Shown piece by piece: positions 1 to 64,000 of a stretch of DNA of 64,000 bases. A program made the translations under genes and the position numbers. This stretch comes from an uncultured Pelagibacteraceae bacterium (GTDB lineage: Bacteria > Pseudomonadota > Alphaproteobacteria > Pelagibacterales > Pelagibacteraceae), in contig CACBNI010000003.1 in the NCBI GenBank assembly GCA_902540595.1, positions 1 through 64,000 of the forward strand, given 5' to 3'. The first letter of the stretch is position 1. Each line of letters starts with the position of its first letter. Below the pieces are notes generated by a model, which saw only the letters and a program-made list of their open reading frames with translations, did no database searches and had not been told where the DNA came from.

Positions 1-1
1 T

Positions 2-184
2 CACACAATGATGAAAGTTTTCGGGGGCTTTGTGATAAGTCTCGGATTAGTTGGTGGATGGCTTCCACTGAGTTTTTCGGTTGCATTAACAGGTTTAGAG
101 ATCTTAGTTGCTTTTCTTCAAGCTTATGTTTTTGCAATCTTAACCTGCATCTATTTAAATGATGCATTAAATTTACACCATTAA
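2..184 (+). CDS. atpB: ATP synthase F0 subunit a, C-terminal part (partial)
   Basis: Open from the window edge to a TAA; about 60 residues are visible. The segment ends in the conserved last membrane helix of subunit a, with [18 protein letters not shown]. Subunit a forms the proton half-channels against the c-ring in the cytoplasmic membrane. The helix carrying the essential arginine lies upstream of the window and cannot be checked. It is followed 18 bases later by atpE, the normal F0 order. The ORF track omits it because its start is outside the window. Confidence 0.93.
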
Positions 185-190
185 TTAACC

Positions 191-197
191 AAGGAGG
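191..197 (+). promoter_or_regulatory. Strong ribosome binding site of atpE
   Basis: AAGGAGG, five bases before the atpE ATG. Most genes in the window lack such a complete Shine-Dalgarno, so it stands out. It fits the need for many more copies of subunit c than of the other F0 subunits made from the same message. Confidence 0.75.
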
Positions 198-202
198 AAA
201 TA

Positions 203-430
203 ATGGAATTAGAAGCAGCAAAAATGATCGGAGCTGGTTTAGCAGCAATTGCTTTAGCAGGTGCCGGCGTAGGTATCGGAATAATTTTTGGAAATTATTT
301 GTCTGGAGCGATGAGAAATCCATCTGCAGCACAAAAACAGTTTCCTAATTTGCTTTTAGGTTTCGCTCTTGCGGAAGCTACAGGATTATTTGGATTAGTA
401 GTTGCATTGATCATTTTATTTGCGTTTTAA
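203..430 (+). CDS. atpE: ATP synthase F0 subunit c
   Basis: 75 residues, two membrane helices forming a hairpin. Helix 1 carries the glycine-rich packing motif (GAGVGIGIIFG, about residues 20-30) and the polar loop has RNPSAA. Helix 2 carries the ion-binding glutamate near residue 58 (FALAEATGLF). The residue after this Glu is Ala rather than the Ser typical of sodium-binding rings, so I infer proton coupling. It forms the rotating ring in the cytoplasmic membrane. It lies between atpB and the b' gene, whose ATG begins five bases after its stop. Confidence 0.97.
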   Translation: MELEAAKMIGAGLAAIALAGAGVGIGIIFGNYLSGAMRNPSAAQKQFPNLLLGFALAEATGLFGLVVALIILFAF

Positions 431-434
431 ATTA

Positions 435-1025
435 ATGATTAAAAAAATATGTTTTCAGTCGATATTTTTTAGCTTCTTATTTTTTAAAGAAGCTTTTGCA
501 GCTGAAAGCGGAGGTATGCCTCAATTAAATCCTGAGTTTTGGATTTCTCAAATCTTTTGGTTAGTACTTACTTTTGGAATTATGTATGTTGTTTTATCAA
601 AATTCATACTGCCAAAAATTAGTAATAATTTAGAGTCTAGGAAATCTCAAATTTTAGAAAACATTGAGGCCGCAGAAAAACAAAGAGAAGATAGCGAGGC
701 TAAGCTTAAAGAATATGATGAAATAATATTAAAGAGCAAAATGGAAGCTAAAACTATATTCAATCAAACAAGAGAAAAGACCTTAAAAGATATAGGGGCA
801 AAAAAAGAAGTTTTAGATCAGCAAATTGATGATGAGATCAATAAAGCTGAAAAAGAAATAGAAGTTCTAAGAGTTAGCGCCCCTGATAAAATAAACAAAA
901 TAGCAATTGAGACCTCATCAGAACTTTTAGAAAAACTTATTGGTTCAGGAGTAAACAGCAGCAGTATATCTGCAATTGTTGATGATCTATCAAGAAGAAA
1001 TGGGGATAAATATTATGGCAATTGA
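435..1025 (+). CDS. atpG: ATP synthase F0 subunit b' (second stator b subunit)
   Basis: 196 residues from the ATG at 435; the longer ORF in the track uses a TTG inside atpE and is less likely. One membrane helix (about residues 30-55, FWISQIFWLVLTFGIMYVV) is followed by a long charged coiled coil, the architecture of the peripheral stalk. Photosynthetic bacteria and Alphaproteobacteria use a b/b' heterodimer, and a second b gene follows directly. An extra hydrophobic stretch at the N terminus ends in EAFAAES and resembles a cleavable signal peptide. The symbol atpG (also called atpF2 or atpX) varies between annotations. Confidence 0.9.
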   Translation: MIKKICFQSIFFSFLFFKEAFAAESGGMPQLNPEFWISQIFWLVLTFGIMYVVLSKFILPKISNNLESRKSQILENIEAAEKQREDSEAKLKEYDEIILKSKMEAKTIFNQTREKTLKDIGAKKEVLDQQIDDEINKAEKEIEVLRVSAPDKINKIAIETSSELLEKLIGSGVNSSSISAIVDDLSRRNGDKYYGN

Positions 1026-1512
1026 TGCAACATTTTGGGTAGCAGTATCATTTGTAATATTTTTTGGGGCTTTAATTTATTTAAAAATTCCTCAAAGAAT
1101 TTCTCAAATATTAGATAAAATGATTTCTGATATTAAAAATGAAATAGACGAAAGTGAAAAATTAAGAACTGAGGCGAAAAATTTGTTAGATAATGCACAA
1201 AAAAAGTTAGATACAGCTCAAACTGTTAGCAATGAGATTTTAGATGAAGCAAAAAAAGACTCGGATAAATTGGTGATAGAATTGAACGATAAATTCCATA
1301 AATCTTCTGAGATCAAAAAAAACCTTGCTGAAAATAAAATAAGTCAAATGAAAGAGGCAGCTATTAAAGAGATTAAAGATGCTTCAATTAAAATAGCAGT
1401 CGACTCTGTTAAAAAAATTATATCTACATCAGTAGATAAATCAAAACTCGATGCTGTATTTCAAAAAAATTTAGATGAGACTAAAGAGCAGCTAAAAAAA
1501 ATTAGCTCATAA
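1015..1512 (+). CDS. atpF: ATP synthase F0 subunit b
   Basis: 165 residues from ATG 1015, which overlaps the end of the b' gene by 11 bases and so suggests translational coupling. The upstream in-frame ATG at 976 would lie deep inside b' and is rejected. A single N-terminal membrane helix (FWVAVSFVIFFGALIYL) is followed by a long Lys/Glu/Asp-rich amphipathic helix, as expected of the stator stalk that anchors F1. The F1 genes do not follow; in Alphaproteobacteria they normally sit at another locus. Confidence 0.93.
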   Translation: MAIDATFWVAVSFVIFFGALIYLKIPQRISQILDKMISDIKNEIDESEKLRTEAKNLLDNAQKKLDTAQTVSNEILDEAKKDSDKLVIELNDKFHKSSEIKKNLAENKISQMKEAAIKEIKDASIKIAVDSVKKIISTSVDKSKLDAVFQKNLDETKEQLKKISS

Positions 1513-1551
1513 TAAACTTACAATTTCCCAAAAAAACTATAAATTATTGAT

Positions 1552-3012
1552 ATGAATTCTATAGTGATTGGATCTGGATTTGGAGGAATTGCTGCAGCTT
1601 TGCGCCTGAAGGCAAAAGGACATGAGGTTAAATTAATTGAAAAACATCCTGACCTAGGGGGGAGAGCCAGGGTATTTAAAAAAAATGGTTTTACATTTGA
1701 TGGTGGGCCAACAGTTATTACCGCACCATACTTGATTAATGAGTTATTTGAATTGTTTAAAAAAGATCCTAAACATTACATTGAATTATCTCCACTTAAA
1801 ATTTGGTATCAATTTATTTTTGAAGATAAAACTAAATTTAATTATTCTGGTGATGAAGACAGTATGACTGAACAGATAGAGAGTATAAATAAAGATGATG
1901 TTAAAGGGTATCAAAAACTAGTAGCCTTTACCAAAAAGATATTTGATAAAGGTTTTACAGAATTGGCAGATGTCCCTTTCGATAAACCTTTTGTAATGAT
2001 GCAGCAACTTCCTGCACTATTGAAACTTAAAAGTTATAAATCAGTTTACTCATTAGTATCCACATTCATAAAAAACGAGAAATTAAGAAGAATGCTCAGT
2101 ATGCATCCTCTCTTAGTCGGAGGTAATCCATTTACTACAACCTCAATTTATGGGTTAATACTCTACTTGGAGAAAAAATGGGGAATACATTATTCTATGG
2201 GTGGTACAGGAAATATTATTAAAGGACTTGAGAAACTCATGCAAGAGGAAGGAATTGATATAATCAAAAATAGTGAGGTAACAGAGATCGTTTCAAAAAG
2301 TAATAAAATTACCGGGGTCAAATTAAATGACAAAGATATAATTGAGGCTGAAAACGTTATTTGTAACGCAGATCCACCTGCTTTTTACGAAAAAATGCAA
2401 AAAATGAATGGCCAAGGTTCTTTTATTTTTAATTGGAAAAAGAAAAGAATGGAATATTCAATGGGTCTTTTCGTTTACTATTTTGGAACTAAAAAGGTTT
2501 ATGAAAATGTTGAGCATCATACAATTAAGTTTGGAAATAAATACAAAGAACATTTAGAAGATATTTTTAATAATAAGAAATTAAATAACGATATTAGCTA
2601 TTACCTCCACAGACCCTCTGCAACTGACAAATCAATGGCACCGGAGGGAAATGACTGTTTTTATGTTCTAGTACCAGTTCCAAATAATCAATCTAAAATC
2701 GATTGGCAAACTGAAGGTGAAAACATGAAAAATTTAGTAATTGATAAAATGGAAAAAGATATAATGCCAAATCTTAGAGAAAATATTGTGGCTGACTTTT
2801 ATTTAACGCCAGATTATTTCGAAAAAGAGTTAAACACAAAATTTGGATCTGGATTTTCAATTCAGCCTAAATTCACCCAATCTGCATATTTTAGATTTCA
2901 CAATAAATCTGAAATTTATGACGGACTTTATTTTGTTGGAGCTGGAACGCACCCAGGAGCTGGGGTGCCTGGTGTGTTATCCTCAGCAAAAGTCTTGGAT
3001 AAACTTCTCTAA
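1552..3012 (+). CDS. crtI: Phytoene desaturase
   Basis: 486 residues, near the usual 490-510. The N terminus holds the FAD-binding Rossmann motif GSGFGGIAAALRLKAKGHEV and then EKHPDLGGRARVF and FDGGPTVI, typical of CrtI. The C-terminal signature GLYFVGAGTHPGAGVPGVL is complete. The enzyme introduces four double bases' worth of desaturation (four double bonds) into phytoene to make lycopene, at the membrane. It starts the carotenoid/retinal run; its stop overlaps the crtB ATG (TAATG). A related desaturase or isomerase role cannot be excluded from sequence alone, but crtB and crtY next door make crtI the natural reading. Confidence 0.93.
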   Translation: MNSIVIGSGFGGIAAALRLKAKGHEVKLIEKHPDLGGRARVFKKNGFTFDGGPTVITAPYLINELFELFKKDPKHYIELSPLKIWYQFIFEDKTKFNYSGDEDSMTEQIESINKDDVKGYQKLVAFTKKIFDKGFTELADVPFDKPFVMMQQLPALLKLKSYKSVYSLVSTFIKNEKLRRMLSMHPLLVGGNPFTTTSIYGLILYLEKKWGIHYSMGGTGNIIKGLEKLMQEEGIDIIKNSEVTEIVSKSNKITGVKLNDKDIIEAENVICNADPPAFYEKMQKMNGQGSFIFNWKKKRMEYSMGLFVYYFGTKKVYENVEHHTIKFGNKYKEHLEDIFNNKKLNNDISYYLHRPSATDKSMAPEGNDCFYVLVPVPNNQSKIDWQTEGENMKNLVIDKMEKDIMPNLRENIVADFYLTPDYFEKELNTKFGSGFSIQPKFTQSAYFRFHNKSEIYDGLYFVGAGTHPGAGVPGVLSSAKVLDKLL

Positions 3013-3863
3013 TGTCTGCTAAAAGCTATCTAGCAAAATATGCAAAATCTTTTAACTGGGCTGGTTTTTTTTTACCAAAAAATACTTACAAAAAATGTTC
3101 AGCCCTTTACGATTTTTGCAGAGTAGCTGATAATATTGCAGATGATGAAAACACTATTACAGATAAAAAAGAGAAATTTGAAAAATTTAGAGATAATTTT
3201 GAAAATAAAAATTTCAATGATCCAATAATTAAAAATATTTGGGATTTAATTTCTGAATATAATATTTCAATTAGAATTATTCATGATTTATTTGATGGCA
3301 TCAATTCAGATATCAAAGAACAAGTAAAGTTAACTACGGAAAAAGAATTATTAATTTATTCTTATCGAGTAGCAGGTACCGTAGGACTAATGATGGCCAA
3401 AATACTTAAGGTAAATAAAAAAAGTTCTTTAAAATCTGCAATTGATCTTGGTATCGCTATGCAATTAACAAATATTTCAAGAGATGTAATTGAAGATTTT
3501 AATAATGACAGGATCTACATTGATCAGAACTTCGAAAAAATAAAATCTACAATTGAATTATCAGAAAAATTTTATGAAAATTCTTTTTACTCAATTAAAG
3601 AAATACCCTTAATTTTTAGATTTTCTATTTTAGTTGCAAGAAGAGTTTATAGAAAAATTGGTTATAAAATTTTGAATAAAAAAAACTTAGAAAATTATAA
3701 AAAATCAGGAAAAATTTATGTCAATAATGTAGAAAAAATAGTTGAGACATTACTTGCAATAATTGATTTACTTAAACTTGTATTAACCAATAATAATGAT
3801 GATAATATTGATCATGACCATTATTTAATTAATGAAGAAATTAAATTAGATGAGAGAATTTGA
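3012..3863 (+). CDS. crtB: Phytoene synthase
   Basis: 283 residues. The first aspartate-rich motif appears as YDFCRVADNIADDE (about residues 33-46) and the second as QLTNISRDVIEDFNNDRIYI (about 153-172), both diagnostic of squalene/phytoene synthases. It condenses two geranylgeranyl diphosphate molecules to phytoene. It overlaps crtI by one base and crtY by 14 bases, so the three are likely translated as a coupled unit. No geranylgeranyl diphosphate synthase (crtE) gene is in the window. Confidence 0.94.
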   Translation: MSAKSYLAKYAKSFNWAGFFLPKNTYKKCSALYDFCRVADNIADDENTITDKKEKFEKFRDNFENKNFNDPIIKNIWDLISEYNISIRIIHDLFDGINSDIKEQVKLTTEKELLIYSYRVAGTVGLMMAKILKVNKKSSLKSAIDLGIAMQLTNISRDVIEDFNNDRIYIDQNFEKIKSTIELSEKFYENSFYSIKEIPLIFRFSILVARRVYRKIGYKILNKKNLENYKKSGKIYVNNVEKIVETLLAIIDLLKLVLTNNNDDNIDHDHYLINEEIKLDERI

Positions 3864-4914
3864 CTATGTAATTATTGGTGGTGGTTGCGCTGGGTTATCT
3901 TTGGCATATGAATTAGAAATTCATAAAAAATTCAAAAATAAAACATTAGCAATTATTGAACCTAGACATAATTATATTAGAGATAAAACCTGGTCTTTTT
4001 GGAAAGTTGCAGCCCATAATTTTGAAGATTGTGTAAAGCACAGCTGGAGTAATTTTTCTATCAATATACCTAATCAAACTAAATACATAGAATGTGATAA
4101 CTTTCCTTATCAATCTATTGATAGTAGCCTATTTTACCAAAAGATAATCAACACCTTAAAAAAAAATACTAATATTCATTTTTTTAAGAATATAAATGAA
4201 ATCAGCACTGAAAATTCATTTGTATTCAACAGTGTCAGTGACGTTTCAGATAGTAAAAATGAATTATGGCAACATTTTTCAGGTATTGAGATTGAAACAA
4301 ATAAAGATCTTTTTGATGATCAAATATTTAACTTAATGGATTTTGATTGTGATCAAAGAGATAGTGTACACTTTTTTTATACCTTACCCTTTTCAAAAAA
4401 AAAGGCACTTGTAGAGACAACTTGGATCTCCAATCTAAATCATCCATCAAACCAAGATTATTCAACTCAGCTAGAAGATTATATTAAAAATAAATTAAAA
4501 ATAAAAAATTATGAGATTAAATTTAAAGAAACTGGCGCAATCCCGCTATTCCAGCCCAAAAATATAAAAAAAATAAATCAAATGGAAATTGGTACTGCAG
4601 GAGGTATGACTAGATTAAGCACCGGATATACCTTTATGAATATTCAAGACCAAAGTAAATATATTAGAGAAAATTTTGAGAGTATCGAAAAAGTAGATAA
4701 TTTTACTATAAATTCAAAATATAAATTCTTAGATAATATATTTTTAAAAGTATTAAAAAAAAATTCAGGTAAAATGCCAGAGATATTCTTTAAAATGTTT
4801 AATTGTTCTCCAAGCACAGTTATCAATTTTTTATCAAATAAAAGTAATATCTATGAGGACTTCTCTATTATTTTAAAGATGCCAAAACTGGTTTTTTTGA
4901 GAGAACTGTTGTGA
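3850..4914 (+). CDS. crtY: Lycopene beta-cyclase
   Basis: 354 residues, slightly short for CrtY (usually about 380). It has the dinucleotide-binding start DYVIIGGGCAGLSLAYEL, the family motif PRHNYIRDKTWSFW, and the C-terminal GGMTRLSTGYTFMNIQDQS. It cyclises both ends of lycopene to beta-carotene, the substrate of the next gene product. The gene starts inside crtB and stops one base before blh. Confidence 0.93.
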   Translation: MREFDYVIIGGGCAGLSLAYELEIHKKFKNKTLAIIEPRHNYIRDKTWSFWKVAAHNFEDCVKHSWSNFSINIPNQTKYIECDNFPYQSIDSSLFYQKIINTLKKNTNIHFFKNINEISTENSFVFNSVSDVSDSKNELWQHFSGIEIETNKDLFDDQIFNLMDFDCDQRDSVHFFYTLPFSKKKALVETTWISNLNHPSNQDYSTQLEDYIKNKLKIKNYEIKFKETGAIPLFQPKNIKKINQMEIGTAGGMTRLSTGYTFMNIQDQSKYIRENFESIEKVDNFTINSKYKFLDNIFLKVLKKNSGKMPEIFFKMFNCSPSTVINFLSNKSNIYEDFSIILKMPKLVFLRELL

Positions 4915-4915
4915 A

Positions 4916-5851
4916 ATGAATTCTCAAATAAAAAAAATAAATCTAAATCACTCTTTTATATTTTTTTTATTTTGTAATGTATTTTCAGTAGTAATCTTTA
5001 AATTTACAAATTTGAATATATCAACCTTATTTTGCTTACTACTTATATTAACCATAGGTGTTTCTCACGGTGCCTTAGATCATTTAAAAGGTAAAAAACT
5101 TCTTACAATTTTAAATATTAAAAAATTTTATATTTTCTATTTAATTTATATATTAATGGCTCTCTCAGTGATATTGATATGGACAATTGTGCCAGCTATT
5201 ACTTTAATAGTTTTTTTGGCTGTTGCCTCGTTTCATTTTGGTAAAGAAGATACGCAATTTTTAATAAACAAAAGCTCAAACTTAATTTCAATACTTTATT
5301 TTTTTAGAGGCTTATTGATTATTATTACACCTTTGTACTTCAATTTTGATGAGACAGTGACAATATTTAAAATGTTACTAATCGATAGTGAACAATTTTA
5401 CTCAATTTTAGGTTTTATTGAAAAGTATAAAATAATTGAAATAGCTATTGGTTTAAGTGCGCTAGCAAGTATCATTTTATTTTTAAACGAATTTAACATT
5501 AAAAAATTTGCAATTTTTTTAGATTTTTTCTCAATTATAGTTTTGAATTATTATATGTCACCCCTAATTGCATTTACTATTTACTTTTGCTTTTTACATT
5601 CTATTAGGCATACTATTTCGCTTGCTGTAGAAATGGATAATTCCAATTTAAGAAATGGTTTGATGTTATTTGTTAAAAAAGCTTTTCCATTAACTGTTTT
5701 GACTGCCATTTTCTCTGTGCTGGGTCTTTATTTTCTTAATAATGTCTATGAATTAAATAGTGCAATATTAAAAATCATTTTTATGGGTTTGGCGTCTTTA
5801 ACCTTTCCTCATATATTGCTGGAATATTTTTTAGAAAAAAATGAAAAATAA
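4916..5851 (+). CDS. blh: Beta-carotene 15,15'-dioxygenase, Brp/Blh family
   Basis: 311 residues, strongly hydrophobic with many membrane helices. Conserved Brp/Blh histidine motifs are visible: VSHGALDHLKG (about residue 48), SFHFGKED (about 103), HSIRHTISL (about 229) and FPHILLEYF near the C terminus; these supply iron ligands in this family. The enzyme cleaves beta-carotene into two retinal molecules for rhodopsin. It follows crtY immediately, and its end overlaps ispH by 11 bases. The rhodopsin gene is not in this window. Confidence 0.93.
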   Translation: MNSQIKKINLNHSFIFFLFCNVFSVVIFKFTNLNISTLFCLLLILTIGVSHGALDHLKGKKLLTILNIKKFYIFYLIYILMALSVILIWTIVPAITLIVFLAVASFHFGKEDTQFLINKSSNLISILYFFRGLLIIITPLYFNFDETVTIFKMLLIDSEQFYSILGFIEKYKIIEIAIGLSALASIILFLNEFNIKKFAIFLDFFSIIVLNYYMSPLIAFTIYFCFLHSIRHTISLAVEMDNSNLRNGLMLFVKKAFPLTVLTAIFSVLGLYFLNNVYELNSAILKIIFMGLASLTFPHILLEYFLEKNEK

Positions 5852-6785
5852 AGAATTAAAAATCTTGTTGTCTGCACCACGTGGTTTTTGTGCAGGTGTT
5901 GAAAGGGCAATTGAAATTGTTGAAAAATCAATTCAAAAATTTGGTGCTCCAGTTTACGTTAGACATGAAATTGTTCATAACAAACACGTTGTTGACGATC
6001 TAAAAAATAAAGGAGCTATATTCGTTGAAGAACTTGAGGAAATAAAAGACAAATCAAGACCCGTTATTTTTTCTGCTCACGGAGTACCAAAAAAAATACC
6101 AGAGGATGCTAAAAACTATAAAATGACTTATGTTGATGCAACATGTCCTTTGGTTTCAAAAGTACACAGAGAAGCAGAAAATCTTAATAAAGCAGGATAT
6201 CAAATTATTTTAATTGGACACAAAAACCATCCAGAAGTAATTGGAACTATGGGGCAACTCCCAGATGGTGCGGTTAGACTAGTACAGAATGAGGATGAGG
6301 CTCAAAATTATCATGCTGAAAAAAATGATAAAATTGCTTATATAACTCAGACAACATTATCGGTAGATGACACCAAGGAAATAATAAAAATCCTAAAAAA
6401 TAAATATCCATCCATGAAAGAACCAATGAAGGAAGATATTTGTTATGCCACCACCAATAGGCAAGCTGCAGTTAAGAATATAGCAAAACAATGTGATATG
6501 TTTTTTGTAATTGGAAGTAGAAATTCTTCAAACTCAGTAAGACTGGTAGAAGTTGCAAAAAAATCTGGATGTGAAAATGCACACTTAATTCATTCAGAAA
6601 GTGAAATTCCATATAATGAAATAGAAAAATTTAATACTATAGGTATTTCATCAGGTGCGTCAGCTCCAGAAGTTTTAGTTGAAAATTTTATAAATGCTTT
6701 GAAAAATAAATTCACTATTAAAATAAATGAAGTTGAAATAATAAAAGAAAACGTAGTTTTTAAAGTTCCTAATAAATTAAATTAA
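5841..6785 (+). CDS. ispH: 4-hydroxy-3-methylbut-2-enyl diphosphate reductase
   Basis: 314 residues, normal length. The three cysteines that hold the iron-sulfur cluster are in APRGFCAGVERAIEIV, VDATCPLVSKVHRE and KEDICYATTNRQ. The enzyme makes IPP and DMAPP in the last step of the MEP isoprenoid pathway in the cytoplasm. Its start lies inside blh, so the supply of C5 units is tied to retinal synthesis in one transcript. In many Alphaproteobacteria ispH heads an ispH-thrB-rnhA block, exactly as downstream here. Confidence 0.97.
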   Translation: MKNKELKILLSAPRGFCAGVERAIEIVEKSIQKFGAPVYVRHEIVHNKHVVDDLKNKGAIFVEELEEIKDKSRPVIFSAHGVPKKIPEDAKNYKMTYVDATCPLVSKVHREAENLNKAGYQIILIGHKNHPEVIGTMGQLPDGAVRLVQNEDEAQNYHAEKNDKIAYITQTTLSVDDTKEIIKILKNKYPSMKEPMKEDICYATTNRQAAVKNIAKQCDMFFVIGSRNSSNSVRLVEVAKKSGCENAHLIHSESEIPYNEIEKFNTIGISSGASAPEVLVENFINALKNKFTIKINEVEIIKENVVFKVPNKLN

Positions 6786-7754
6786 ATGGCTGTTTATACA
6801 AAAATTGATAAAAGTGACATTAAACTAATAAATACTAATTTTAAAATTGAAAAAATTATTAGCTTTCAAGGGATTAAGCAAGGCATTGAAAATACTAATT
6901 ATTTATTAAAATCAAAAAATAAAAAATTTATCTTAACAATTTTTGAAAAAAGGGTTTCAAACAAAGAAATCCCTTTTTTTATGAAACTAATGGATAAATT
7001 AAATAGTTCTAAAATAAATTGTCCTAAACCTTTAAGAACCAAAAGTGATAGTTATCTGATAAAATTAAAAAAAAAGACTGCCTGTATCGTATCTTTTTTA
7101 GAGGGAAAAGATAAAAAAAAACTCAATATCAAAGATTGCTACAATATTGGCAAAACTACCGCGCAAATGCATTTAGTTACTAAAAAACTAAAACTTTATC
7201 GAAAAAATTCAATGGGTATTAAAAATCTTAACCCTTTATTAAAAAGTATTAAGTTTAAAGATAATAAATTCTCAAAAATAGATCTTTTTTTAAAAAATAA
7301 TTTAAAGAATATTAATAAGTATTGGCCGAAAAAATTACCAAATGGAATTATTCATGGAGATTTATTTATTGATAATATTTTTTTTAAAAAAAATAAACTG
7401 TCAGGAATTATAGATTTTTACTTTGCTGGAAATGATTATTTTATGTATGAAATTGCAATTTGTATTAATGCTCTATGTTTTGACTTAAAGGGTAAAAAAT
7501 TTTCAATGAATAAACAAAAAATTAAAAGTTTAATTAAAGGCTATGAGAGTGTTAAGAAAATTTCCTCTAGAGAAAAAAATGCTATTAATGTCCTATGTAG
7601 AGGGGCAGCTTTGCGTTACTTATTAACTAGACTTTATGATTATTCTAATACTCCTAAAACAGCTTTAATAAAGATAAAAAATCCTAACGAGTATTATCAA
7701 AAACTACTTACTCATAATAGCTTAAATTCTTATAAAGATTATTTATTCAGATGA
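6786..7754 (+). CDS. thrB: Homoserine kinase (ThrB, protein-kinase-like fold)
   Basis: 322 residues. This is the ThrB type related to choline/aminoglycoside kinases: ENTNYLLKS near residue 36, the catalytic loop IIHGDLFIDNIFF (about 193) and GIIDFYFAGNDYFMYEIAI. It phosphorylates homoserine for threonine synthesis; the partner thrC is nearby on the other strand. It begins one base after the ispH stop and overlaps rnhA by four bases. It is rich in lysine, like many genes in this window. Confidence 0.9.
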   Translation: MAVYTKIDKSDIKLINTNFKIEKIISFQGIKQGIENTNYLLKSKNKKFILTIFEKRVSNKEIPFFMKLMDKLNSSKINCPKPLRTKSDSYLIKLKKKTACIVSFLEGKDKKKLNIKDCYNIGKTTAQMHLVTKKLKLYRKNSMGIKNLNPLLKSIKFKDNKFSKIDLFLKNNLKNINKYWPKKLPNGIIHGDLFIDNIFFKKNKLSGIIDFYFAGNDYFMYEIAICINALCFDLKGKKFSMNKQKIKSLIKGYESVKKISSREKNAINVLCRGAALRYLLTRLYDYSNTPKTALIKIKNPNEYYQKLLTHNSLNSYKDYLFR

Positions 7755-8176
7755 TTAAAATTTATACAGATGGTTCCTGCCTGTCGAATCCAGGAAATGG
7801 TGGATGGGCTGCAATAATCAATATAAATGGAGAAATTAAAAAAATTAGTGGAAATGAAAAAAATACAACAAATAACAGAATGGAACTTATGGCTCCAATT
7901 AATGCTTTGAAAAATATAAACTCAAAAGATCCAATAGAGATATTTACAGATTCAAAATATGTAAAAAATGGAATTACTGAGTGGATTAATACTTGGGTAT
8001 TAAATAACTGGAAAACATCAAAAAAAGAGAATGTTAAAAACAAAGATTTATGGCTTGAATTACATAAACTAAATAAATCCTTAAATGTAAAATGGAATTG
8101 GGTTAAAGCACATGCTGGAGACCCTCTAAATGAAGAAGTAGATATGCTGGCTAAAAAAGCAGCTAATTTAAATTGA
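7751..8176 (+). CDS. rnhA: Ribonuclease HI
   Basis: 141 residues. The catalytic acidic residues are in place: IYTDGSCLSNPGNGGW (Asp), NRMELMAPINAL (Glu), IFTDSKYV (Asp) and GDPLNEEVDMLAK (Asp). It cuts RNA in RNA-DNA hybrids. Its start overlaps thrB by four bases (ATGA type). Its last nine bases overlap the convergent peroxiredoxin gene. Confidence 0.96.
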   Translation: MIKIYTDGSCLSNPGNGGWAAIININGEIKKISGNEKNTTNNRMELMAPINALKNINSKDPIEIFTDSKYVKNGITEWINTWVLNNWKTSKKENVKNKDLWLELHKLNKSLNVKWNWVKAHAGDPLNEEVDMLAKKAANLN

Positions 8177-8656
8177 TTCTAAAAAATTCTCTGCAGCTGA
8201 CATCTCACAGGTTGCTGTATCTTCCTCAGCTTTTATCTTAGTTGCAACATTATTTTCAACTAGCATAGTATATCTTGCTGATCGCGTTCCTTGACCTCTG
8301 TCAAATCTGTCAATATCTGCACCAATTGATTTAGTAAATTCGCAGTATGGATCTGCTGCCATAAAAATCTTATCTTCTACCTTTTGACTATCACCCCAAG
8401 CTTTCATTACATTAGGATCATTTACTGAAACACAAATAATTTTGGTAATCCCTTTTTGTTTAGCAGCTTCAAAATTGTTAACATAACTTGGCAAATGTTT
8501 AGCGGAGCAAACTTTAGTAAAAGCTCCAGGAACCCCTATAACTATAGTTTTATTATTGTCAAATAGCTCCGAAGTAGATATTTTTTTTGGCGCACCAGTT
8601 TCGTCTAAATGGTAAAATTCTGAATTTGGAATTTTATCCCCCTCTTTAATTTTCAT
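8168..8656 (-). CDS. Peroxiredoxin, Prx5/type II family
   Basis: 162 residues with a thioredoxin-fold peroxiredoxin sequence. The peroxidatic cysteine is in GVPGAFTKVCSAKHLPSYV (about residue 50), the Prx5-type motif. Other family blocks follow: CVSVNDPNVMKAWG and DRGQGTRSARYTMLVE. It reduces hydrogen peroxide and organic peroxides, usually with glutaredoxin or thioredoxin. It is the last gene of the minus-strand run that starts with cytochrome oxidase and overlaps thrC by four bases. Confidence 0.93.
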   Translation of the reverse strand: MKIKEGDKIPNSEFYHLDETGAPKKISTSELFDNNKTIVIGVPGAFTKVCSAKHLPSYVNNFEAAKQKGITKIICVSVNDPNVMKAWGDSQKVEDKIFMAADPYCEFTKSIGADIDRFDRGQGTRSARYTMLVENNVATKIKAEEDTATCEMSAAENFLESI

Positions 8657-10035
8657 TTAATTTTTCCTAAAATATATTGTTTAATTTCTTTGAGATTATT
8701 TTCAATTATACCATAATTTTCTTTCTCATCCAAAATAAACTTTAACTCATCCGGTAAATCAGATTTCAAGTTTATAGCCTTTAAAATTGCATCTGGAAAT
8801 TTACATGGGTGTGCAGTTGCAAGAACAATATTGTTTCCTTTTAAATCATGCTTATCAAAAGCACCATATCCTATAGCTGTATGTGGATCTAAAACTATAT
8901 TAAATTTTTCATAGATATTTTTTATCACATCAAGTGTTTCCTGCTCACTCATTCTTGCAGATAAAAAATCTTGATTAATTTTTTTTAATTTCTCAACGTC
9001 GATTGTATATTTGCCATCCTGTTTGATATTTTTCATATCATCTAAAGTTTGCGAACTATCATGATTATTTAAATCATAAATTAATCTCTCAAAATTACTT
9101 GCAATTTGAATGTCCATACTTGGAGAAATTGTTTCAGAGACATGTTCGGCTTCATATCTGCCTTTAGATATAGCTCTATGTAAAATATCGTTTTGATTTG
9201 TGGCTACTATTAATTTATTAATTGGAAGACCCAACTTCTTCGCCAAATAACCTGCATATACATCTCCAAAATTTCCAGTTGGTACTGAAAAATTTATTGG
9301 CTGATTGTCATCCTCGGCTAAAAAATAACAATAAAAATAATATACACTTTGCGCAATAATTCGGGCCCAATTAATTGAATTAACACCAGACATATTTATT
9401 TGATTAGAAAATTCTTTATCTGAAAACATGGATTTAACTGAATTTTGACAATCATCGAAGTTACCTTTTACAGCAATATTGAATACATTCTCATCTTTTC
9501 CGGTTGTCATTAATTTTCTTTGAACAGGTGAAATACGGTTATGAGGATGAAGAACAAATATATTTAAGTTTTTTTTCCCTTTAATTGCATCAATGGCAGC
9601 TGCACCAGTATCTCCTGATGTAGCAACTACAATATTAATCTTTTCATTTTCATTATTTAAATAATATTCATAAAAATTGCCCAAGAGTTGCATTGCAACA
9701 TCTTTAAAAGCTAAGGTTGGACCATGAAATAATTCAAGCACATAACGGTCACCCACTTTAATAAGATCAATAACATTATCTTTTCTGAAAACTGAGTAGG
9801 ATTTTTCTATTATTTTGCTTAATTCATTTTCCGAAGTAAAATTACCAATAAATGGATGAATAATTTCTTTTGCTAAATCTGAATAACTAAGTTTTTTAAA
9901 ATCACTAATTTCAGATTCTGAATATTTGTGTAAAGCCTCTGGTATAAAAAGACCACCATCATCAGCAAGGCCTTTAATAAAAACATCTTTAAATTCAAAC
10001 TTTTTTGATTTGTTTCTTGTGCTTATATACTTCAT
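8653..10035 (-). CDS. thrC: Threonine synthase
   Basis: 460 residues, normal for the long class of ThrC. The N-terminal family block appears as MKYISTRNKS and GLADDGGLFIPE. The PLP-binding lysine is in HGPTLAFKDVAMQLLG (about residue 113), and VATSGDTGAAAIDAI matches the phosphate loop. It converts O-phosphohomoserine to threonine. It lies just behind surf1 with no spacer, at the end of the cytochrome oxidase operon, a placement also known in other Alphaproteobacteria. Confidence 0.95.
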   Translation of the reverse strand: MKYISTRNKSKKFEFKDVFIKGLADDGGLFIPEALHKYSESEISDFKKLSYSDLAKEIIHPFIGNFTSENELSKIIEKSYSVFRKDNVIDLIKVGDRYVLELFHGPTLAFKDVAMQLLGNFYEYYLNNENEKINIVVATSGDTGAAAIDAIKGKKNLNIFVLHPHNRISPVQRKLMTTGKDENVFNIAVKGNFDDCQNSVKSMFSDKEFSNQINMSGVNSINWARIIAQSVYYFYCYFLAEDDNQPINFSVPTGNFGDVYAGYLAKKLGLPINKLIVATNQNDILHRAISKGRYEAEHVSETISPSMDIQIASNFERLIYDLNNHDSSQTLDDMKNIKQDGKYTIDVEKLKKINQDFLSARMSEQETLDVIKNIYEKFNIVLDPHTAIGYGAFDKHDLKGNNIVLATAHPCKFPDAILKAINLKSDLPDELKFILDEKENYGIIENNLKEIKQYILGKIK

Positions 10036-10689
10036 CTAATAATTTTTTTTTCTAAAATATAGATATATTAAAAGAATTGAAATCGCCATTGAAAACCAAG
10101 TAATTGCATACTTTTTATGATTGTTTGAAATTTTTGCAGTGATCACTCTTGGTTTTGGAATTTTATAGTTTCCATTTAAATAAATAATATAATTAGAAAA
10201 TTTTCTTCCAGTCTGATTAAAAATGTCATCTCTATCAAGGGTGAACCAATAATTTTTTTTAATTTCATTTTGGGGCTTAAACATACTTGACTTAGATTGT
10301 AACATTAAAGTTCCAAGTATTTCGTTTTGATTGATTTGATTGATTTCTGGTAGATCTTTTTTATCAAAAGGTATCCAGCCTCTGTTAATTAAATAGTTTT
10401 CATTTTCGATCAATATCGGGTTCACTACTTCAAACCCAGGTTTACCTTTTTCATTCAAACTATATAAATAAATTTGATTATCAAAATCAATTTGACCTGA
10501 GGTTTTTATTCTTAAATAGTTTATTTTATTGGTTTGAGTTAATTCTACAGGATCATTTTTTAGAGAATTTTCGATTTGATTTATTAAATCAAGCTTCCAA
10601 TTTAGTCTATAAATTTGCCAAAAACCTAATGAGAGAAGAACCAGAATTATAAACCAAACAAATACTGAAAATAAAAGTTTATTCTTCAA
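10036..10689 (-). CDS. SURF1 family cytochrome oxidase assembly protein
   Basis: 217 residues from the TTG at 10689, chosen because it lies just after the coxC stop; the ORF track instead starts at another TTG (10728) inside coxC. No ATG start is available in this region, so the start is uncertain. There is one membrane helix at each end (FSVFVWFIILVLLSLGFWQI and YAITWFSMAISILLIYLYF) with a periplasmic middle containing INRGWIPFDK, the SURF1 pattern. It assists haem insertion and assembly of subunit I. It sits between coxC and thrC. Confidence 0.88.
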   Translation of the reverse strand: MKNKLLFSVFVWFIILVLLSLGFWQIYRLNWKLDLINQIENSLKNDPVELTQTNKINYLRIKTSGQIDFDNQIYLYSLNEKGKPGFEVVNPILIENENYLINRGWIPFDKKDLPEINQINQNEILGTLMLQSKSSMFKPQNEIKKNYWFTLDRDDIFNQTGRKFSNYIIYLNGNYKIPKPRVITAKISNNHKKYAITWFSMAISILLIYLYFRKKNY

Positions 10690-10699
10690 GAGTTGTAAA

Positions 10700-11488
10700 T
10701 TAACTTCCCCAAATATAAATAGCAGCAAATAAGAATAACCAAACTACGTCAACAAAATGCCAGTACCAAGCTGCTGCTTCAAATCCAAAATGATGGTCTT
10801 TAGTAAAGTGACCTAATTTTCCTCGCCATAAACAAACAGCTAAAAATATTGTTCCAACTATTACGTGGAATCCGTGGAAACCCGTAGCCATATAAAAAAC
10901 TGCTCCATAAATGTGACCTGAATAATCAAAAGTGGCATGATGGTATTCGTATGCTTGTAATAAGGTAAAAAAGAAACCGAGCACTACAGTTGCTGTTAAC
11001 CCTTGAATAAATCCTTTTCTATCACCTTCGAGTAAAGAATGATGGGACCATGTAACTGTAGTTCCAGATAACAATAGTACTAAAGTGTTAATAAGAGGGA
11101 TATCCCATGGATCAAATGTTTCAATATCTTTTGGAGGCCAAACATTTCCAACAAACTCGTTTGGGAATAAACTTGCATCAAAATATGCCCAGAACCAAGC
11201 TACAAAGAACATCACTTCTGATGCAATAAACAATGTCATTCCATATCGATGATGAATTTGCACAACAGGAGTATGATGACCTTGATGTTCTGCTTCAATC
11301 ACAACATCTCTGAACCACATATAGGCTCCATAAACAACTAGTGCTAACCCAAGATACATTCCCCACGAAACATCGTTATGCATATAAAAAATTGAGCCTA
11401 TTGCTAAAACCAAGCAAGCAAATGATGTGTATATAGGCCAAGGGCTTGGGTCTACTAGGTGATAATCGTGTTTTTTTTCAGCTGACAT
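10700..11488 (-). CDS. coxC: Cytochrome c oxidase subunit III
   Basis: 262 residues, seven predicted membrane helices. Family blocks are plain: YHLVDPSPWPIYTSFA at the N terminus, FFVAWFWAYFDASLFPNE, TVTWSHHSLLEGDRKGF and the C-terminal EAAAWYWHFVDVVWLFLF. It stabilises the catalytic core of the aa3-type oxidase in the cytoplasmic membrane. It follows ctaG by nine bases and precedes surf1. Confidence 0.97.
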   Translation of the reverse strand: MSAEKKHDYHLVDPSPWPIYTSFACLVLAIGSIFYMHNDVSWGMYLGLALVVYGAYMWFRDVVIEAEHQGHHTPVVQIHHRYGMTLFIASEVMFFVAWFWAYFDASLFPNEFVGNVWPPKDIETFDPWDIPLINTLVLLLSGTTVTWSHHSLLEGDRKGFIQGLTATVVLGFFFTLLQAYEYHHATFDYSGHIYGAVFYMATGFHGFHVIVGTIFLAVCLWRGKLGHFTKDHHFGFEAAAWYWHFVDVVWLFLFAAIYIWGS

Positions 11489-11497
11489 TTTTCGTAA

Positions 11498-12031
11498 TTA
11501 TGATTGTTTATAGTAATCTGTCGAGAAAAAAGTATACGACATAGTTACGTCCTGTAAATTTTTTACGGTTGGATCATTTACAAGTTCTGGGTCTAAATAA
11601 AAAGTCATAACATAAGTTGCTTTTTCTCCAGCTTTCAGCTCCTGCTTCTCAAAACAAAAACAACCTAATTTACTATAGTATTTTCCAAAACTTGCAGGTG
11701 AAACATTAAAACTAGCAACACCATAAGTAGTATCATCTCCATAATTTTCTACTTCAAACTCTATTTTGTTAACTTGACCAACTTTAACATCTATTACATT
11801 AGATTTAGCCTTAAAGTCCCACGTAAGATTATTTACATTGGTATCAAATCTAACACTTACAACTTTATCTAAAACCATTTTTGGTGGTTCTTTAGAAACT
11901 TGTGTTGTTCCACCAAAACCTGTTACTCTGCAAAATAAATCGTAAAGTGGTACTGCAGCAAAAGATAAACCGAGCATCAAACAAAATATTCCTGCAAGTA
12001 GTATTGGCGTTAATGTTTTTTTTCTAATCAT
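11498..12031 (-). CDS. ctaG: Cytochrome c oxidase assembly protein CtaG (Cox11)
   Basis: 177 residues, with one N-terminal membrane anchor (ILLAGIFCLMLGLSFAAVPL), a conserved CRVTGFGGTTQV segment and a periplasmic immunoglobulin-like domain. The copper-binding motif CFCFEKQEL is present around residue 122. It delivers copper to the CuB site of subunit I. Its ATG overlaps the stop of the small upstream gene (ATGA), which suggests translational coupling. Confidence 0.95.
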   Translation of the reverse strand: MIRKKTLTPILLAGIFCLMLGLSFAAVPLYDLFCRVTGFGGTTQVSKEPPKMVLDKVVSVRFDTNVNNLTWDFKAKSNVIDVKVGQVNKIEFEVENYGDDTTYGVASFNVSPASFGKYYSKLGCFCFEKQELKAGEKATYVMTFYLDPELVNDPTVKNLQDVTMSYTFFSTDYYKQS

Positions 12032-12153
12032 ATCTGTCTGTCAAAAACTCCAACGTTATATAAAGTAAATAGAAACAAGAAAACCATAAAACCTAAAATT
12101 GCTATAGCTGTTAAAATATTCTTTTTTTTTGTTTTTTTATCAGGTGTCATCAT
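12028..12153 (-). CDS. Small CoxF-like membrane protein between ctaB and ctaG
   Basis: A 41-residue gene too short for the ORF track. It starts ATGATG and reads MMTPDKKTKKKNIL followed by a hydrophobic helix (ILTAIAILGFMVFLFLFTLY) and NVGVFDRQI. Its ATG overlaps the ctaB stop and its stop overlaps the ctaG ATG, both as ATGA, so it fills the gap with no base to spare. Alphaproteobacterial oxidase operons often hold a tiny single-helix gene at this place, called coxF in some annotations. Lysine-rich cytoplasmic N terminus plus one helix is all that can be said of its structure; assembly role is inferred from position. Confidence 0.8.
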   Translation of the reverse strand: MMTPDKKTKKKNILTAIAILGFMVFLFLFTLYNVGVFDRQI

Positions 12154-13061
12154 AAAATTTTATCAATCAAAAAAAGAACAAATATTAAAAATAAATATAA
12201 AATTGAATATCCAAAAATAGTTTTTGCTTTTTTCGAATCAAATTTGTTTTTCTTAAATTTGTAAAGTTCATAACATAAATAGTTATAGTAAAGTGTTAAA
12301 ATTAAAGAAGGTACTAAAAAAACTAGACTAACAAAGCCGATAGCGTAAGGCAAGATAATGACTGGTAACATCAGCATTGAATAAATAAATATATTTAATT
12401 TTGTGCTTTCTATTCCATTAGTTAATGGAAGCATTGGTATTTTTGCTCTTTTGTAATCATCAGATTTATATAAGCTTAAAGCCCAGAAATGGGATGGGGT
12501 CCAAAAAAAAATTATTAGAAAAAATATTATTGGCTCTAATGAAAGTGAATTAGTGGCAATTGTCCACCCAATTACTGGTGGCAAAGCGCCAGCAGCACCT
12601 CCTATTACTATATTTTGTGGAGTTTTTCTCTTAAGCCAGATTGTATAGACGAAAACATAAAACAAAATCGTGGATAACAATAAGCCAGCAGATATTCTAT
12701 TAGCAAAATAATCTAATGCTATTACAGAAAATATTGATAACGTAATACCAAATACTAATGCCTGATTTTTATTTACTTTTCCAGTTGGTATTGGCCTCAA
12801 ACAAGTCCTAGACATAAGTGCATCTAAATCAGATTCGTACCACATATTAAGTGCACCTGCTGCTCCTGCACCTATTGAAACTAAAATAATACCAATGATT
12901 GCGTCCTTAGTTGGAATAATATTTGGTGCCATCAATAAGCCTACAGCACAAGTAAAAATAACTAATGACATCACTCTTGGCTTCATTAGTTTAAATAATT
13001 CAGATAAATTAAATACGTCTTCCTGACTTAAATTTCTGTTTTTTAATTTAGACTTGATCAT
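12150..13061 (-). CDS. ctaB: Protohaem IX farnesyltransferase (haem O synthase)
   Basis: 303 residues, polytopic UbiA-superfamily prenyltransferase. The first Asp-rich motif is NMWYESDLDALMSRT (about residues 93-107) followed by RPIPTGKV, the haem O synthase version. The second region is SLYKSDDYKRAKIPMLP. It adds the farnesyl tail to haem B, the first step to the haem A used by subunit I. It lies between coxA and the small coxF-like gene. Also called cyoE or cox10. Confidence 0.95.
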   Translation of the reverse strand: MIKSKLKNRNLSQEDVFNLSELFKLMKPRVMSLVIFTCAVGLLMAPNIIPTKDAIIGIILVSIGAGAAGALNMWYESDLDALMSRTCLRPIPTGKVNKNQALVFGITLSIFSVIALDYFANRISAGLLLSTILFYVFVYTIWLKRKTPQNIVIGGAAGALPPVIGWTIATNSLSLEPIIFFLIIFFWTPSHFWALSLYKSDDYKRAKIPMLPLTNGIESTKLNIFIYSMLMLPVIILPYAIGFVSLVFLVPSLILTLYYNYLCYELYKFKKNKFDSKKAKTIFGYSILYLFLIFVLFLIDKIL

Positions 13062-13093
13062 TAGTTTTGTGTTTAAAAAATCTAAATTAATAC

Positions 13094-15543
<2,450 letters not shown>

Positions 15544-15603
15544 TTTTAATCACTATATAGATTGTCTTTAAAAAAATTACACTTTAGTTTTCGCGACAAA
15601 ATA

Positions 15604-16305
15604 TCAATTAATGGCGTAATTTATGATCGATATGGCAGAAATAACTGCAGTTTCAGATCTAAGAATGTTTTCATTAATTTTTATGGCTTGAACACCTTTG
15701 TAAGAGAGAATCTCCTCTCTTTCATGCTCAGAAAAGTCTCCTTCTGGGCCTACCACTATACAAGTTGGTTTACTACTGAGTTTTTTTAAATCTAACTTAT
15801 TGTTACTTGAATTAAGATCTGTGAAAATCAAATCAACATCGTTCTTATTTAAAAAACTATTAAGATTTTGTAGTTGTTCAATCTTTGGAATTTGAATTCT
15901 ATTCGATTGTTCGGTTGCTTCTATTATAACTTTTTCTAATCTTTCTTTATTTATTTTTCTAACTATTGTTCGGTCAAATATAATAGGTAAGAATTTTGTA
16001 ATTCCTAATTCAGTTGCTTTTTGAATCATAAAATTAAAGTAATTAGATTTAATAGGAGAAAAGGCTAACCAAAGTTCTTTAGAGTTTTCTACTTTTCTTA
16101 ATTGTTTGGTAATTTTAAATTCAACTGAGCTTTTTGAAATAGCTAAAATTTTTGCCTCCCATTCTCCACTATTATTAAATAAAGAAAAAACTTCGTCCTC
16201 TTCAATTCTCATAACTTTTGTAACATAATGAGATTGTGATTTATCAAGCTTGTCTGATAAATTAATAGATAAACTTTTTGGAAAAAATAATCTAATGTTA
16301 CTCAT
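15604..16305 (-). CDS. rsmE: 16S rRNA m3U1498 methyltransferase RsmE
   Basis: 233 residues from the ATG at 16305 (MSNIRLFFPKSL). The ORF track extends 63 residues further into the divergent HAD gene; that extension is antisense coding and is rejected. SPOUT-class blocks are present: LWLAFSPIKSNYFNFMIQKATELG, SNRIQIPKI, and the SAM-binding knot IVVGPEGDFSEHEREEI plus LGxxILR-like INENILRSETAVISA. It methylates U1498 in 16S rRNA. Only 16 bases separate its start from the divergent gene. Confidence 0.93.
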   Translation of the reverse strand: MSNIRLFFPKSLSINLSDKLDKSQSHYVTKVMRIEEDEVFSLFNNSGEWEAKILAISKSSVEFKITKQLRKVENSKELWLAFSPIKSNYFNFMIQKATELGITKFLPIIFDRTIVRKINKERLEKVIIEATEQSNRIQIPKIEQLQNLNSFLNKNDVDLIFTDLNSSNNKLDLKKLSSKPTCIVVGPEGDFSEHEREEILSYKGVQAIKINENILRSETAVISAISIINYAIN

Positions 16306-16321
16306 ATTAATAAAATAGTTG

Positions 16322-16984
16322 ATGAAAAATATTAAAGCAATAATTTTTGATGCATACGGTACACTGTTTGATGTCAATTCGGCTGCAGAGAAATGTAAAG
16401 ATAAAATTGGTGATAAATGGGAGGGCTTTGCAAACTTTTGGCGAACTACACAGTTAGAATATACTTGGCTTAGAAGTTTAATGAAAAGGCACAAAGATTT
16501 TTGGCAAATTACAGAAGATAGTTTGGATAAATCTATGAAAACTTACAAAATAGATCCTACGATGAAAAATGAACTATTGAATCTTTATAAAACTCTTTCT
16601 CCTTATAAAGAAGTGCATGAAGTTTTAATAAAACTTAAAGCAAAAAATTTTAAACTATCTATTCTTTCAAATGGAAATCCCTCCCTATTAGACGAATTAG
16701 TTAAAAGTAATAATTTAGAAAATTTGTTTGATGATCTTTTTTCAATAGAGCAAGTTGGAATTTATAAACCAGACTCTAAAGTTTATGATATACCGATAAA
16801 AAAATATCAAATTCAAAAAAATGAAGTTTATTTTCTGAGTGCGAACACATGGGATGTATCAGGTGGAGGAAATTATGGATATAATTCTATTTGGGTAAAT
16901 AGAAATAACAATATTTTTGATAAACTTGATTATTCGCCAAAACACCAAATTAAACAGCTTGGAGAATTACTTGATATACTCTAA
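16322..16984 (+). CDS. Type II haloacid dehalogenase-like HAD hydrolase
   Basis: 220 residues from ATG 16322. The nucleophilic Asp is in IIFDAYGTLFDVNS. The L-2-haloacid dehalogenase pattern is well preserved: FWRTTQLEYTWLRSLM (substrate Arg), SNGNPSLL, the Lys of VGIYKPDSKVYD, and SANTWDVSGGGNYGY. These match the active-site set of bacterial L-2-haloacid dehalogenases, which release halide from short 2-halo acids. Many HAD proteins act on phosphates instead, so the substrate is inferred. It is divergent from rsmE and precedes the pirin gene. Confidence 0.85.
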   Translation: MKNIKAIIFDAYGTLFDVNSAAEKCKDKIGDKWEGFANFWRTTQLEYTWLRSLMKRHKDFWQITEDSLDKSMKTYKIDPTMKNELLNLYKTLSPYKEVHEVLIKLKAKNFKLSILSNGNPSLLDELVKSNNLENLFDDLFSIEQVGIYKPDSKVYDIPIKKYQIQKNEVYFLSANTWDVSGGGNYGYNSIWVNRNNNIFDKLDYSPKHQIKQLGELLDIL

Positions 16985-17004
16985 TAAATTACTATGTCTT
17001 TAAA

Positions 17005-17841
17005 ATGAGAATCATTGAAATCAGTAAAATTATTGACCCTATCCCTGCATCTGATGGTGCGGGAGTTAAACTAAAAAGAAGTATTGGTGTAGAACCAAAT
17101 TATTTTGATCCATTTTTGATGTTAGATGAGTTTGGATCAGAGAATAGTGAGGACTACATTGCAGGTTTTCCACCACATCCACATCGAGGAATTGAAACAG
17201 TAACTTATATGTTAGCTGGAGATTTTGAACATAAAGATAGCACTGGAGGTGAAGGAAGAATGACTGCGGGAGATGTTCAGTGGATGAAAACCGGAAGTGG
17301 AATAATTCATTCCGAAATGCCCGCAATGAAAGAAGGTAAACTCCATGGATTTCAATTATGGATTAATATGCCTGCAAAATTAAAAATGAGTAAGCCTGAA
17401 TATATTTACATAGATGCAGATAAAATGAGTGTTCATAAAGATAAAGAGAAACAGGTTAAAGTCATAGCGGGAAATTTTGAAAATGCTGAAGGCCCTGTTA
17501 AAGGTCATAATGTTGAGCCAATCTATTTTGATATCGAGCTGACTAAAGATAAATTGTTTAACTATAAATTACCTTCAACTCATAATACTTTTATTTATCT
17601 AATAAATGGTGAAATTAAAATTGGAAAAAATAAACACGATAATGTAAAAGATAGTACTTTAATATTGTTGACTCGAGGAGAAGATCTAACAGTAAAAGCT
17701 AAATCAAATACTAAGTTTTTGGTGATTTCTGGAAAGCCTATTAATGAGAAAATAGCAAGAGGTGGTCCTTTTGTAATGAATACCAAAGCAGAAATCTTGC
17801 AAGCGGTTCAGGATTATCATAATGGTACATTTGTTAAATAA
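17005..17841 (+). CDS. Pirin family protein
   Basis: 278 residues, bicupin. The N-terminal cupin shows the metal-binding set PPHPHRGIETVTYML, ...HKDSTG and SGIIHSEMP, typical of pirin/YhhW. Some bacterial pirins have quercetin dioxygenase activity, others bind metabolic enzymes; nothing here tells them apart. The C-terminal cupin is preserved in outline (FIYLINGEIKIG). It lies 20 bases after the HAD gene and three before the quinone oxidoreductase gene, likely one transcript. Confidence 0.9.
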   Translation: MRIIEISKIIDPIPASDGAGVKLKRSIGVEPNYFDPFLMLDEFGSENSEDYIAGFPPHPHRGIETVTYMLAGDFEHKDSTGGEGRMTAGDVQWMKTGSGIIHSEMPAMKEGKLHGFQLWINMPAKLKMSKPEYIYIDADKMSVHKDKEKQVKVIAGNFENAEGPVKGHNVEPIYFDIELTKDKLFNYKLPSTHNTFIYLINGEIKIGKNKHDNVKDSTLILLTRGEDLTVKAKSNTKFLVISGKPINEKIARGGPFVMNTKAEILQAVQDYHNGTFVK

Positions 17842-17844
17842 ATT

Positions 17845-18816
17845 ATGAAAACTGTTAAAATAGAAAAGTTTGGTGGTCCTGAAGTATTACAAATTCAAAA
17901 TATTGAAATAAATAGACCAAAATCTAATGAAGTATTAATTAAAAATCTATCAATAGGAATAAATTTTATTGATACTTATAATCGAACAGGACTTTATCCA
18001 GTTCCATTACCTAGTGGTATTGGTTTAGAGGCTTGTGGAATAATCGAAGAAGTTGGGGATGATGTAAGATTATTTAAAGTTGGAGACCGAGTATCTCGTG
18101 CATCAGCACCTATCGGAGCTTACTCTGAAAAGCAGATCGTTCCAGAAAATAAACTTGTTTTAGTACCAAATGAAGTCTCAAACGAGATTGCTTCATGTAT
18201 AACTCTTAAAGGGATTACTGCTGAATACTTATTACATAGAGCTTATCCATTAAAAAAAGGTGATAAAATTCTTTATCATGCTGCGGCTGGGGGATTGGGC
18301 CAAATTTTATGTGCATGGGCAAACTCAATGGGTGCTAAAGTAATAGGTACAGTTGGATCAAAAGAGAAGGAAGAGATTGCAAAAAAAAATGGTTGTCACC
18401 ATGTGATTAATTATAGTGAGACAAACTTTGTTGAAGAAGTGGAAAAAATTGTTGGAAAAAACGGAATTGACGTTGTTTACGACGGTGTGGGTTTGACAAC
18501 TTTTGAAGGCTCAATTGAAGTACTTAAAATTAGAGGGATGATGGTAGCTTTTGGGAATGCCTCCGGTTACGTGGACACTATTGATGTAAAAAAACATATT
18601 AATGCTAAAGGTCTATTTTTTACTCGTCCTTCTATTGCTCACTATACTATTGAGAGAGAAGAGTTAGAGGAGTCAGCTAAAAAAGTTTTTGAAGCTGTTT
18701 TATCTGGTAAGTTTAAAATAGAAATTTCAAAAAAATACTCACTTGATGAGGTAAGACAAGCCCACAAAGATTTGGAAGGTAGATTGCTTACTGGGCCAGC
18801 AGTTATAATACCTTAA
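17845..18816 (+). CDS. qor: NADPH:quinone oxidoreductase, zeta-crystallin type
   Basis: 323 residues of the medium-chain dehydrogenase superfamily. The N-terminal GroES-like domain contains GINFIDTYNRTGLYPVPLP and GLEACGIIEEVG. The nucleotide site is LYHAAAGGLGQILCAWANSMG. Zinc ligands of alcohol dehydrogenases are missing, as in Qor. The C terminus GRLLTGPAVIIP is typical. It reduces quinones or other carbonyl compounds with NADPH in the cytoplasm. The stop lies close to the convergent DUF2721 gene. Confidence 0.9.
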   Translation: MKTVKIEKFGGPEVLQIQNIEINRPKSNEVLIKNLSIGINFIDTYNRTGLYPVPLPSGIGLEACGIIEEVGDDVRLFKVGDRVSRASAPIGAYSEKQIVPENKLVLVPNEVSNEIASCITLKGITAEYLLHRAYPLKKGDKILYHAAAGGLGQILCAWANSMGAKVIGTVGSKEKEEIAKKNGCHHVINYSETNFVEEVEKIVGKNGIDVVYDGVGLTTFEGSIEVLKIRGMMVAFGNASGYVDTIDVKKHINAKGLFFTRPSIAHYTIEREELEESAKKVFEAVLSGKFKIEISKKYSLDEVRQAHKDLEGRLLTGPAVIIP

Positions 18817-18822
18817 ATAATG

Positions 18823-19224
18823 TTAATTATAAATATCCATATCTGACATATGAAGCTTTAAAGCATTAGTTGAAACTTGAATTTCAACTATGAAAAATAT
18901 AATGGATATAATCATCGATAAACAACATGACCCAAAAATAATCCTCGCTATAAAAATCTCACTTAAATAGAGACCAAACACAGTCAGCATATTAAATAGA
19001 AAACCGAATGCTGCAAAAACCATTGAAAATTTCAAAAGGCTTATCCGTTTATTAAGATTAATAAATTGAGCTTTCCATTCAGGTGGGGTGTGTTTTTCAA
19101 AAACGTGAGCATCATGAATTTTTCTAATTAGTGCACTTAATGTATGGAATCTGTTACTGTAAACACCCATTAATAGAGGTATTGCTGGAAACATTAATGC
19201 TGTAACTGTGTAATCTATATTCAT
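18823..19224 (-). CDS. DUF2721 family membrane protein
   Basis: 133 residues with three predicted membrane helices: one at the N terminus (TVTALMFPAIPLLMGVY) and two in the second half. The segment NRFHTLSALIRKIHD after helix 1 matches the DUF2721 pattern as I remember it. The function of the family is unknown. It sits alone between convergent qor and divergent ubiA. Confidence 0.75.
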   Translation of the reverse strand: MNIDYTVTALMFPAIPLLMGVYSNRFHTLSALIRKIHDAHVFEKHTPPEWKAQFINLNKRISLLKFSMVFAAFGFLFNMLTVFGLYLSEIFIARIIFGSCCLSMIISIIFFIVEIQVSTNALKLHMSDMDIYN

Positions 19225-19273
19225 GCGAATCAGTTTGATTATGAAACTCCCCTTTGTTATTTACAAGTAAATT

Positions 19274-20140
19274 ATGAATCAATTAAAATTATTTATAGAA
19301 CTCACAAGATTAAAAAAACCAATTGGTTTTATGCTTTTGTTTTGGCCATGTATATGGGGACTTACAATAGTTTACGATTTTAATTCAGACTCATTTAAAT
19401 ACTTTTTTTATATTACTCTATTTCTTGGAGGATCTATTTTGATGAGATCAGCAGGCTGCATTGTAAATGATATAGTTGATAAAAATTTTGATAAAAAGGT
19501 AGAAAGAACTAAAGATAGACCAATTGCATCAGGTAAAGTATCTATTAAGTTAGGCTTATTCTATACTCTGGTTTTGTGTAGTCTAGCTTTTTTAATTTTA
19601 GTAAATTTTAACAGTTTCACTATTTTAATGGCATTAGCATCAATGCCATTAGCTTTTACATATCCTTTAATGAAAAGAATAACTTACTGGCCACAATTAT
19701 TTTTAGGAATAACATTCAATTATGGGCTGATTTTAGCATGGATTTCAATAACTAATCAAATTTCAATAATCCCAATCATATTTTATCTTGGAGCCATATT
19801 TTGGACATTAGGTTACGACACAATCTATGGTTTCCAGGATATTAAAGATGATGAAATTATAGGAGTAAAATCAACCTCAATAAAATTCAAAAAAAATCCA
19901 AAAAAATTTTTATTAATTTGTTATTCAACTTTTTTAATTTCACTAATTTTTATTGGATTTTTAGAAAATTTTAAAATTTTTTATTTTATGTTCTTAATTT
20001 TTCCAATTTTACAGCTTTTAAACTTCCAAATCAAAAAGCTAAATTTTGAAGATAAAAATGATTGTTTAAATAAATTTAAAAGTAACAATTTTTTAGGCTT
20101 ACTGATTTTTATAAATATTTTAGTGGGTAAATTAATTTAG
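19274..20140 (+). CDS. ubiA: 4-hydroxybenzoate polyprenyltransferase
   Basis: 288 residues, polytopic. The first Asp-rich motif is NDIVDKNFDKKVERTKDRP (about residues 65-83) and the second is YDTIYGFQDIKDDEIIGVK (about 180), typical of UbiA in ubiquinone synthesis. It attaches the polyprenyl tail to 4-hydroxybenzoate in the cytoplasmic membrane. It starts the plus-strand run that continues into lipid A export, three bases before msbA. Confidence 0.94.
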   Translation: MNQLKLFIELTRLKKPIGFMLLFWPCIWGLTIVYDFNSDSFKYFFYITLFLGGSILMRSAGCIVNDIVDKNFDKKVERTKDRPIASGKVSIKLGLFYTLVLCSLAFLILVNFNSFTILMALASMPLAFTYPLMKRITYWPQLFLGITFNYGLILAWISITNQISIIPIIFYLGAIFWTLGYDTIYGFQDIKDDEIIGVKSTSIKFKKNPKKFLLICYSTFLISLIFIGFLENFKIFYFMFLIFPILQLLNFQIKKLNFEDKNDCLNKFKSNNFLGLLIFINILVGKLI

Positions 20141-20143
20141 TTT

Positions 20144-21886
20144 ATGTTAAAATCATCAGTCTTAAAAAGACTTTATAAAGATTATACAAGTAAATTTTTA
20201 AAAAAAATAATTTTAGCAGCAATTTTTTCTATTGTTGTTGCGCTAAGTACATCTGTTACAGCTTGGCTTTTAGATCCAGCAATTGAAAAAATTTTTATTA
20301 ATAAAGATAAAACTTTAATTTTTGTAATCCCTACAGCAATTATTTTAGCTTTTAGTGCAAAAGGAATATCTCTTTATTTTGCAAAACTGTTAATGATTAA
20401 TGTATCTGAGGAAGTTAAAAAAATGATTCAAACAGATATGCTTAAGTCATTTATTAAGGCCGATACTGAAACTGTTGAAAATAAACATTCTGGTAAATAT
20501 ATCTCCAATATTAATTTTGATGTTAATCAAATCACAACCATGTTGGCTGATGCATTTCTTAGTATTTTTAAAGATGGCTTAACTTTAATTTGTTTACTTT
20601 TTGTAATGTTTTTGCAAAATTGGAAATTATCTTTGGTTGCAATTCTGATGATACCTTTGGCCACAATTACATCAAGAATACTTGGGAAGAGAATGGGCAA
20701 GATTTCTACTCAAGCTCAAGAAAAATCAGGAGATTTAAACAGATACCTAATAGATTTGTTTAAAAATCACAAAATAATTAAAATTTTTCAAAGAGAAAAT
20801 TTTGAAGAAAAAAGATCAGAAATATTTGTTAATAATTTAAAAGAAAAGTCGGCAAAAATTGCGGCTGTATATATTAGATCTACACCAATAATGGAAATAT
20901 TGACCGGAATAATGATTGCTTTTTTAATTTTTTATTCAGGTAAACTTATTATCAATGGAGAGTTGGCAATAAATAATTTTTTTTCTTTTTTAGCAGCTAT
21001 GATGTTAGCTTATCAACCTGTGAAAACTTTAACAAAGGTTAATGTTGCAATAGGACAAGGACTAGCGGCTTCGGCAAGGATTATTCCAATAATAGACATA
21101 GAAAATAAAATTAATCCTAATAGTAATAGTAAGGATTTGATCTTTTCAGAGGGAAATATTGTTTTTAACAATGTTGACTTTGCCTATAATTCAAACTTAG
21201 AAAATGTAGTTTTAAGAGATGTGTCATTAGAATTTAATGGGGGAAGCATGACTGCATTAGTAGGTCACAGTGGTGCTGGAAAATCAACAATTTTAAATAT
21301 GATACCAAGAATATACTCACCTCATAAAGGTAACATAGAAATAGATGGACAGGACATTGCTATTAGAAATTTAGTATCGATAAGAAAGGAAATTTCAATA
21401 GTTGATCAAAATACAACACTTTTTGACGACACAATTAAAAATAATATTAGATACGCAAAACCAGACGCGAATGATAATGAAGTTTTCAAAGCTGCAGAAC
21501 TAGCTATGTGCAAGGAATTCATTGAAAAATTAGATAATGGCTATGAGACAATTATTGGTGAAAATGGTGTTAAATTATCTGGAGGGGAAAAGCAGAGATT
21601 ATCTATAGCTCGAGCCTTTTTGAAAAAAAGTCAAATAATACTTCTTGATGAAGCTACCTCTTCTTTAGACTCAGAAACAGAGGAGAAAATTCAAACAGCT
21701 TTAAATACACTGACTTCTAATAAAACTACCATTGTAATTGCGCATAGACTATCTACCATTCTAAATTCAGAAAAAATATATGTTGTCGATAAAGGAAAAA
21801 TTATAGACTCAGGTAATCACGAAAATTTATTATTAAACTCAAAAGTCTATAAAAACTTTTATGAAAAACAGATAAATAGAAGTTAA
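20144..21886 (+). CDS. msbA: Lipid A export ABC transporter MsbA
   Basis: 580 residues, a half-transporter with six membrane helices (about residues 1-310) followed by an ATPase domain. ATPase motifs: Walker A GHSGAGKST, Q-loop region VDQNTTLFDD, signature LSGGEKQR, Walker B IILLDEATSSLDS and switch AHRLST. It flips core lipid A across the cytoplasmic membrane. The genes that follow (waaA, lpxK, lpxL) make that substrate, which supports MsbA over a general exporter. Its stop overlaps the waaA start (TAATG). Confidence 0.92.
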   Translation: MLKSSVLKRLYKDYTSKFLKKIILAAIFSIVVALSTSVTAWLLDPAIEKIFINKDKTLIFVIPTAIILAFSAKGISLYFAKLLMINVSEEVKKMIQTDMLKSFIKADTETVENKHSGKYISNINFDVNQITTMLADAFLSIFKDGLTLICLLFVMFLQNWKLSLVAILMIPLATITSRILGKRMGKISTQAQEKSGDLNRYLIDLFKNHKIIKIFQRENFEEKRSEIFVNNLKEKSAKIAAVYIRSTPIMEILTGIMIAFLIFYSGKLIINGELAINNFFSFLAAMMLAYQPVKTLTKVNVAIGQGLAASARIIPIIDIENKINPNSNSKDLIFSEGNIVFNNVDFAYNSNLENVVLRDVSLEFNGGSMTALVGHSGAGKSTILNMIPRIYSPHKGNIEIDGQDIAIRNLVSIRKEISIVDQNTTLFDDTIKNNIRYAKPDANDNEVFKAAELAMCKEFIEKLDNGYETIIGENGVKLSGGEKQRLSIARAFLKKSQIILLDEATSSLDSETEEKIQTALNTLTSNKTTIVIAHRLSTILNSEKIYVVDKGKIIDSGNHENLLLNSKVYKNFYEKQINRS

Positions 21887-23124
21887 TGTATTTTATATAC
21901 AATGTTATATCAAACTTAGTGTTTTTATTCTCACCAATTTTAATTTTATTTAGAATAATTAAAGGAAAAGAAGATCCAAATAGATTTCAAGAAAAATTTT
22001 GTTTCTATTCAAAAAAAAATAATTTTAAATCTGTTTGGTTTCATGCTGCAAGCGTAGGTGAATTAATGAGTATAATTCCAGTTATAGAAAAAATTGAAAA
22101 AAATAAAAATATAAAACAAATAATACTTACCACTTCTACTAAAAGTTCAGCAAAAATTTTTAAAAATTATAAATTTAAGAAAACTTTTCATAAGTATTAT
22201 CCATTAGATACAAATTATTTGACTAATAAGTTCATTAGTATCTGGAAGCCACAATTAGCTGTCTTTGTAGATTCAGAAATCTGGCCAAATATGTTTAAAA
22301 ATTTATATGAAAAAGAAGTTCCTTTAATTTTAATAAACGCTAGACTTACTAAGAAAAGTTTTGAAAGGTGGAAAATTTTTGGAAAATTTGCAAATGATAT
22401 TTTTAGCAAAATTTCTTTAGCTCTTCCATCTAACCTGGAAACAAAAAAATTTCTAAAAAAATTAGGAACAAAAAATATTCATATTGCTGGAAATCTAAAA
22501 TTTTATGGAAACAAAAAAATAAATGCTAGTAATAAATTTTCACTTAAAAAAAAATTTAAAAATTTTAAAATACTATGTGCGGCTAGTACTCATGGTGAGG
22601 AAGAAATCTTAATTGCAGGACTTCACAAGAATATAAAGAAAAATTTTAAAAAATTACTTACTATTATCGTTCCACGTCATATAAATCGATCCGAAGAAAT
22701 CGTTAATAATTTAAAAAAGATAGATTTGAAAATAATTAAACATTCTTCTGACAATAAACTTAAAAAAAATACAGATATATATTTGGTGGATACTTATGGT
22801 GAGGCTACAAAGTTTTATCAATTGAGTAAAATTACATTTGTTGGTGGATCTATTGTAAAACATGGAGGGCAAAACCCTTTGGAACCTGCACGACTTGGAA
22901 ATTATATTATTAATGGACCTAATATTGACAATTTTAAGGAAATTTATGCATTTTTAAGTAAAAATAAAATATCTGTAACCACCTCAAATATTAAAAAAAT
23001 GCAAAAGGAAATTGAAAACAAATTATATAAAAAATTATCTATCTCTAAAACTGAAAAAATTTTTAATATTGGAGAAAAAATTTTAAATAAAAATATTCAT
23101 TATCTTATTAAATATATAACATGA
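21886..23124 (+). CDS. waaA: 3-deoxy-D-manno-octulosonic acid (Kdo) transferase
   Basis: 412 residues, GT-B fold with an N-terminal membrane anchor (VISNLVFLFSPILILFRI). Family blocks: VWFHAASVGE (acceptor-site Glu), FVDSEIWPNM, LINARLTKKSFERW, AASTHGEEE, VPRHINR and VGGSIVKHGGQNPLEPA. It transfers Kdo from CMP-Kdo to lipid IVA at the inner face of the membrane. It overlaps msbA by one base and lpxK by four. Confidence 0.95.
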   Translation: MYFIYNVISNLVFLFSPILILFRIIKGKEDPNRFQEKFCFYSKKNNFKSVWFHAASVGELMSIIPVIEKIEKNKNIKQIILTTSTKSSAKIFKNYKFKKTFHKYYPLDTNYLTNKFISIWKPQLAVFVDSEIWPNMFKNLYEKEVPLILINARLTKKSFERWKIFGKFANDIFSKISLALPSNLETKKFLKKLGTKNIHIAGNLKFYGNKKINASNKFSLKKKFKNFKILCAASTHGEEEILIAGLHKNIKKNFKKLLTIIVPRHINRSEEIVNNLKKIDLKIIKHSSDNKLKKNTDIYLVDTYGEATKFYQLSKITFVGGSIVKHGGQNPLEPARLGNYIINGPNIDNFKEIYAFLSKNKISVTTSNIKKMQKEIENKLYKKLSISKTEKIFNIGEKILNKNIHYLIKYIT

Positions 23125-24053
23125 AATTATATAAACCAAAATTTTGGGTTAACAAGGGTATTTTATCATTTTTATTACTTCCCTTAACAACAGTCACTTA
23201 CTTTATTAATATAATAAAAAAAAAATATCCAAAAGAAAAATTTAGTATTAAAACGATTTGTATTGGCAATATATTTATTGGAGGTACAGGTAAAACATCT
23301 TTAACAATTGAATTAAGTAAAATAATTAAAAAAAAATTTAAATATGTTTTTATTAAAAAAAATTATAACAATCAAATAGATGAAATTAATCTTCTCAAAA
23401 AAAATGGATCTGTTATCTCAAAAAAAAATAGGATTCATTCCTTACAAGTTGCAGAAAAAAAAAAATTCCAGGTAGCTTTATTAGACGACGGGTTACAGCA
23501 AAAAAATATAATTTATGATTTAAAGATTGTCTGTTTTAACTCTGATGAGGGTTATGGAAATGGTTTCTTAATACCTTCGGGGCCCTTAAGAGAGAGCCTT
23601 CATGAAATTAAAAATTATGAATTAGCATTTTTGATTGGAGATAAAAGAAATACAAAACTTTATGATAAAATTCAGTCTATTAATAAAAAAATTAAAATTT
23701 TTGAAGCTAATTATCAAGTATTAAAACTAAAAAAATTTAACCGAAAAAAAAATTATTTAATGTTTTGTGGCATTGGAAATCCACATGAATTCAAGAGAAC
23801 GCTACTAAGAAACAATTTCAAAATTAAAAAGGAAATTATTTATCCAGATCATTACAAAATACCAAACAATGAAATACTTAACATTAAAAATACAGCAAAA
23901 AAAGATAAATTAAATATTATTACAACAGAAAAGGATTATTTTCGTTTAGATAAAAAACAAAAAAGAGGTATTAATTTCTTAAGAATAAAACTTAAAATAG
24001 ACAATCAAGATAAACTACAAAAAATTTTATTTAATATTGATGAACAAAATTAA
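23121..24053 (+). CDS. lpxK: Tetraacyldisaccharide 4'-kinase
   Basis: 310 residues. An N-terminal hydrophobic segment is followed by the P-loop IGNIFIGGTGKTSLTIEL (about residues 50-67) and the DDGLQQKNI motif (about 124), both characteristic. VFIPSGPLRE appears as LIPSGPLRES, and TTEKDYFRL near the C terminus matches the family. It phosphorylates the disaccharide precursor of lipid A to lipid IVA. It is embedded between waaA and lpxL with overlaps on both sides. Confidence 0.95.
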   Translation: MKLYKPKFWVNKGILSFLLLPLTTVTYFINIIKKKYPKEKFSIKTICIGNIFIGGTGKTSLTIELSKIIKKKFKYVFIKKNYNNQIDEINLLKKNGSVISKKNRIHSLQVAEKKKFQVALLDDGLQQKNIIYDLKIVCFNSDEGYGNGFLIPSGPLRESLHEIKNYELAFLIGDKRNTKLYDKIQSINKKIKIFEANYQVLKLKKFNRKKNYLMFCGIGNPHEFKRTLLRNNFKIKKEIIYPDHYKIPNNEILNIKNTAKKDKLNIITTEKDYFRLDKKQKRGINFLRIKLKIDNQDKLQKILFNIDEQN

Positions 24054-24894
24054 TCACCTAGCTCAATTTATATTAATTAGTATTTTATTCTGTATATTTA
24101 AATTTTTGGGATTTAGATTTTCTTCTAATCTTGGTTTTTTAATTGGTAAATCTTTTGGTCCCTTTTTTAGATCTAAATCATTAATTATAAAAAATCTTGA
24201 AAAAGCTGGAATTAAGGAAAATCAAAAAGAAATAGCTTCGAACGTATTAGGAAATTATGGTCGAATTTTTGCTGAATACGTGCACCTTAAGAATTTCAAA
24301 AATGACAAATTAAAAAAATTTATATTAATTGAGGGAAATGAACACCTTGAAGAAATTAAAAGTCGAAAAAAAAAAGTAGTTTTTGTTTCTGGCCATTTTA
24401 ATAATTTTGAGTTGATGGCTATGCAAATTGAAAAAAGTGGCATTGATTGTGCAGCAATCTATAGACCCCTAAATAATCAGTATTTAAACAATACAATGGA
24501 AAAAATAAGAAAGAGAGATATTTGTAAGCTACAAATTAAAAAAGGTAGAGCAGGAACAAGAGAATTACTAAGTAATATAAAAAAAGGAAGATCAATTGCT
24601 CTCATGATTGATCAGAGAGTTAGAGAAGGAGAAAAAGTTTCTTTTTTCAAACATTCAGCAACAACGACTACTATACCAGCTCAATTAATAAAAAAATATG
24701 GTTGTGCTGTAGTTCCAATTTATATCGAGAGATATAAGAAAACTTTTTTCAAAATGTATGTTTCAAAACCAATTACAATAAGTAAGACAAAAACTATAAA
24801 TGAAATTACAGTATTTCTAAATAATGTTCTCGAAAAGATGATATTAAAGAATGTAGATCAGTGGATTTGGACTCATAACAGATGGAAAAATTAG
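24040..24894 (+). CDS. lpxL: Lipid A late acyltransferase (LpxL/HtrB family)
   Basis: 284 residues from ATG 24040, which is inside lpxK; the ORF track adds a TTG codon. One N-terminal membrane helix is followed by the acyltransferase catalytic motif SGHFNNFELM (HX4E, about residue 109), then AIYRPLNN, RKRD and LMIDQRV. It adds a secondary acyl chain to Kdo-lipid A. It ends the ubiA-msbA-waaA-lpxK-lpxL run. Whether it is LpxL or LpxM type cannot be told. Confidence 0.9.
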   Translation: MNKINHLAQFILISILFCIFKFLGFRFSSNLGFLIGKSFGPFFRSKSLIIKNLEKAGIKENQKEIASNVLGNYGRIFAEYVHLKNFKNDKLKKFILIEGNEHLEEIKSRKKKVVFVSGHFNNFELMAMQIEKSGIDCAAIYRPLNNQYLNNTMEKIRKRDICKLQIKKGRAGTRELLSNIKKGRSIALMIDQRVREGEKVSFFKHSATTTTIPAQLIKKYGCAVVPIYIERYKKTFFKMYVSKPITISKTKTINEITVFLNNVLEKMILKNVDQWIWTHNRWKN

Positions 24895-24902
24895 TTTTAA
24901 TT

Positions 24903-25097
24903 TTAAGATTTATCTTTCTCTCTTTTAATTGATGCTTCGACATATGAAAAATATGCTTCTTGATCTTTAACACTCCAATAATTTAAATTTTCTAATAAAA
25001 TTTTTTTATGAGAAACTGCACAAATAACGTGGTCACCATTTTCAATTATATTAAAATTATTAGGTAAATATTTTAATTTAGCTAATTTATTTTTCAT
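24903..25097 (-). CDS. DUF2093 family small protein
   Basis: 64 residues. The pattern AKLKYLPNNFNIIENGDHVICAV followed by ILLENLNYWSVKDQEAY matches DUF2093, a short alphaproteobacterial family of unknown function. It is hydrophilic with no signal or membrane helix. Its start is only 23 bases from the divergent purD start, so the two share a compact promoter region (TATAAG and TATATAAAT are visible). Confidence 0.85.
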   Translation of the reverse strand: MKNKLAKLKYLPNNFNIIENGDHVICAVSHKKILLENLNYWSVKDQEAYFSYVEASIKREKDKS

Positions 25098-25120
25098 TTA
25101 TAAGATATATAAATATTAAT

Positions 25121-26386
25121 ATGAAAATTGCAATTCTTGGAAGCGGTGGCAGAGAACACGCAATTGCTTTTTCAGTATCAAAATCAAAAAAGATAAAACA
25201 AATTTATTGTATACCTGGGAATGCTGGTACAAGTGAATTGGGTGAAAACATAAATATTGAAATAAATGATTTTAAGAAAATTCATGATTTCGTTATTGAT
25301 AAAAAAATTGATCTAGTTATTGTTGGTCCTGAGGATCCATTAGTAAATGGGATTGTTGATTATTTAGAAAAATTTAAAATTCAAGTGTTTGGGCCAAATA
25401 AAATAGCCTCTCGCTTAGAAGGATCAAAAATTTTTACAAAAAATATTTGTAAAAATTATAACATTCCTACATCAAGATTTGAAGTTTTTGAAAATAAAGA
25501 AGACTCAAAAAAATTTTTAAAAGATGCTAAACATCCATTGGTAATTAAAGCCGATAATTTAGCTGCTGGTAAAGGAGTTTATATTTGTAAAAATATCCAT
25601 GAATCTAACTTAGCAGTTGAAGAAATATTTGGTGGTAAATTTGGTGTAGCTAAAAATATTTTATTTGAGGAATTTCTACAAGGAGAGGAAATGAGTTTCT
25701 TTATTATAAGCGATGGGTCAACTATTAAAAAATTTGGAACAGCTCAAGATCACAAAAGAGTTGGGGAAGGTGATACCGGAAAAAATACTGGTGGTATGGG
25801 TGCATACTCACCATCAAGACTAATTAATGATAATCTAGAAAAAAAAATATTTAATAAAATTATTCATCCAACCCTAAAAGGACTTTCAGACCTTGGCACA
25901 AAATACAAGGGTTTTTTATATGTTGGTCTAATGATCGTAAATAATGAGCCATATCTTATAGAATATAACGTAAGGATGGGAGATCCAGAATGTCAAACAA
26001 TACTCCCATTATTAAATTCAGATATTGTAGATATTTTTATTGCATGTTTAAAAGAAAAACTTCATGAGGTTCAAATTGAATGGTCAAACAAAAAAAGTGT
26101 TTGTGTTGTTTTGTGTTCGGAGGGTTATCCAGAAACCTATCAGAAAAATATTGAAATAAAAAATTTTGATAAAATTAAATTGGATGACAATAATTTTTTA
26201 TTTCATGCAGGAACTAGGATTGATGATAATGAAGTTTTTGCAATAGGTGGTCGAGTATTAAATTTTATTTCTTTATCAGAGGATTTTACTGTGTGTCGGA
26301 AAAATATTCATAATAACTTAAATAAATTAAATTGGGATAAAGGTTTCTTTAGAAAAGATATTGGTTTCAAAGTTATTGATAAATGA
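25121..26386 (+). CDS. purD: Phosphoribosylamine-glycine ligase
   Basis: 421 residues, ATP-grasp. The N-terminal domain begins MKIAILGSGGREHAIAFS. ATP-grasp blocks: VIKADNLAAGKGVYIC, LFEEFLQGEEMSFF, TGGMGAYSPS and EYNVRMGDPECQ (metal ligands). It makes glycinamide ribonucleotide, the second step of purine synthesis. It overlaps rsmD by four bases. Confidence 0.97.
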   Translation: MKIAILGSGGREHAIAFSVSKSKKIKQIYCIPGNAGTSELGENINIEINDFKKIHDFVIDKKIDLVIVGPEDPLVNGIVDYLEKFKIQVFGPNKIASRLEGSKIFTKNICKNYNIPTSRFEVFENKEDSKKFLKDAKHPLVIKADNLAAGKGVYICKNIHESNLAVEEIFGGKFGVAKNILFEEFLQGEEMSFFIISDGSTIKKFGTAQDHKRVGEGDTGKNTGGMGAYSPSRLINDNLEKKIFNKIIHPTLKGLSDLGTKYKGFLYVGLMIVNNEPYLIEYNVRMGDPECQTILPLLNSDIVDIFIACLKEKLHEVQIEWSNKKSVCVVLCSEGYPETYQKNIEIKNFDKIKLDDNNFLFHAGTRIDDNEVFAIGGRVLNFISLSEDFTVCRKNIHNNLNKLNWDKGFFRKDIGFKVIDK

Positions 26387-26949
26387 GAATAATTTCAGGG
26401 CTTTTTAAAGGGAAAAAAATTTTAGAACCTAAAGACATAAATACAAGACCACTAAAGGATATGACCAAAGAGTCAATTTTCAATATTATCAACCATTCAA
26501 ATAAATTTTCAATAAACCTCAAAAAATCAAAAGTGTTAGATCTTTTTGCGGGTACAGGATCATTTGGTTTAGAATGTTTGTCTAGAAATGTAGAGTTTGT
26601 AACCTTTGTAGAAAATTATATTGGTATTCTACCAATATTAAAGAAAAATCTAAATAATATAAAAGAAATCAAAAATTATGAAGTTATTGAAAAGAATATT
26701 TTAAATAATTTTAATTTTAAAAATTTTAAAACTAAATTTGATATAATTTTTTTAGATCCACCCTATAAAGAAAAAGATTTAACCCAGTTAATAGCCTCTC
26801 TCCTTAATTATAAGATATTAAATACTCATGGAATTATAATAATACATAGACATAAAAATCAAATCGACAATTTTCCTAAATCTTTTCAGATTATCGAGGA
26901 GAAAAAATATGGAATTTCAAAAATAATTTTTGGATCTTATTTTAACTAA
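26383..26949 (+). CDS. rsmD: 16S rRNA m2G966 methyltransferase RsmD
   Basis: 188 residues. The N terminus RIISGLFKGKKI and TRPLKDMTKESIFNII are typical of RsmD. The SAM-binding motif is VLDLFAGTGSFGLECLSR and the catalytic motif is FLDPPYKE (DPPY type). It methylates G966 of 16S rRNA. It is coupled to purD by an ATGA overlap and its end overlaps the convergent pgi gene by eight bases. Confidence 0.94.
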   Translation: MRIISGLFKGKKILEPKDINTRPLKDMTKESIFNIINHSNKFSINLKKSKVLDLFAGTGSFGLECLSRNVEFVTFVENYIGILPILKKNLNNIKEIKNYEVIEKNILNNFNFKNFKTKFDIIFLDPPYKEKDLTQLIASLLNYKILNTHGIIIIHRHKNQIDNFPKSFQIIEEKKYGISKIIFGSYFN

Positions 26950-28096
26950 GTATTTTTTTAGTTTCGGTTTTAATCAACTCTACAGCTGGTTGATCAAATG
27001 GATTTATTTTTAAAGTTCTTCCAATTAAAATTGTTTCAAGTATAAAAAAACAAAAAAGTTCACCTAAGGTTTTCTCGTCACGTTTATAAATTTCAAAACC
27101 TCTAAATGGTATATTTTTTTTACTAAATACGTTTTCTGTAGCTTTCTTTTGTGCAAAAATTATTTGATCTATACTTTTATTGCTTAAATAGCTCTGCGAT
27201 TTAAGTATTTTATTATTTTTAACTTTTAAAGTGTTATTTTCTTTAACATAAAAGAAAGTGAAAAAGTTATTTTTAAAGCCATCTAAGTAAAGCTGCATTA
27301 CACTATGATTATCCTTTGGCATATTTGAAACTATCGGTAACAAGCCAATTTTATTTTTACCCAAGCTTTCAGCTACTAATTGTTGATACCAATTAAGTAA
27401 ATTTTCTGATTTTTCATCATAATTTATAATTATTGAATTATATTTTTTGTTTTTGATAAAATGAATTTGAGTTGCAACATTATTTATTAGGTTATTTAAA
27501 AATTTCTTATTTTTAATGATATTGTTTAATTGCTTGAATTTTTTAATATCTAAATCCATTAATTCAGCTGGTAACATACCTACCTCGGACAAAACTGAAT
27601 ATCTGCCGCCTATAAAATTGTTGTGATCAATTATTTCAGCTTTTAGCTTTTCACCTATTTTTCTCAAATGATTTTGATTATTTTCAGTAATAAAAATATT
27701 TGTTTGTTTTTTTTTAATAAAAATATTTGAATTTATAGTTGTTTCGATTGTATTGCCTGATTTTGAAATGATTAAATTCAAATAATTTTTTTTATCAATT
27801 TTTTTTTTTGAAGAATTGAGATTATCTAAAAAGGTAAATTTTTTTTTAATTTTAAAATTTAAAAAATCATAAATTGCTTGAGTACCCAGTGTAGACCCAC
27901 CCATCCCAATAACTCTATAATTTAAAAATTTTTTATACTTTGATAATTTTTTTAATTTGAAATTATTTACATAATTTTTTGTTAATGACTTGATAACAGA
28001 ATTATTATCCCGTAATAATTTTTTTAGTTCTATCTTAATTTTTAGACTATTTTTTTTTATTTTAAATTCTCTAAACTTAATATTTGGAGTTAACAT
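26942..28096 (-). CDS. pgi: Glucose-6-phosphate isomerase, short form
   Basis: 384 residues, well below the 440-550 usual for PGI. Conserved parts remain: GMGGSTLGTQAIYDF, the phosphate-binding ISKSGNTIET, GGRYSVLSEVGMLPA, the His of KDNHSVMQLYLDG, and NPFDQPAVELIKTE with the catalytic lysine. It interconverts glucose-6-phosphate and fructose-6-phosphate. Lysine and asparagine content is very high. A different sugar isomerase of the SIS fold is possible but the set of motifs favours PGI. It shares one base with the lipoprotein gene upstream. Confidence 0.87.
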   Translation of the reverse strand: MLTPNIKFREFKIKKNSLKIKIELKKLLRDNNSVIKSLTKNYVNNFKLKKLSKYKKFLNYRVIGMGGSTLGTQAIYDFLNFKIKKKFTFLDNLNSSKKKIDKKNYLNLIISKSGNTIETTINSNIFIKKKQTNIFITENNQNHLRKIGEKLKAEIIDHNNFIGGRYSVLSEVGMLPAELMDLDIKKFKQLNNIIKNKKFLNNLINNVATQIHFIKNKKYNSIIINYDEKSENLLNWYQQLVAESLGKNKIGLLPIVSNMPKDNHSVMQLYLDGFKNNFFTFFYVKENNTLKVKNNKILKSQSYLSNKSIDQIIFAQKKATENVFSKKNIPFRGFEIYKRDEKTLGELFCFFILETILIGRTLKINPFDQPAVELIKTETKKILS

Positions 28097-28404
28097 TAAT
28101 TAATTTTATCTAGAATAGAGGCTTCTAAATCATTATTTTCATTACTGTTATTAATGTTATCTGAGGAATTTTCTGTAATAAGTTCTTTTATACTATTTTT
28201 GTTAGTTTCAGTCTGATTATCATTTTGTTTAGGAATTGGCAATTCATCAAAATCTGGTGGCATAACAAGTGGGGATTTCTTTTCAACCAAAAATTCATCA
28301 CTATTATTTTTTTTAGGATTTTGAAATCCCTTCTTAACTGTTGCACATGAAGTTAAAATTAGAATTGCTATGTTTAAAAAAATAAAAATTTTTATATTTT
28401 TCAT
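28096..28404 (-). CDS. DUF3035-like lipoprotein
   Basis: 102 residues. A lipoprotein signal peptide ends in LTSCATV. The mature part contains SDEFLVEKKSPLVMPPDFDELPIP, the pattern I know from the DUF3035 proteins found beside lspA in Alphaproteobacteria. The C-terminal third is Asn/Glu-rich and probably disordered. Function is unknown. The gene is directly downstream of lspA with no spacer. Confidence 0.8.
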   Translation of the reverse strand: MKNIKIFIFLNIAILILTSCATVKKGFQNPKKNNSDEFLVEKKSPLVMPPDFDELPIPKQNDNQTETNKNSIKELITENSSDNINNSNENNDLEASILDKIN

Positions 28405-28893
28405 TTATATTTTAGGTTTATCGGTTAGTTCCAAAATAACCATTAGTATTACTCCTACTGATATAAATATATCTGATACATTAAAAATAAACCAGTGAAA
28501 GTTACCCACATGAAAATCAATAAAATCTGGAACCGCTTTGTAAATGATTCTATCAAAAACATTACCAAGTGCTCCTCCTAGAATCATTAGTAGAGAATAT
28601 TTTTTAAGACCACTGCTTTTAGTCATCATATATAAAATGATTAATATTATTATCAAAATAAAGAGTGTTAAAAAATTATATAAACTGCTCTCATTAGATG
28701 AGAATAGGCCAAAAGCTATACCTTCATTCCAAATCAAATATATATTCAAAAATTTTGATGAAAATATTTTGGTCCCACTATCTATTTTATCTAGATGAAT
28801 CACATAAAGTTTTGTTAATCTATCTAAAATAAAAATTGAGAGGATTATTATAAAATTAATATAAAATGTTTTAATATTGCTAAGTACGCTCAT
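28405..28893 (-). CDS. lspA: Lipoprotein signal peptidase II
   Basis: 162 residues, four membrane helices. The catalytic aspartates lie in GGALGNVFDRIIYKAVPDFIDFH and FNVSDIFISVG, and NEGIAFGLF is also conserved. It cleaves prolipoprotein signal peptides in the cytoplasmic membrane. It overlaps the ileS stop by one base (TAATG), and the next gene encodes a lipoprotein, as in many relatives. Confidence 0.96.
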   Translation of the reverse strand: MSVLSNIKTFYINFIIILSIFILDRLTKLYVIHLDKIDSGTKIFSSKFLNIYLIWNEGIAFGLFSSNESSLYNFLTLFILIIILIILYMMTKSSGLKKYSLLMILGGALGNVFDRIIYKAVPDFIDFHVGNFHWFIFNVSDIFISVGVILMVILELTDKPKI

Positions 28894-31622
28894 TAATTAT
28901 TTTTAGGACAATGATCTCTATCACAAACATTTTCACTAATTTTCCAACACAAAGTGCACTTTGTTCCTTTTGCTTTTGTGGTTTGAGCACTTGTTTCTAG
29001 GTTTTCATTGAAATAAATTTCAGCTTTTGATGTTATACAAAGTTCGGAAAAATCTATATTTTTTGTAATTTTCTCAAATTTTTGATCTAGTTGAATATTT
29101 AAGTCAGCCTCTAAACTTGATCCAATTTCTTTATTGGCTCTTTTTTCTTCAATACTAATATTGCAAATATTTCTAATTTTAATTAACTCCATCCATTTTT
29201 TATATAAGTTTTCGTTTTCAAAATTATTTGGGAAATTTAAAAATTTTTCTAAATGGACACTTTTGCTATGTTTAAATAATAATCTATATATTTCCTCAGT
29301 AGTAAAAGATAAAATTGGTGCAAACCATTTTAATAAAGAATTCAAAATTATATTTAATAACAATATAGTTGACCTTCTTTTTTTTGAGTCAACAGGGTCG
29401 CAGTATAATGAGTCTTTTCTAATATCAAAATAAAACGCAGACAAATCTACGGTACAAAAATTAAGTAACTCTTTATATAAATTATGAAAATCGTAATTTT
29501 TAAAATATTTTTTAAAATTTATATCTAGTGAATACAGTTTGTGTAACATAAATTGTTCAAGTTCTGGCAGTTCATTTAAATTTACTTTTTCAAAATCAAT
29601 CTTTTCAAAATTATCTTTGATGTTTCCAAGTAAATACCTAAATGTATTTCTTATTTTTCTATAAGACTCTGCGTGTTGATCAAGAATTGAATAATCTATT
29701 CTTAAATCCTCTGAATAATTTGATGATGCTACCCATATTCTTAATATATCCGCACCATATTTTTTTAAAATATCCTCAGGAGCAATTACATTTCCTAAAG
29801 ATTTTGACATCTTCAATCCTTTGCCATCCACTACAAATCCATGGGACAATATATTTTCAAACGGTGCTCTTCCTCTGGTTCCACAAGACTCTAATAATGA
29901 TGAATGAAACCAGCCTCTATGTTGATCCGAGCCTTCTAAATACATTGATGCTGGCCACTTTAAATCTTCTCTTTTTTCAAGAACAAATGAATGTGTTGAT
30001 CCGCTATCAAACCAGACTTCAACAATATCGCTCAACTTGTCATAATCTTCAGCTTTGTATTTACTTCCTAAAAATCTTTGTGGGTCATCTGAAAACCAGC
30101 AATCTGAACCCTCTTTTTCATAAATAGTGGCGATAGTTTCATTTACTTCATCATCTACTAAAATTTCTTTAGTTTTTTTATTGACAAATATTGGAAGAGG
30201 AACACCCCATACTCTTTGTCTGGATACGCACCAGTCAGGTCGGGTCTCTATCATTGATTTTAATCTCTCTTTTCCTTTACTAGGATAAAAAGTCGTATCA
30301 TTAATTGCTTTTAAAGCTTTGTCTCTCAACTTATGACTTTCCATAGATATGAACCATTGTGGAGTGGCTCTATGAACTAGTGGAGCTTTCGATCTCCAAG
30401 AATGTGGATAGGAGTGCATCAGCTCTCCATTTGATAATAATTTTTTTTGCTCTTTAAGTTTTTCAATTACTATTGGGTTTGCTTTAAAAATATGAATACC
30501 TTCAAATAGGCTTACATGATTTGTATATTTGCCATCTCCATCAACTGTTTCAATTGCTTTAATTCCATTATTTAAACATAAATTAAAATCATCAGGTCCA
30601 TGACTTGGAGCACAATGAACAATACCAGTTCCCTGCTCAGTTGTTACGAACCTTGCCTCTAACATCGGGATATCGTAGTCGTAACCTAGATCTAAAAAAG
30701 GATGATTACAGATAGTTTCTTTTAAATCTTTACCTTTAAATGTTTTTATTTTTTTATAATTTTTTATTTTACATTCGTTAATTACTGACTGCAGTAAGGC
30801 TTCAGCGACTATAATTTTTCTATTTTTAAAATCACTATCATCATTTAATTCTAACTGAACATAATCAAGAGCTTCATTATAAGCCAGTGCCCTATTGGCT
30901 GGAATTGTCCAAGGAGTTGTAGTCCAAATAATTATATCGCTACCTACAAGATCTTTTAAGTTAGATCTTTTAATAGGAAAAGATGTATAAATAGTATCTG
31001 ATTTATGATCTTGATATTCAACTTCTGCATCTGCTAAAGCAGTTTTTTCAACAGTAGACCATAATACTGGTTTAAAACCTCTGTATAAACTTCCCTCTTT
31101 TAAAAACTTGCCGAGCTCTCTTACAATTTGAGCCTCAGCATCAAAACTCATAGTTGAATAATAATTTTCCCAATCACCTACTACACCCAAACGTTTAAAT
31201 TGACTTTTATGTACCTCAATCCATTTTTCTGCAAACAATCTACATTCTTTACGAAATTCTACTATTGGAACATCATTCTTATTTTTTTTATTCTTTTTAT
31301 ATTGCTCCTCAATTTTCCACTCTATTGGCAGCCCATGACAATCCCATCCTGGAACATATATAGAATCTTTTCCATCCATTTGATGAAATTTTACAATAAT
31401 ATCTTTTAAAATTTTATTAAGAGCTGTTCCCATATGAATATTACCATTTGCATATGGAGGACCATCGTGGAGGACAAATTTCTCTTTTCCTTTACTTGAA
31501 TTTCTTAATTCCCTGTAAAGGTTGATCTTTTGCCAATATTCTAAAATTTCTGGCTCTCTTACAGGTAAGTTAGCTTTCATTGAAAAAGCAGTTTTAGGAA
31601 GGTTTATTTGGGAATTACTCAT
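28893..31622 (-). CDS. ileS: Isoleucyl-tRNA synthetase
   Basis: 909 residues, class I synthetase. The HIGH motif is in DGPPYANGNIHMGTALN, the KMSKS loop is in DGKGLKMSKSLGN, and the editing domain contains WTTTPWTIPANRALA. A C-terminal zinc site CTLCWKISENVCDRDHC is present, as in the bacterial type. It charges tRNA-Ile and edits valine. It overlaps ribF by four bases, matching the common ribF-ileS-lspA order. Confidence 0.98.
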   Translation of the reverse strand: MSNSQINLPKTAFSMKANLPVREPEILEYWQKINLYRELRNSSKGKEKFVLHDGPPYANGNIHMGTALNKILKDIIVKFHQMDGKDSIYVPGWDCHGLPIEWKIEEQYKKNKKNKNDVPIVEFRKECRLFAEKWIEVHKSQFKRLGVVGDWENYYSTMSFDAEAQIVRELGKFLKEGSLYRGFKPVLWSTVEKTALADAEVEYQDHKSDTIYTSFPIKRSNLKDLVGSDIIIWTTTPWTIPANRALAYNEALDYVQLELNDDSDFKNRKIIVAEALLQSVINECKIKNYKKIKTFKGKDLKETICNHPFLDLGYDYDIPMLEARFVTTEQGTGIVHCAPSHGPDDFNLCLNNGIKAIETVDGDGKYTNHVSLFEGIHIFKANPIVIEKLKEQKKLLSNGELMHSYPHSWRSKAPLVHRATPQWFISMESHKLRDKALKAINDTTFYPSKGKERLKSMIETRPDWCVSRQRVWGVPLPIFVNKKTKEILVDDEVNETIATIYEKEGSDCWFSDDPQRFLGSKYKAEDYDKLSDIVEVWFDSGSTHSFVLEKREDLKWPASMYLEGSDQHRGWFHSSLLESCGTRGRAPFENILSHGFVVDGKGLKMSKSLGNVIAPEDILKKYGADILRIWVASSNYSEDLRIDYSILDQHAESYRKIRNTFRYLLGNIKDNFEKIDFEKVNLNELPELEQFMLHKLYSLDINFKKYFKNYDFHNLYKELLNFCTVDLSAFYFDIRKDSLYCDPVDSKKRRSTILLLNIILNSLLKWFAPILSFTTEEIYRLLFKHSKSVHLEKFLNFPNNFENENLYKKWMELIKIRNICNISIEEKRANKEIGSSLEADLNIQLDQKFEKITKNIDFSELCITSKAEIYFNENLETSAQTTKAKGTKCTLCWKISENVCDRDHCPKNN

Positions 31623-32542
31623 TTAGTTTTTTTAGCAATATTTAAATCTTTTTTAATTTGAGACTTTAATTGATTAACATTTTTAAATTTTTTTTCTTCT
31701 CTAATAAACTTTATAAACTCCACTGATAAGAGTTTATTATAAAGATTTCCAGAATAATTGAATAAATGAACCTCAAGTAAGATTTTTTTTTGATTAAATG
31801 TTGGTCTATATCCAAGATTTGCAATTCCTTTAAGATATTTGGAATTATTAGGAACCAATACTCTTACCGCATATACTCCTGGCTTTGCCAAAACATAATC
31901 TTTAATATCTATATTGCATGTAGGAAAACCAATCTTTTTGCCAACTTGTCGTCCTTTTTGAACTACTCCATTTATTGTCCATTTTCTGTTTAAAAGTTTA
32001 TTTGCTTTTTCTAAATATCCTTTTTCCAAAAGGCCTCTGATTAGTGTTGATGAAATTATTTTTTGCAGCTTCATTTGTGGTTCAGGTTTAACTACTTTAA
32101 AATTATATTTATCTTCATTTTTAATTAATAAATCTACATTTCCCTCTCTTTTATTACCAAATCTAAAATTATTACTAACAAATATAAATTTTGATTTTAA
32201 TTTTTTATATAAAATTTCTTTTATAAAATTAATTGATTTTGTTTTAGAAAATAACTTATCAAATTTTTTAGTGACAATAAAATCTACTTTCAATTTACTA
32301 AGTAAATTTATCTTTTGATTGATGCTTGTTATCCTAAAATTTTTAAGAGATTTATTGAAAAACATTTTAGGCATTGGATCAAAATTAACAACACCAATTT
32401 TGAACTTATATTTTTTCTTATATGAATTTGCTAATTTAAATAATTTTTGATGCCCTAAGTGAACTCCATCAAAATTTCCTATTAGAATTATAGAATTTTT
32501 ATGAATATTTTTTATATTAAAGTTTTTATATAATTTTACCAT
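31619..32542 (-). CDS. ribF: Bifunctional riboflavin kinase / FAD synthetase
   Basis: 307 residues. The N-terminal adenylyltransferase domain has ILIGNFDGVHLGHQKLF and SSTLIRGLLEKG; the C-terminal flavokinase domain has GRQVGKKIGFPTCNI and KGIANLGYRPTF. It makes FMN and FAD from riboflavin. It overlaps ileS and the HAD gene, so it is in the same minus-strand run. Confidence 0.96.
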   Translation of the reverse strand: MVKLYKNFNIKNIHKNSIILIGNFDGVHLGHQKLFKLANSYKKKYKFKIGVVNFDPMPKMFFNKSLKNFRITSINQKINLLSKLKVDFIVTKKFDKLFSKTKSINFIKEILYKKLKSKFIFVSNNFRFGNKREGNVDLLIKNEDKYNFKVVKPEPQMKLQKIISSTLIRGLLEKGYLEKANKLLNRKWTINGVVQKGRQVGKKIGFPTCNIDIKDYVLAKPGVYAVRVLVPNNSKYLKGIANLGYRPTFNQKKILLEVHLFNYSGNLYNKLLSVEFIKFIREEKKFKNVNQLKSQIKKDLNIAKKTK

Positions 32543-33354
32543 CTAAGATCAGACTGAGTATAATTTACAACTGTTTCGTATTCTTTAGATACCTCTAAAA
32601 TGCCCTTATTTAAAATTTCTAACTTATGAATACCATTAGAAATTAATAACGAGTCATAATTCAATAAATTAGCTCCCTTGATATCAGTGTTTAAATTGTC
32701 TCCAATTGCCAAGGTTCTTTTATTTAAGTTATCGATAGATAAATTATAAACTTCAGCATGTGGTTTTCCAAAGTATACCACTTCTCCACCCATTTTTTCA
32801 AAAACCATTGCAACTGAACCTGCGCATAACTCTCTAACATTTCCACGATCAACAATTAAATCAGGATTTGTGCATATCATCTTTTTATGAATATGAGCTT
32901 CGAATAAATTTCTATAATAGTTCAAATCGTTGTCGTGATCGTCAAATAGTCCAGTACATAGTAAGTATTCGCTATCCACAAGATCACTTGATTTATTTTC
33001 TTTAAAGGGATTAAATAAATCAAAATCTCTTGGGGGGCCTATGTGAAAAAATTTTTTTGATGAGTATGATTTTTTTAAATAATTCAGGGCTGCCTCGCCT
33101 GAAGTAAAAATATGATCTCTTAGCTCTTCTTCCATCCCCATTTTCTCTAAAAATTTTCTGACAGTTTCATTTGGTCGTGGTGCATTAGTTAATAAGACAA
33201 AATCTTTATTATTTCTTTTAAGTTCTTTAAGGGTACCAATCGCACTTTCATAAAGTTTAATACCATTATGAACAACACCCCATAAATCTATATAAAATAG
33301 ATCATATTTATGGGCAATTGAACAAAGGCCGTTTGTATCTAAATTTTTAGTCAT
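32536..33354 (-). CDS. HAD class IIA hydrolase (TIGR01459-like)
   Basis: 272 residues from ATG 33354; the track start ten codons upstream is less likely. HAD motif I is FYIDLWGVVHNGIKLY, motif II LLTNAPRP, then FGKPHAEVYNLSI and the C-terminal AIGDNLNTDIKGANLL. This matches the NagD-like class IIA group common in Alphaproteobacteria beside ribF. It is probably a phosphatase of a small sugar or nucleotide phosphate; the substrate is unknown. Confidence 0.87.
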   Translation of the reverse strand: MTKNLDTNGLCSIAHKYDLFYIDLWGVVHNGIKLYESAIGTLKELKRNNKDFVLLTNAPRPNETVRKFLEKMGMEEELRDHIFTSGEAALNYLKKSYSSKKFFHIGPPRDFDLFNPFKENKSSDLVDSEYLLCTGLFDDHDNDLNYYRNLFEAHIHKKMICTNPDLIVDRGNVRELCAGSVAMVFEKMGGEVVYFGKPHAEVYNLSIDNLNKRTLAIGDNLNTDIKGANLLNYDSLLISNGIHKLEILNKGILEVSKEYETVVNYTQSDLRW

Positions 33355-33421
33355 TAAATAAGGTATAAACCATAAAATCCTCAATTTCCTAGCATTATTA
33401 GCAGGTAGTTGAATATCCTGT

Positions 33422-33452
33422 CTTGAAATAGATGGCGTAATATCTATATGAG
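33422..33452 (+). promoter_or_regulatory. Putative RpoH (heat shock) promoter of groESL
   Basis: CTTG, 17 bases, then TCTATATGAG. The alphaproteobacterial heat shock promoter consensus I recall is CTTG-N17/18-CYTATNTNNG; this site fits with one mismatch in the -10 part. It lies 34 bases before the groES ATG. A near copy of this arrangement precedes hsp20. Identity as a promoter is inferred from the match and the position. Confidence 0.65.
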
Positions 33453-33486
33453 GTTCATATTTATATAGAATTATAAAGGAGATTTT

Positions 33487-33777
33487 ATGAAGTTCAAACC
33501 GTTACATGACAGAGTATTAATCGAAGTATTAGACAGTAGTGAAAAAACTGCTGGTGGGATAATCATTCCAGATACTGCACAAGAAAAACCACAGGAAGGA
33601 AAAGTAGTCGCTGTTGGTGGTGGAGCAAAAACAGAAGATGGAAAATTAATTCCAATGGATGTTAAAGTTGGTGACAAAGTTTTATTTGGCAAATGGTCAG
33701 GAACTGAAGTCAAAATTGATGGTAAAGAATACAGCATAATGAAAGAGTCTGACATTATGGGTATTTCTGGTAAGTAA
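33487..33777 (+). CDS. groES: Co-chaperonin GroES
   Basis: 96 residues, normal length. It starts [24 protein letters not shown]; the mobile loop ([13 protein letters not shown]) that docks on GroEL is intact. The rest includes [21 protein letters not shown]. It forms the heptameric lid of the chaperonin. AAGGAG precedes the ATG by five bases and groEL follows after 23 bases. Confidence 0.98.
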
Positions 33778-33782
33778 TTTAA

Positions 33783-35462
<1,680 letters not shown>

Positions 35463-35484
35463 CCCCACTCAAATATAAAATTTA

Positions 35485-35514
35485 AAAGGCCATCTTATGA
35501 TGGCCTTTTTTTTG
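35485..35514 (+). terminator. Rho-independent terminator of groESL
   Basis: A perfect 11-base stem AAAAGGCCATC / GATGGCCTTTT with loop TTAT, followed by more T residues, 22 bases after the groEL stop. The A-rich left arm would also serve on the other strand, but no gene converges here. Confidence 0.93.
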
Positions 35515-35528
35515 AATAAAATAATTAT

Positions 35529-35645
35529 ATGTCAAAAAGATATAGTGGAAAATCCTTTAAAGACTCCAGTATTAAAAAAAAAGCAAAATTCAGTTTTAAA
35601 GAAAAAAGAAAACTTAAAAAAGAAAAGCAAAAAAAAGCAAAATAA
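35529..35645 (+). CDS. Possible 38-residue highly basic protein
   Basis: An ATG-TAA frame just behind the groESL terminator, too short for the ORF track. It reads MSKRYSGKSFKDSSIKKKAK and continues basic to the end; 16 of 38 residues are Lys and two are Arg. The composition could suit a nucleic-acid-binding peptide or a ribosome-associated protein. No clear Shine-Dalgarno precedes it, and in such an A-rich region a lysine-rich frame can arise by chance. It is the only coding candidate in the 268 bases between groEL and typA; the rest is the terminator and the typA leader. Confidence 0.38.
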   Translation: MSKRYSGKSFKDSSIKKKAKFSFKEKRKLKKEKQKKAK

Positions 35646-35730
35646 ACATCAAATTTAATAAAATCTTCACTAAACATTAGTTTTTTTTAAGTTTTAAAAA
35701 ATAATTAAATAGGTATAAGAACAACATTTT

Positions 35731-37557
35731 ATGAGCAATGATATAAGAAACATCACTATTATAGCCCATGTAGACCATGGTAAAACTACTTTGATTGATA
35801 ATCTAATGAAACAAAGCGGATCATTTAGAGAAAACGAAGTGGTTGATGAAAGATTAATGGATTCTGGCGAACTAGAAAAAGAAAGAGGAATTACAATTTT
35901 AGCTAAACCTGCTTCAATTAATTGGAAAGATACTAGAATTAACATAATTGATACTCCAGGTCACAGAGACTTTGCAGCAGAAGTTGAAAGAGTTTTAAGT
36001 ATGGCTGATGGTGCTCTGCTCCTTATAGACTCTGCAGAAGGAGTAATGCCTCAAACAAAATTTGTTTTATCTAAGGCATTAAAACAAGGACTAAAACCAA
36101 TTGTTGTAATTAACAAACTTGATAAGGCCGATCAAAGGGCTAATGAAGTTTTAGATGAAACATTTGATTTATTTGTAAGCCTAGATGCAAATGAGGAGCA
36201 ACTAGATTTCCCAGTTTTATACGCAAGTGGCAGATCTGGATGGGCAGACACAGAAGTGGACGGACCTAGAGAGAATTTAAATCCACTTCTGGATTTAATT
36301 CTTGATCATGTAAAACCAGCAAAATTTGAAAAAGAAAAACCTTTTGCAATGTTATCTACACTTCTTTATGCAGATAGTTTTTTAGGAAGAAGCTTAGTAG
36401 GCAGAATTACCCAAGGAACCGCTAAAGCTAATCAGTCAATAAAAGCAATTAATTTAAAAGGTGAAAAAGTAGATGAAGGTAAACTGACTAAAATTTTTAG
36501 ATATGAGGGAACTAAAAAAGTACCAATTGAAGTTGGTGAGGCTGGGGATATTGTAGTTATAGCTGGATTAGAAAAGGCTAATGTTGCAGATACCATTTGT
36601 GATTTAGATGTAAATGAACCTATTTCAGCAACACCAATAGATCCACCTACAATGTCTATAACTATAACGGTTAATACATCTCCTCTTGCGGGTAAAGAAG
36701 GTAAAAAACTTACAAGCACTCAAATAAGAGACAGACTTCTTCAGGAGGCTCAAAATAATGTTGGAATTACTTTTGCTGAAAATAATGGTAACGACTCGTT
36801 TGTTGTAAGTGGTAGAGGTGAGCTTATGTTAGAAATTTTACTTACCCAAATGAGACGAGAAGGATTTGAAATGACAGTCAGTCCACCTAAGGTATTGTAT
36901 CAAATTAACGAAAGTGGAAAAAAACTTGAACCTATTGAAGAAATTACCATGGATTTAGACGAAGAATACTCCTCAAAAGTAATAGACTCGATGAACAGAA
37001 GAAAAGGTAAACTAATAGATTTAAAAGACACTGGTAAAGACAAAAAAAGACTTATTTTTCATGCCCCAACTAGAGGGTTGATGGGTTACACAAGTAGATT
37101 TTTAACTCTTACCAAAGGTAACGGGGTTATTAATAGAATTTTTCATAGCTACGGGCCTTTTGAAGGTGAAATGGAAGGAAGAAGAAACGGAGCTTTAATT
37201 GCTATGGAACAGGGTAAAGCAATAGCTTTTGCTATATTTAACTTGCAGGCACGAGGAGAAATGTTTGTAACACATAATGACCCTGTATATCCTGGAATGA
37301 TAGTTGGATTATCTCCAAAGCCAGGCGATATGATAATCAATGTTATGAAAGGAAAAAAATTAACAAATATGAGAACGCAGGGAACTGACGAAAACGTTGT
37401 GCTCACTCCAGTGAGGAAAATGTCTATTGCAGAGCAATTGAGCATGCTTAACACAGACGAAGCATTAGAAATAACTCCTGAGTCTTGTAGATTAAGAAAA
37501 TCTATTCTTGATCCTCATGAAAGAAAAAGAAGTGAAAAATCTGGAGCAGCAGCTTAA
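35731..37557 (+). CDS. typA: GTP-binding protein TypA/BipA
   Basis: 608 residues. The GTPase domain has G1 AHVDHGKTTLIDNL, G3 DTPGHRDF and G4 NKLDKAD; the switch region carries EKERGITILAKPASI. The elongation-factor-like C-terminal domains end with the TypA block TPVRKMSIAEQLSMLNTDEA. It binds 70S ribosomes and helps assembly under stress. Its stop overlaps the convergent gene by four bases. Confidence 0.97.
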   Translation: MSNDIRNITIIAHVDHGKTTLIDNLMKQSGSFRENEVVDERLMDSGELEKERGITILAKPASINWKDTRINIIDTPGHRDFAAEVERVLSMADGALLLIDSAEGVMPQTKFVLSKALKQGLKPIVVINKLDKADQRANEVLDETFDLFVSLDANEEQLDFPVLYASGRSGWADTEVDGPRENLNPLLDLILDHVKPAKFEKEKPFAMLSTLLYADSFLGRSLVGRITQGTAKANQSIKAINLKGEKVDEGKLTKIFRYEGTKKVPIEVGEAGDIVVIAGLEKANVADTICDLDVNEPISATPIDPPTMSITITVNTSPLAGKEGKKLTSTQIRDRLLQEAQNNVGITFAENNGNDSFVVSGRGELMLEILLTQMRREGFEMTVSPPKVLYQINESGKKLEPIEEITMDLDEEYSSKVIDSMNRRKGKLIDLKDTGKDKKRLIFHAPTRGLMGYTSRFLTLTKGNGVINRIFHSYGPFEGEMEGRRNGALIAMEQGKAIAFAIFNLQARGEMFVTHNDPVYPGMIVGLSPKPGDMIINVMKGKKLTNMRTQGTDENVVLTPVRKMSIAEQLSMLNTDEALEITPESCRLRKSILDPHERKRSEKSGAAA

Positions 37558-38201
37558 CTAAAACTTTTATTAACTATAAACAGACCAAAAGCAACACAAG
37601 GTCCAATTCCAAAAGCAAAAATCAAAGTTCCAACTCCTACTGTTCCACCCAGATACCATCCAACTATTACAACTGAAATTTCTAAACATGCTCTGACTAT
37701 AGCAATGGGTAAATTTGTAATTTTTGTTAACCCAGTCATTAATCCATCTCTTGGACCTGGACCAAGATTTGCCACTAAATAAATACCACTTCCTATACCA
37801 ACCAGCATTACTGATAATATTGAGAGTAAATATTTATGCCAAATAGAAGATGGGGCATCAAAAAAATATAAAGTTATATCGATCATTACAGAAATAATAA
37901 TAATATTAAAAATAGTTCCTAAGCCTGGTTTCTGTTTTAAAAATATCCATAACAAAAGTACACTTACACTAACTAGAAATGTTGCTGCACCAATAGATAA
38001 TTTAGAATTTTTAGAAATACCCTCTGCTAGTACAGACCAGGGAGAATTTCCTGTGGTTGATAATATTAATAATCCCTCTCCAAAACCAAATATAATTAAA
38101 CCAAAAATTAAAAAAAATGATGTTGATAATTTTGGTTTGAGGTTAAAGCTTTTATCTGAGCTCCAATATACCTTAGGAATATTTTTAATAGATAAAAACA
38201 T
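37554..38201 (-). CDS. YczE/YitT-like integral membrane protein
   Basis: 215 residues, about six membrane helices. Family-like blocks: FGFGEGLLILSTTGNSPWSVL near the N terminus and VANLGPGPRDGLMTGL in the second half, a repeated G-x-SPW/GPRDGL pattern that marks the YczE group. The function is unknown; a transporter role is a guess. It converges on typA and diverges from an exported protein gene 40 bases away. Confidence 0.8.
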   Translation of the reverse strand: MFLSIKNIPKVYWSSDKSFNLKPKLSTSFFLIFGLIIFGFGEGLLILSTTGNSPWSVLAEGISKNSKLSIGAATFLVSVSVLLLWIFLKQKPGLGTIFNIIIISVMIDITLYFFDAPSSIWHKYLLSILSVMLVGIGSGIYLVANLGPGPRDGLMTGLTKITNLPIAIVRACLEISVVIVGWYLGGTVGVGTLIFAFGIGPCVAFGLFIVNKSFS

Positions 38202-38241
38202 ATTATACTGTTACTTATTTAATTATTAATACTTGCTTATA

Positions 38242-38922
38242 ATGAAAAAGATCATACTCAGCATCATATTTATTTTTATTTGTTTTGCCTCGTATGCACA
38301 TATTGGTCATTACAGTAAATATAAAAAAATTGAGATGGAAATTTTAAGAAATAACGAATTAATTGGTTATAATTATTATTTTTTTTCACGAAAGAATGCT
38401 GTTACTCTTGTAACGAACCAATTTAAGTTTGAAGTAAAACTTTTGGGTGCAACTGTTTTCGAAGTCGAAGGAATTGGAGAAGAAAGATATTTAAAAGATA
38501 AATTGATTTCTTTTAATTCAAAAACTTTACAGAACAAAAAAGAAAAGTTTGTAAACTTAACTTTAAACAAAGATACCAAAAAATTTGATATCGTGGGTTC
38601 TTCTTTCTCTGGTGAAGCCTCCTTGGAAAATGCTATTGGCAACTGGTGGAGTCATAAAATTTTACAGGCTAGTAGTCAAATAAGCCCTATATCAGGTAGT
38701 ATAAAAGAGCAGATAGTCACTTTTATTGGAAAAGAAAAAATCTCAATTAATGGTAAAGAATATCAGACAGATCATTTCAAATTAACCTCCAAAGACATGA
38801 CTCTTCCGGATGATAAAAGATTAAATTTTGATATTTGGTTAGATAAAAAAATTTCTTTAATAGTAAAAGTTACCTATCACAGAATGGGAAATTGGGAGTA
38901 TAGATTAAAAAATTATGAATAA
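38242..38922 (+). CDS. Exported DUF6134-like protein
   Basis: 226 residues from ATG 38242; the track starts three codons earlier at a TTG. A signal peptide (IILSIIFIFICFASYAHIG) is followed by a beta-rich domain. Short blocks such as FEVKLLGATVFEVEGIGEE, NAIGNWWSHKIL and FDIWLDKKISLIVKVTYHRMG recall DUF6134 exported proteins. No enzymatic residues are recognisable. The gene is followed two bases later by the convergent oxidoreductase stop. Confidence 0.7.
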   Translation: MKKIILSIIFIFICFASYAHIGHYSKYKKIEMEILRNNELIGYNYYFFSRKNAVTLVTNQFKFEVKLLGATVFEVEGIGEERYLKDKLISFNSKTLQNKKEKFVNLTLNKDTKKFDIVGSSFSGEASLENAIGNWWSHKILQASSQISPISGSIKEQIVTFIGKEKISINGKEYQTDHFKLTSKDMTLPDDKRLNFDIWLDKKISLIVKVTYHRMGNWEYRLKNYE

Positions 38923-38923
38923 T

Positions 38924-39895
38924 TTAACTATTTATTTTCTTATAAAGGTCGTTTGCACTTATCCATCCAGACTCTAACCTTGGTCCATTAAACCAATCTG
39001 CACACACACCTAAATTCAATCTAGAGTTCCAATAACTTTTTAATTTCAGTGGTTTTGAATTTGAGGAGTATTTCCAACCATGATTAAGAGAAAAAAGTAT
39101 TTTTGTCTGCTTAATTCCTGTTAATTTAAAAAATTTATCAATCAAAATTTTAGCATTGGTTTTTTCAAGTACTTTATTTTGATTTATTTTTTTATTTGCC
39201 CAATTAAAAGTGCTTTGTAATGTCCAAAGATCACTTTTGCTCTTAAATCTTTTTTTACTATTTTCATAACCAGCCCATCCTAGAATTCTATCGTTAAATA
39301 AAAAACTACTATACCCTAAGTTAGTTTTTTTTATTTCTATTAATATTGTTATATTTGCATCCATCTTTATCTTTTCTCTTATAAAAGAATTTTTAATATA
39401 TTTTTTTGATAATTTTTTTAATTGGGGAAATGGACAGGTCAAAATTAAATTTTCATAATTTTTCATTTCACCATCATTAAATACCAAATTCCATTTTCTA
39501 TTTTGAAAATTTATTTTTTTAAGTTCACTTTGAAAATAACATTTTACATTTTTTAAAAGATACTTACTAATGTCATTGTTTCCTTTTCTGCCAATAACCT
39601 TCACATGTTTTTTATTTTCTTTTTTTTTATCACTTAAAAATTTATGATTACCTCCCCAAATTTTTAGTATTTTTTTTTCTATTAGCTTTTTAGTAAATCT
39701 TTTAAATTCTGTAGTTTTTGGAGAAAAATATTGAGTCCCGTGATCAAAGCCTCTTTGATTATCTAATCTTTTAAAAGATGATCTCCCTCCTAAGCCTCTT
39801 GCTTTGTCATACAAATCAACTGTGTGTCTTTTGTTTAAAAGATTTGCGATAGTTGCTCCAGAAATTCCTGAGCCAATTACACAAAAACTACTCAT
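38924..39895 (-). CDS. FAD-dependent amine oxidase / renalase-like oxidoreductase
   Basis: 323 residues. The FAD motif at the N terminus is CVIGSGISGATIANLLNKR, then DLYDKARGLGGRSSFKR and GFDHGTQYFSP, the renalase-like pattern. The C terminus NLGVCADWFNGPRLESGWIS closes the FAD site. The substrate is unknown. Its start overlaps the pmbA stop by four bases, so it is the last gene of the tldD-pmbA run. Confidence 0.82.
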   Translation of the reverse strand: MSSFCVIGSGISGATIANLLNKRHTVDLYDKARGLGGRSSFKRLDNQRGFDHGTQYFSPKTTEFKRFTKKLIEKKILKIWGGNHKFLSDKKKENKKHVKVIGRKGNNDISKYLLKNVKCYFQSELKKINFQNRKWNLVFNDGEMKNYENLILTCPFPQLKKLSKKYIKNSFIREKIKMDANITILIEIKKTNLGYSSFLFNDRILGWAGYENSKKRFKSKSDLWTLQSTFNWANKKINQNKVLEKTNAKILIDKFFKLTGIKQTKILFSLNHGWKYSSNSKPLKLKSYWNSRLNLGVCADWFNGPRLESGWISANDLYKKINS

Positions 39896-41208
39896 TTACC
39901 GGCAACTGTCATGCCCTCAATCATCATGGTTGGAGAATTTGTTGAATATTCAAAATCTAAATCATTTGCTAAAAATATTCTTTTAAACATATCATTGAAA
40001 TTTCCTGCAATTGTTATTTCATTTATGGGATATTTAAATTGACCATTTTCAACTAAAAACCCAGTTGCTCCAACAGAGTAATCTCCAGTTACAAGATTAC
40101 TTCCATGGCCTATAGTTTCTGTAATGTAAATGCACTTTGAGTTCATTTTTAATAATTCATCATAGCTTTGGTTTCCATTTTCAAAATATAGGTTTGTGGT
40201 GCCTCCACTTCTCCCATTTGATTTAAGGTTTAATTTTCTTCCATTGTAAGAATCTACAAGATAACTTTTAAGCACACCCTCTTTAACTAAATTAATAGTT
40301 TCAGATTTAACACCTTCTGAATCAAAATTTCTTGAACCTAAACCCTTAATTATGTCTGGTTTATCTATGATGTTAATAGAATTAGAAAATATTTTCTCAT
40401 TTAATTGATCCTTAAGAAATGAAGTTCCTCTTGCAATAGCAGAAGACGAAATTGCACTTGCAAAAGCACTGAGCATACCTTTTGCAATTCTTTTATCAAA
40501 TATTACACTTAATTTTTCACTTCCTATTTTTTTTGGGCTTAGTTTTCTAATTGTTTGGTGACTCGCTATTTTACCTAAAGATTTTGGGTCTTTGATGTCA
40601 TCTAAATATCTCTTACTTGAATATTCATAATCTCTTTCCATACTTTTTTCATCTTTAGCAACAGCTACACAAGATGCAGTAAATGAAGAAGTTTTATAGC
40701 CACTACAAAAACCATCGCTATTTGCTAAAATAAAATTAGTTTTTTTTTCAGTAAAGCTCGATTCGGTGTTTACTATTTTTTTATCCTCTGATGCTGTACT
40801 TTCTAATTCTTTTAAGTAATCAATTTTTTTATCGTTTTCGATATGAGTATCATCATAGATATTTAAATTTTTAAGACTATCTGCAAGTAAGTTTTGATCT
40901 GGTAATGAGTTAAACTCATCCTCTGGAGTTATTTTAGTTGTTTCATAACATTTCTCGATAAGTGTATTTAAATTTTGATCTAATAAATTTGATGAAGAAA
41001 TTGAGGACTTTTTTTTTCCTATATAAGTATCTATGCTGAATGCTAACCCATCTGATCTATTAGACTCGTCTAAGTTATTATTTCTAAAATTTACAGTTTC
41101 AGAAATTGAATGACCTATAGTTACACTGGCATTTGTAGCTCCAATTTTTTTTGCAACATCTAAACAATGGACTGCCTTGGCTTTTAAAAAATCTTGATCT
41201 TTAATCAT
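39892..41208 (-). CDS. pmbA: TldE/PmbA-type metallopeptidase subunit
   Basis: 438 residues. Typical PmbA blocks: FRNNNLDESNRSDGLAFSI, GRSGGTTNLYFENG and TGDYSVGATGFLVENG, ending NSPTMMIEGMTVAGK. PmbA is the subunit without the metal motif that forms a heterodimer with TldD. The complex degrades unfolded peptides and matures some peptide natural products. It lies three bases after tldD. Confidence 0.93.
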   Translation of the reverse strand: MIKDQDFLKAKAVHCLDVAKKIGATNASVTIGHSISETVNFRNNNLDESNRSDGLAFSIDTYIGKKKSSISSSNLLDQNLNTLIEKCYETTKITPEDEFNSLPDQNLLADSLKNLNIYDDTHIENDKKIDYLKELESTASEDKKIVNTESSFTEKKTNFILANSDGFCSGYKTSSFTASCVAVAKDEKSMERDYEYSSKRYLDDIKDPKSLGKIASHQTIRKLSPKKIGSEKLSVIFDKRIAKGMLSAFASAISSSAIARGTSFLKDQLNEKIFSNSINIIDKPDIIKGLGSRNFDSEGVKSETINLVKEGVLKSYLVDSYNGRKLNLKSNGRSGGTTNLYFENGNQSYDELLKMNSKCIYITETIGHGSNLVTGDYSVGATGFLVENGQFKYPINEITIAGNFNDMFKRIFLANDLDFEYSTNSPTMMIEGMTVAGK

Positions 41209-41211
41209 TAT

Positions 41212-42624
41212 TTAGAGCTTTGTTCCACCAACTGTCATTTTATCAATTAATATAGACGGTTGTGCTACACCGACAGGAACTCCCTGTCCGGCCTTCCCAC
41301 ATGTACCTATACCAGGGTCTAACATCATATCATTACCAACCATTGAAACTTCTTTTAAAATTGAGGGACCATCTCCTATTAAAGTTGCTCCTTTGATAGG
41401 AGAGCCAATTTTTCCACCAATAATTTCGTAAGCTTCCGTACAATTAAACACAAATTTTCCTGAAGTAATATCTACTTGTCCACCTCCAAAGCTAACCGCA
41501 AAAATACCCTTATCAACAGATTTGATCATCTCATCTTGAGTTTGTTTTCCACTTAACATCATAGTATTTCTCATTCTTGGTAAAACAACGTGTCTGTAAT
41601 TTTCTCTTCTTCCTGAACCAGTTGATCTTGTTTTCATTAAACGTGCATTCAGTCTGTCTTGCATAAAGTTTTTTAAAATTCCGTTTTCAATTAAAACAGT
41701 TCTTTCAGTTGGTGTACCCTCATCATCTATAGTAAGGCTACCTCTTCTATTGTCGATGGTCCCATCATCAACAATTGTGACCCCTTCACTTGCAACTTTC
41801 TGCCCCATAAGGTTATAAAATGCTGATGTCTTTTTTCTATTAAAATCACCCTCTAGACCATGGCCTATCGCTTCATGGATTAATATTGCTGGCCAACCTG
41901 GTCCTAAAACAACTTTCATTTCACCAGCTGGTGCAGGTTTACTTTCTAAATTAACTGAGGCAATTCTGAAAGCTTCCTCGCATACACTTTTCCAGTTATC
42001 ATTTTGTAAGTAATCATCATAAGACTGCCTGCCTCCAATGCCATACACACCTGTTTCTTTTCTTCCATCTTTTTCAAGCATTACAGAAACATTAAATCTA
42101 ATTAAAGGTCTGACGTCTGTAATTGCTTCACCCCCTGATCTGATTATTTCAATCGACTTATGTTCACCTAAAAAATTTGCCGTAACCTGTTTAACTGCTC
42201 CATCTTTTTTTCTTAAATACTCGTTCACTTTATTAAGAACTTCAAGCTTTGAGTTTAAAGTTTTTTGTTCTATGGGATTAATATCATTATAAAATTTTTT
42301 GTTAGATGTTGGTATCTCGTTATTATAAGCACCTTTGATTGATTTAAGTGTTGACCGAAGATTTTCTGCTGAACTCTTTAAAGAGTCTTTTGAAATCTCA
42401 TTTGAGTAGGAGTATGCAACAACCTCCTCTGATACAGCTCTAAATCCAAAGCCTAGATCAGAACTATAATTCGAGCTCTTAATCTTATTGTCATCTAAGA
42501 CAATCGACTCTGACTTTGAGTCCTCTAAATACAACTCTCCATCGTCACAATTTTTTAAAGTATCTGAAACTATATTTTCAGCATCTTTTCTTACTAAGTC
42601 AGATTTATTAAAAAAATTACTCAT
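41212..42624 (-). CDS. tldD: TldD metallopeptidase
   Basis: 470 residues. The zinc motif HEAIGHGLEGDF (HExxxH) is intact around residue 251, and the substrate-groove block GRRENYRHVVLPRMRNT follows. The C terminus GTCGKAGQGVPVGVAQPSIL is typical. With PmbA it forms the TldD/TldE protease. No peptide precursor gene is visible next to the pair, so a general peptide-degrading role is more likely than a dedicated biosynthetic one. Confidence 0.96.
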   Translation of the reverse strand: MSNFFNKSDLVRKDAENIVSDTLKNCDDGELYLEDSKSESIVLDDNKIKSSNYSSDLGFGFRAVSEEVVAYSYSNEISKDSLKSSAENLRSTLKSIKGAYNNEIPTSNKKFYNDINPIEQKTLNSKLEVLNKVNEYLRKKDGAVKQVTANFLGEHKSIEIIRSGGEAITDVRPLIRFNVSVMLEKDGRKETGVYGIGGRQSYDDYLQNDNWKSVCEEAFRIASVNLESKPAPAGEMKVVLGPGWPAILIHEAIGHGLEGDFNRKKTSAFYNLMGQKVASEGVTIVDDGTIDNRRGSLTIDDEGTPTERTVLIENGILKNFMQDRLNARLMKTRSTGSGRRENYRHVVLPRMRNTMMLSGKQTQDEMIKSVDKGIFAVSFGGGQVDITSGKFVFNCTEAYEIIGGKIGSPIKGATLIGDGPSILKEVSMVGNDMMLDPGIGTCGKAGQGVPVGVAQPSILIDKMTVGGTKL

Positions 42625-42709
42625 AAGAATTACATAAAGGTTTATATTGTCTTTTCAACTGCTCTTTTTACACATGTACAATAATCTGATAATAGATAAT
42701 TACTGAAGT

Positions 42710-43057
42710 ATGAAAGTATATTTTAACAATTCCTGTAAAATTTGTAAGTCTGAAATAGACTTATACAAAAAAGAAAAAATAGACGGAATAGATTGGATTG
42801 ATATCACCAACAATGAACAGGCTGAAAAAGAAACTAGTAAAAATGATAGACAGCTTTTAAGGCGACTACATGTGAAAGATGATAAAAAAGTTTTAGAGGG
42901 AGCTGAAGCTTTTTTGTTTGTGTGGAAGAAAATACCTAGATATAAATTTCTATATAAATTTTTTAAACTACCAATAATTTTTACAATTTTTAATTACGTT
43001 TATGAGATAATTGCTTATTTTTTATACCTTAAAAATAAAAAACAATTAAAAAATTAA
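42710..43057 (+). CDS. DUF393 (DCC family) thiol oxidoreductase-like protein
   Basis: 115 residues. It begins with VYFNNSCKICKSEIDLYKK, a CxxC motif in the DUF393 thioredoxin-like context, where the DCC motif is here SCKIC. RRLHVKDDKKVLEGAEAFLFVWKKIPRY matches the family middle. One hydrophobic segment lies near the C terminus. Redox role is inferred. Its stop overlaps the convergent gene by four bases. Confidence 0.85.
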   Translation: MKVYFNNSCKICKSEIDLYKKEKIDGIDWIDITNNEQAEKETSKNDRQLLRRLHVKDDKKVLEGAEAFLFVWKKIPRYKFLYKFFKLPIIFTIFNYVYEIIAYFLYLKNKKQLKN

Positions 43058-43347
43058 GCTAAAAAGAATATCATTATTTCACTTAATAAAGACATAGATA
43101 GCAAAAACATAATTAAAACGATTGCATACATAAATGTAATAATTTTATTTCTTTTTCTTCTTAACCTCACGAAGTCTTTGTCATCTAAATCTGAAAAATC
43201 TCTTTCTCCAATTACCGGATAATCATAACTCCATCTCCAAGTTGATTGACCTAATCTTGGATCCTGACTATTGAAATATCTTATCCAAGAAAGTACATAA
43301 CTCAGCATTATGTATAGAACGATCATAATAATTATTCCAAAAAGCAT
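43054..43347 (-). CDS. Hypothetical protein with two membrane helices
   Basis: 97 residues, not recognised. Helix 1 (IIIMIVLYIMLSYVLSWI) and helix 2 (IITFMYAIVLIMFLLSMSLL) enclose a polar loop of about 45 residues with RLGQSTWRWSYDYP and a charged KDFVRLRRKRNK segment. Both ends are hydrophobic and the loop has a Trp/Tyr cluster. It lies between the convergent DUF393 gene and the upstream lysine-rich coiled-coil gene on the same strand. Confidence 0.7.
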   Translation of the reverse strand: MLFGIIIMIVLYIMLSYVLSWIRYFNSQDPRLGQSTWRWSYDYPVIGERDFSDLDDKDFVRLRRKRNKIITFMYAIVLIMFLLSMSLLSEIMIFFLA

Positions 43348-43377
43348 GATAGATATTACTGGATATATTTAGATATA

Positions 43378-44562
43378 TTAATTGCTATTTTTGGCTCTTT
43401 TTCTGGCAATAAGCTGAGTTAAAGAGTCTACCATTGTATCTGAGGCCTTAAAAATTTCGTTATTTTTAAATTCATATGAAATATTTTTTTCTGGATTTGT
43501 TTTATCTTCAATCACTATACCTTCATCTGGTGAATTATTTTTAATATAAATAAGTAACAACCACTCATCGTCGGCTGCTTCATCCCATTTTACAAAAATC
43601 TCACCCGTTTCAAATCTTCTATCGATACATCTAAAAATTGACATATGTCTTGTCACATGTCTTTTATTTAATTGAAAAACTAAACTGCTTGCGCTTCTAT
43701 AAAAACTTTCTAAAGAAAATTCTATTTTTTGTCTAGCAATTGTGTACTCTTTTTCTTTTCTAAGAAGTGTTTCCCTATCTTCATCTCCTTGAATTTTTAC
43801 GCCTAAAGCCTCAACTCTCTCTCTTATTTTTTGATCCCTAATAATTCGATATTTTTCTTTTAATTTTTCTATTCTTTGTTGGAGACCTGCATAATCATCT
43901 CTTTTTTCTTTTAAAGAAATTTTTTCAAGTTTTTCTAATTCTTTTACTTCTCTAACTCTGAATTTTTCAATTTGTTTATCTAATCTTAATTTTTGTAAAA
44001 ACTGTTTTTGTTTCTCTGCCTGTTCAATTCTTAATAATGCCTGTTCTTTTCGTAAGAATAATTTTATATCTTTAGTTCTTTGTTTTTCTAATTTTATTTC
44101 TTCTTTTAAAGTCTGTTCTTTTAGTTTAAATTTTAAATCTTCTTCTTTTTGTTTTTCTTCTGCTTTTTTAATTTTTTCTAATCTTTCCTTCTCTTGTTTT
44201 TCTAATTTAATTCTTCTTGCTTCATCTTTTTTAATTATTTTGTACTGATCGATCGTATTAGCAATTTTGTCAAAAAATCCTTGAATATATTTTTCAAAAT
44301 TAAAATTTAAATTAAATTTGAATTGGGGTTTAAGAGAATTTTGAAAATTGATTAGCTTTAAAATAAAGTTTTCTTTTTTTTTTTCCTTAGAAATAGAAAC
44401 TTTTTTTATTTTTTTATAATTCTTAACTTTTTTTTTTTTTAAATTATTTTTTATTTTAATTTTATTTCGTTTTGCTTTCTTTTTTGAATTTTTGATTTTT
44501 TTACGATTTTTAACTTTTACTTTATTTTTATTTTTTTTTGATTTTTTTTTTGTTTTTTTCAT
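43378..44562 (-). CDS. Lysine-rich coiled-coil protein of unknown function
   Basis: 394 residues from ATG 44562 (the track starts eight codons earlier at a TTG). Three parts: about 60 residues made almost wholly of Lys, Asn and Ile (MKKTKKKSKKNKNKVKVKN...); a long Glu/Lys/Arg coiled coil (about 110-270, with EKQEKERLEKIKKAEEKQ); and a compact C-terminal domain of about 110 residues with SLVFQLNKRHVTRHMSIF, FVKWDEAADDEWLLLIY and FKASDTMVDSLTQLIARKR. The last part looks folded and conserved rather than low complexity. I do not recognise the family. Binding to nucleic acid or the membrane by the basic tail is possible. Confidence 0.8.
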   Translation of the reverse strand: MKKTKKKSKKNKNKVKVKNRKKIKNSKKKAKRNKIKIKNNLKKKKVKNYKKIKKVSISKEKKKENFILKLINFQNSLKPQFKFNLNFNFEKYIQGFFDKIANTIDQYKIIKKDEARRIKLEKQEKERLEKIKKAEEKQKEEDLKFKLKEQTLKEEIKLEKQRTKDIKLFLRKEQALLRIEQAEKQKQFLQKLRLDKQIEKFRVREVKELEKLEKISLKEKRDDYAGLQQRIEKLKEKYRIIRDQKIRERVEALGVKIQGDEDRETLLRKEKEYTIARQKIEFSLESFYRSASSLVFQLNKRHVTRHMSIFRCIDRRFETGEIFVKWDEAADDEWLLLIYIKNNSPDEGIVIEDKTNPEKNISYEFKNNEIFKASDTMVDSLTQLIARKRAKNSN

Positions 44563-44590
44563 TTCAAGAAGATTTATATCTATCAATAAT

Positions 44591-45781
44591 TTATTGATAA
44601 ATATAGTCTCTTGTAACTGGAGTAGATCTGTAATTTTTTGTTAATTGAAATTGATAAACAACCTGATCACCCCATTTAAATGCCATCTCGCAACCAGCTA
44701 AATAAAATTCCCACATTCTAAAAAATCTTTCATCAAACATTTGAATTATTTTTTCTTTATTTTTGATACAGTTTTCTTTCCAGTGTCGCAAAGTATGTGA
44801 ATAATGAAGTCGTAAAACTTCAATATCAGCTACTATTAAACCTGCTTTTTCAATTGGAGTGGTAACCTCACTTAAACTTGGTGTGTAACCACCTGGAAAA
44901 ATATATTTCGTAATCCAAGGATGAGGGTCCCTAGGTGGGTTTACGGAACCGATCGTATGTATTAGTGAAACTCCATCATCTTTAAGCAATTTTTCAACTT
45001 GTGAGAAGAATTTATGGTAAAATTTTCTACCTACATGCTCAAACATTCCAACACTCACTATCCTGTCAAACTTCTCATCTAACTCTCTATAATCCATTAA
45101 CTTAAAGTTAACTTGATTTTCTAGATTAAGTTCTTTTGCTTTTTTTTGACAATAGTTAAATTGATTTTGAGATAAAGTTATTCCAGTAACCTCACAATTA
45201 ACACTTTTTGCTATGTCAATTGCTAATGATCCCCAACCACAACCAATATCTAAAACTTTTTGATTAGGTTTGATATTTAATTTTTTTATAATGTGTCCTA
45301 TTTTATTATTTTGTGCATCTTCTAAAGTATCATCTTCATTTTTAAAATAAGCACATGAGTATTGTCTTTTTGGATCTAAAAATAAATCATATAGATCATC
45401 AGAAATATCATAATGATGTGAAACATTCATTTTCGATTTTTTTATAAAATTAAAATTTGTTAAATATCGGTAAGACCCCCTTAATCTATTTATTAAATAA
45501 CTAAAGAAATTAAGATCTCCTCTTCCAAAGTTCATAAGTGCAAGATCTAGAAAATCAGTAAGACTTCCATTTTCTATTTTAATTTCACCATCTGTATATG
45601 CTTCACCAAAATAAAGATCCGGATGAAATAATAATTTGTAATGAAGTTTTTTATTAAGAATTTTAAGTTTAATAGGATTTTCTTTTTTTGGGTTTCCAAT
45701 AATGTAACTTTTTGAGTTAGCATCAACTAATATAAAGCCATCTTCCTTAAAAACACTATTTAAAAATCTAGCAAGTTGCAT
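44591..45781 (-). CDS. cfa: Cyclopropane-fatty-acyl-phospholipid synthase family
   Basis: 396 residues. The SAM site is VLDIGCGWGSLAIDIAK (about residue 175), followed by GITLSQNQ, SVGMFEHVGRKFY, and the C-terminal YHYSHTLRHWKENC and FYLAGCEMAFKWGDQVVYQ blocks. The N-terminal lipid-binding domain is present (DPKRQYSCAYF). It adds a methylene from SAM to double bonds in phospholipid acyl chains at the membrane. Other SAM-dependent lipid modifications are possible within the family. Confidence 0.9.
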   Translation of the reverse strand: MQLARFLNSVFKEDGFILVDANSKSYIIGNPKKENPIKLKILNKKLHYKLLFHPDLYFGEAYTDGEIKIENGSLTDFLDLALMNFGRGDLNFFSYLINRLRGSYRYLTNFNFIKKSKMNVSHHYDISDDLYDLFLDPKRQYSCAYFKNEDDTLEDAQNNKIGHIIKKLNIKPNQKVLDIGCGWGSLAIDIAKSVNCEVTGITLSQNQFNYCQKKAKELNLENQVNFKLMDYRELDEKFDRIVSVGMFEHVGRKFYHKFFSQVEKLLKDDGVSLIHTIGSVNPPRDPHPWITKYIFPGGYTPSLSEVTTPIEKAGLIVADIEVLRLHYSHTLRHWKENCIKNKEKIIQMFDERFFRMWEFYLAGCEMAFKWGDQVVYQFQLTKNYRSTPVTRDYIYQ

Positions 45782-45782
45782 A

Positions 45783-46673
45783 TTAGGCTACCAAGGAAGA
45801 CTTTGTTGAAAAATTTAACTTTTCTAAATTATCATTGAGTTCTTTTGCCTCTTGAGAATTTAAAATACTTAAAGGAGGTAATAAATTTTTGTAAAATGCG
45901 TTATTTTTTCCAAAATACGTGTGAAGTCCTGATATTAAATTATATTTTTCAAATAAATTTCTCACATCACACAATTTTTGATTAACTTTTTGCTCATGTC
46001 CATTTTGGAAATCATCAAATACTTTTCTTGCTAACTCTGATGTAGCATTACACGTAGCAGTAATTATACCTGAACAGCCTAATTCAAGACCTTTTAATAA
46101 TTTAGACTCTGATCCAGGTAGAACTGAGAAATTATCTAATTTTAAATTTTCAAATAAATTGTATGAACTGTCTTTAACTCCAACAATATTTTTTGGGTAT
46201 TTTGTTACAAGTTTTTCAACACACTCGATACTAAATTTATAACCACACAATTTTTCGAAATTATAAAGAATTATTTCGCTATCAGGTATTGCATCAGCTA
46301 TTTTGCTATAAAATTCTATCACCTCTTTATCACCATATTTGTAATAAGCTGGTGGCATTATTAAAAATTTTTTAAAATTTAATGATTTAGCTACTCTCAT
46401 TAAATTAATAGTTTCACCTAATGAATTTAGCCCAGTTCCTATTATGTATTTTCTTTTATATTTACTTAAAGCTAGATGATTTAATAAATTAATTTTTTCA
46501 GAAACAGGAATTAACTGTGCCTGCCCTGTACTTCCAAAAATTGCCGCCCCATGGCAACCATGATCAATAATCATTTCTGCATGTTGTATGGTTTTTTTAA
46601 CGTTAAGTGTCAAATCGTTGTTTAAAATTGACAACGAGGCGGCATATACACCACTAATCTTATACATATACAA
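45783..46673 (-). CDS. DapA / N-acetylneuraminate lyase family aldolase
   Basis: 296 residues, TIM barrel. The family motif GCHGAAIFGSTGQ (GSTGE type, with Gln for Glu), the Tyr in IILYNFEKLCGYKF and the Schiff-base Lys in IVGVKDSSYN are visible. The Gln in the GSTGE motif and the absence of nearby lysine genes argue against a housekeeping DapA; a sugar-acid or keto-acid aldolase is more likely. It stands just upstream of cfa on the same strand. Confidence 0.82.
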   Translation of the reverse strand: MYMYKISGVYAASLSILNNDLTLNVKKTIQHAEMIIDHGCHGAAIFGSTGQAQLIPVSEKINLLNHLALSKYKRKYIIGTGLNSLGETINLMRVAKSLNFKKFLIMPPAYYKYGDKEVIEFYSKIADAIPDSEIILYNFEKLCGYKFSIECVEKLVTKYPKNIVGVKDSSYNLFENLKLDNFSVLPGSESKLLKGLELGCSGIITATCNATSELARKVFDDFQNGHEQKVNQKLCDVRNLFEKYNLISGLHTYFGKNNAFYKNLLPPLSILNSQEAKELNDNLEKLNFSTKSSLVA

Positions 46674-46712
46674 AACTTATATAAAAAAAAAAATTAGTAA
46701 AGATTAAACAAG

Positions 46713-47216
46713 TTAACCTAAATCCCTTAATACAATTTCCTTCGCCTCATTTACCAAGGAAGAAAGTCTTGATGTTTCTGGGGAAATATCAGGGTGTATT
46801 TTTTTTTGGATTTTTATGTATGCTTTATTTACATCTTCTTTGGTTAGCTTTTTAGAAGGATTAAGATTTAGTATTCTATATGCTTCTTGGGTAGACATAG
46901 TACTAAGGTTTGTAGCATTTTGATTATTAAAAGAAAATCTTCCAGAGTTCCTAAGTGTTTGAATAAGCCTATAAAGAGAAAGCATTTGAATTAAAGACAA
47001 TCCTTTTAGTTTTACCAAGGCCAAGCTTGCTAAAGTTAGGGGTAACGTTAATAAAAATTTTCCTCCTATAGCAAATAATATTGCAAAAATTACTAATATT
47101 AAAATAGTAAGTAATCTTAGACCCCTTGACATTTTCTTAAGAGCAGCGTTAGAAAACCACCTTAATAAAAAATATAAAATAATTAAAATTAATACTGTAA
47201 AAATTAAAAAATTCAT
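46713..47216 (-). CDS. Membrane-anchored J-domain protein
   Basis: 167 residues. Two hydrophobic segments in the first half (residues about 1-20 and 35-65) are followed by a C-terminal J domain: TQEAYRILNLNPSKKLTKED, then KIQKKIHPDISPETSRLS with the HPD motif intact. This layout resembles TIM14/DjlC-type proteins that recruit DnaK to the membrane. Its start is 16 bases from the divergent oligopeptidase gene. Confidence 0.88.
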   Translation of the reverse strand: MNFLIFTVLILIILYFLLRWFSNAALKKMSRGLRLLTILILVIFAILFAIGGKFLLTLPLTLASLALVKLKGLSLIQMLSLYRLIQTLRNSGRFSFNNQNATNLSTMSTQEAYRILNLNPSKKLTKEDVNKAYIKIQKKIHPDISPETSRLSSLVNEAKEIVLRDLG

Positions 47217-47232
47217 ATATTTCCTAGACTAA

Positions 47233-49308
47233 ATGAGAGTACCATATTTAAAAAAAAAACCAGAAATAAAATCTTGTCACAATATCGAATGGGAAGATAA
47301 TTATAGCTGGATACACCAAAAAAATATATTAGAAGTTTTAAGAGATAAATCAAAATTAGACCCTGAAGTTAAAAAATACTTAGAAGAAGAAAATGATTAT
47401 GCAGAACATCATTTAAAAGACACAAAAAAATTACAAATAAATTTATTTAATGAAATTAAAGGTAGAATAAAGTTAGATGATGAATCTCTTCCCTATAAAG
47501 ATCATACATATGAATATTGGACAAAAACAACCGAAAAAGGAAATTATTCTATTAAACTTCGTAAAGAAATTGGGACAAATATAATTGAAGAAATATGGAA
47601 TGGAGATAAAGAAAAAGAAAAATTAAAAACTGAGTATTTTGGTGTTGGTGATTTAGAAGTAAGCAATAACGATAAATATCTTGGGTATTCATTAGATCTA
47701 AAAGGCTCTGAATATTACACAATTTATATAAGAGATATAAAAACTAATAAAATTATTTCTAAGGAAATTACAGAGACATCTGGTGGAATAACTTTTAGTT
47801 TAGATGATAAATATATTTTTTATTCAAAACTAGATGAGAATCATCGTGCTAGAAAAATATACAGGCATGAAATTGGAAACTATCAAAATAAAGATTTATT
47901 AATTTTTGAGGAAAAAAGTGAAGCCTTTACAGTAAGCATAGGACTAAGTTCAGATGAAAAGTATTACTTTATAAATACATCTGACCACAACACTTCAGAA
48001 CAGTATTATTTTAATATAGATGAGGCAAAACCTTTACCAAAACTTATAATGAAAAGAGAAAGAGGGGTTCTATATTCAACCAGTTCATGGGATGGTAAAT
48101 TTTATAATCATACAAATAAAGATGCGGAGGATTTTAAAATCGATATTACAGATAATTTAGAAAAACAAGATTGGAAGCCTTTTATTCTGCCAAAAAACGA
48201 GGTGTTAATAGGAGGTCTAACTTTTCTAAAAAATTGGATTATTAGATCTGAAACATCTAACGCTCTCGATAAATTATTTGTTAGAAATGTTTCAACAAAT
48301 ATCGAGGAAGAATTAATTTTTTCAGATGAAAAAATCTATGTTCCTGGGGTATCGCTAACTCAAAGAAATAGAGATACTGATGAAGTTTATCTTGGATATT
48401 CTTCACCTAAAACACCTTCAAGAGTTTATAAATTCAATTTATCCAATAAGTCTAAAAAGTTAGTTAAAGAACAAGAGATTCCATCAGGTCATAATTCAGA
48501 AAATTATATAGTTGAAAGATTGGAATTTAAATCACATGATGGAAGATTGGTACCATTAACAATCACAAGACACAAAAAAACTAAAATAGACGGATCGGCG
48601 AATTTACTACTCTATGGTTATGGGTCTTATGGTAGTTCAATGAGTCCAAGTTTTTCCTCCACAAGATTAAGTTTAATAGATAGAGATATCATCTGGGCAA
48701 CTGCTCACATTAGAGGTGGAATGGAAAAAGGGATGAAATGGTGGAAAGAAGGAAAGTTAACAAACAAAAAAAATACTTTTGAGGATTATATTCATGCAGC
48801 ACAATATTTAATTGAAAATAAATTTACAACTAAAGGTAAAATAATTGGTATGGGTGGGTCAGCAGGAGGATTACTTATGGGTGCAGTAGTAAACCAGTCT
48901 CCTGAGTTATTTTTAGGAATTATAATGGCTGTTCCATTTGTAGACTCTTTAACAACAAATCTGGATCATTCTCTGCCTTTAACGGTTGGAGAGTTTGACG
49001 AATTTGGAAATGCAAAAGATAACAAGGAACACTTTGATTATATTTTTTCATATGCTCCATATAATAATATAAAAAAAAAAGATTATCCTCACATGTTAAT
49101 AACAACTAGTCTAAGCGATAATCGAGTTTTGTTTGATGAGCCTGCAAAATTTACAGCTAAATTAAGAGAATATAAAACTGATAATAATATGCTTTTATTA
49201 AAAACAGAAATGAATGCAGGTCATGGTGGTAAATCTGGTCGAGATGGCGCTATTGAAGAAATTGCAATCGACTATGCGTTCGCATTAAAAATTGCAAAAA
49301 AAATCTAA
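47233..49308 (+). CDS. ptrB: Oligopeptidase B (S9 prolyl oligopeptidase family)
   Basis: 691 residues. The N-terminal beta-propeller is followed by an alpha/beta hydrolase domain. Catalytic Ser is in GMGGSAGGLLMGAV (about residue 544), Asp in LITTSLSDNRVLFDEPAK, and His in MNAGHGGKSGRDG. LLYGYGSYGSSM and HIRGGMEKGMKWWKEGK are typical. It cleaves short peptides after basic residues in the cytoplasm or periplasm; no signal peptide is seen. Confidence 0.93.
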   Translation: MRVPYLKKKPEIKSCHNIEWEDNYSWIHQKNILEVLRDKSKLDPEVKKYLEEENDYAEHHLKDTKKLQINLFNEIKGRIKLDDESLPYKDHTYEYWTKTTEKGNYSIKLRKEIGTNIIEEIWNGDKEKEKLKTEYFGVGDLEVSNNDKYLGYSLDLKGSEYYTIYIRDIKTNKIISKEITETSGGITFSLDDKYIFYSKLDENHRARKIYRHEIGNYQNKDLLIFEEKSEAFTVSIGLSSDEKYYFINTSDHNTSEQYYFNIDEAKPLPKLIMKRERGVLYSTSSWDGKFYNHTNKDAEDFKIDITDNLEKQDWKPFILPKNEVLIGGLTFLKNWIIRSETSNALDKLFVRNVSTNIEEELIFSDEKIYVPGVSLTQRNRDTDEVYLGYSSPKTPSRVYKFNLSNKSKKLVKEQEIPSGHNSENYIVERLEFKSHDGRLVPLTITRHKKTKIDGSANLLLYGYGSYGSSMSPSFSSTRLSLIDRDIIWATAHIRGGMEKGMKWWKEGKLTNKKNTFEDYIHAAQYLIENKFTTKGKIIGMGGSAGGLLMGAVVNQSPELFLGIIMAVPFVDSLTTNLDHSLPLTVGEFDEFGNAKDNKEHFDYIFSYAPYNNIKKKDYPHMLITTSLSDNRVLFDEPAKFTAKLREYKTDNNMLLLKTEMNAGHGGKSGRDGAIEEIAIDYAFALKIAKKI

Positions 49309-49317
49309 TTTTTTAAT

Positions 49318-49348
49318 CTTGAAATATCAAAAGTAATTCCTAAATAAT
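49318..49348 (+). promoter_or_regulatory. Putative RpoH (heat shock) promoter of hsp20
   Basis: CTTG, 17 bases, then CCTAAATAAT, with the same spacing as the groESL site. Against CYTATNTNNG the -10 part has two mismatches. Transcription would begin near 49354 and give a leader of about 55 bases. Inferred from the motif and from lying before a heat shock gene. Confidence 0.5.
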
Positions 49349-49352
49349 ACTT

Positions 49353-49408
49353 GTAAGTCGCCTAATGGGGCTTGCTAAATATAAACTTGCTTAACAAAGG
49401 AGGATATT
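49353..49408 (+). promoter_or_regulatory. Candidate ROSE-like RNA thermometer in the hsp20 leader
   Basis: Two hairpins can be drawn. The first (49353-49375) pairs GUAAG with CUUGC and CC with GG around the loop UAAU, with a bulge and a G-G mismatch inside. The second pairs CUUGCU (49386-49391) with the ribosome binding site AGGAGG (49398-49403) across UAACAA, including one U-G pair and one G-G mismatch. ROSE thermometers of small heat shock genes have just this UUGCU-AGGA pairing with a G-G pair, and a stable hairpin upstream. Drawn by hand, with no folding energy computed. Confidence 0.55.
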
Positions 49409-49855
49409 ATGACAAGTAAGGACCTATCTATATTTAACTCACTAAGACCGTTTTCAATTGGTTTTGACGACATGTTTGATCAGTTTGAAAATATGTTAGG
49501 GAACGGAAATTTGACAATGCAGTCAAATTACCCACCTTACAACATTCGAAAAACAGGTAAGGACAACTATGCAATTGAGGTTGCTTTAGCTGGCTTTAAT
49601 AAAAAAGATGTTGAGGTTGAGTTTGAGGATAATTTATTAACAATTAGAACTAAACAAGTTAATAAATCTGAGAACAGTGAAATTGATGGAGAAATCATTC
49701 ATAAAGGTATTTCTCAAAGACAATTTGCAAGATCATTCACTATTGCTGATGACGTAAAAGTAAATAGTGCTGAGCTTAAAGATGGTCTTTTAACAATAGC
49801 TTGTGAAAGAATTATTCCAGAACATAAAAAGAAAAAACTTATAGAAATTAAATAA
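49409..49855 (+). CDS. Small heat shock protein, Hsp20/IbpA family
   Basis: 148 residues. The N terminus FNSLRPFSIGFDDMFDQFE resembles IbpA-type proteins. The alpha-crystallin domain spans about residues 45-135 (YAIEVALAGFNKKDVEVEF, GISQRQFARSFTIADDVKV, LKDGLLTIACERIIPE). It holds unfolding proteins in a refoldable state. It stands alone between a heat-shock-type promoter plus structured leader and a terminator. Confidence 0.96.
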   Translation: MTSKDLSIFNSLRPFSIGFDDMFDQFENMLGNGNLTMQSNYPPYNIRKTGKDNYAIEVALAGFNKKDVEVEFEDNLLTIRTKQVNKSENSEIDGEIIHKGISQRQFARSFTIADDVKVNSAELKDGLLTIACERIIPEHKKKKLIEIK

Positions 49856-49866
49856 GTTTAACCTTG

Positions 49867-49894
49867 CTTGCGGGGATTTTATCCTCGCAAGTTT
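49867..49894. terminator. Bidirectional terminator after hsp20
   Basis: Stem CTTGCGGGGAT / ATCCTCGCAAG with loop TTT and one G-T pair in RNA, 11 bases after the hsp20 stop, followed by TTTGATT. It can also end the convergent lipoprotein gene, whose stop lies six bases away. Confidence 0.8.
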
Positions 49895-49896
49895 GA

Positions 49897-50202
49897 TTAA
49901 AAACAGCCGTTAGATACAAAACCAATAACAATATTTTCCGAGTTTATCTCAAATCTTCGTTCACAAGGTATCAAATATTTCTTTGTATTATATACAAACT
50001 CAAAATTACCTTTTGCATTTGTAAAATCCTCATCAGGTTTTCCCAATTCCATTTGAAGTTTGCTTGCAGATTTTCCAATAAACTCACTCAATTTTTCATT
50101 TTCTTTTTCTACAATTGCATCGGTCTTTTGCTTAACTGTCTGACAGCCAGCAACCGCAAAACACAAAATCACAAGAGTAAAAATAAATTTAAATTTATGC
50201 AT
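49897..50202 (-). CDS. Small lipoprotein, BamE/SmpA-like in outline
   Basis: 101 residues. The lipoprotein signal ends in AVAGCQTV. The mature part has GKSASKLQMELGKPDEDFTN and GNFEFVYNTKKYLIP, recalling the SmpA/BamE pattern of a Gly-containing helix and an LGxP turn, but too weakly to name it. Two cysteines near the C terminus (IPCERRF and SNGCF) could form a disulfide in the periplasm. The function is unknown. Confidence 0.72.
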   Translation of the reverse strand: MHKFKFIFTLVILCFAVAGCQTVKQKTDAIVEKENEKLSEFIGKSASKLQMELGKPDEDFTNAKGNFEFVYNTKKYLIPCERRFEINSENIVIGFVSNGCF

Positions 50203-50260
50203 TGATCATTCTTAAAACCGAATTATGGCATAAATATAAACTTCTAAGTTGAATGTTGTG

Positions 50261-50278
50261 AATAAACTAAGGTTTATT
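50261..50278. repeat. Inverted repeat upstream of the purine permease
   Basis: AATAAAC-TAAG-GTTTATT, a perfect 7-base palindrome with a 4-base centre, 50 bases before the permease ATG. It could be an operator or a weak hairpin. In A+T-rich DNA such a repeat is not rare. Confidence 0.4.
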
Positions 50279-50317
50279 AAAGAAATAACTAATAGAATCA
50301 AATAAGTCTCGAGTATT

Positions 50318-50323
50318 AGGAGG
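50318..50323 (+). promoter_or_regulatory. Ribosome binding site of the purine permease gene
   Basis: AGGAGG, four bases before the ATG, one of the few complete Shine-Dalgarno sequences in the window. It points to strong translation of this uptake protein. Confidence 0.65.
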
Positions 50324-50327
50324 ACAA

Positions 50328-51638
50328 ATGCTTGACAATTATTTTAATTATAAAAAACATAAAACTGATTTTAAAACTGAAGTAATAGCTGGAACTACAA
50401 CGTTTTTGACTATGGCATACATAATGTTTTTAAATCCATTTATCTTATCGGGAGAATTTGCCGGACCCGAAAAAGGTTTCTTTGATTTCGGCGCAGTTTA
50501 TACCGCAACAATATTAGCAACAGCATTAGCTTGTTTCATAATGGCTTTTTATGGAAAAACTTGGCCAATTGGACTGGCACCTGGAATGGGCATTAATGCC
50601 TTTGTTGCTTTTGGAGTTTGTGCTGGTATGGGTTATACGCCACAAGAAGCTTTGGGCGCAGTCTTAGTTGCAGGTGTATTGTTCTTAATTATATCTCTTA
50701 CTCCGATTAGAGCTTGGTTAATTAATTCAATACCAAAGAGTTTAAAATTAGGAATAGGTGCTGGAATAGGATTGTTTCTTGCAATCATTGGTCTTCAGAT
50801 AATGGAAGTCGTTGTAGATAATCCTGTAACTTTAGTTCAGCTTGGTAATTTGGGTGATCCATTGGTTCTTTTAGGATGTGCAACATTCATAGCAATTATT
50901 GTTTTAGATAAAATGAATGTAAAAGGAAATATTATTATAGGGATTTTGGCATTCAGTATAATTGCATGGGCAACTGGACTTGCAAAATTTAATGGAATTG
51001 CAAGTGCACCTCCGCCAATGACATATCTTTTTGAATTTGATTTATCCGCTGCGATGACAGCCGGAATGTCTACGGTAATATTTACATTATTGTTCATTGA
51101 TTTTTTTGATACTGCAGGAACACTTACTTCAGTTGCTAATGTAGCAGGAAAAGTTGGTAAAGATGGAAAAGTTCAGGATATTAATAAAGCAATGCTATCA
51201 GACAGTGTTGGAACAGTTGCTGGTGCAATGATGGGAACAACAACGGTAACAAGTTATGTTGAATCTGGTGCTGGTGTTAAGGCAGGTGGAAAAACTGGTA
51301 TGACTTCTCTAGTAATTGGCTTGTTATTTTTGGCATGTATATTTTTTGCACCCCTTGCAACTAGTCTGCCTAAACAAATTGATGGTGCTGCTCTACTTTT
51401 TGTATCTGTTCTTTTTATAAGAAATATTACTGACATAGAGTGGAATGATATTTCAGAGTCAGCTCCAGCAATTCTTGCAATGATAGCTATGCCATTAACT
51501 TATAGTATTAGTAATGGTATCGCATTAGCATTTGTTTCTTATGCTTTAATTAAAATATTTACTGGAAAGTTTTCGAGTACTTCTCCAGCAATATGGGTGA
51601 TTGCAATACTTAGTGTTGTAAGTTTTGCAGTGGCTTAA
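50328..51638 (+). CDS. NCS2-family purine permease (AzgA/PbuG type)
   Basis: 436 residues, about 12-14 membrane helices. It starts with TEVIAGTTTFLTMAYIMFLNP, the AzgA-like mark, then GLAPGMGINAFVAFGVC, GAGIGLFLAIIGLQ, FDTAGTLTSVANVAG and GTTTVTSYVESGAGVKAGGKTG. This group takes up hypoxanthine, guanine or adenine with protons. The convergent neighbour encodes a purine phosphoribosyltransferase, which fits purine salvage. Confidence 0.92.
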   Translation: MLDNYFNYKKHKTDFKTEVIAGTTTFLTMAYIMFLNPFILSGEFAGPEKGFFDFGAVYTATILATALACFIMAFYGKTWPIGLAPGMGINAFVAFGVCAGMGYTPQEALGAVLVAGVLFLIISLTPIRAWLINSIPKSLKLGIGAGIGLFLAIIGLQIMEVVVDNPVTLVQLGNLGDPLVLLGCATFIAIIVLDKMNVKGNIIIGILAFSIIAWATGLAKFNGIASAPPPMTYLFEFDLSAAMTAGMSTVIFTLLFIDFFDTAGTLTSVANVAGKVGKDGKVQDINKAMLSDSVGTVAGAMMGTTTVTSYVESGAGVKAGGKTGMTSLVIGLLFLACIFFAPLATSLPKQIDGAALLFVSVLFIRNITDIEWNDISESAPAILAMIAMPLTYSISNGIALAFVSYALIKIFTGKFSSTSPAIWVIAILSVVSFAVA

Positions 51639-51646
51639 CAAGCTTT

Positions 51647-51673
51647 AACAGGGCTAGAAATCTAGCCCTGTTT
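51647..51673. terminator. Bidirectional terminator between permease and phosphoribosyltransferase genes
   Basis: AACAGGGCTAGA / TCTAGCCCTGTT, a perfect 12-base inverted repeat with AA at the centre (a loop of at least four in RNA), between two convergent stop codons. A-rich and T-rich flanks are short on both sides. Confidence 0.85.
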
Positions 51674-51674
51674 A

Positions 51675-52193
51675 CTAATTTCTTTTAATAATTTCACTGA
51701 TAGTCAATTCTTCGTAATGCTCAGTTGGTTGAACTATCCAAGGATCAGACTCTAATCTAACAGGACAGAAGTCAGGTTCAAAAGTAGAAGATTTTTTTTT
51801 CCACAAACAGGCTGTTTTAACTTCTTCAATAAAATCTTTGGTTTGTGGATATTTTTTTAACCACTCGATACTCTTGTTTAAAGTCAGTCCAGTATCAGAA
51901 AGATCATCTATTAATAGTACTCTTTGAAAATCTTTATTTTCAGCTATTGAACTAATCTCTCTTGCAAACATTATTTGCCCTTGTTGATCCTCTATTCCTT
52001 TTCCTGAGTAACTTTGAATTACAATATAGGCTATAGGTAATTTTAAAATTCTTGAGAGAATATCTAGTATTGGGGCTGCACCTCTCATAATACCTACTAG
52101 AACAGTAGGTTTATATTGTTTGTGAATTTGTATTGCTAATTTCTCAACTATTTTGATATATTCTTCAAAAGAGACAATTAATTTATCAGCCAT
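51675..52193 (-). CDS. Purine phosphoribosyltransferase (Gpt/Hpt-like)
   Basis: 172 residues from ATG 52193; the track start five codons upstream is less likely. The PRPP-binding motif is VLLIDDLSDTGLTLNKSI (about residues 95-112), after VLVGIMRGAAPILDILS. The C-terminal PDFCPVRLESDPWIVQPTEHYE matches the xanthine/guanine phosphoribosyltransferase-like group with the PWIVxPxE motif. It converts a purine base and PRPP to the nucleotide. It faces the purine permease gene. Confidence 0.88.
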   Translation of the reverse strand: MADKLIVSFEEYIKIVEKLAIQIHKQYKPTVLVGIMRGAAPILDILSRILKLPIAYIVIQSYSGKGIEDQQGQIMFAREISSIAENKDFQRVLLIDDLSDTGLTLNKSIEWLKKYPQTKDFIEEVKTACLWKKKSSTFEPDFCPVRLESDPWIVQPTEHYEELTISEIIKRN

Positions 52194-52236
52194 GAAATTT
52201 ACTATCATAACTAAAATAATTTAAAAAGGACAAATC

Positions 52237-52533
52237 ATGAAAGCTTACTGGATAAGTGTTTATAAAGAAGTTGAAAATCAAGAAAATTTAAAAAAATATG
52301 CTAAAGTGGTTACTCCAATAATAAAGAGCTTTGGTGGGATACCTTTAGTAAGAGGAGGAAAACACATAACGTATGATGGAGATGATTTTCTGAGAACCGT
52401 TATCTGGGAATTTCCAAGTTATGAGAAAGCTATAGAATGCCACAATTCAAAAGAATATTTAGACGGTTGGAATATTGCAAAAAGTACAACTACTAGACAT
52501 ATGCAAATAGTAGAGGGTTTTAGTATTGAATAG
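52237..52533 (+). CDS. DUF1330 family protein
   Basis: 98 residues of ferredoxin-like fold. KAYWISVYKEVENQENLKKYAK, FGGIPLVRGGKHITYDGD and VIWEFPSYEKAIECHNSKEY match DUF1330. The function is unknown; the fold suggests a small-molecule binding or monooxygenase-like role. GGACAAATC precedes the ATG. Its end overlaps the convergent glycosylase gene by 14 bases. Confidence 0.9.
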   Translation: MKAYWISVYKEVENQENLKKYAKVVTPIIKSFGGIPLVRGGKHITYDGDDFLRTVIWEFPSYEKAIECHNSKEYLDGWNIAKSTTTRHMQIVEGFSIE

Positions 52534-53155
52534 GCTCTGGATCTATACTTCTCCATAAATACCAAGTTGCAACTGAGCAAAAAGGTGAAAATTTTTTGTT
52601 CAATAGCTTTACATAATTTTCTGGTGGTAAATATTTTTTGTTATAATTTTTTGAAATCGCTCTTAATAAACCAATATCTTGAATTGGCCAAATATTTGGT
52701 CGATTATAAGTAAATAATAAGATCATCTCTGCAGACCATCTTCCGATTTGTCTTAATTCAGATAAGTAAGTTATAGCCTCCTCGTCAGACATTTTAGGAA
52801 TAAGTTTTGGATTAAATTTTTTATTAATCACTTGTTTAGCTAAGCTTTTAATCCCTTTTACTTTTTGCCTACTTAGACCACAGCTTTTAAGTTGAGGAGT
52901 TGTTAATTTATTAACTATCTTTGCTGTAATTTTATTTTTACATTTTGTTTTAAATTTTAAAAAAACTGCATTGGCAGCAGCCACACTAATTTGTTGACCA
53001 ATAATACTCTTACATAGTGAAAAAAAAACATCCCTTCTTGAAGTTAAAACTGTTTCTGAAGGAGACTTATACTTTTTTATTAAAGCAGACATTGTTTTAT
53101 CTTTCTTAGATAAATATTTTTTTGCTGTGCCCCAGTATTTAGGTGAATTATTCAT
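52520..53155 (-). CDS. DNA-3-methyladenine glycosylase II, AlkA-like (HhH-GPD)
   Basis: 211 residues, a compact version lacking the N-terminal domain of E. coli AlkA. SLCKSIIGQQISVAAANAVF is followed by the helix-hairpin-helix LSELRQIGRWSAEMILLF and the catalytic Asp in WPIQDIGLLRAI (about residue 170). No iron-sulfur cysteine cluster is present. It removes alkylated bases from DNA. It overlaps the DMT gene by eight bases. Confidence 0.9.
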   Translation of the reverse strand: MNNSPKYWGTAKKYLSKKDKTMSALIKKYKSPSETVLTSRRDVFFSLCKSIIGQQISVAAANAVFLKFKTKCKNKITAKIVNKLTTPQLKSCGLSRQKVKGIKSLAKQVINKKFNPKLIPKMSDEEAITYLSELRQIGRWSAEMILLFTYNRPNIWPIQDIGLLRAISKNYNKKYLPPENYVKLLNKKFSPFCSVATWYLWRSIDPEPIQY

Positions 53156-54029
53156 GCCTTGAAACTGATAGTCGTTTTTTTAGAGTCATTTCCCGTCTAA
53201 ATATTATAAATGAAGATACAATTACTAATAAAGCACCCATTAATGTTTTAATTGTTGGAACTTCACTCCAAATAAAATAACCAAATATGATAGCAAAGAC
53301 TAAGGCTAAGTATTTTAATGGTGTTACTAAACTTACTTCTGAATATTTATAGGATTGAGACAACCATAAATTAGCTAATCCACCCAAAATTCCTACCATA
53401 GATAATAGAAATAGATCTAAGAGATTAGGCATAACCCATCCCTGAAATAGAGAAAAGAGACCCAATATTGCAATTGAGAAAGAAAAGAAAAAACTTATTA
53501 ACCAGACTGGTTCTGTTGAAGATAATTTTCTAATGGCTATAGCAACATATGACAATCCAAGACAGAAAATTATGGGATAAATATAATAAAAATTTAGTGA
53601 ACTAAAACCTGGCTCTGTAATTACAACTATTCCTATGAAACCAACTAAGACAGCTAACCACCTGTATAAACCTACTTTTTCGTTTAATAAAAAAATTGAA
53701 AAGATTGTTGTAAAAATTGGTGCTGCAAAAGAAATGCTTACAACGGTAGCTAATGGTAAATTTCTTAAAGCTATAAAGATTGAAACTAAGGCAATTAAAC
53801 CAGATAAACACCTCTTAAAATGAAGAAAGGGTCTTGATGTTTTATAAAAATCTAAAAATCTGTCTTTAGGAATAAGAAATAAAATTGGAATTATTCCACA
53901 AAAACCTCTGAAAAATAAAACTTGTCCAACAGGATATGCATCAGACCACTTTACTAATACGTCCATTAGCGAGAAAGCACAGACAGAAATGAACATGTAA
54001 AAAAAGCCTAATTGATTTTTCGATAGCAT
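53148..54029 (-). CDS. DMT-superfamily (EamA) transporter
   Basis: 293 residues, ten membrane helices in two EamA repeats. FRGFCGIIPILFLIP, ALRNLPLATVVSISFAAPIFTT and GGLANLWLSQSYKYSEVSLVTPLKY are typical of EamA proteins. The direction and substrate are unknown; many act as metabolite exporters. A 34-base spacer separates it from divergent msrA. Confidence 0.9.
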   Translation of the reverse strand: MLSKNQLGFFYMFISVCAFSLMDVLVKWSDAYPVGQVLFFRGFCGIIPILFLIPKDRFLDFYKTSRPFLHFKRCLSGLIALVSIFIALRNLPLATVVSISFAAPIFTTIFSIFLLNEKVGLYRWLAVLVGFIGIVVITEPGFSSLNFYYIYPIIFCLGLSYVAIAIRKLSSTEPVWLISFFFSFSIAILGLFSLFQGWVMPNLLDLFLLSMVGILGGLANLWLSQSYKYSEVSLVTPLKYLALVFAIIFGYFIWSEVPTIKTLMGALLVIVSSFIIFRREMTLKKRLSVSRHE

Positions 54030-54063
54030 GAAGGTAACTTTAGATTAAATAAGTTATTTATCA

Positions 54064-54507
54064 ATGGAAATTGCAATTTTAGGATTAGGATGTTTTTGGG
54101 GACCAGAAATTAAGTTTAGTAAACTTGATGGTATTATAAAAACTGAAGTTGGATATTGTGGAGGGAACAATGCAGAAACCAATTACAAAGAAGTATGTAC
54201 TGGAACAACAAACCATGCTGAAGTTGTAAAATTAGATTTCGATCCAAAAATAATATCTTACGAAAAAATTCTTGAATACTTTTTTGAAATACATGATCCA
54301 ACAACTCTTAATTCTCAAGGGCCAGATTTTGGAACACAATATAGAAGTGAAATTTTTTATTTAAGTGATAATCAAAAAGCAACTGCAGAAAATCTAATTA
54401 GTAAAGAAAATGAAAGACTTTCTGGAAAAGTTGTAACTAAGCTATCTCAAGTAAAAAACTATTGTCCAGCGGAAGAATACCATCAGAGATATTTAGAAAA
54501 AAGATAA
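54064..54507 (+). CDS. msrA: Peptide methionine-S-sulfoxide reductase MsrA
   Basis: 147 residues, on the short side. The catalytic motif LGCFWGPEIKFSKLDG has the nucleophilic Cys near residue 10. TEVGYCGGNNAETNYKEVCTG, FEIHDPTTLNSQGPDFGTQYRS and CPAEEYHQRYLEKR complete the fold. It repairs oxidised methionine. It starts the run msrA-sulfurtransferase-RND pump with a one-base gap to the next gene. Confidence 0.96.
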   Translation: MEIAILGLGCFWGPEIKFSKLDGIIKTEVGYCGGNNAETNYKEVCTGTTNHAEVVKLDFDPKIISYEKILEYFFEIHDPTTLNSQGPDFGTQYRSEIFYLSDNQKATAENLISKENERLSGKVVTKLSQVKNYCPAEEYHQRYLEKR

Positions 54508-54508
54508 A

Positions 54509-55321
54509 ATGTCTTTAGTGGATACAGATTGGTTAGAAAAAAATATAAATAAAGTAAAAGTTATAGATTGTTCTTGGCATATGCCAGCTGAAAATAGAAA
54601 CCCAGAGGAAGAATTTAAAAAAGAACATATTCCAAGTGCTATCTTTTTTGATTTAGATAAAAATTCTAAAAATGACACAGACCTACCACATATGCTTCCA
54701 GCCACGAATGAGTGGAATAAAATAGTTTCCAATTTAGGAATTTCAAAAGAGGATCATATAATTATTTATGATAACTCAAATGTAATGAGTTCCTGCAGAT
54801 GTTGGTATAATTTTATTTATTTTGGACATGATCCTAAACTCATAAGCGTGCTTGATGGTGGATTTAGAAAATGGAAACAAGAAAACAAAAAAACATCCAA
54901 TGAAATAATTAAATTTTCGAAAACAGAGTATATGGGGCAAGAATTAACTTCATTAGTTAAAGACAAAGTCAAAATTAATAATAACATTTCTAAAAACGAA
55001 TTTGTTGTTATTGATGCAAGAAGCAAAGAAAGATTTGAGGGTAAAGTTCCTGACCCAAGAAAAAATGTTAGAAGTGGATCTATACCAAACTCAATTTGTT
55101 TGCCTTTTATGCAAGTTATAAATGAAGATTATTCCTTCAAAAATGCAGCAGAGCTTAAAAGTTTATTTGAAAATATATTGGAGAAACCAACAGATAAACC
55201 TGTCTTTTCATGTGGGTCTGGTGTTACTGCTTGTGTTTTAGCCCTTGCATATTCTTTGGTAAACGCTAATTATCTTCCAGTCATATATGATGGATCATGG
55301 GCTGAGTATGGCAAAATCTAA
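54509..55321 (+). CDS. sseA: 3-mercaptopyruvate/thiosulfate sulfurtransferase
   Basis: 270 residues, two rhodanese domains. The first, inactive domain has IDCSWHMPAENRNPEEEF and HIPSAIFFDLDKNS. The second has VIDARSKERFEGKVPDPRKN and the active-site loop FSCGSGVTACVLALA (about residue 235). The CGSGVTA loop is the 3-mercaptopyruvate type. It transfers sulfane sulfur to an acceptor. Confidence 0.92.
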   Translation: MSLVDTDWLEKNINKVKVIDCSWHMPAENRNPEEEFKKEHIPSAIFFDLDKNSKNDTDLPHMLPATNEWNKIVSNLGISKEDHIIIYDNSNVMSSCRCWYNFIYFGHDPKLISVLDGGFRKWKQENKKTSNEIIKFSKTEYMGQELTSLVKDKVKINNNISKNEFVVIDARSKERFEGKVPDPRKNVRSGSIPNSICLPFMQVINEDYSFKNAAELKSLFENILEKPTDKPVFSCGSGVTACVLALAYSLVNANYLPVIYDGSWAEYGKI

Positions 55322-55324
55322 ATA

Positions 55325-56317
55325 ATGAAAAGATCTACAAAAATAACAAGTATAGTAATTATATTTTTTCTAATTATCGCAACAGTGATTGTTGGAAGAA
55401 CTATGATTGGAAATCATTTTAAAAAAAAATTTAGCAAAAGGCCACCACCAGGGATAATAATTACAACCGCTAAAGAAAGAATATTTGAAAATATTATAAG
55501 CACTTATGGAACTGCCGCCCCAGTTCAAACTCAGTCATTTAAAATTGAAAAGTATGAAATTCTTAAACCAATTAAATATAATCAAAAAGTTAATAAAGGT
55601 GATGTTATTGCCAATCTTAAAAATAGAAAAATTATAGCTCAATTTGACGGAATAATTGGAAAAAGAGAATTTTCAGAAGATTTGGAAGTTTCAAAATCAT
55701 CAATACTTATCAACCTTGAAGATACTAGCTCAATTTATTGTGATGTAGATATACCGGAAATATTTGTCCCATTTATTAAAGTTGGTTTACCTGTAGACAT
55801 AAAATTTTCTGGCTACAAAGACAAAATATACAAAGGAAATGTTGATTCGTTTGCAAGCAGAATAAGCGAGGAGACAAGATCTTTGGCTACAAGAATTAAA
55901 ATGGATAATCTTTCAGGAGAAATACTTCCGGGCTCATTTTTAGAAATATCAATTAAATATGATGTTAGAAAAAGTTTAAGTATTCCAGATACAAGTACAA
56001 TTGTTGAAGGTGAAAATGTATTTATTTATAAAGTTGATGAGAAAAATAAGGCATTGAAAACAAAAATTACTACTGGTGATCGATACATAGGTTTTGTGGA
56101 AGTTTTAAATGGTCTAAATAGTGGTGATAAAATTGTTGCTGAAGGTACAAAGAAAGTAAGACCCAATCTAACCATCAGACCAATAGAAAAAGGTTCCAAA
56201 AAAAAACAAGTAAATTCTAGTTGGGGTAAAAAAGATAAATCTAAAAAAGAAGAAGCAAAAAAGGGTAAGTTAGATTGGTTAAAAAAATTAAATATATTTA
56301 AAAAATCTGAGAGCTAA
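55325..56317 (+). CDS. RND efflux periplasmic adaptor (HlyD/MFP family)
   Basis: 330 residues. An N-terminal membrane anchor (SIVIIFFLIIATVIVGRTM) is followed by a barrel-sandwich domain (YNQKVNKGDVIANLKNRKI), a beta-barrel with GLPVDIKFSGYKDKIYKG, and a membrane-proximal domain (GDRYIGFVEVLNGLNSGDKIV). The alpha-hairpin seems very short or missing. The last 40 residues are a Lys-rich tail (SSWGKKDKSKKEEAKKGK). It pairs with the next gene as an efflux pump; no outer membrane channel gene is close. Confidence 0.9.
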   Translation: MKRSTKITSIVIIFFLIIATVIVGRTMIGNHFKKKFSKRPPPGIIITTAKERIFENIISTYGTAAPVQTQSFKIEKYEILKPIKYNQKVNKGDVIANLKNRKIIAQFDGIIGKREFSEDLEVSKSSILINLEDTSSIYCDVDIPEIFVPFIKVGLPVDIKFSGYKDKIYKGNVDSFASRISEETRSLATRIKMDNLSGEILPGSFLEISIKYDVRKSLSIPDTSTIVEGENVFIYKVDEKNKALKTKITTGDRYIGFVEVLNGLNSGDKIVAEGTKKVRPNLTIRPIEKGSKKKQVNSSWGKKDKSKKEEAKKGKLDWLKKLNIFKKSES

Positions 56318-56324
56318 TAATTAA

Positions 56325-59300
56325 ATGTATATTACTGAAGTCAGCATAAAAAGACCTGTTGTTGCTTGGGTAATGTCATTAATATTAATTATTTTTGGTA
56401 TCTTTGTTTTTGCAGAGTTACCAGTAAGGGAATTGCCAGATGGTATACAGCCACCAGTTGTTCAAGTACAAACAGAATATAAATCTGCCTCAGCCGAAAT
56501 TGTTGATGAAGAAATAACTCAAAAAATTGAGGATGTTATTGGTGGAGCAGAAGGAATTAAAAATATAGACTCAAGTTCTCTAAGCGGAAGAAGTAGAATA
56601 AATATTCAATTTAATACAGACATAGATTTAGACGATGCAGCAAACGATATTCGAGAGAGAGTATCCAGAGTAGTCGATAATCTGCCTAGTGAATCAAGTC
56701 CTCCTCAAATATTGAAACAGGCAGCTGGATTTACAACCACGATGTGGGTAGGCCTTTCCTCTCCAACCTGGAGCGACCTAGAACTTGGAGATTATGCTGA
56801 AAGATATCTTATAGATGCTTTTTCGAGTGTACCTAACGTTGGAAGAATAAGAGTTGGTGGATTAAGAGAGTTAAGTGTTAGAGTTTGGATAGATCCAATT
56901 AAATTAGCTGCGAATAACCTTACAATTCAAGAGGTTGAAAGAGCATTTAGGAATGAGAATGTTAACCTTCCAGCGGGGACCTTGGAAGCAAACAACAAAG
57001 ATCTGACTCTTAATATTGATAAATCTTATTCTAACATTGATAGCATTAAACAATTACCATTAAAAAAAGATAAGGATAAAGTTATTATCTTATCAGATGT
57101 TGCAAATGTTGAATTAGGTCCAGTATCAGAGAAAACTTTATTTAAAGCTCAAAGTAAAAATGCGATTAATTTAAAAACTGTAGGGATTGGTATTTATGCT
57201 AAGAGTGGCGCTTCTACTGTCGAACTTTCAAATCAAGTTAAGGCAAAAATAAACGATCTGAATAAATCTTTGCCAGATGGACTAAAATTAGAGGTTGCTT
57301 TTAACAGAGCTTCATACGTTGGTGCAGCGATTGAAGAAGTTTATAAAAGTTTGATTATTGCATTTATTTTAGTTGTTTTAATTATATATTTATTTCTTGG
57401 TAACCTTAAAGCTGTGATAGTTCCAGCAGTTGCACTACCAGTTAGTTTAATTGGATCATTCTTAGGATTATACTTATTTGACCTTTCAATTAATATTTTC
57501 GTATTGTTAAGTTTTATTTTAGCCATAGGTATAATAACAGATGACTCTGTTATAATGACTGATGCCATCTATACTAGAATTGAAAATGGTGAAACTCCAC
57601 TTGTTGCTGCATATAAGGGATCGAAACAAATTACTTTTGCAATTATTGCAACAACTTTAATTTTGGTTGCAGTTTTTTTACCTCTAATTTTTATAAAAGG
57701 TATTTCTGGAACTTTATTTAAAGAAACTGCAATTGCTCTATCTTTCTCTATAGTAGTTTCCTCTTTTGTTGCCTTAACATTATCCCCAATGCTGGGAAGT
57801 AAATTTTTAAATAAAAAAGAAAAAATAAATTTTTTTGTCAAAAAATTTAATAATGGATTTAAATCTTTTACTAGCTTTTATATTGATACTTTAAAATATT
57901 GGATAAATAAGCAAAAAACTATTTCGGCATTTATAATTTTAGTAATTGTAGCTTCTGTATTTTTGTTTGATTTTTCTAAAAAAGAGTTACTTCCAACTGA
58001 AGACAGGGGTGTTTATTTGATAATTGGATCTACTGATGAAGGCAGTTCATTTGAATATACTCAAGAAAAAGCTCAAATTATTGAGAGCAGAATAATTAAA
58101 TTATTACAAGCAAAAGATAGTCCATACGAGAGAGTAATTATGAGAGTTCCAGGGTTTGGTAAGTCTGCAACAACTTATAATACATTTATAATCATTGCGT
58201 TATTAGATGAATGGAAAAATAGAGAAAAAAGTAGCCAGACAGTATTGAGAGAAGCTATCGGACAAGTTGTTTCTGTTCCAGAAACTTTTGCTTTCCCAAT
58301 ATCCCCTCAAGCAATTAGAGTTTCAAGCTATAACAAACCAGTTCAGATGGTAATCTACGGAACAAGCTACGAAGAGCTTGAAGAAATACAAAAAAATGTT
58401 TTGCGTGAACTAAGAAAAAATAGAAATATGTCTCGAATAGAAAGTGATTACACTAAAAATAAACCTGAAGTTAAATTAATAACTAATAAAAACAGAGCTA
58501 ACGATTTAGGAGTATCGACAGAAAATATAGGCAGGACTTTAGAGACACTTTACGGAGGCAAAAGGGTTACTACTTTTAGTAAAGAAGGAAGAGAATACCC
58601 AATTATTTTGCAACAATACCTTGCAGATAGAAGAGATAAAGACGGTTTATCTAAAATTTTTGTTAGATCAGAGACAACTGGAAAACTTGTTTCAGTAGCA
58701 AGTTTAGTAGAATTCAAAGAAAAAGGTACAGCGGAAGTGCTACCTAGATACAACCGTCAAAGAGCAGTTACAATTTCCGCTGCACTTTCAGAGGATTATA
58801 CATTATCGGAGGCAATAAATTATTTAGAAAACGTCATGGTGAAAGTTGCACCTCAAAATCAAATTACTTGGAAAGGTAAATCTGAGGAATTAAAAGAAAC
58901 AACTAATGAAATATATTTAATCTTTGCTTTAGCATTGATCACAGCATATTTGGTGATGGCGGCAACATTTAATTCTTTTGTGCACCCTTTTATAATCATT
59001 TTAACAGTTCCACTTGCAGTCTTTGGTGGATTGGTCTTTATTTTATTTTTAAATAGTTCGATTAATATTTTTTCTCAGATTGCATTAATAATTCTGATCG
59101 GTATCTCAACAAAGAATAGTATTTTAATAGTTGACTATACAAATCAGATAAGAACAACAGGTGTTAAACTGCAAGATGCAATACTCAATGCATGTCAACT
59201 GAGAATAAGACCAATTATTATGACATCTTTAAGCACCATGATTGCGATGTTACCACTAGTAATAGGAAATATTGGGCCAGGTGCGGGAGAAGGATCTAGA

Positions 59301-59447
59301 TTAGCTGTTGGAGGAACTATTCTTGGAGGAATGATTATTTCAACTTTTTTCACATTATATGTAACACCAACAATGTACTTAGCATTAGCCAAAAATACAA
59401 AACGTATTGATGCGGTAGATATAGAGCTTAAAAGACAATTAAATTAA
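56325..59447 (+). CDS. RND-family efflux permease (AcrB/MexB-like)
   Basis: 1040 residues, twelve membrane helices and two large periplasmic loops. It starts with SIKRPVVAWVMSLILIIFG; helix 4 has the proton-relay aspartates in IGIITDDSVIMTDAIY and the second half ILIGISTKNSILIVDYTNQ plus RIRPIIMTSLSTMIAMLP. It exports small molecules using the proton gradient. The substrate is unknown. It lies seven bases after the adaptor gene and overlaps the convergent gene by four bases. Confidence 0.95.
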   Translation: MYITEVSIKRPVVAWVMSLILIIFGIFVFAELPVRELPDGIQPPVVQVQTEYKSASAEIVDEEITQKIEDVIGGAEGIKNIDSSSLSGRSRINIQFNTDIDLDDAANDIRERVSRVVDNLPSESSPPQILKQAAGFTTTMWVGLSSPTWSDLELGDYAERYLIDAFSSVPNVGRIRVGGLRELSVRVWIDPIKLAANNLTIQEVERAFRNENVNLPAGTLEANNKDLTLNIDKSYSNIDSIKQLPLKKDKDKVIILSDVANVELGPVSEKTLFKAQSKNAINLKTVGIGIYAKSGASTVELSNQVKAKINDLNKSLPDGLKLEVAFNRASYVGAAIEEVYKSLIIAFILVVLIIYLFLGNLKAVIVPAVALPVSLIGSFLGLYLFDLSINIFVLLSFILAIGIITDDSVIMTDAIYTRIENGETPLVAAYKGSKQITFAIIATTLILVAVFLPLIFIKGISGTLFKETAIALSFSIVVSSFVALTLSPMLGSKFLNKKEKINFFVKKFNNGFKSFTSFYIDTLKYWINKQKTISAFIILVIVASVFLFDFSKKELLPTEDRGVYLIIGSTDEGSSFEYTQEKAQIIESRIIKLLQAKDSPYERVIMRVPGFGKSATTYNTFIIIALLDEWKNREKSSQTVLREAIGQVVSVPETFAFPISPQAIRVSSYNKPVQMVIYGTSYEELEEIQKNVLRELRKNRNMSRIESDYTKNKPEVKLITNKNRANDLGVSTENIGRTLETLYGGKRVTTFSKEGREYPIILQQYLADRRDKDGLSKIFVRSETTGKLVSVASLVEFKEKGTAEVLPRYNRQRAVTISAALSEDYTLSEAINYLENVMVKVAPQNQITWKGKSEELKETTNEIYLIFALALITAYLVMAATFNSFVHPFIIILTVPLAVFGGLVFILFLNSSINIFSQIALIILIGISTKNSILIVDYTNQIRTTGVKLQDAILNACQLRIRPIIMTSLSTMIAMLPLVIGNIGPGAGEGSRLAVGGTILGGMIISTFFTLYVTPTMYLALAKNTKRIDAVDIELKRQLN

Positions 59448-60043
59448 AAAACAATATATTTATTAGTAGATAAAGAATTCTTACAGTCAGATAATTGTTT
59501 TTTATAAATATTTGACTGTTTTTCTACTCTCTTTGCTAAATTGATAACTTTCTTATTACTTTTATAATTTTTGTAATTTCCCCACCCTTCATGGTAGGCA
59601 ATATACTGTTTGAATGCATCTGTTTTTGAAACTTTTAAAATTTTTTCAGTTTTTGTCGTATACCAACCAATAAAATCAACACTATCTTTAAATCTTGTTC
59701 TGGTTGCAAACTTATTTCCTGTTTCAGTTTTATATTGTTTCCATGTTCCTTTAACTGCCTGAGAATAGCCAAATGAGCTTGAAGGTCTTTTATAAGGGAC
59801 TATTTTAAAAAGTTTTTGTCGAGGAGGTTTAGCAAGCCAATCAAAACCTGACTCCATTTTGATAATCGCAAGCTGAAAATAAATGGGTGTTCCCCATTTC
59901 TGCTCTGACTTTTTTGCATGTTTGTACCATAGATATCTTTCGTCAAATATTGAACAACTATTAGAAGTATTAGAAGGTATTGAAGAACAGGCATTAATAA
60001 AAAAAAAGAAAAGTAATAAATAATTAATTTTTTGAATTTTCAT
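59444..60043 (-). CDS. Lytic transglycosylase-like lipoprotein (SLT domain)
   Basis: 199 residues. A lipoprotein signal ends in FINACSSI. The catalytic Glu is in LAIIKMESGFDWLAKPP (about residue 68), then PSSSFGYSQAVKGTWKQY and YIAYHEGWGNYKN, the SLT fold marks. It would cleave peptidoglycan glycan strands from the inner face of the outer membrane. It overlaps the VanZ-like gene by 20 bases. Confidence 0.85.
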   Translation of the reverse strand: MKIQKINYLLLFFFFINACSSIPSNTSNSCSIFDERYLWYKHAKKSEQKWGTPIYFQLAIIKMESGFDWLAKPPRQKLFKIVPYKRPSSSFGYSQAVKGTWKQYKTETGNKFATRTRFKDSVDFIGWYTTKTEKILKVSKTDAFKQYIAYHEGWGNYKNYKSNKKVINLAKRVEKQSNIYKKQLSDCKNSLSTNKYIVF

Positions 60044-60419
60044 ATATTTTTAACAAATTAAAAACTATTATTACAATAATTACACCAGCTAAGTTTCCAA
60101 ATAAATCTGAATATTCAAAACTTCTCTCAGGAATAAAATAATGAAATATTTCAAGAAAGATTGAAACTGCAATTAAATACCCAATTAAATATCTTTTTTT
60201 TTTTGAATTTTTGTAAGTTAAAAAGCCAATTAAAGATAAAATTGCAAACGCATATAGGTGATTAGATGAAATTATATAATCACGAGTTATTTGTGGTTGC
60301 AGCTTACAATCATTATATAAAAAACATCCAATTAAACTACCTGGAAATAAGTATAGTAAAATTAAAATGAAATTTGATAAGTAAAAAATAATTTTATATT
60401 TTGTAAAAAATTTGATCAT
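60024..60419 (-). CDS. VanZ-like family membrane protein
   Basis: 131 residues from ATG 60419; the track start eight codons upstream is a TTG. Four predicted membrane helices. The motif EIFHYFIPERSFEYSDLFGNLAGVII (EDEIQ...R...DxxxNxxG type) near the C terminus identifies the VanZ-like group. Function unknown. Confidence 0.82.
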   Translation of the reverse strand: MIKFFTKYKIIFYLSNFILILLYLFPGSLIGCFLYNDCKLQPQITRDYIISSNHLYAFAILSLIGFLTYKNSKKKRYLIGYLIAVSIFLEIFHYFIPERSFEYSDLFGNLAGVIIVIIVFNLLKIYENSKN

Positions 60420-60465
60420 GAATAGTATAGTTTTATTTATCAAATTATTCTAAAAGATAAAATAA

Positions 60466-61179
60466 ATGAGTTATTTAATACTTGTAAGACACGGTCAAAG
60501 TATATGGAATCTTGAAAATAGATTTACAGGATGGGTAGATGTTGATTTAAATGATAATGGAAGAGCTCAAGCAAAAAAAGCTGGTGATCTCATTAAAGAG
60601 AAAAAAATAAATATTGATCTCTATTACTCTTCATTTCAGCTAAGAGCCAAAAATACTCTAAAAATTATACAAGAACAATTAGATGACTATAAAAAAGTTA
60701 AATCTGCTTGGGAACTTAACGAAAGACACTATGGATTTCTTACTGGTTTAAATAAAGATGAAATGAAAAAAAAACTTGGAGAAGAAAAAGTTCACCAATT
60801 CAGACGCTCTTGGGATCTAAGACCTGATCCACTAGATAAAAATAACAGCTATCATCCTCTAAATATCAATACATATAAAGATGTACCTGTCGAAAAAATT
60901 CCAGATACTGAATCTTTAAAAGATACATATGAGAGAGTAATTAAATATTATAGTGAAGATATTAAAAATGAATTAAAAAATAAAAATATTTTAATATCTG
61001 CACATGGAAATTCAATAAGAGCTTTATGTAAGTATCTTTTTAATTTAGATAACAATCAAATTTCAAAATTGGAAATACCTACTGGTAACCCTTTACTGAT
61101 AAAATTTGATTCCGATAATAAAATATTAAATTGTGAGTATCTTGACTCTGAACGAGCTAAAGATCTCTTAGTTTATTAA
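60466..61179 (+). CDS. gpmA: 2,3-bisphosphoglycerate-dependent phosphoglycerate mutase
   Basis: 237 residues. The phosphohistidine motif LVRHGQSIWNLENRFTGW is at the N terminus, with ELNERHYGFLTGLNK, RSWDLRPDPLDKNN and the second His in ILISAHGNSIRAL. It interconverts 3- and 2-phosphoglycerate. Its last 23 bases overlap the convergent murU gene. Confidence 0.96.
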   Translation: MSYLILVRHGQSIWNLENRFTGWVDVDLNDNGRAQAKKAGDLIKEKKINIDLYYSSFQLRAKNTLKIIQEQLDDYKKVKSAWELNERHYGFLTGLNKDEMKKKLGEEKVHQFRRSWDLRPDPLDKNNSYHPLNINTYKDVPVEKIPDTESLKDTYERVIKYYSEDIKNELKNKNILISAHGNSIRALCKYLFNLDNNQISKLEIPTGNPLLIKFDSDNKILNCEYLDSERAKDLLVY

Positions 61180-61846
61180 AAATGTTTAAGTCTGTTAAAT
61201 GATAGAATTTTTGTTTACTTTCAAACCCATATAATTTTTTTTCATTTATTAATTTGTTCCAAATATTCAAAATAGAAAATTTACTTATAGTTTGATTAGC
61301 TAAAATTTTTTTATTTAAAATTTGACAACCAATATAAATAAAATCTAGGTTATCTGTTTTCGAGATTAAATTATTTGAAAGATTAAAATCTCCTGCTAAG
61401 TTTTGATCAAAACTAAAGTTTTTATTTACTAATAAAAGAATATTTTCTAATTTTTTTGAAAAATAAATTTCCTCCATTTTTATAATTTCATCTCTATATC
61501 GATTTGACCAAATTGTATCCGGATTAAATACCATAAAATCATCTTCGTCAGACTTACTAGTCATATTTAATATACCACCTCCGGTATCTAGAATACTTTC
61601 ACCGTCTTCAACAATATGAATATCTAAATTAAAATTTTTATTTTTAACAAAACTTGAAAAATGATCTTTTAGATAGAAAGTGTTTATAAAAATTTTTTTT
61701 ATACCCATTTCCTTAATCAAGTTTATGCTTTTCTCAAGCATGGTGACTTTGTTTATTTCAAGCAAAGGTTTAGGTTTTGTTAAAGTAATTGGATTTAAAC
61801 GTTTTCCAAAGCCAGCACATAAAATTAAAGCAGTATTTATTTTCAC
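61157..61846 (-). CDS. murU: N-acetylmuramate-1-phosphate uridylyltransferase-like nucleotidyltransferase
   Basis: 229 residues from a GTG at 61846; the track start is a TTG five codons upstream that would overlap amgK. Nucleotidyltransferase motifs: ALILCAGFGKRLNPIT with the TKPKPLLEI signature, EDGESILDTGGGIL and FNPDTIWSNRY. The pairing with an AmgK-type kinase points to MurU, which makes UDP-MurNAc in cell wall recycling. A mannose-1-phosphate guanylyltransferase is the alternative. Confidence 0.83.
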   Translation of the reverse strand: MKINTALILCAGFGKRLNPITLTKPKPLLEINKVTMLEKSINLIKEMGIKKIFINTFYLKDHFSSFVKNKNFNLDIHIVEDGESILDTGGGILNMTSKSDEDDFMVFNPDTIWSNRYRDEIIKMEEIYFSKKLENILLLVNKNFSFDQNLAGDFNLSNNLISKTDNLDFIYIGCQILNKKILANQTISKFSILNIWNKLINEKKLYGFESKQKFYHLTDLNIFNKLRDL

Positions 61847-61850
61847 AATT

Positions 61851-62795
61851 TTATTTAACAAATTTAGGAAAATTATGTTTTAGTATTAATTTTAAAGTAT
61901 TAAATTCCCTATTTTTTCTCATCCTACAGTTAATCATTTCCCAAGCATAAGGTATCATTTTTGCGTATTTTTTTTTATTGTCTCTTAATGCTAAGCGCAT
62001 AAAAATTCCTATGATCTTTAAATTTCTTAAAACAGATAAAATTTCAAAGTCATTTATAAATTCTTTAATTTCATTTTTTTTTAATTTCTTACAGTAATTA
62101 TTTAAAATTTTATTTTTCTGTTTATTAGATGTTTTAAATCTAACATCGTCAACAAGTGAAGCTAAATCATATGCTTTATTGCCAATTAATGCATCTTGGC
62201 TATCAATCACTGCAATATTATTTTTTACATACATTAAATTTGATACGTGAAAATCTCTGTGAACAAAAGTATCGTTTTTTAAATTCAATTTGGATAGCAA
62301 TTTTTTCACCTCATTTTCGTATCCTTTTTTAAATTTTCTAATCTGAAACTTATTTATTTTTGTAGGTGCATACCATTCCGAAAACAATTTTGCTTCGTTC
62401 AATAAAGTTTTATCTTCATACTTCTGTACTTTATATTTCTGTCTATTAAAATTTAAGACCTGTTTATCTTTAATTAATTGTAATCTGCTAAGAGTTTTTA
62501 AAATTTTTATAAAAAAAAACTCTTTATTAGTTTTATTGTGTCTCAAGAGTTTATATAAAGTATTATCTCCAAAATCTTCAACCTCTATATAGTTGTTTTT
62601 ATAATTTTGATTTATTAGCTTTGGTGCCAAAATTTTATTTTTATTTAATATTTTGTTAACAGCATCATAGATCAAAAGATTTTTAACTTTCTCTTTTTTA
62701 GCGTAAACCACAATTGAGCGATTATTCTTGTTTCTAAAAAATTTGCGGAATGATGCGTCACCCTTAATTTCCTTTAACTCTTTAAAATTTAGCAT
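61851..62795 (-). CDS. amgK: Aminoglycoside phosphotransferase-fold sugar kinase (AmgK-like)
   Basis: 314 residues. It starts with KGDASFRKFFRNKNNRSIVVY, the ATP loop of this kinase group. The catalytic loop is TFVHRDFHVSNLMYVK (about residue 188) followed by AVIDSQDALIGNKAYDLASL. In the tsaE-amgK-murU arrangement it is taken as the kinase making MurNAc-1-phosphate (or GlcNAc-1-phosphate). A role other than recycling cannot be ruled out. Confidence 0.85.
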   Translation of the reverse strand: MLNFKELKEIKGDASFRKFFRNKNNRSIVVYAKKEKVKNLLIYDAVNKILNKNKILAPKLINQNYKNNYIEVEDFGDNTLYKLLRHNKTNKEFFFIKILKTLSRLQLIKDKQVLNFNRQKYKVQKYEDKTLLNEAKLFSEWYAPTKINKFQIRKFKKGYENEVKKLLSKLNLKNDTFVHRDFHVSNLMYVKNNIAVIDSQDALIGNKAYDLASLVDDVRFKTSNKQKNKILNNYCKKLKKNEIKEFINDFEILSVLRNLKIIGIFMRLALRDNKKKYAKMIPYAWEMINCRMRKNREFNTLKLILKHNFPKFVK

Positions 62796-62799
62796 ATAA

Positions 62800-63261
62800 C
62801 TAAAATATATTTAAACCTTTTATCTCAACTGTTCTATTTTTAAGTTCATTTTCGTATTTAAATAATAAATCTATAGATTCTACTTTATTATTATTTTTAA
62901 TTAATTGAGGCCACTCAACTAATGTAATATTTTTTTTATTATTTTCAAAAATATCTAGGTCTTTAATCTCTGAAGTATTTTTGATCCTAAATAAATCGTA
63001 ATGTTTAATTACAAAATTATTAGTTTCGTACTCATTCAGTAAATTAAATGTAGGACTAGTAACCTCTGTAAGTTTTAGTCGCTCGTCAGTCTGAAGTTTA
63101 TTAATAAAATATTTTACAAATGTTGTCTTACCTACTCCCATCTCGCCATACAAAAAAATGTATTCACCTCCTAAAAAATATGAGGTTAATTTTTCTGCTA
63201 ATTCTCTTGTTGACTTCTCTGAAGTGATATCAATTTTGCTATTTTTAATAGCGGTAGGCAT
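62800..63261 (-). CDS. tsaE: tRNA threonylcarbamoyladenosine biosynthesis ATPase TsaE
   Basis: 153 residues. Walker A is [17 protein letters not shown] (about residues 36-52), then [21 protein letters not shown] and [10 protein letters not shown], all typical of TsaE (YjeE). It works with TsaB and TsaD in making t6A in tRNA. Its start lies within the last 17 bases of ahcY. Confidence 0.95.
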
Positions 63262-64000
63262 CTGGTTTAAAAGGACCTTCTGTCCCTACACTTATATAAT
63301 CCGCCTGATCTTTAGATAATTTAGTTAATTTAGCGCCAACTTTTTTAAGATGTAAAGTAGCAACTTTTTCATCCAAATGTTTAGGCAGTACATAAACTTT
63401 GTTGTCATAATTTTTGTGATTATGCCAAAGTTCTATTTGAGCAATTACCTGATTAGTAAAAGATGCACTCATAACAAAACTAGGATGACCAGTTGCACAA
63501 CCTAAATTTACTAATCTTCCCTCTGCTAATAAAATAATTCTCTTACCACTAGGTAATTCAATTTCGTGAACTTGGGGTTTTACTTCAGTCCATTTATAAT
63601 TTTTCAAAGCTTCAACTTGTATTTCATTATCAAAGTGACCAATGTTACATAATATTGCTCTATCTTTCATATCTCTCATATGGTCTGCAGTAACAATATC
63701 TTTATTTCCTGTTGCGGTTACAACTATATCTGCTCTACTTATAGCTTCTTCCATTAAAACAACTTCGTAACCCTCCATTGCAGCTTGAAGAGCACAAATT
63801 GGATCTGCTTCTGTGACTAATACTCTTGCTCCACTTTGTCTCAAAGATGCAGCACTTCCTTTTCCAACATCTCCAAATCCTGCTACAATTGCAATTTTAC
63901 CTGACATCATAACATCAGTTGCTCGTCTTATGCCATCTACTAAACTTTCTCTACAACCATATAGGTTATCAAATTTTGATTTGGTTACAGAATCATTGAC
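63245..64000 (-). CDS. ahcY: S-adenosylhomocysteine hydrolase, C-terminal part (partial)
   Basis: Open to the window edge; about 251 residues are visible. The track starts at an internal Met (63910), but the frame continues upstream with [20 protein letters not shown], which is conserved AhcY sequence, so the gene extends past the window. The NAD site is [20 protein letters not shown], and the C terminus ends KPDAYRY as in all AhcY proteins. It splits S-adenosylhomocysteine to adenosine and homocysteine. Confidence 0.97.

Follow-up and report, generated by a model that had tools for sequence, protein, structure and literature searches.

A short two-hairpin leader of the ROSE type in front of hsp20 in SAR11: a predicted RNA thermometer

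SAR11 bacteria, among Earth's most abundant organisms, have just two sigma factors and a small set of regulators, and are thought to rely on post-transcriptional control. One locus in a Pelagibacteraceae (SAR11) genome (1.2 Mb, 88% complete) raises the question of how such control might operate: Does the short leader in front of hsp20, within the window of 64,000 nucleotides analyzed here, sense temperature? An earlier note on this DNA had suggested that it is an RNA thermometer of the ROSE type. Our analysis leads to the same view: we estimate a probability of about 0.86 that the hsp20 leader is a short two-hairpin ROSE-type thermometer, which would be expected to act by melting. A thermometer at this gene would couple protein quality control in SAR11 directly to sea temperature, in a way open to experiment. 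In the literature searched, which took in little of the subscription press, we found no report of a thermometer in SAR11; a 2009 screen for structured RNAs in Pelagibacter, whose main table covers intergenic regions longer than 100 bp with at least 26% G+C, lists none (PMC2704228).

Locus, promoter and predicted start

The product of hsp20 matches its Pfam family with 61.7 bits (E = 7.9e-17), and orthologues occur in 176 of 247 Pelagibacteraceae genomes sampled. The gene 5' of hsp20 encodes a prolyl oligopeptidase and ends at 49308; the gap between the two (49308-49409) holds the motif CTTGAAA-N14-CCTAAAT (49318-49345) and the two-hairpin leader (Table 1). On the 3' side of hsp20, a GC-rich hairpin has a predicted 12-bp stem over 49866-49892, with a free energy of -17.9 kcal/mol.

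Table 1. Features at the hsp20 locus, in coordinates of the window.
Feature	Position	Strand	Basis or remark
-35 element CTTGAAA, sigma-32-like heat-shock promoter	49318..49324	+	CTTGAA in family leaders
-10 element CCTAAAT (CCCATAT in relatives), 14-nt spacer	49339..49345	+	column conservation
Predicted transcription start	49351..49353	+	spacing to -10 element
Two-hairpin leader	49353-49411	+	on hsp20
Hairpin 1, GUAAGUC[G]CC-UAAU-GGGGCUUGC, nine pairs, bulged G49360	49353..49375	+	fold and covariation
Hairpin 2, CUU-G-CUU AACA AAG-G-AGG, predicted to sequester the Shine-Dalgarno sequence	49386..49403	+	predicted; aligned to ROSE_3 via start codon
ROSE motif CUUGCU, anti-Shine-Dalgarno	49386..49391	+	CUUGCU in 167 and CUCGCU in 4 of 171 leaders
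Shine-Dalgarno AGGAGG	49398..49403	+	sequence; nearly all leaders have AGGAG(G/A/U)
hsp20, small heat-shock protein, 148 aa, regulated gene	49409..49855	+	Pfam PF00011
GC-rich hairpin, likely terminator (putative function)	49867..49891		between hsp20 and convergent gene

The motif upstream of the leader fits the pattern of a heat-shock sigma-32 promoter, for which the E. coli consensus is CTTGAAA-N11-16-CCCATNT. CTTGAA is present in 151 of 170 Pelagibacteraceae leaders and starts exactly 35 nt 5' of hairpin 1 in 133 of them, while most displayed leaders without it have ATTGAA at that place. A CCCATATAA-like box lies 14 nt after this element in family leaders, and the columns from -14 to -7 ahead of hairpin 1 are 57-87% conserved across 171 leaders. 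From the spacing to the -10 element of this conserved sigma-32-like promoter, we place the start at about 49351-49353, well upstream of 49386; a start downstream of 49386 would, by the earlier note, have spoken against a thermometer. The transcript would then begin with the first bases of hairpin 1 and carry a leader of 56-58 nt. Sigma-32 has been reported for SAR11 (PMC13198564); a search for RpoH in this 88%-complete genome gave no match above cut-off.

Conservation and covariation of the two hairpins

Folding predicts two hairpins in the leader, at the places where the earlier note had put them. In hairpin 2, residues 49386-49392 pair with 49397-49403 and G49389 faces G49400, so that CUUGCU is predicted to pair with AGGAGG across a G-G mismatch, as had been proposed. 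The upstream hairpin, described earlier as GUAAG/CUUGC, is also present, but its stem is longer than that description, comprising nine pairs and a bulged G (predicted fold (((((((.((....))))))))) ). The repetition of CUUGC in this stem, which the earlier note had pointed out, proved incidental: most relatives have CUUAC there.

Considered alone, the sequence from the window argues only weakly against a chance resemblance in an A+T-rich leader. Its folding z-score is -1.8, with 12 of 200 shuffles folding equally well; shuffling the upstream bases gives Shine-Dalgarno pairing as good in 45 of 1000 trials; and the 1.2-Mb genome has a single CTTGCT-N3..12-AGGAG, at this leader, although the reversed control pattern also has a single occurrence in it. 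These unremarkable statistics count in favour of chance. The comparative evidence for the two-hairpin leader is, at the level of sequence, decisive, because the motif is found in every scored leader, hairpin 1 covaries, and 34 compensatory changes maintain its pairing. Chance accounts for none of these and is scarcely credible; we rejected it on the conservation of the motif and the covariation of hairpin 1.

We gathered 176 leaders, from 14 Pelagibacteraceae genera and a second family of the order, and scored 171; the five others are divergent and lack the exact pattern (three from the second family with UCGCUU, one from a homologue at 39% protein identity, and one unrelated match). The earlier note had made its proposal depend on conservation of CUUGCU in relatives, and all 171 scored leaders have CUUGCU or CUCGCU, always upstream of AGGAG/GGAGG. 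The motif is intact in all 35 leaders of other Pelagibacteraceae genera, at Hsp20 identities down to ∼50%. In those genera the linker ahead of it is less constant, with conservation of 50-65% at most of its six bases. Hairpin 2 is nearly invariant, leaving little covariation of its own. The CUCGCU relatives have a bulged G in hairpin 2 in the predicted fold, and an alternative CCUU/AAGG pairing is possible in some relatives (AACCUUGCUAAC).

Two further observations concern the more distant leaders. In the second family of the order, an upstream hairpin (with a bulged G in L030) is retained together with a UCGCU motif. At the 39%-identical Hsp20 homologue (L178:1451-1506), the upstream hairpin is kept and the motif is changed to CUGUCU before AAAGGAGG.

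Hairpin 1 provides the covariation. Across 60 distinct sequences its positions are paired in 96.3% of cases, with a covariation score of 0.424, compared with 0.025-0.133 when the partners are slid. A tree built from 158 hsp20 genes gave 34 independent compensatory double changes, compared with 0-5 in slid controls; a MAFFT alignment, in which the CCUUGCUAAC type is shifted by one column, was set aside for the counts. Many of the pairs are U-G, including those at positions 6 and 7, which indicates a structure that forms in RNA only and not a DNA palindrome. This bears on the reading of the inverted repeat as a DNA operator for a heat-shock repressor, which is how rhizobial ROSE was itself first understood (PMC4166951). 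The repeat does lie just 3' of the promoter, as an operator might; however, an operator would keep its sequence, whereas here the arms vary freely while pairing, with its many RNA-only U-G pairs, is kept. We consider a DNA operator highly improbable, and rejected it on the covariation of hairpin 1.

Kinship with known ROSE elements

The leader shares several characteristic features with ROSE elements. The core UUGCU (167 leaders) or UCGCU (4 leaders) is imperfectly paired with the Shine-Dalgarno sequence; in the predicted 3' hairpin an unpaired G49389 stands opposite G49400; the upstream hairpin has the bulged-G core of RF00435 and RF02523; and the whole precedes hsp20, with a conserved promoter 5' of hairpin 1. 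We regard the bulged-G core of hairpin 1, to which the earlier note did not refer, as the best evidence of ROSE kinship.

A search with the Rfam ROSE models, proposed in the earlier note, gave a divided result: ROSE_3 (RF02523) aligns end to end with the leader, with the start codon in register, but it scores 20.4 bits, short of the gathering threshold of 43. Over 4227 families this match has an E-value of 0.3, which corresponds to ∼7e-5 for one family in the 2 kb searched. Because the E. coli ibpA leader, a proven ROSE element, scores 20.8 bits against the same model, 20.4 bits is what a distant true relative gives, and the sub-threshold score shows only that the Rfam sub-models are lineage-specific. 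A bulk Rfam scan of 20 relatives returned just one ROSE_3 line (22.4 bits, E = 2.6), so Rfam alone cannot carry the case. Over the whole genome, RF02523 passed over the leader at its prefilter step and gave nothing above noise. A search of 190 alphaproteobacterial genomes with RF00435 found typical rhizobial-type leaders, and none in SAR11.

It is instructive to compare the leader with the known systems. The nearest in layout is the short ROSE element of Pseudomonas ibpA (RF02523), which likewise has two hairpins behind a sigma-32 promoter in a leader of ∼60 nt (61-62 nt in Pseudomonas) (PMC3669281). In both, a G bulges from hairpin 1 ahead of CC...GG, hairpin 2 sets U(U/C)GCU opposite the Shine-Dalgarno sequence, a small heat-shock gene follows, and the start codon lies outside the hairpins; in SAR11, hairpin 1 is shorter and A+T-richer, and hairpin 2 lacks the extended stem. 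The earlier note had called the leader a minimal ROSE variant, which describes its form correctly, but the architecture is not new: it is known from Pseudomonas (PMC3669281), and the SAR11 leader is a further member.

Rhizobial-type ROSE (RF00435) has an almost identical first hairpin (consensus CC-UUAU-GG, with the bulged G), one pair shorter, and shares the UUGCU motif and the location on hsp20 genes of Alphaproteobacteria; it differs by its middle hairpin and by the long lower stem of its ribosome binding site (RBS) hairpin, neither of which is found in SAR11. The E. coli ibpA element (RF01832, ROSE_2) contains a bulged-G hairpin with an identical dot-bracket and the loop UGAU in place of UAAU, UCGCU opposite AGGAG, and a sigma-32-type promoter, and has one hairpin more than SAR11; the Rfam ROSE_2 model omits the bulged-G hairpin. 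A bulged G before CC-loop-GG is common to the first hairpins of SAR11 (49360), rhizobial-type, Pseudomonas and E. coli elements (L182; ROSE and ROSE_3 consensus). ROSE-G resembles the leader in that a G faces a G in the Shine-Dalgarno stem, but ROSE-G has CUGCU with two C-G pairs and was described on ABC-transporter genes, whereas SAR11 has CUUGCU with a U-G pair (PMC12857270). CUUGCU or CUCGCU stands in all scored leaders, in place of the CUGCU, double bulged G and two C-G pairs of ROSE-G.

Temperature response and the same leader on other genes

We calculated the response of the leader to temperature with ViennaRNA. The mean unpaired probability of the Shine-Dalgarno sequence rises only slowly, from 0.21 to 0.33 between 4 and 50 °C, which counts against the thermometer, though proven ROSE elements behave alike in the model and such folding does not discriminate. 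At 37 °C, hairpin 2 has a predicted stability of about -3.1 kcal/mol in the window and of -3.6 to near zero in other family members, compared with -4.6 for E. coli ibpA, -6.4 to -10.3 for rhizobial-type ROSE, and -9.1 kcal/mol for the ROSE_3 consensus (about -3 versus -8 to -9 kcal/mol in a second comparison). All of these energies are rough, and the G-G opposition is poorly modelled. The lower stability than in E. coli, rhizobial-type and ROSE_3 elements is what would be expected if the set-point, and with it the predicted opening of hairpin 2, were shifted down in a marine organism. The SAR11 hairpin is among the weakest ROSE hairpins compared, and such leaders offer a natural series for the shift of the set-point with habitat.

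These results suggest the following mechanism. Heat stress, through a heat-shock sigma factor, would yield an mRNA with the element as its first 56-58 nt. Hairpin 1 would form first and stay folded, probably guiding the folding of the leader and protecting its 5' end, as the Pseudomonas work suggests. Hairpin 2 would place CUUGCU on AGGAGG, in a helix made weak by the G-G opposition and the U-G pair; at normal sea temperature it would block the ribosome, and warming would open it and permit translation of Hsp20. In Pseudomonas ibpA it is hairpin 2 that melts, hairpin 1 stays folded, and thermoregulation is intact after deletion of hairpin 1 (PMC3669281).

The same parts could be read without any thermal role, with hairpin 1 merely stabilizing the 5' end, at which it is predicted to begin, and hairpin 2 an ordinary weak structure over the RBS, in keeping with its low predicted stability. 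This leaves unexplained the conserved CUUGCU, its ROSE-typical U/C variation, and the recurrence of the leader on hsp20, dnaK and rpoH described below, and we judge it very unlikely.

A different alternative retains temperature sensing and moves the sensor: the leader would be mainly a binding site for Hsp20 itself, recognized through hairpin 1, with feedback as in E. coli IbpA, and temperature would be sensed through the loss of free Hsp20 to aggregates and not through melting of hairpin 2. The core and bulged G of hairpin 1 are indeed conserved far beyond the needs of pairing. E. coli IbpA represses its own translation via the 5' UTR, for which it needs Arg93 and an aromatic residue at position 34 (PMC10474464); at the positions matching Arg93 and Tyr34, 176 of 177 Hsp20s from the order carry Arg and Tyr; however, Lys98, a positive charge needed for repression in E. 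coli, is mostly Ser in them. Hsp20 binding alone does not explain the universal CUUGCU opposite the Shine-Dalgarno sequence, and the hairpin 1 deletion in Pseudomonas, which kept thermoregulation, also stands against it (PMC3669281). We regard this alternative as unlikely in place of a ROSE-type thermometer, alongside which such binding may act.

To follow the leader beyond hsp20 of SAR11, we used two covariance models. The first (R1) was trained on Pelagibacteraceae leaders alone; a single misregistered row in its hairpin 2 makes the model weaker but should not introduce bias. In the window's genome it found one convincing copy, on hsp20 (5e-17; next best 0.09), and it has matches in 36 of 40 near-complete Pelagibacteraceae genomes. 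Over 240 alphaproteobacterial genomes, 15 out-of-family matches were examined, among which seven lie on hsp20, two on dnaK and one on rpoH. The second, broader model (R2) gave 21 out-of-family matches over 385 genomes (13 on hsp20, five on dnaK, two on rpoH and one other); its training set took in nine such matches, including one dnaK and one rpoH, and 11 of the 12 matches outside training are on heat-shock genes.

On dnaK, a ROSE-like two-hairpin leader stands directly 5' of the gene in one family with reduced genomes (that of G478) and in two other families (L242-L268, L208, L215, L235, L238, L240). In the G478 family, 32 of 41 genomes have a match, and all 27 loci fetched are on dnaK. In these leaders hairpin 1 shows compensatory changes of its own: the covariation score is 0.454, compared with at most 0.153 for slid partners, in an alignment that was itself fitted to the structure. 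Their motif is a variant, UUUGCC/UUCGCC, and stands opposite an AAGGGGA Shine-Dalgarno sequence. The same leader lies directly before rpoH in two different alphaproteobacterial families (L216:1501-1553, + strand; L234:1501-1561, - strand). The identities of DnaK and RpoH (NF005143, above cut-off) were checked against NCBIfam. In B. japonicum, rpoH1 probably belongs to a ROSE-led operon. A 2014 review described ROSE as always associated with small heat-shock genes (PMC4166951), and ROSE-like elements were later found on ABC transporter genes (PMC11342760). In the literature searched, again mostly outside subscription papers, we found no report of ROSE on dnaK; with dnaK bearing the leader in one whole family and rpoH in two other families, ROSE would reach into the central genes of the heat-shock response.

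This distribution suggests a wider, speculative role for hairpin 1. The bulged-G first hairpin might be a recognition element on hsp20, dnaK and rpoH mRNAs across Alphaproteobacteria, and on ibpA in Gammaproteobacteria, read by a factor acting in trans, for which the small heat-shock protein is a plausible candidate; ROSE leaders would then sense both temperature and aggregate load, forming an RNA-level heat-shock regulon in genomes stripped of most transcriptional control. We offer this tentatively, as a minority reading that is rather doubtful, because the Pseudomonas leader remains thermoregulated when its hairpin 1 is deleted (PMC3669281).

Both models also gave false matches, on an ABC-ATPase gene (L205), on atpE (L219, L220) and on others. 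The first of these, from another alphaproteobacterium (L205:1501-1608), has a strong ROSE-like hairpin 1 (GGCGGUCGCCUAAUGGGGCCGCC) ∼85 nt before the ABC-ATPase gene, without a clear RBS hairpin. The window has a hairpin of its own at 145-205, UGCAUC...GAUGCA, just 5' of the gene for ATP synthase subunit c; the weak thermometer-model matches there look like false positives, and the same hairpin recurs before the subunit c gene in other Pelagibacteraceae genomes, including L219 and L220.
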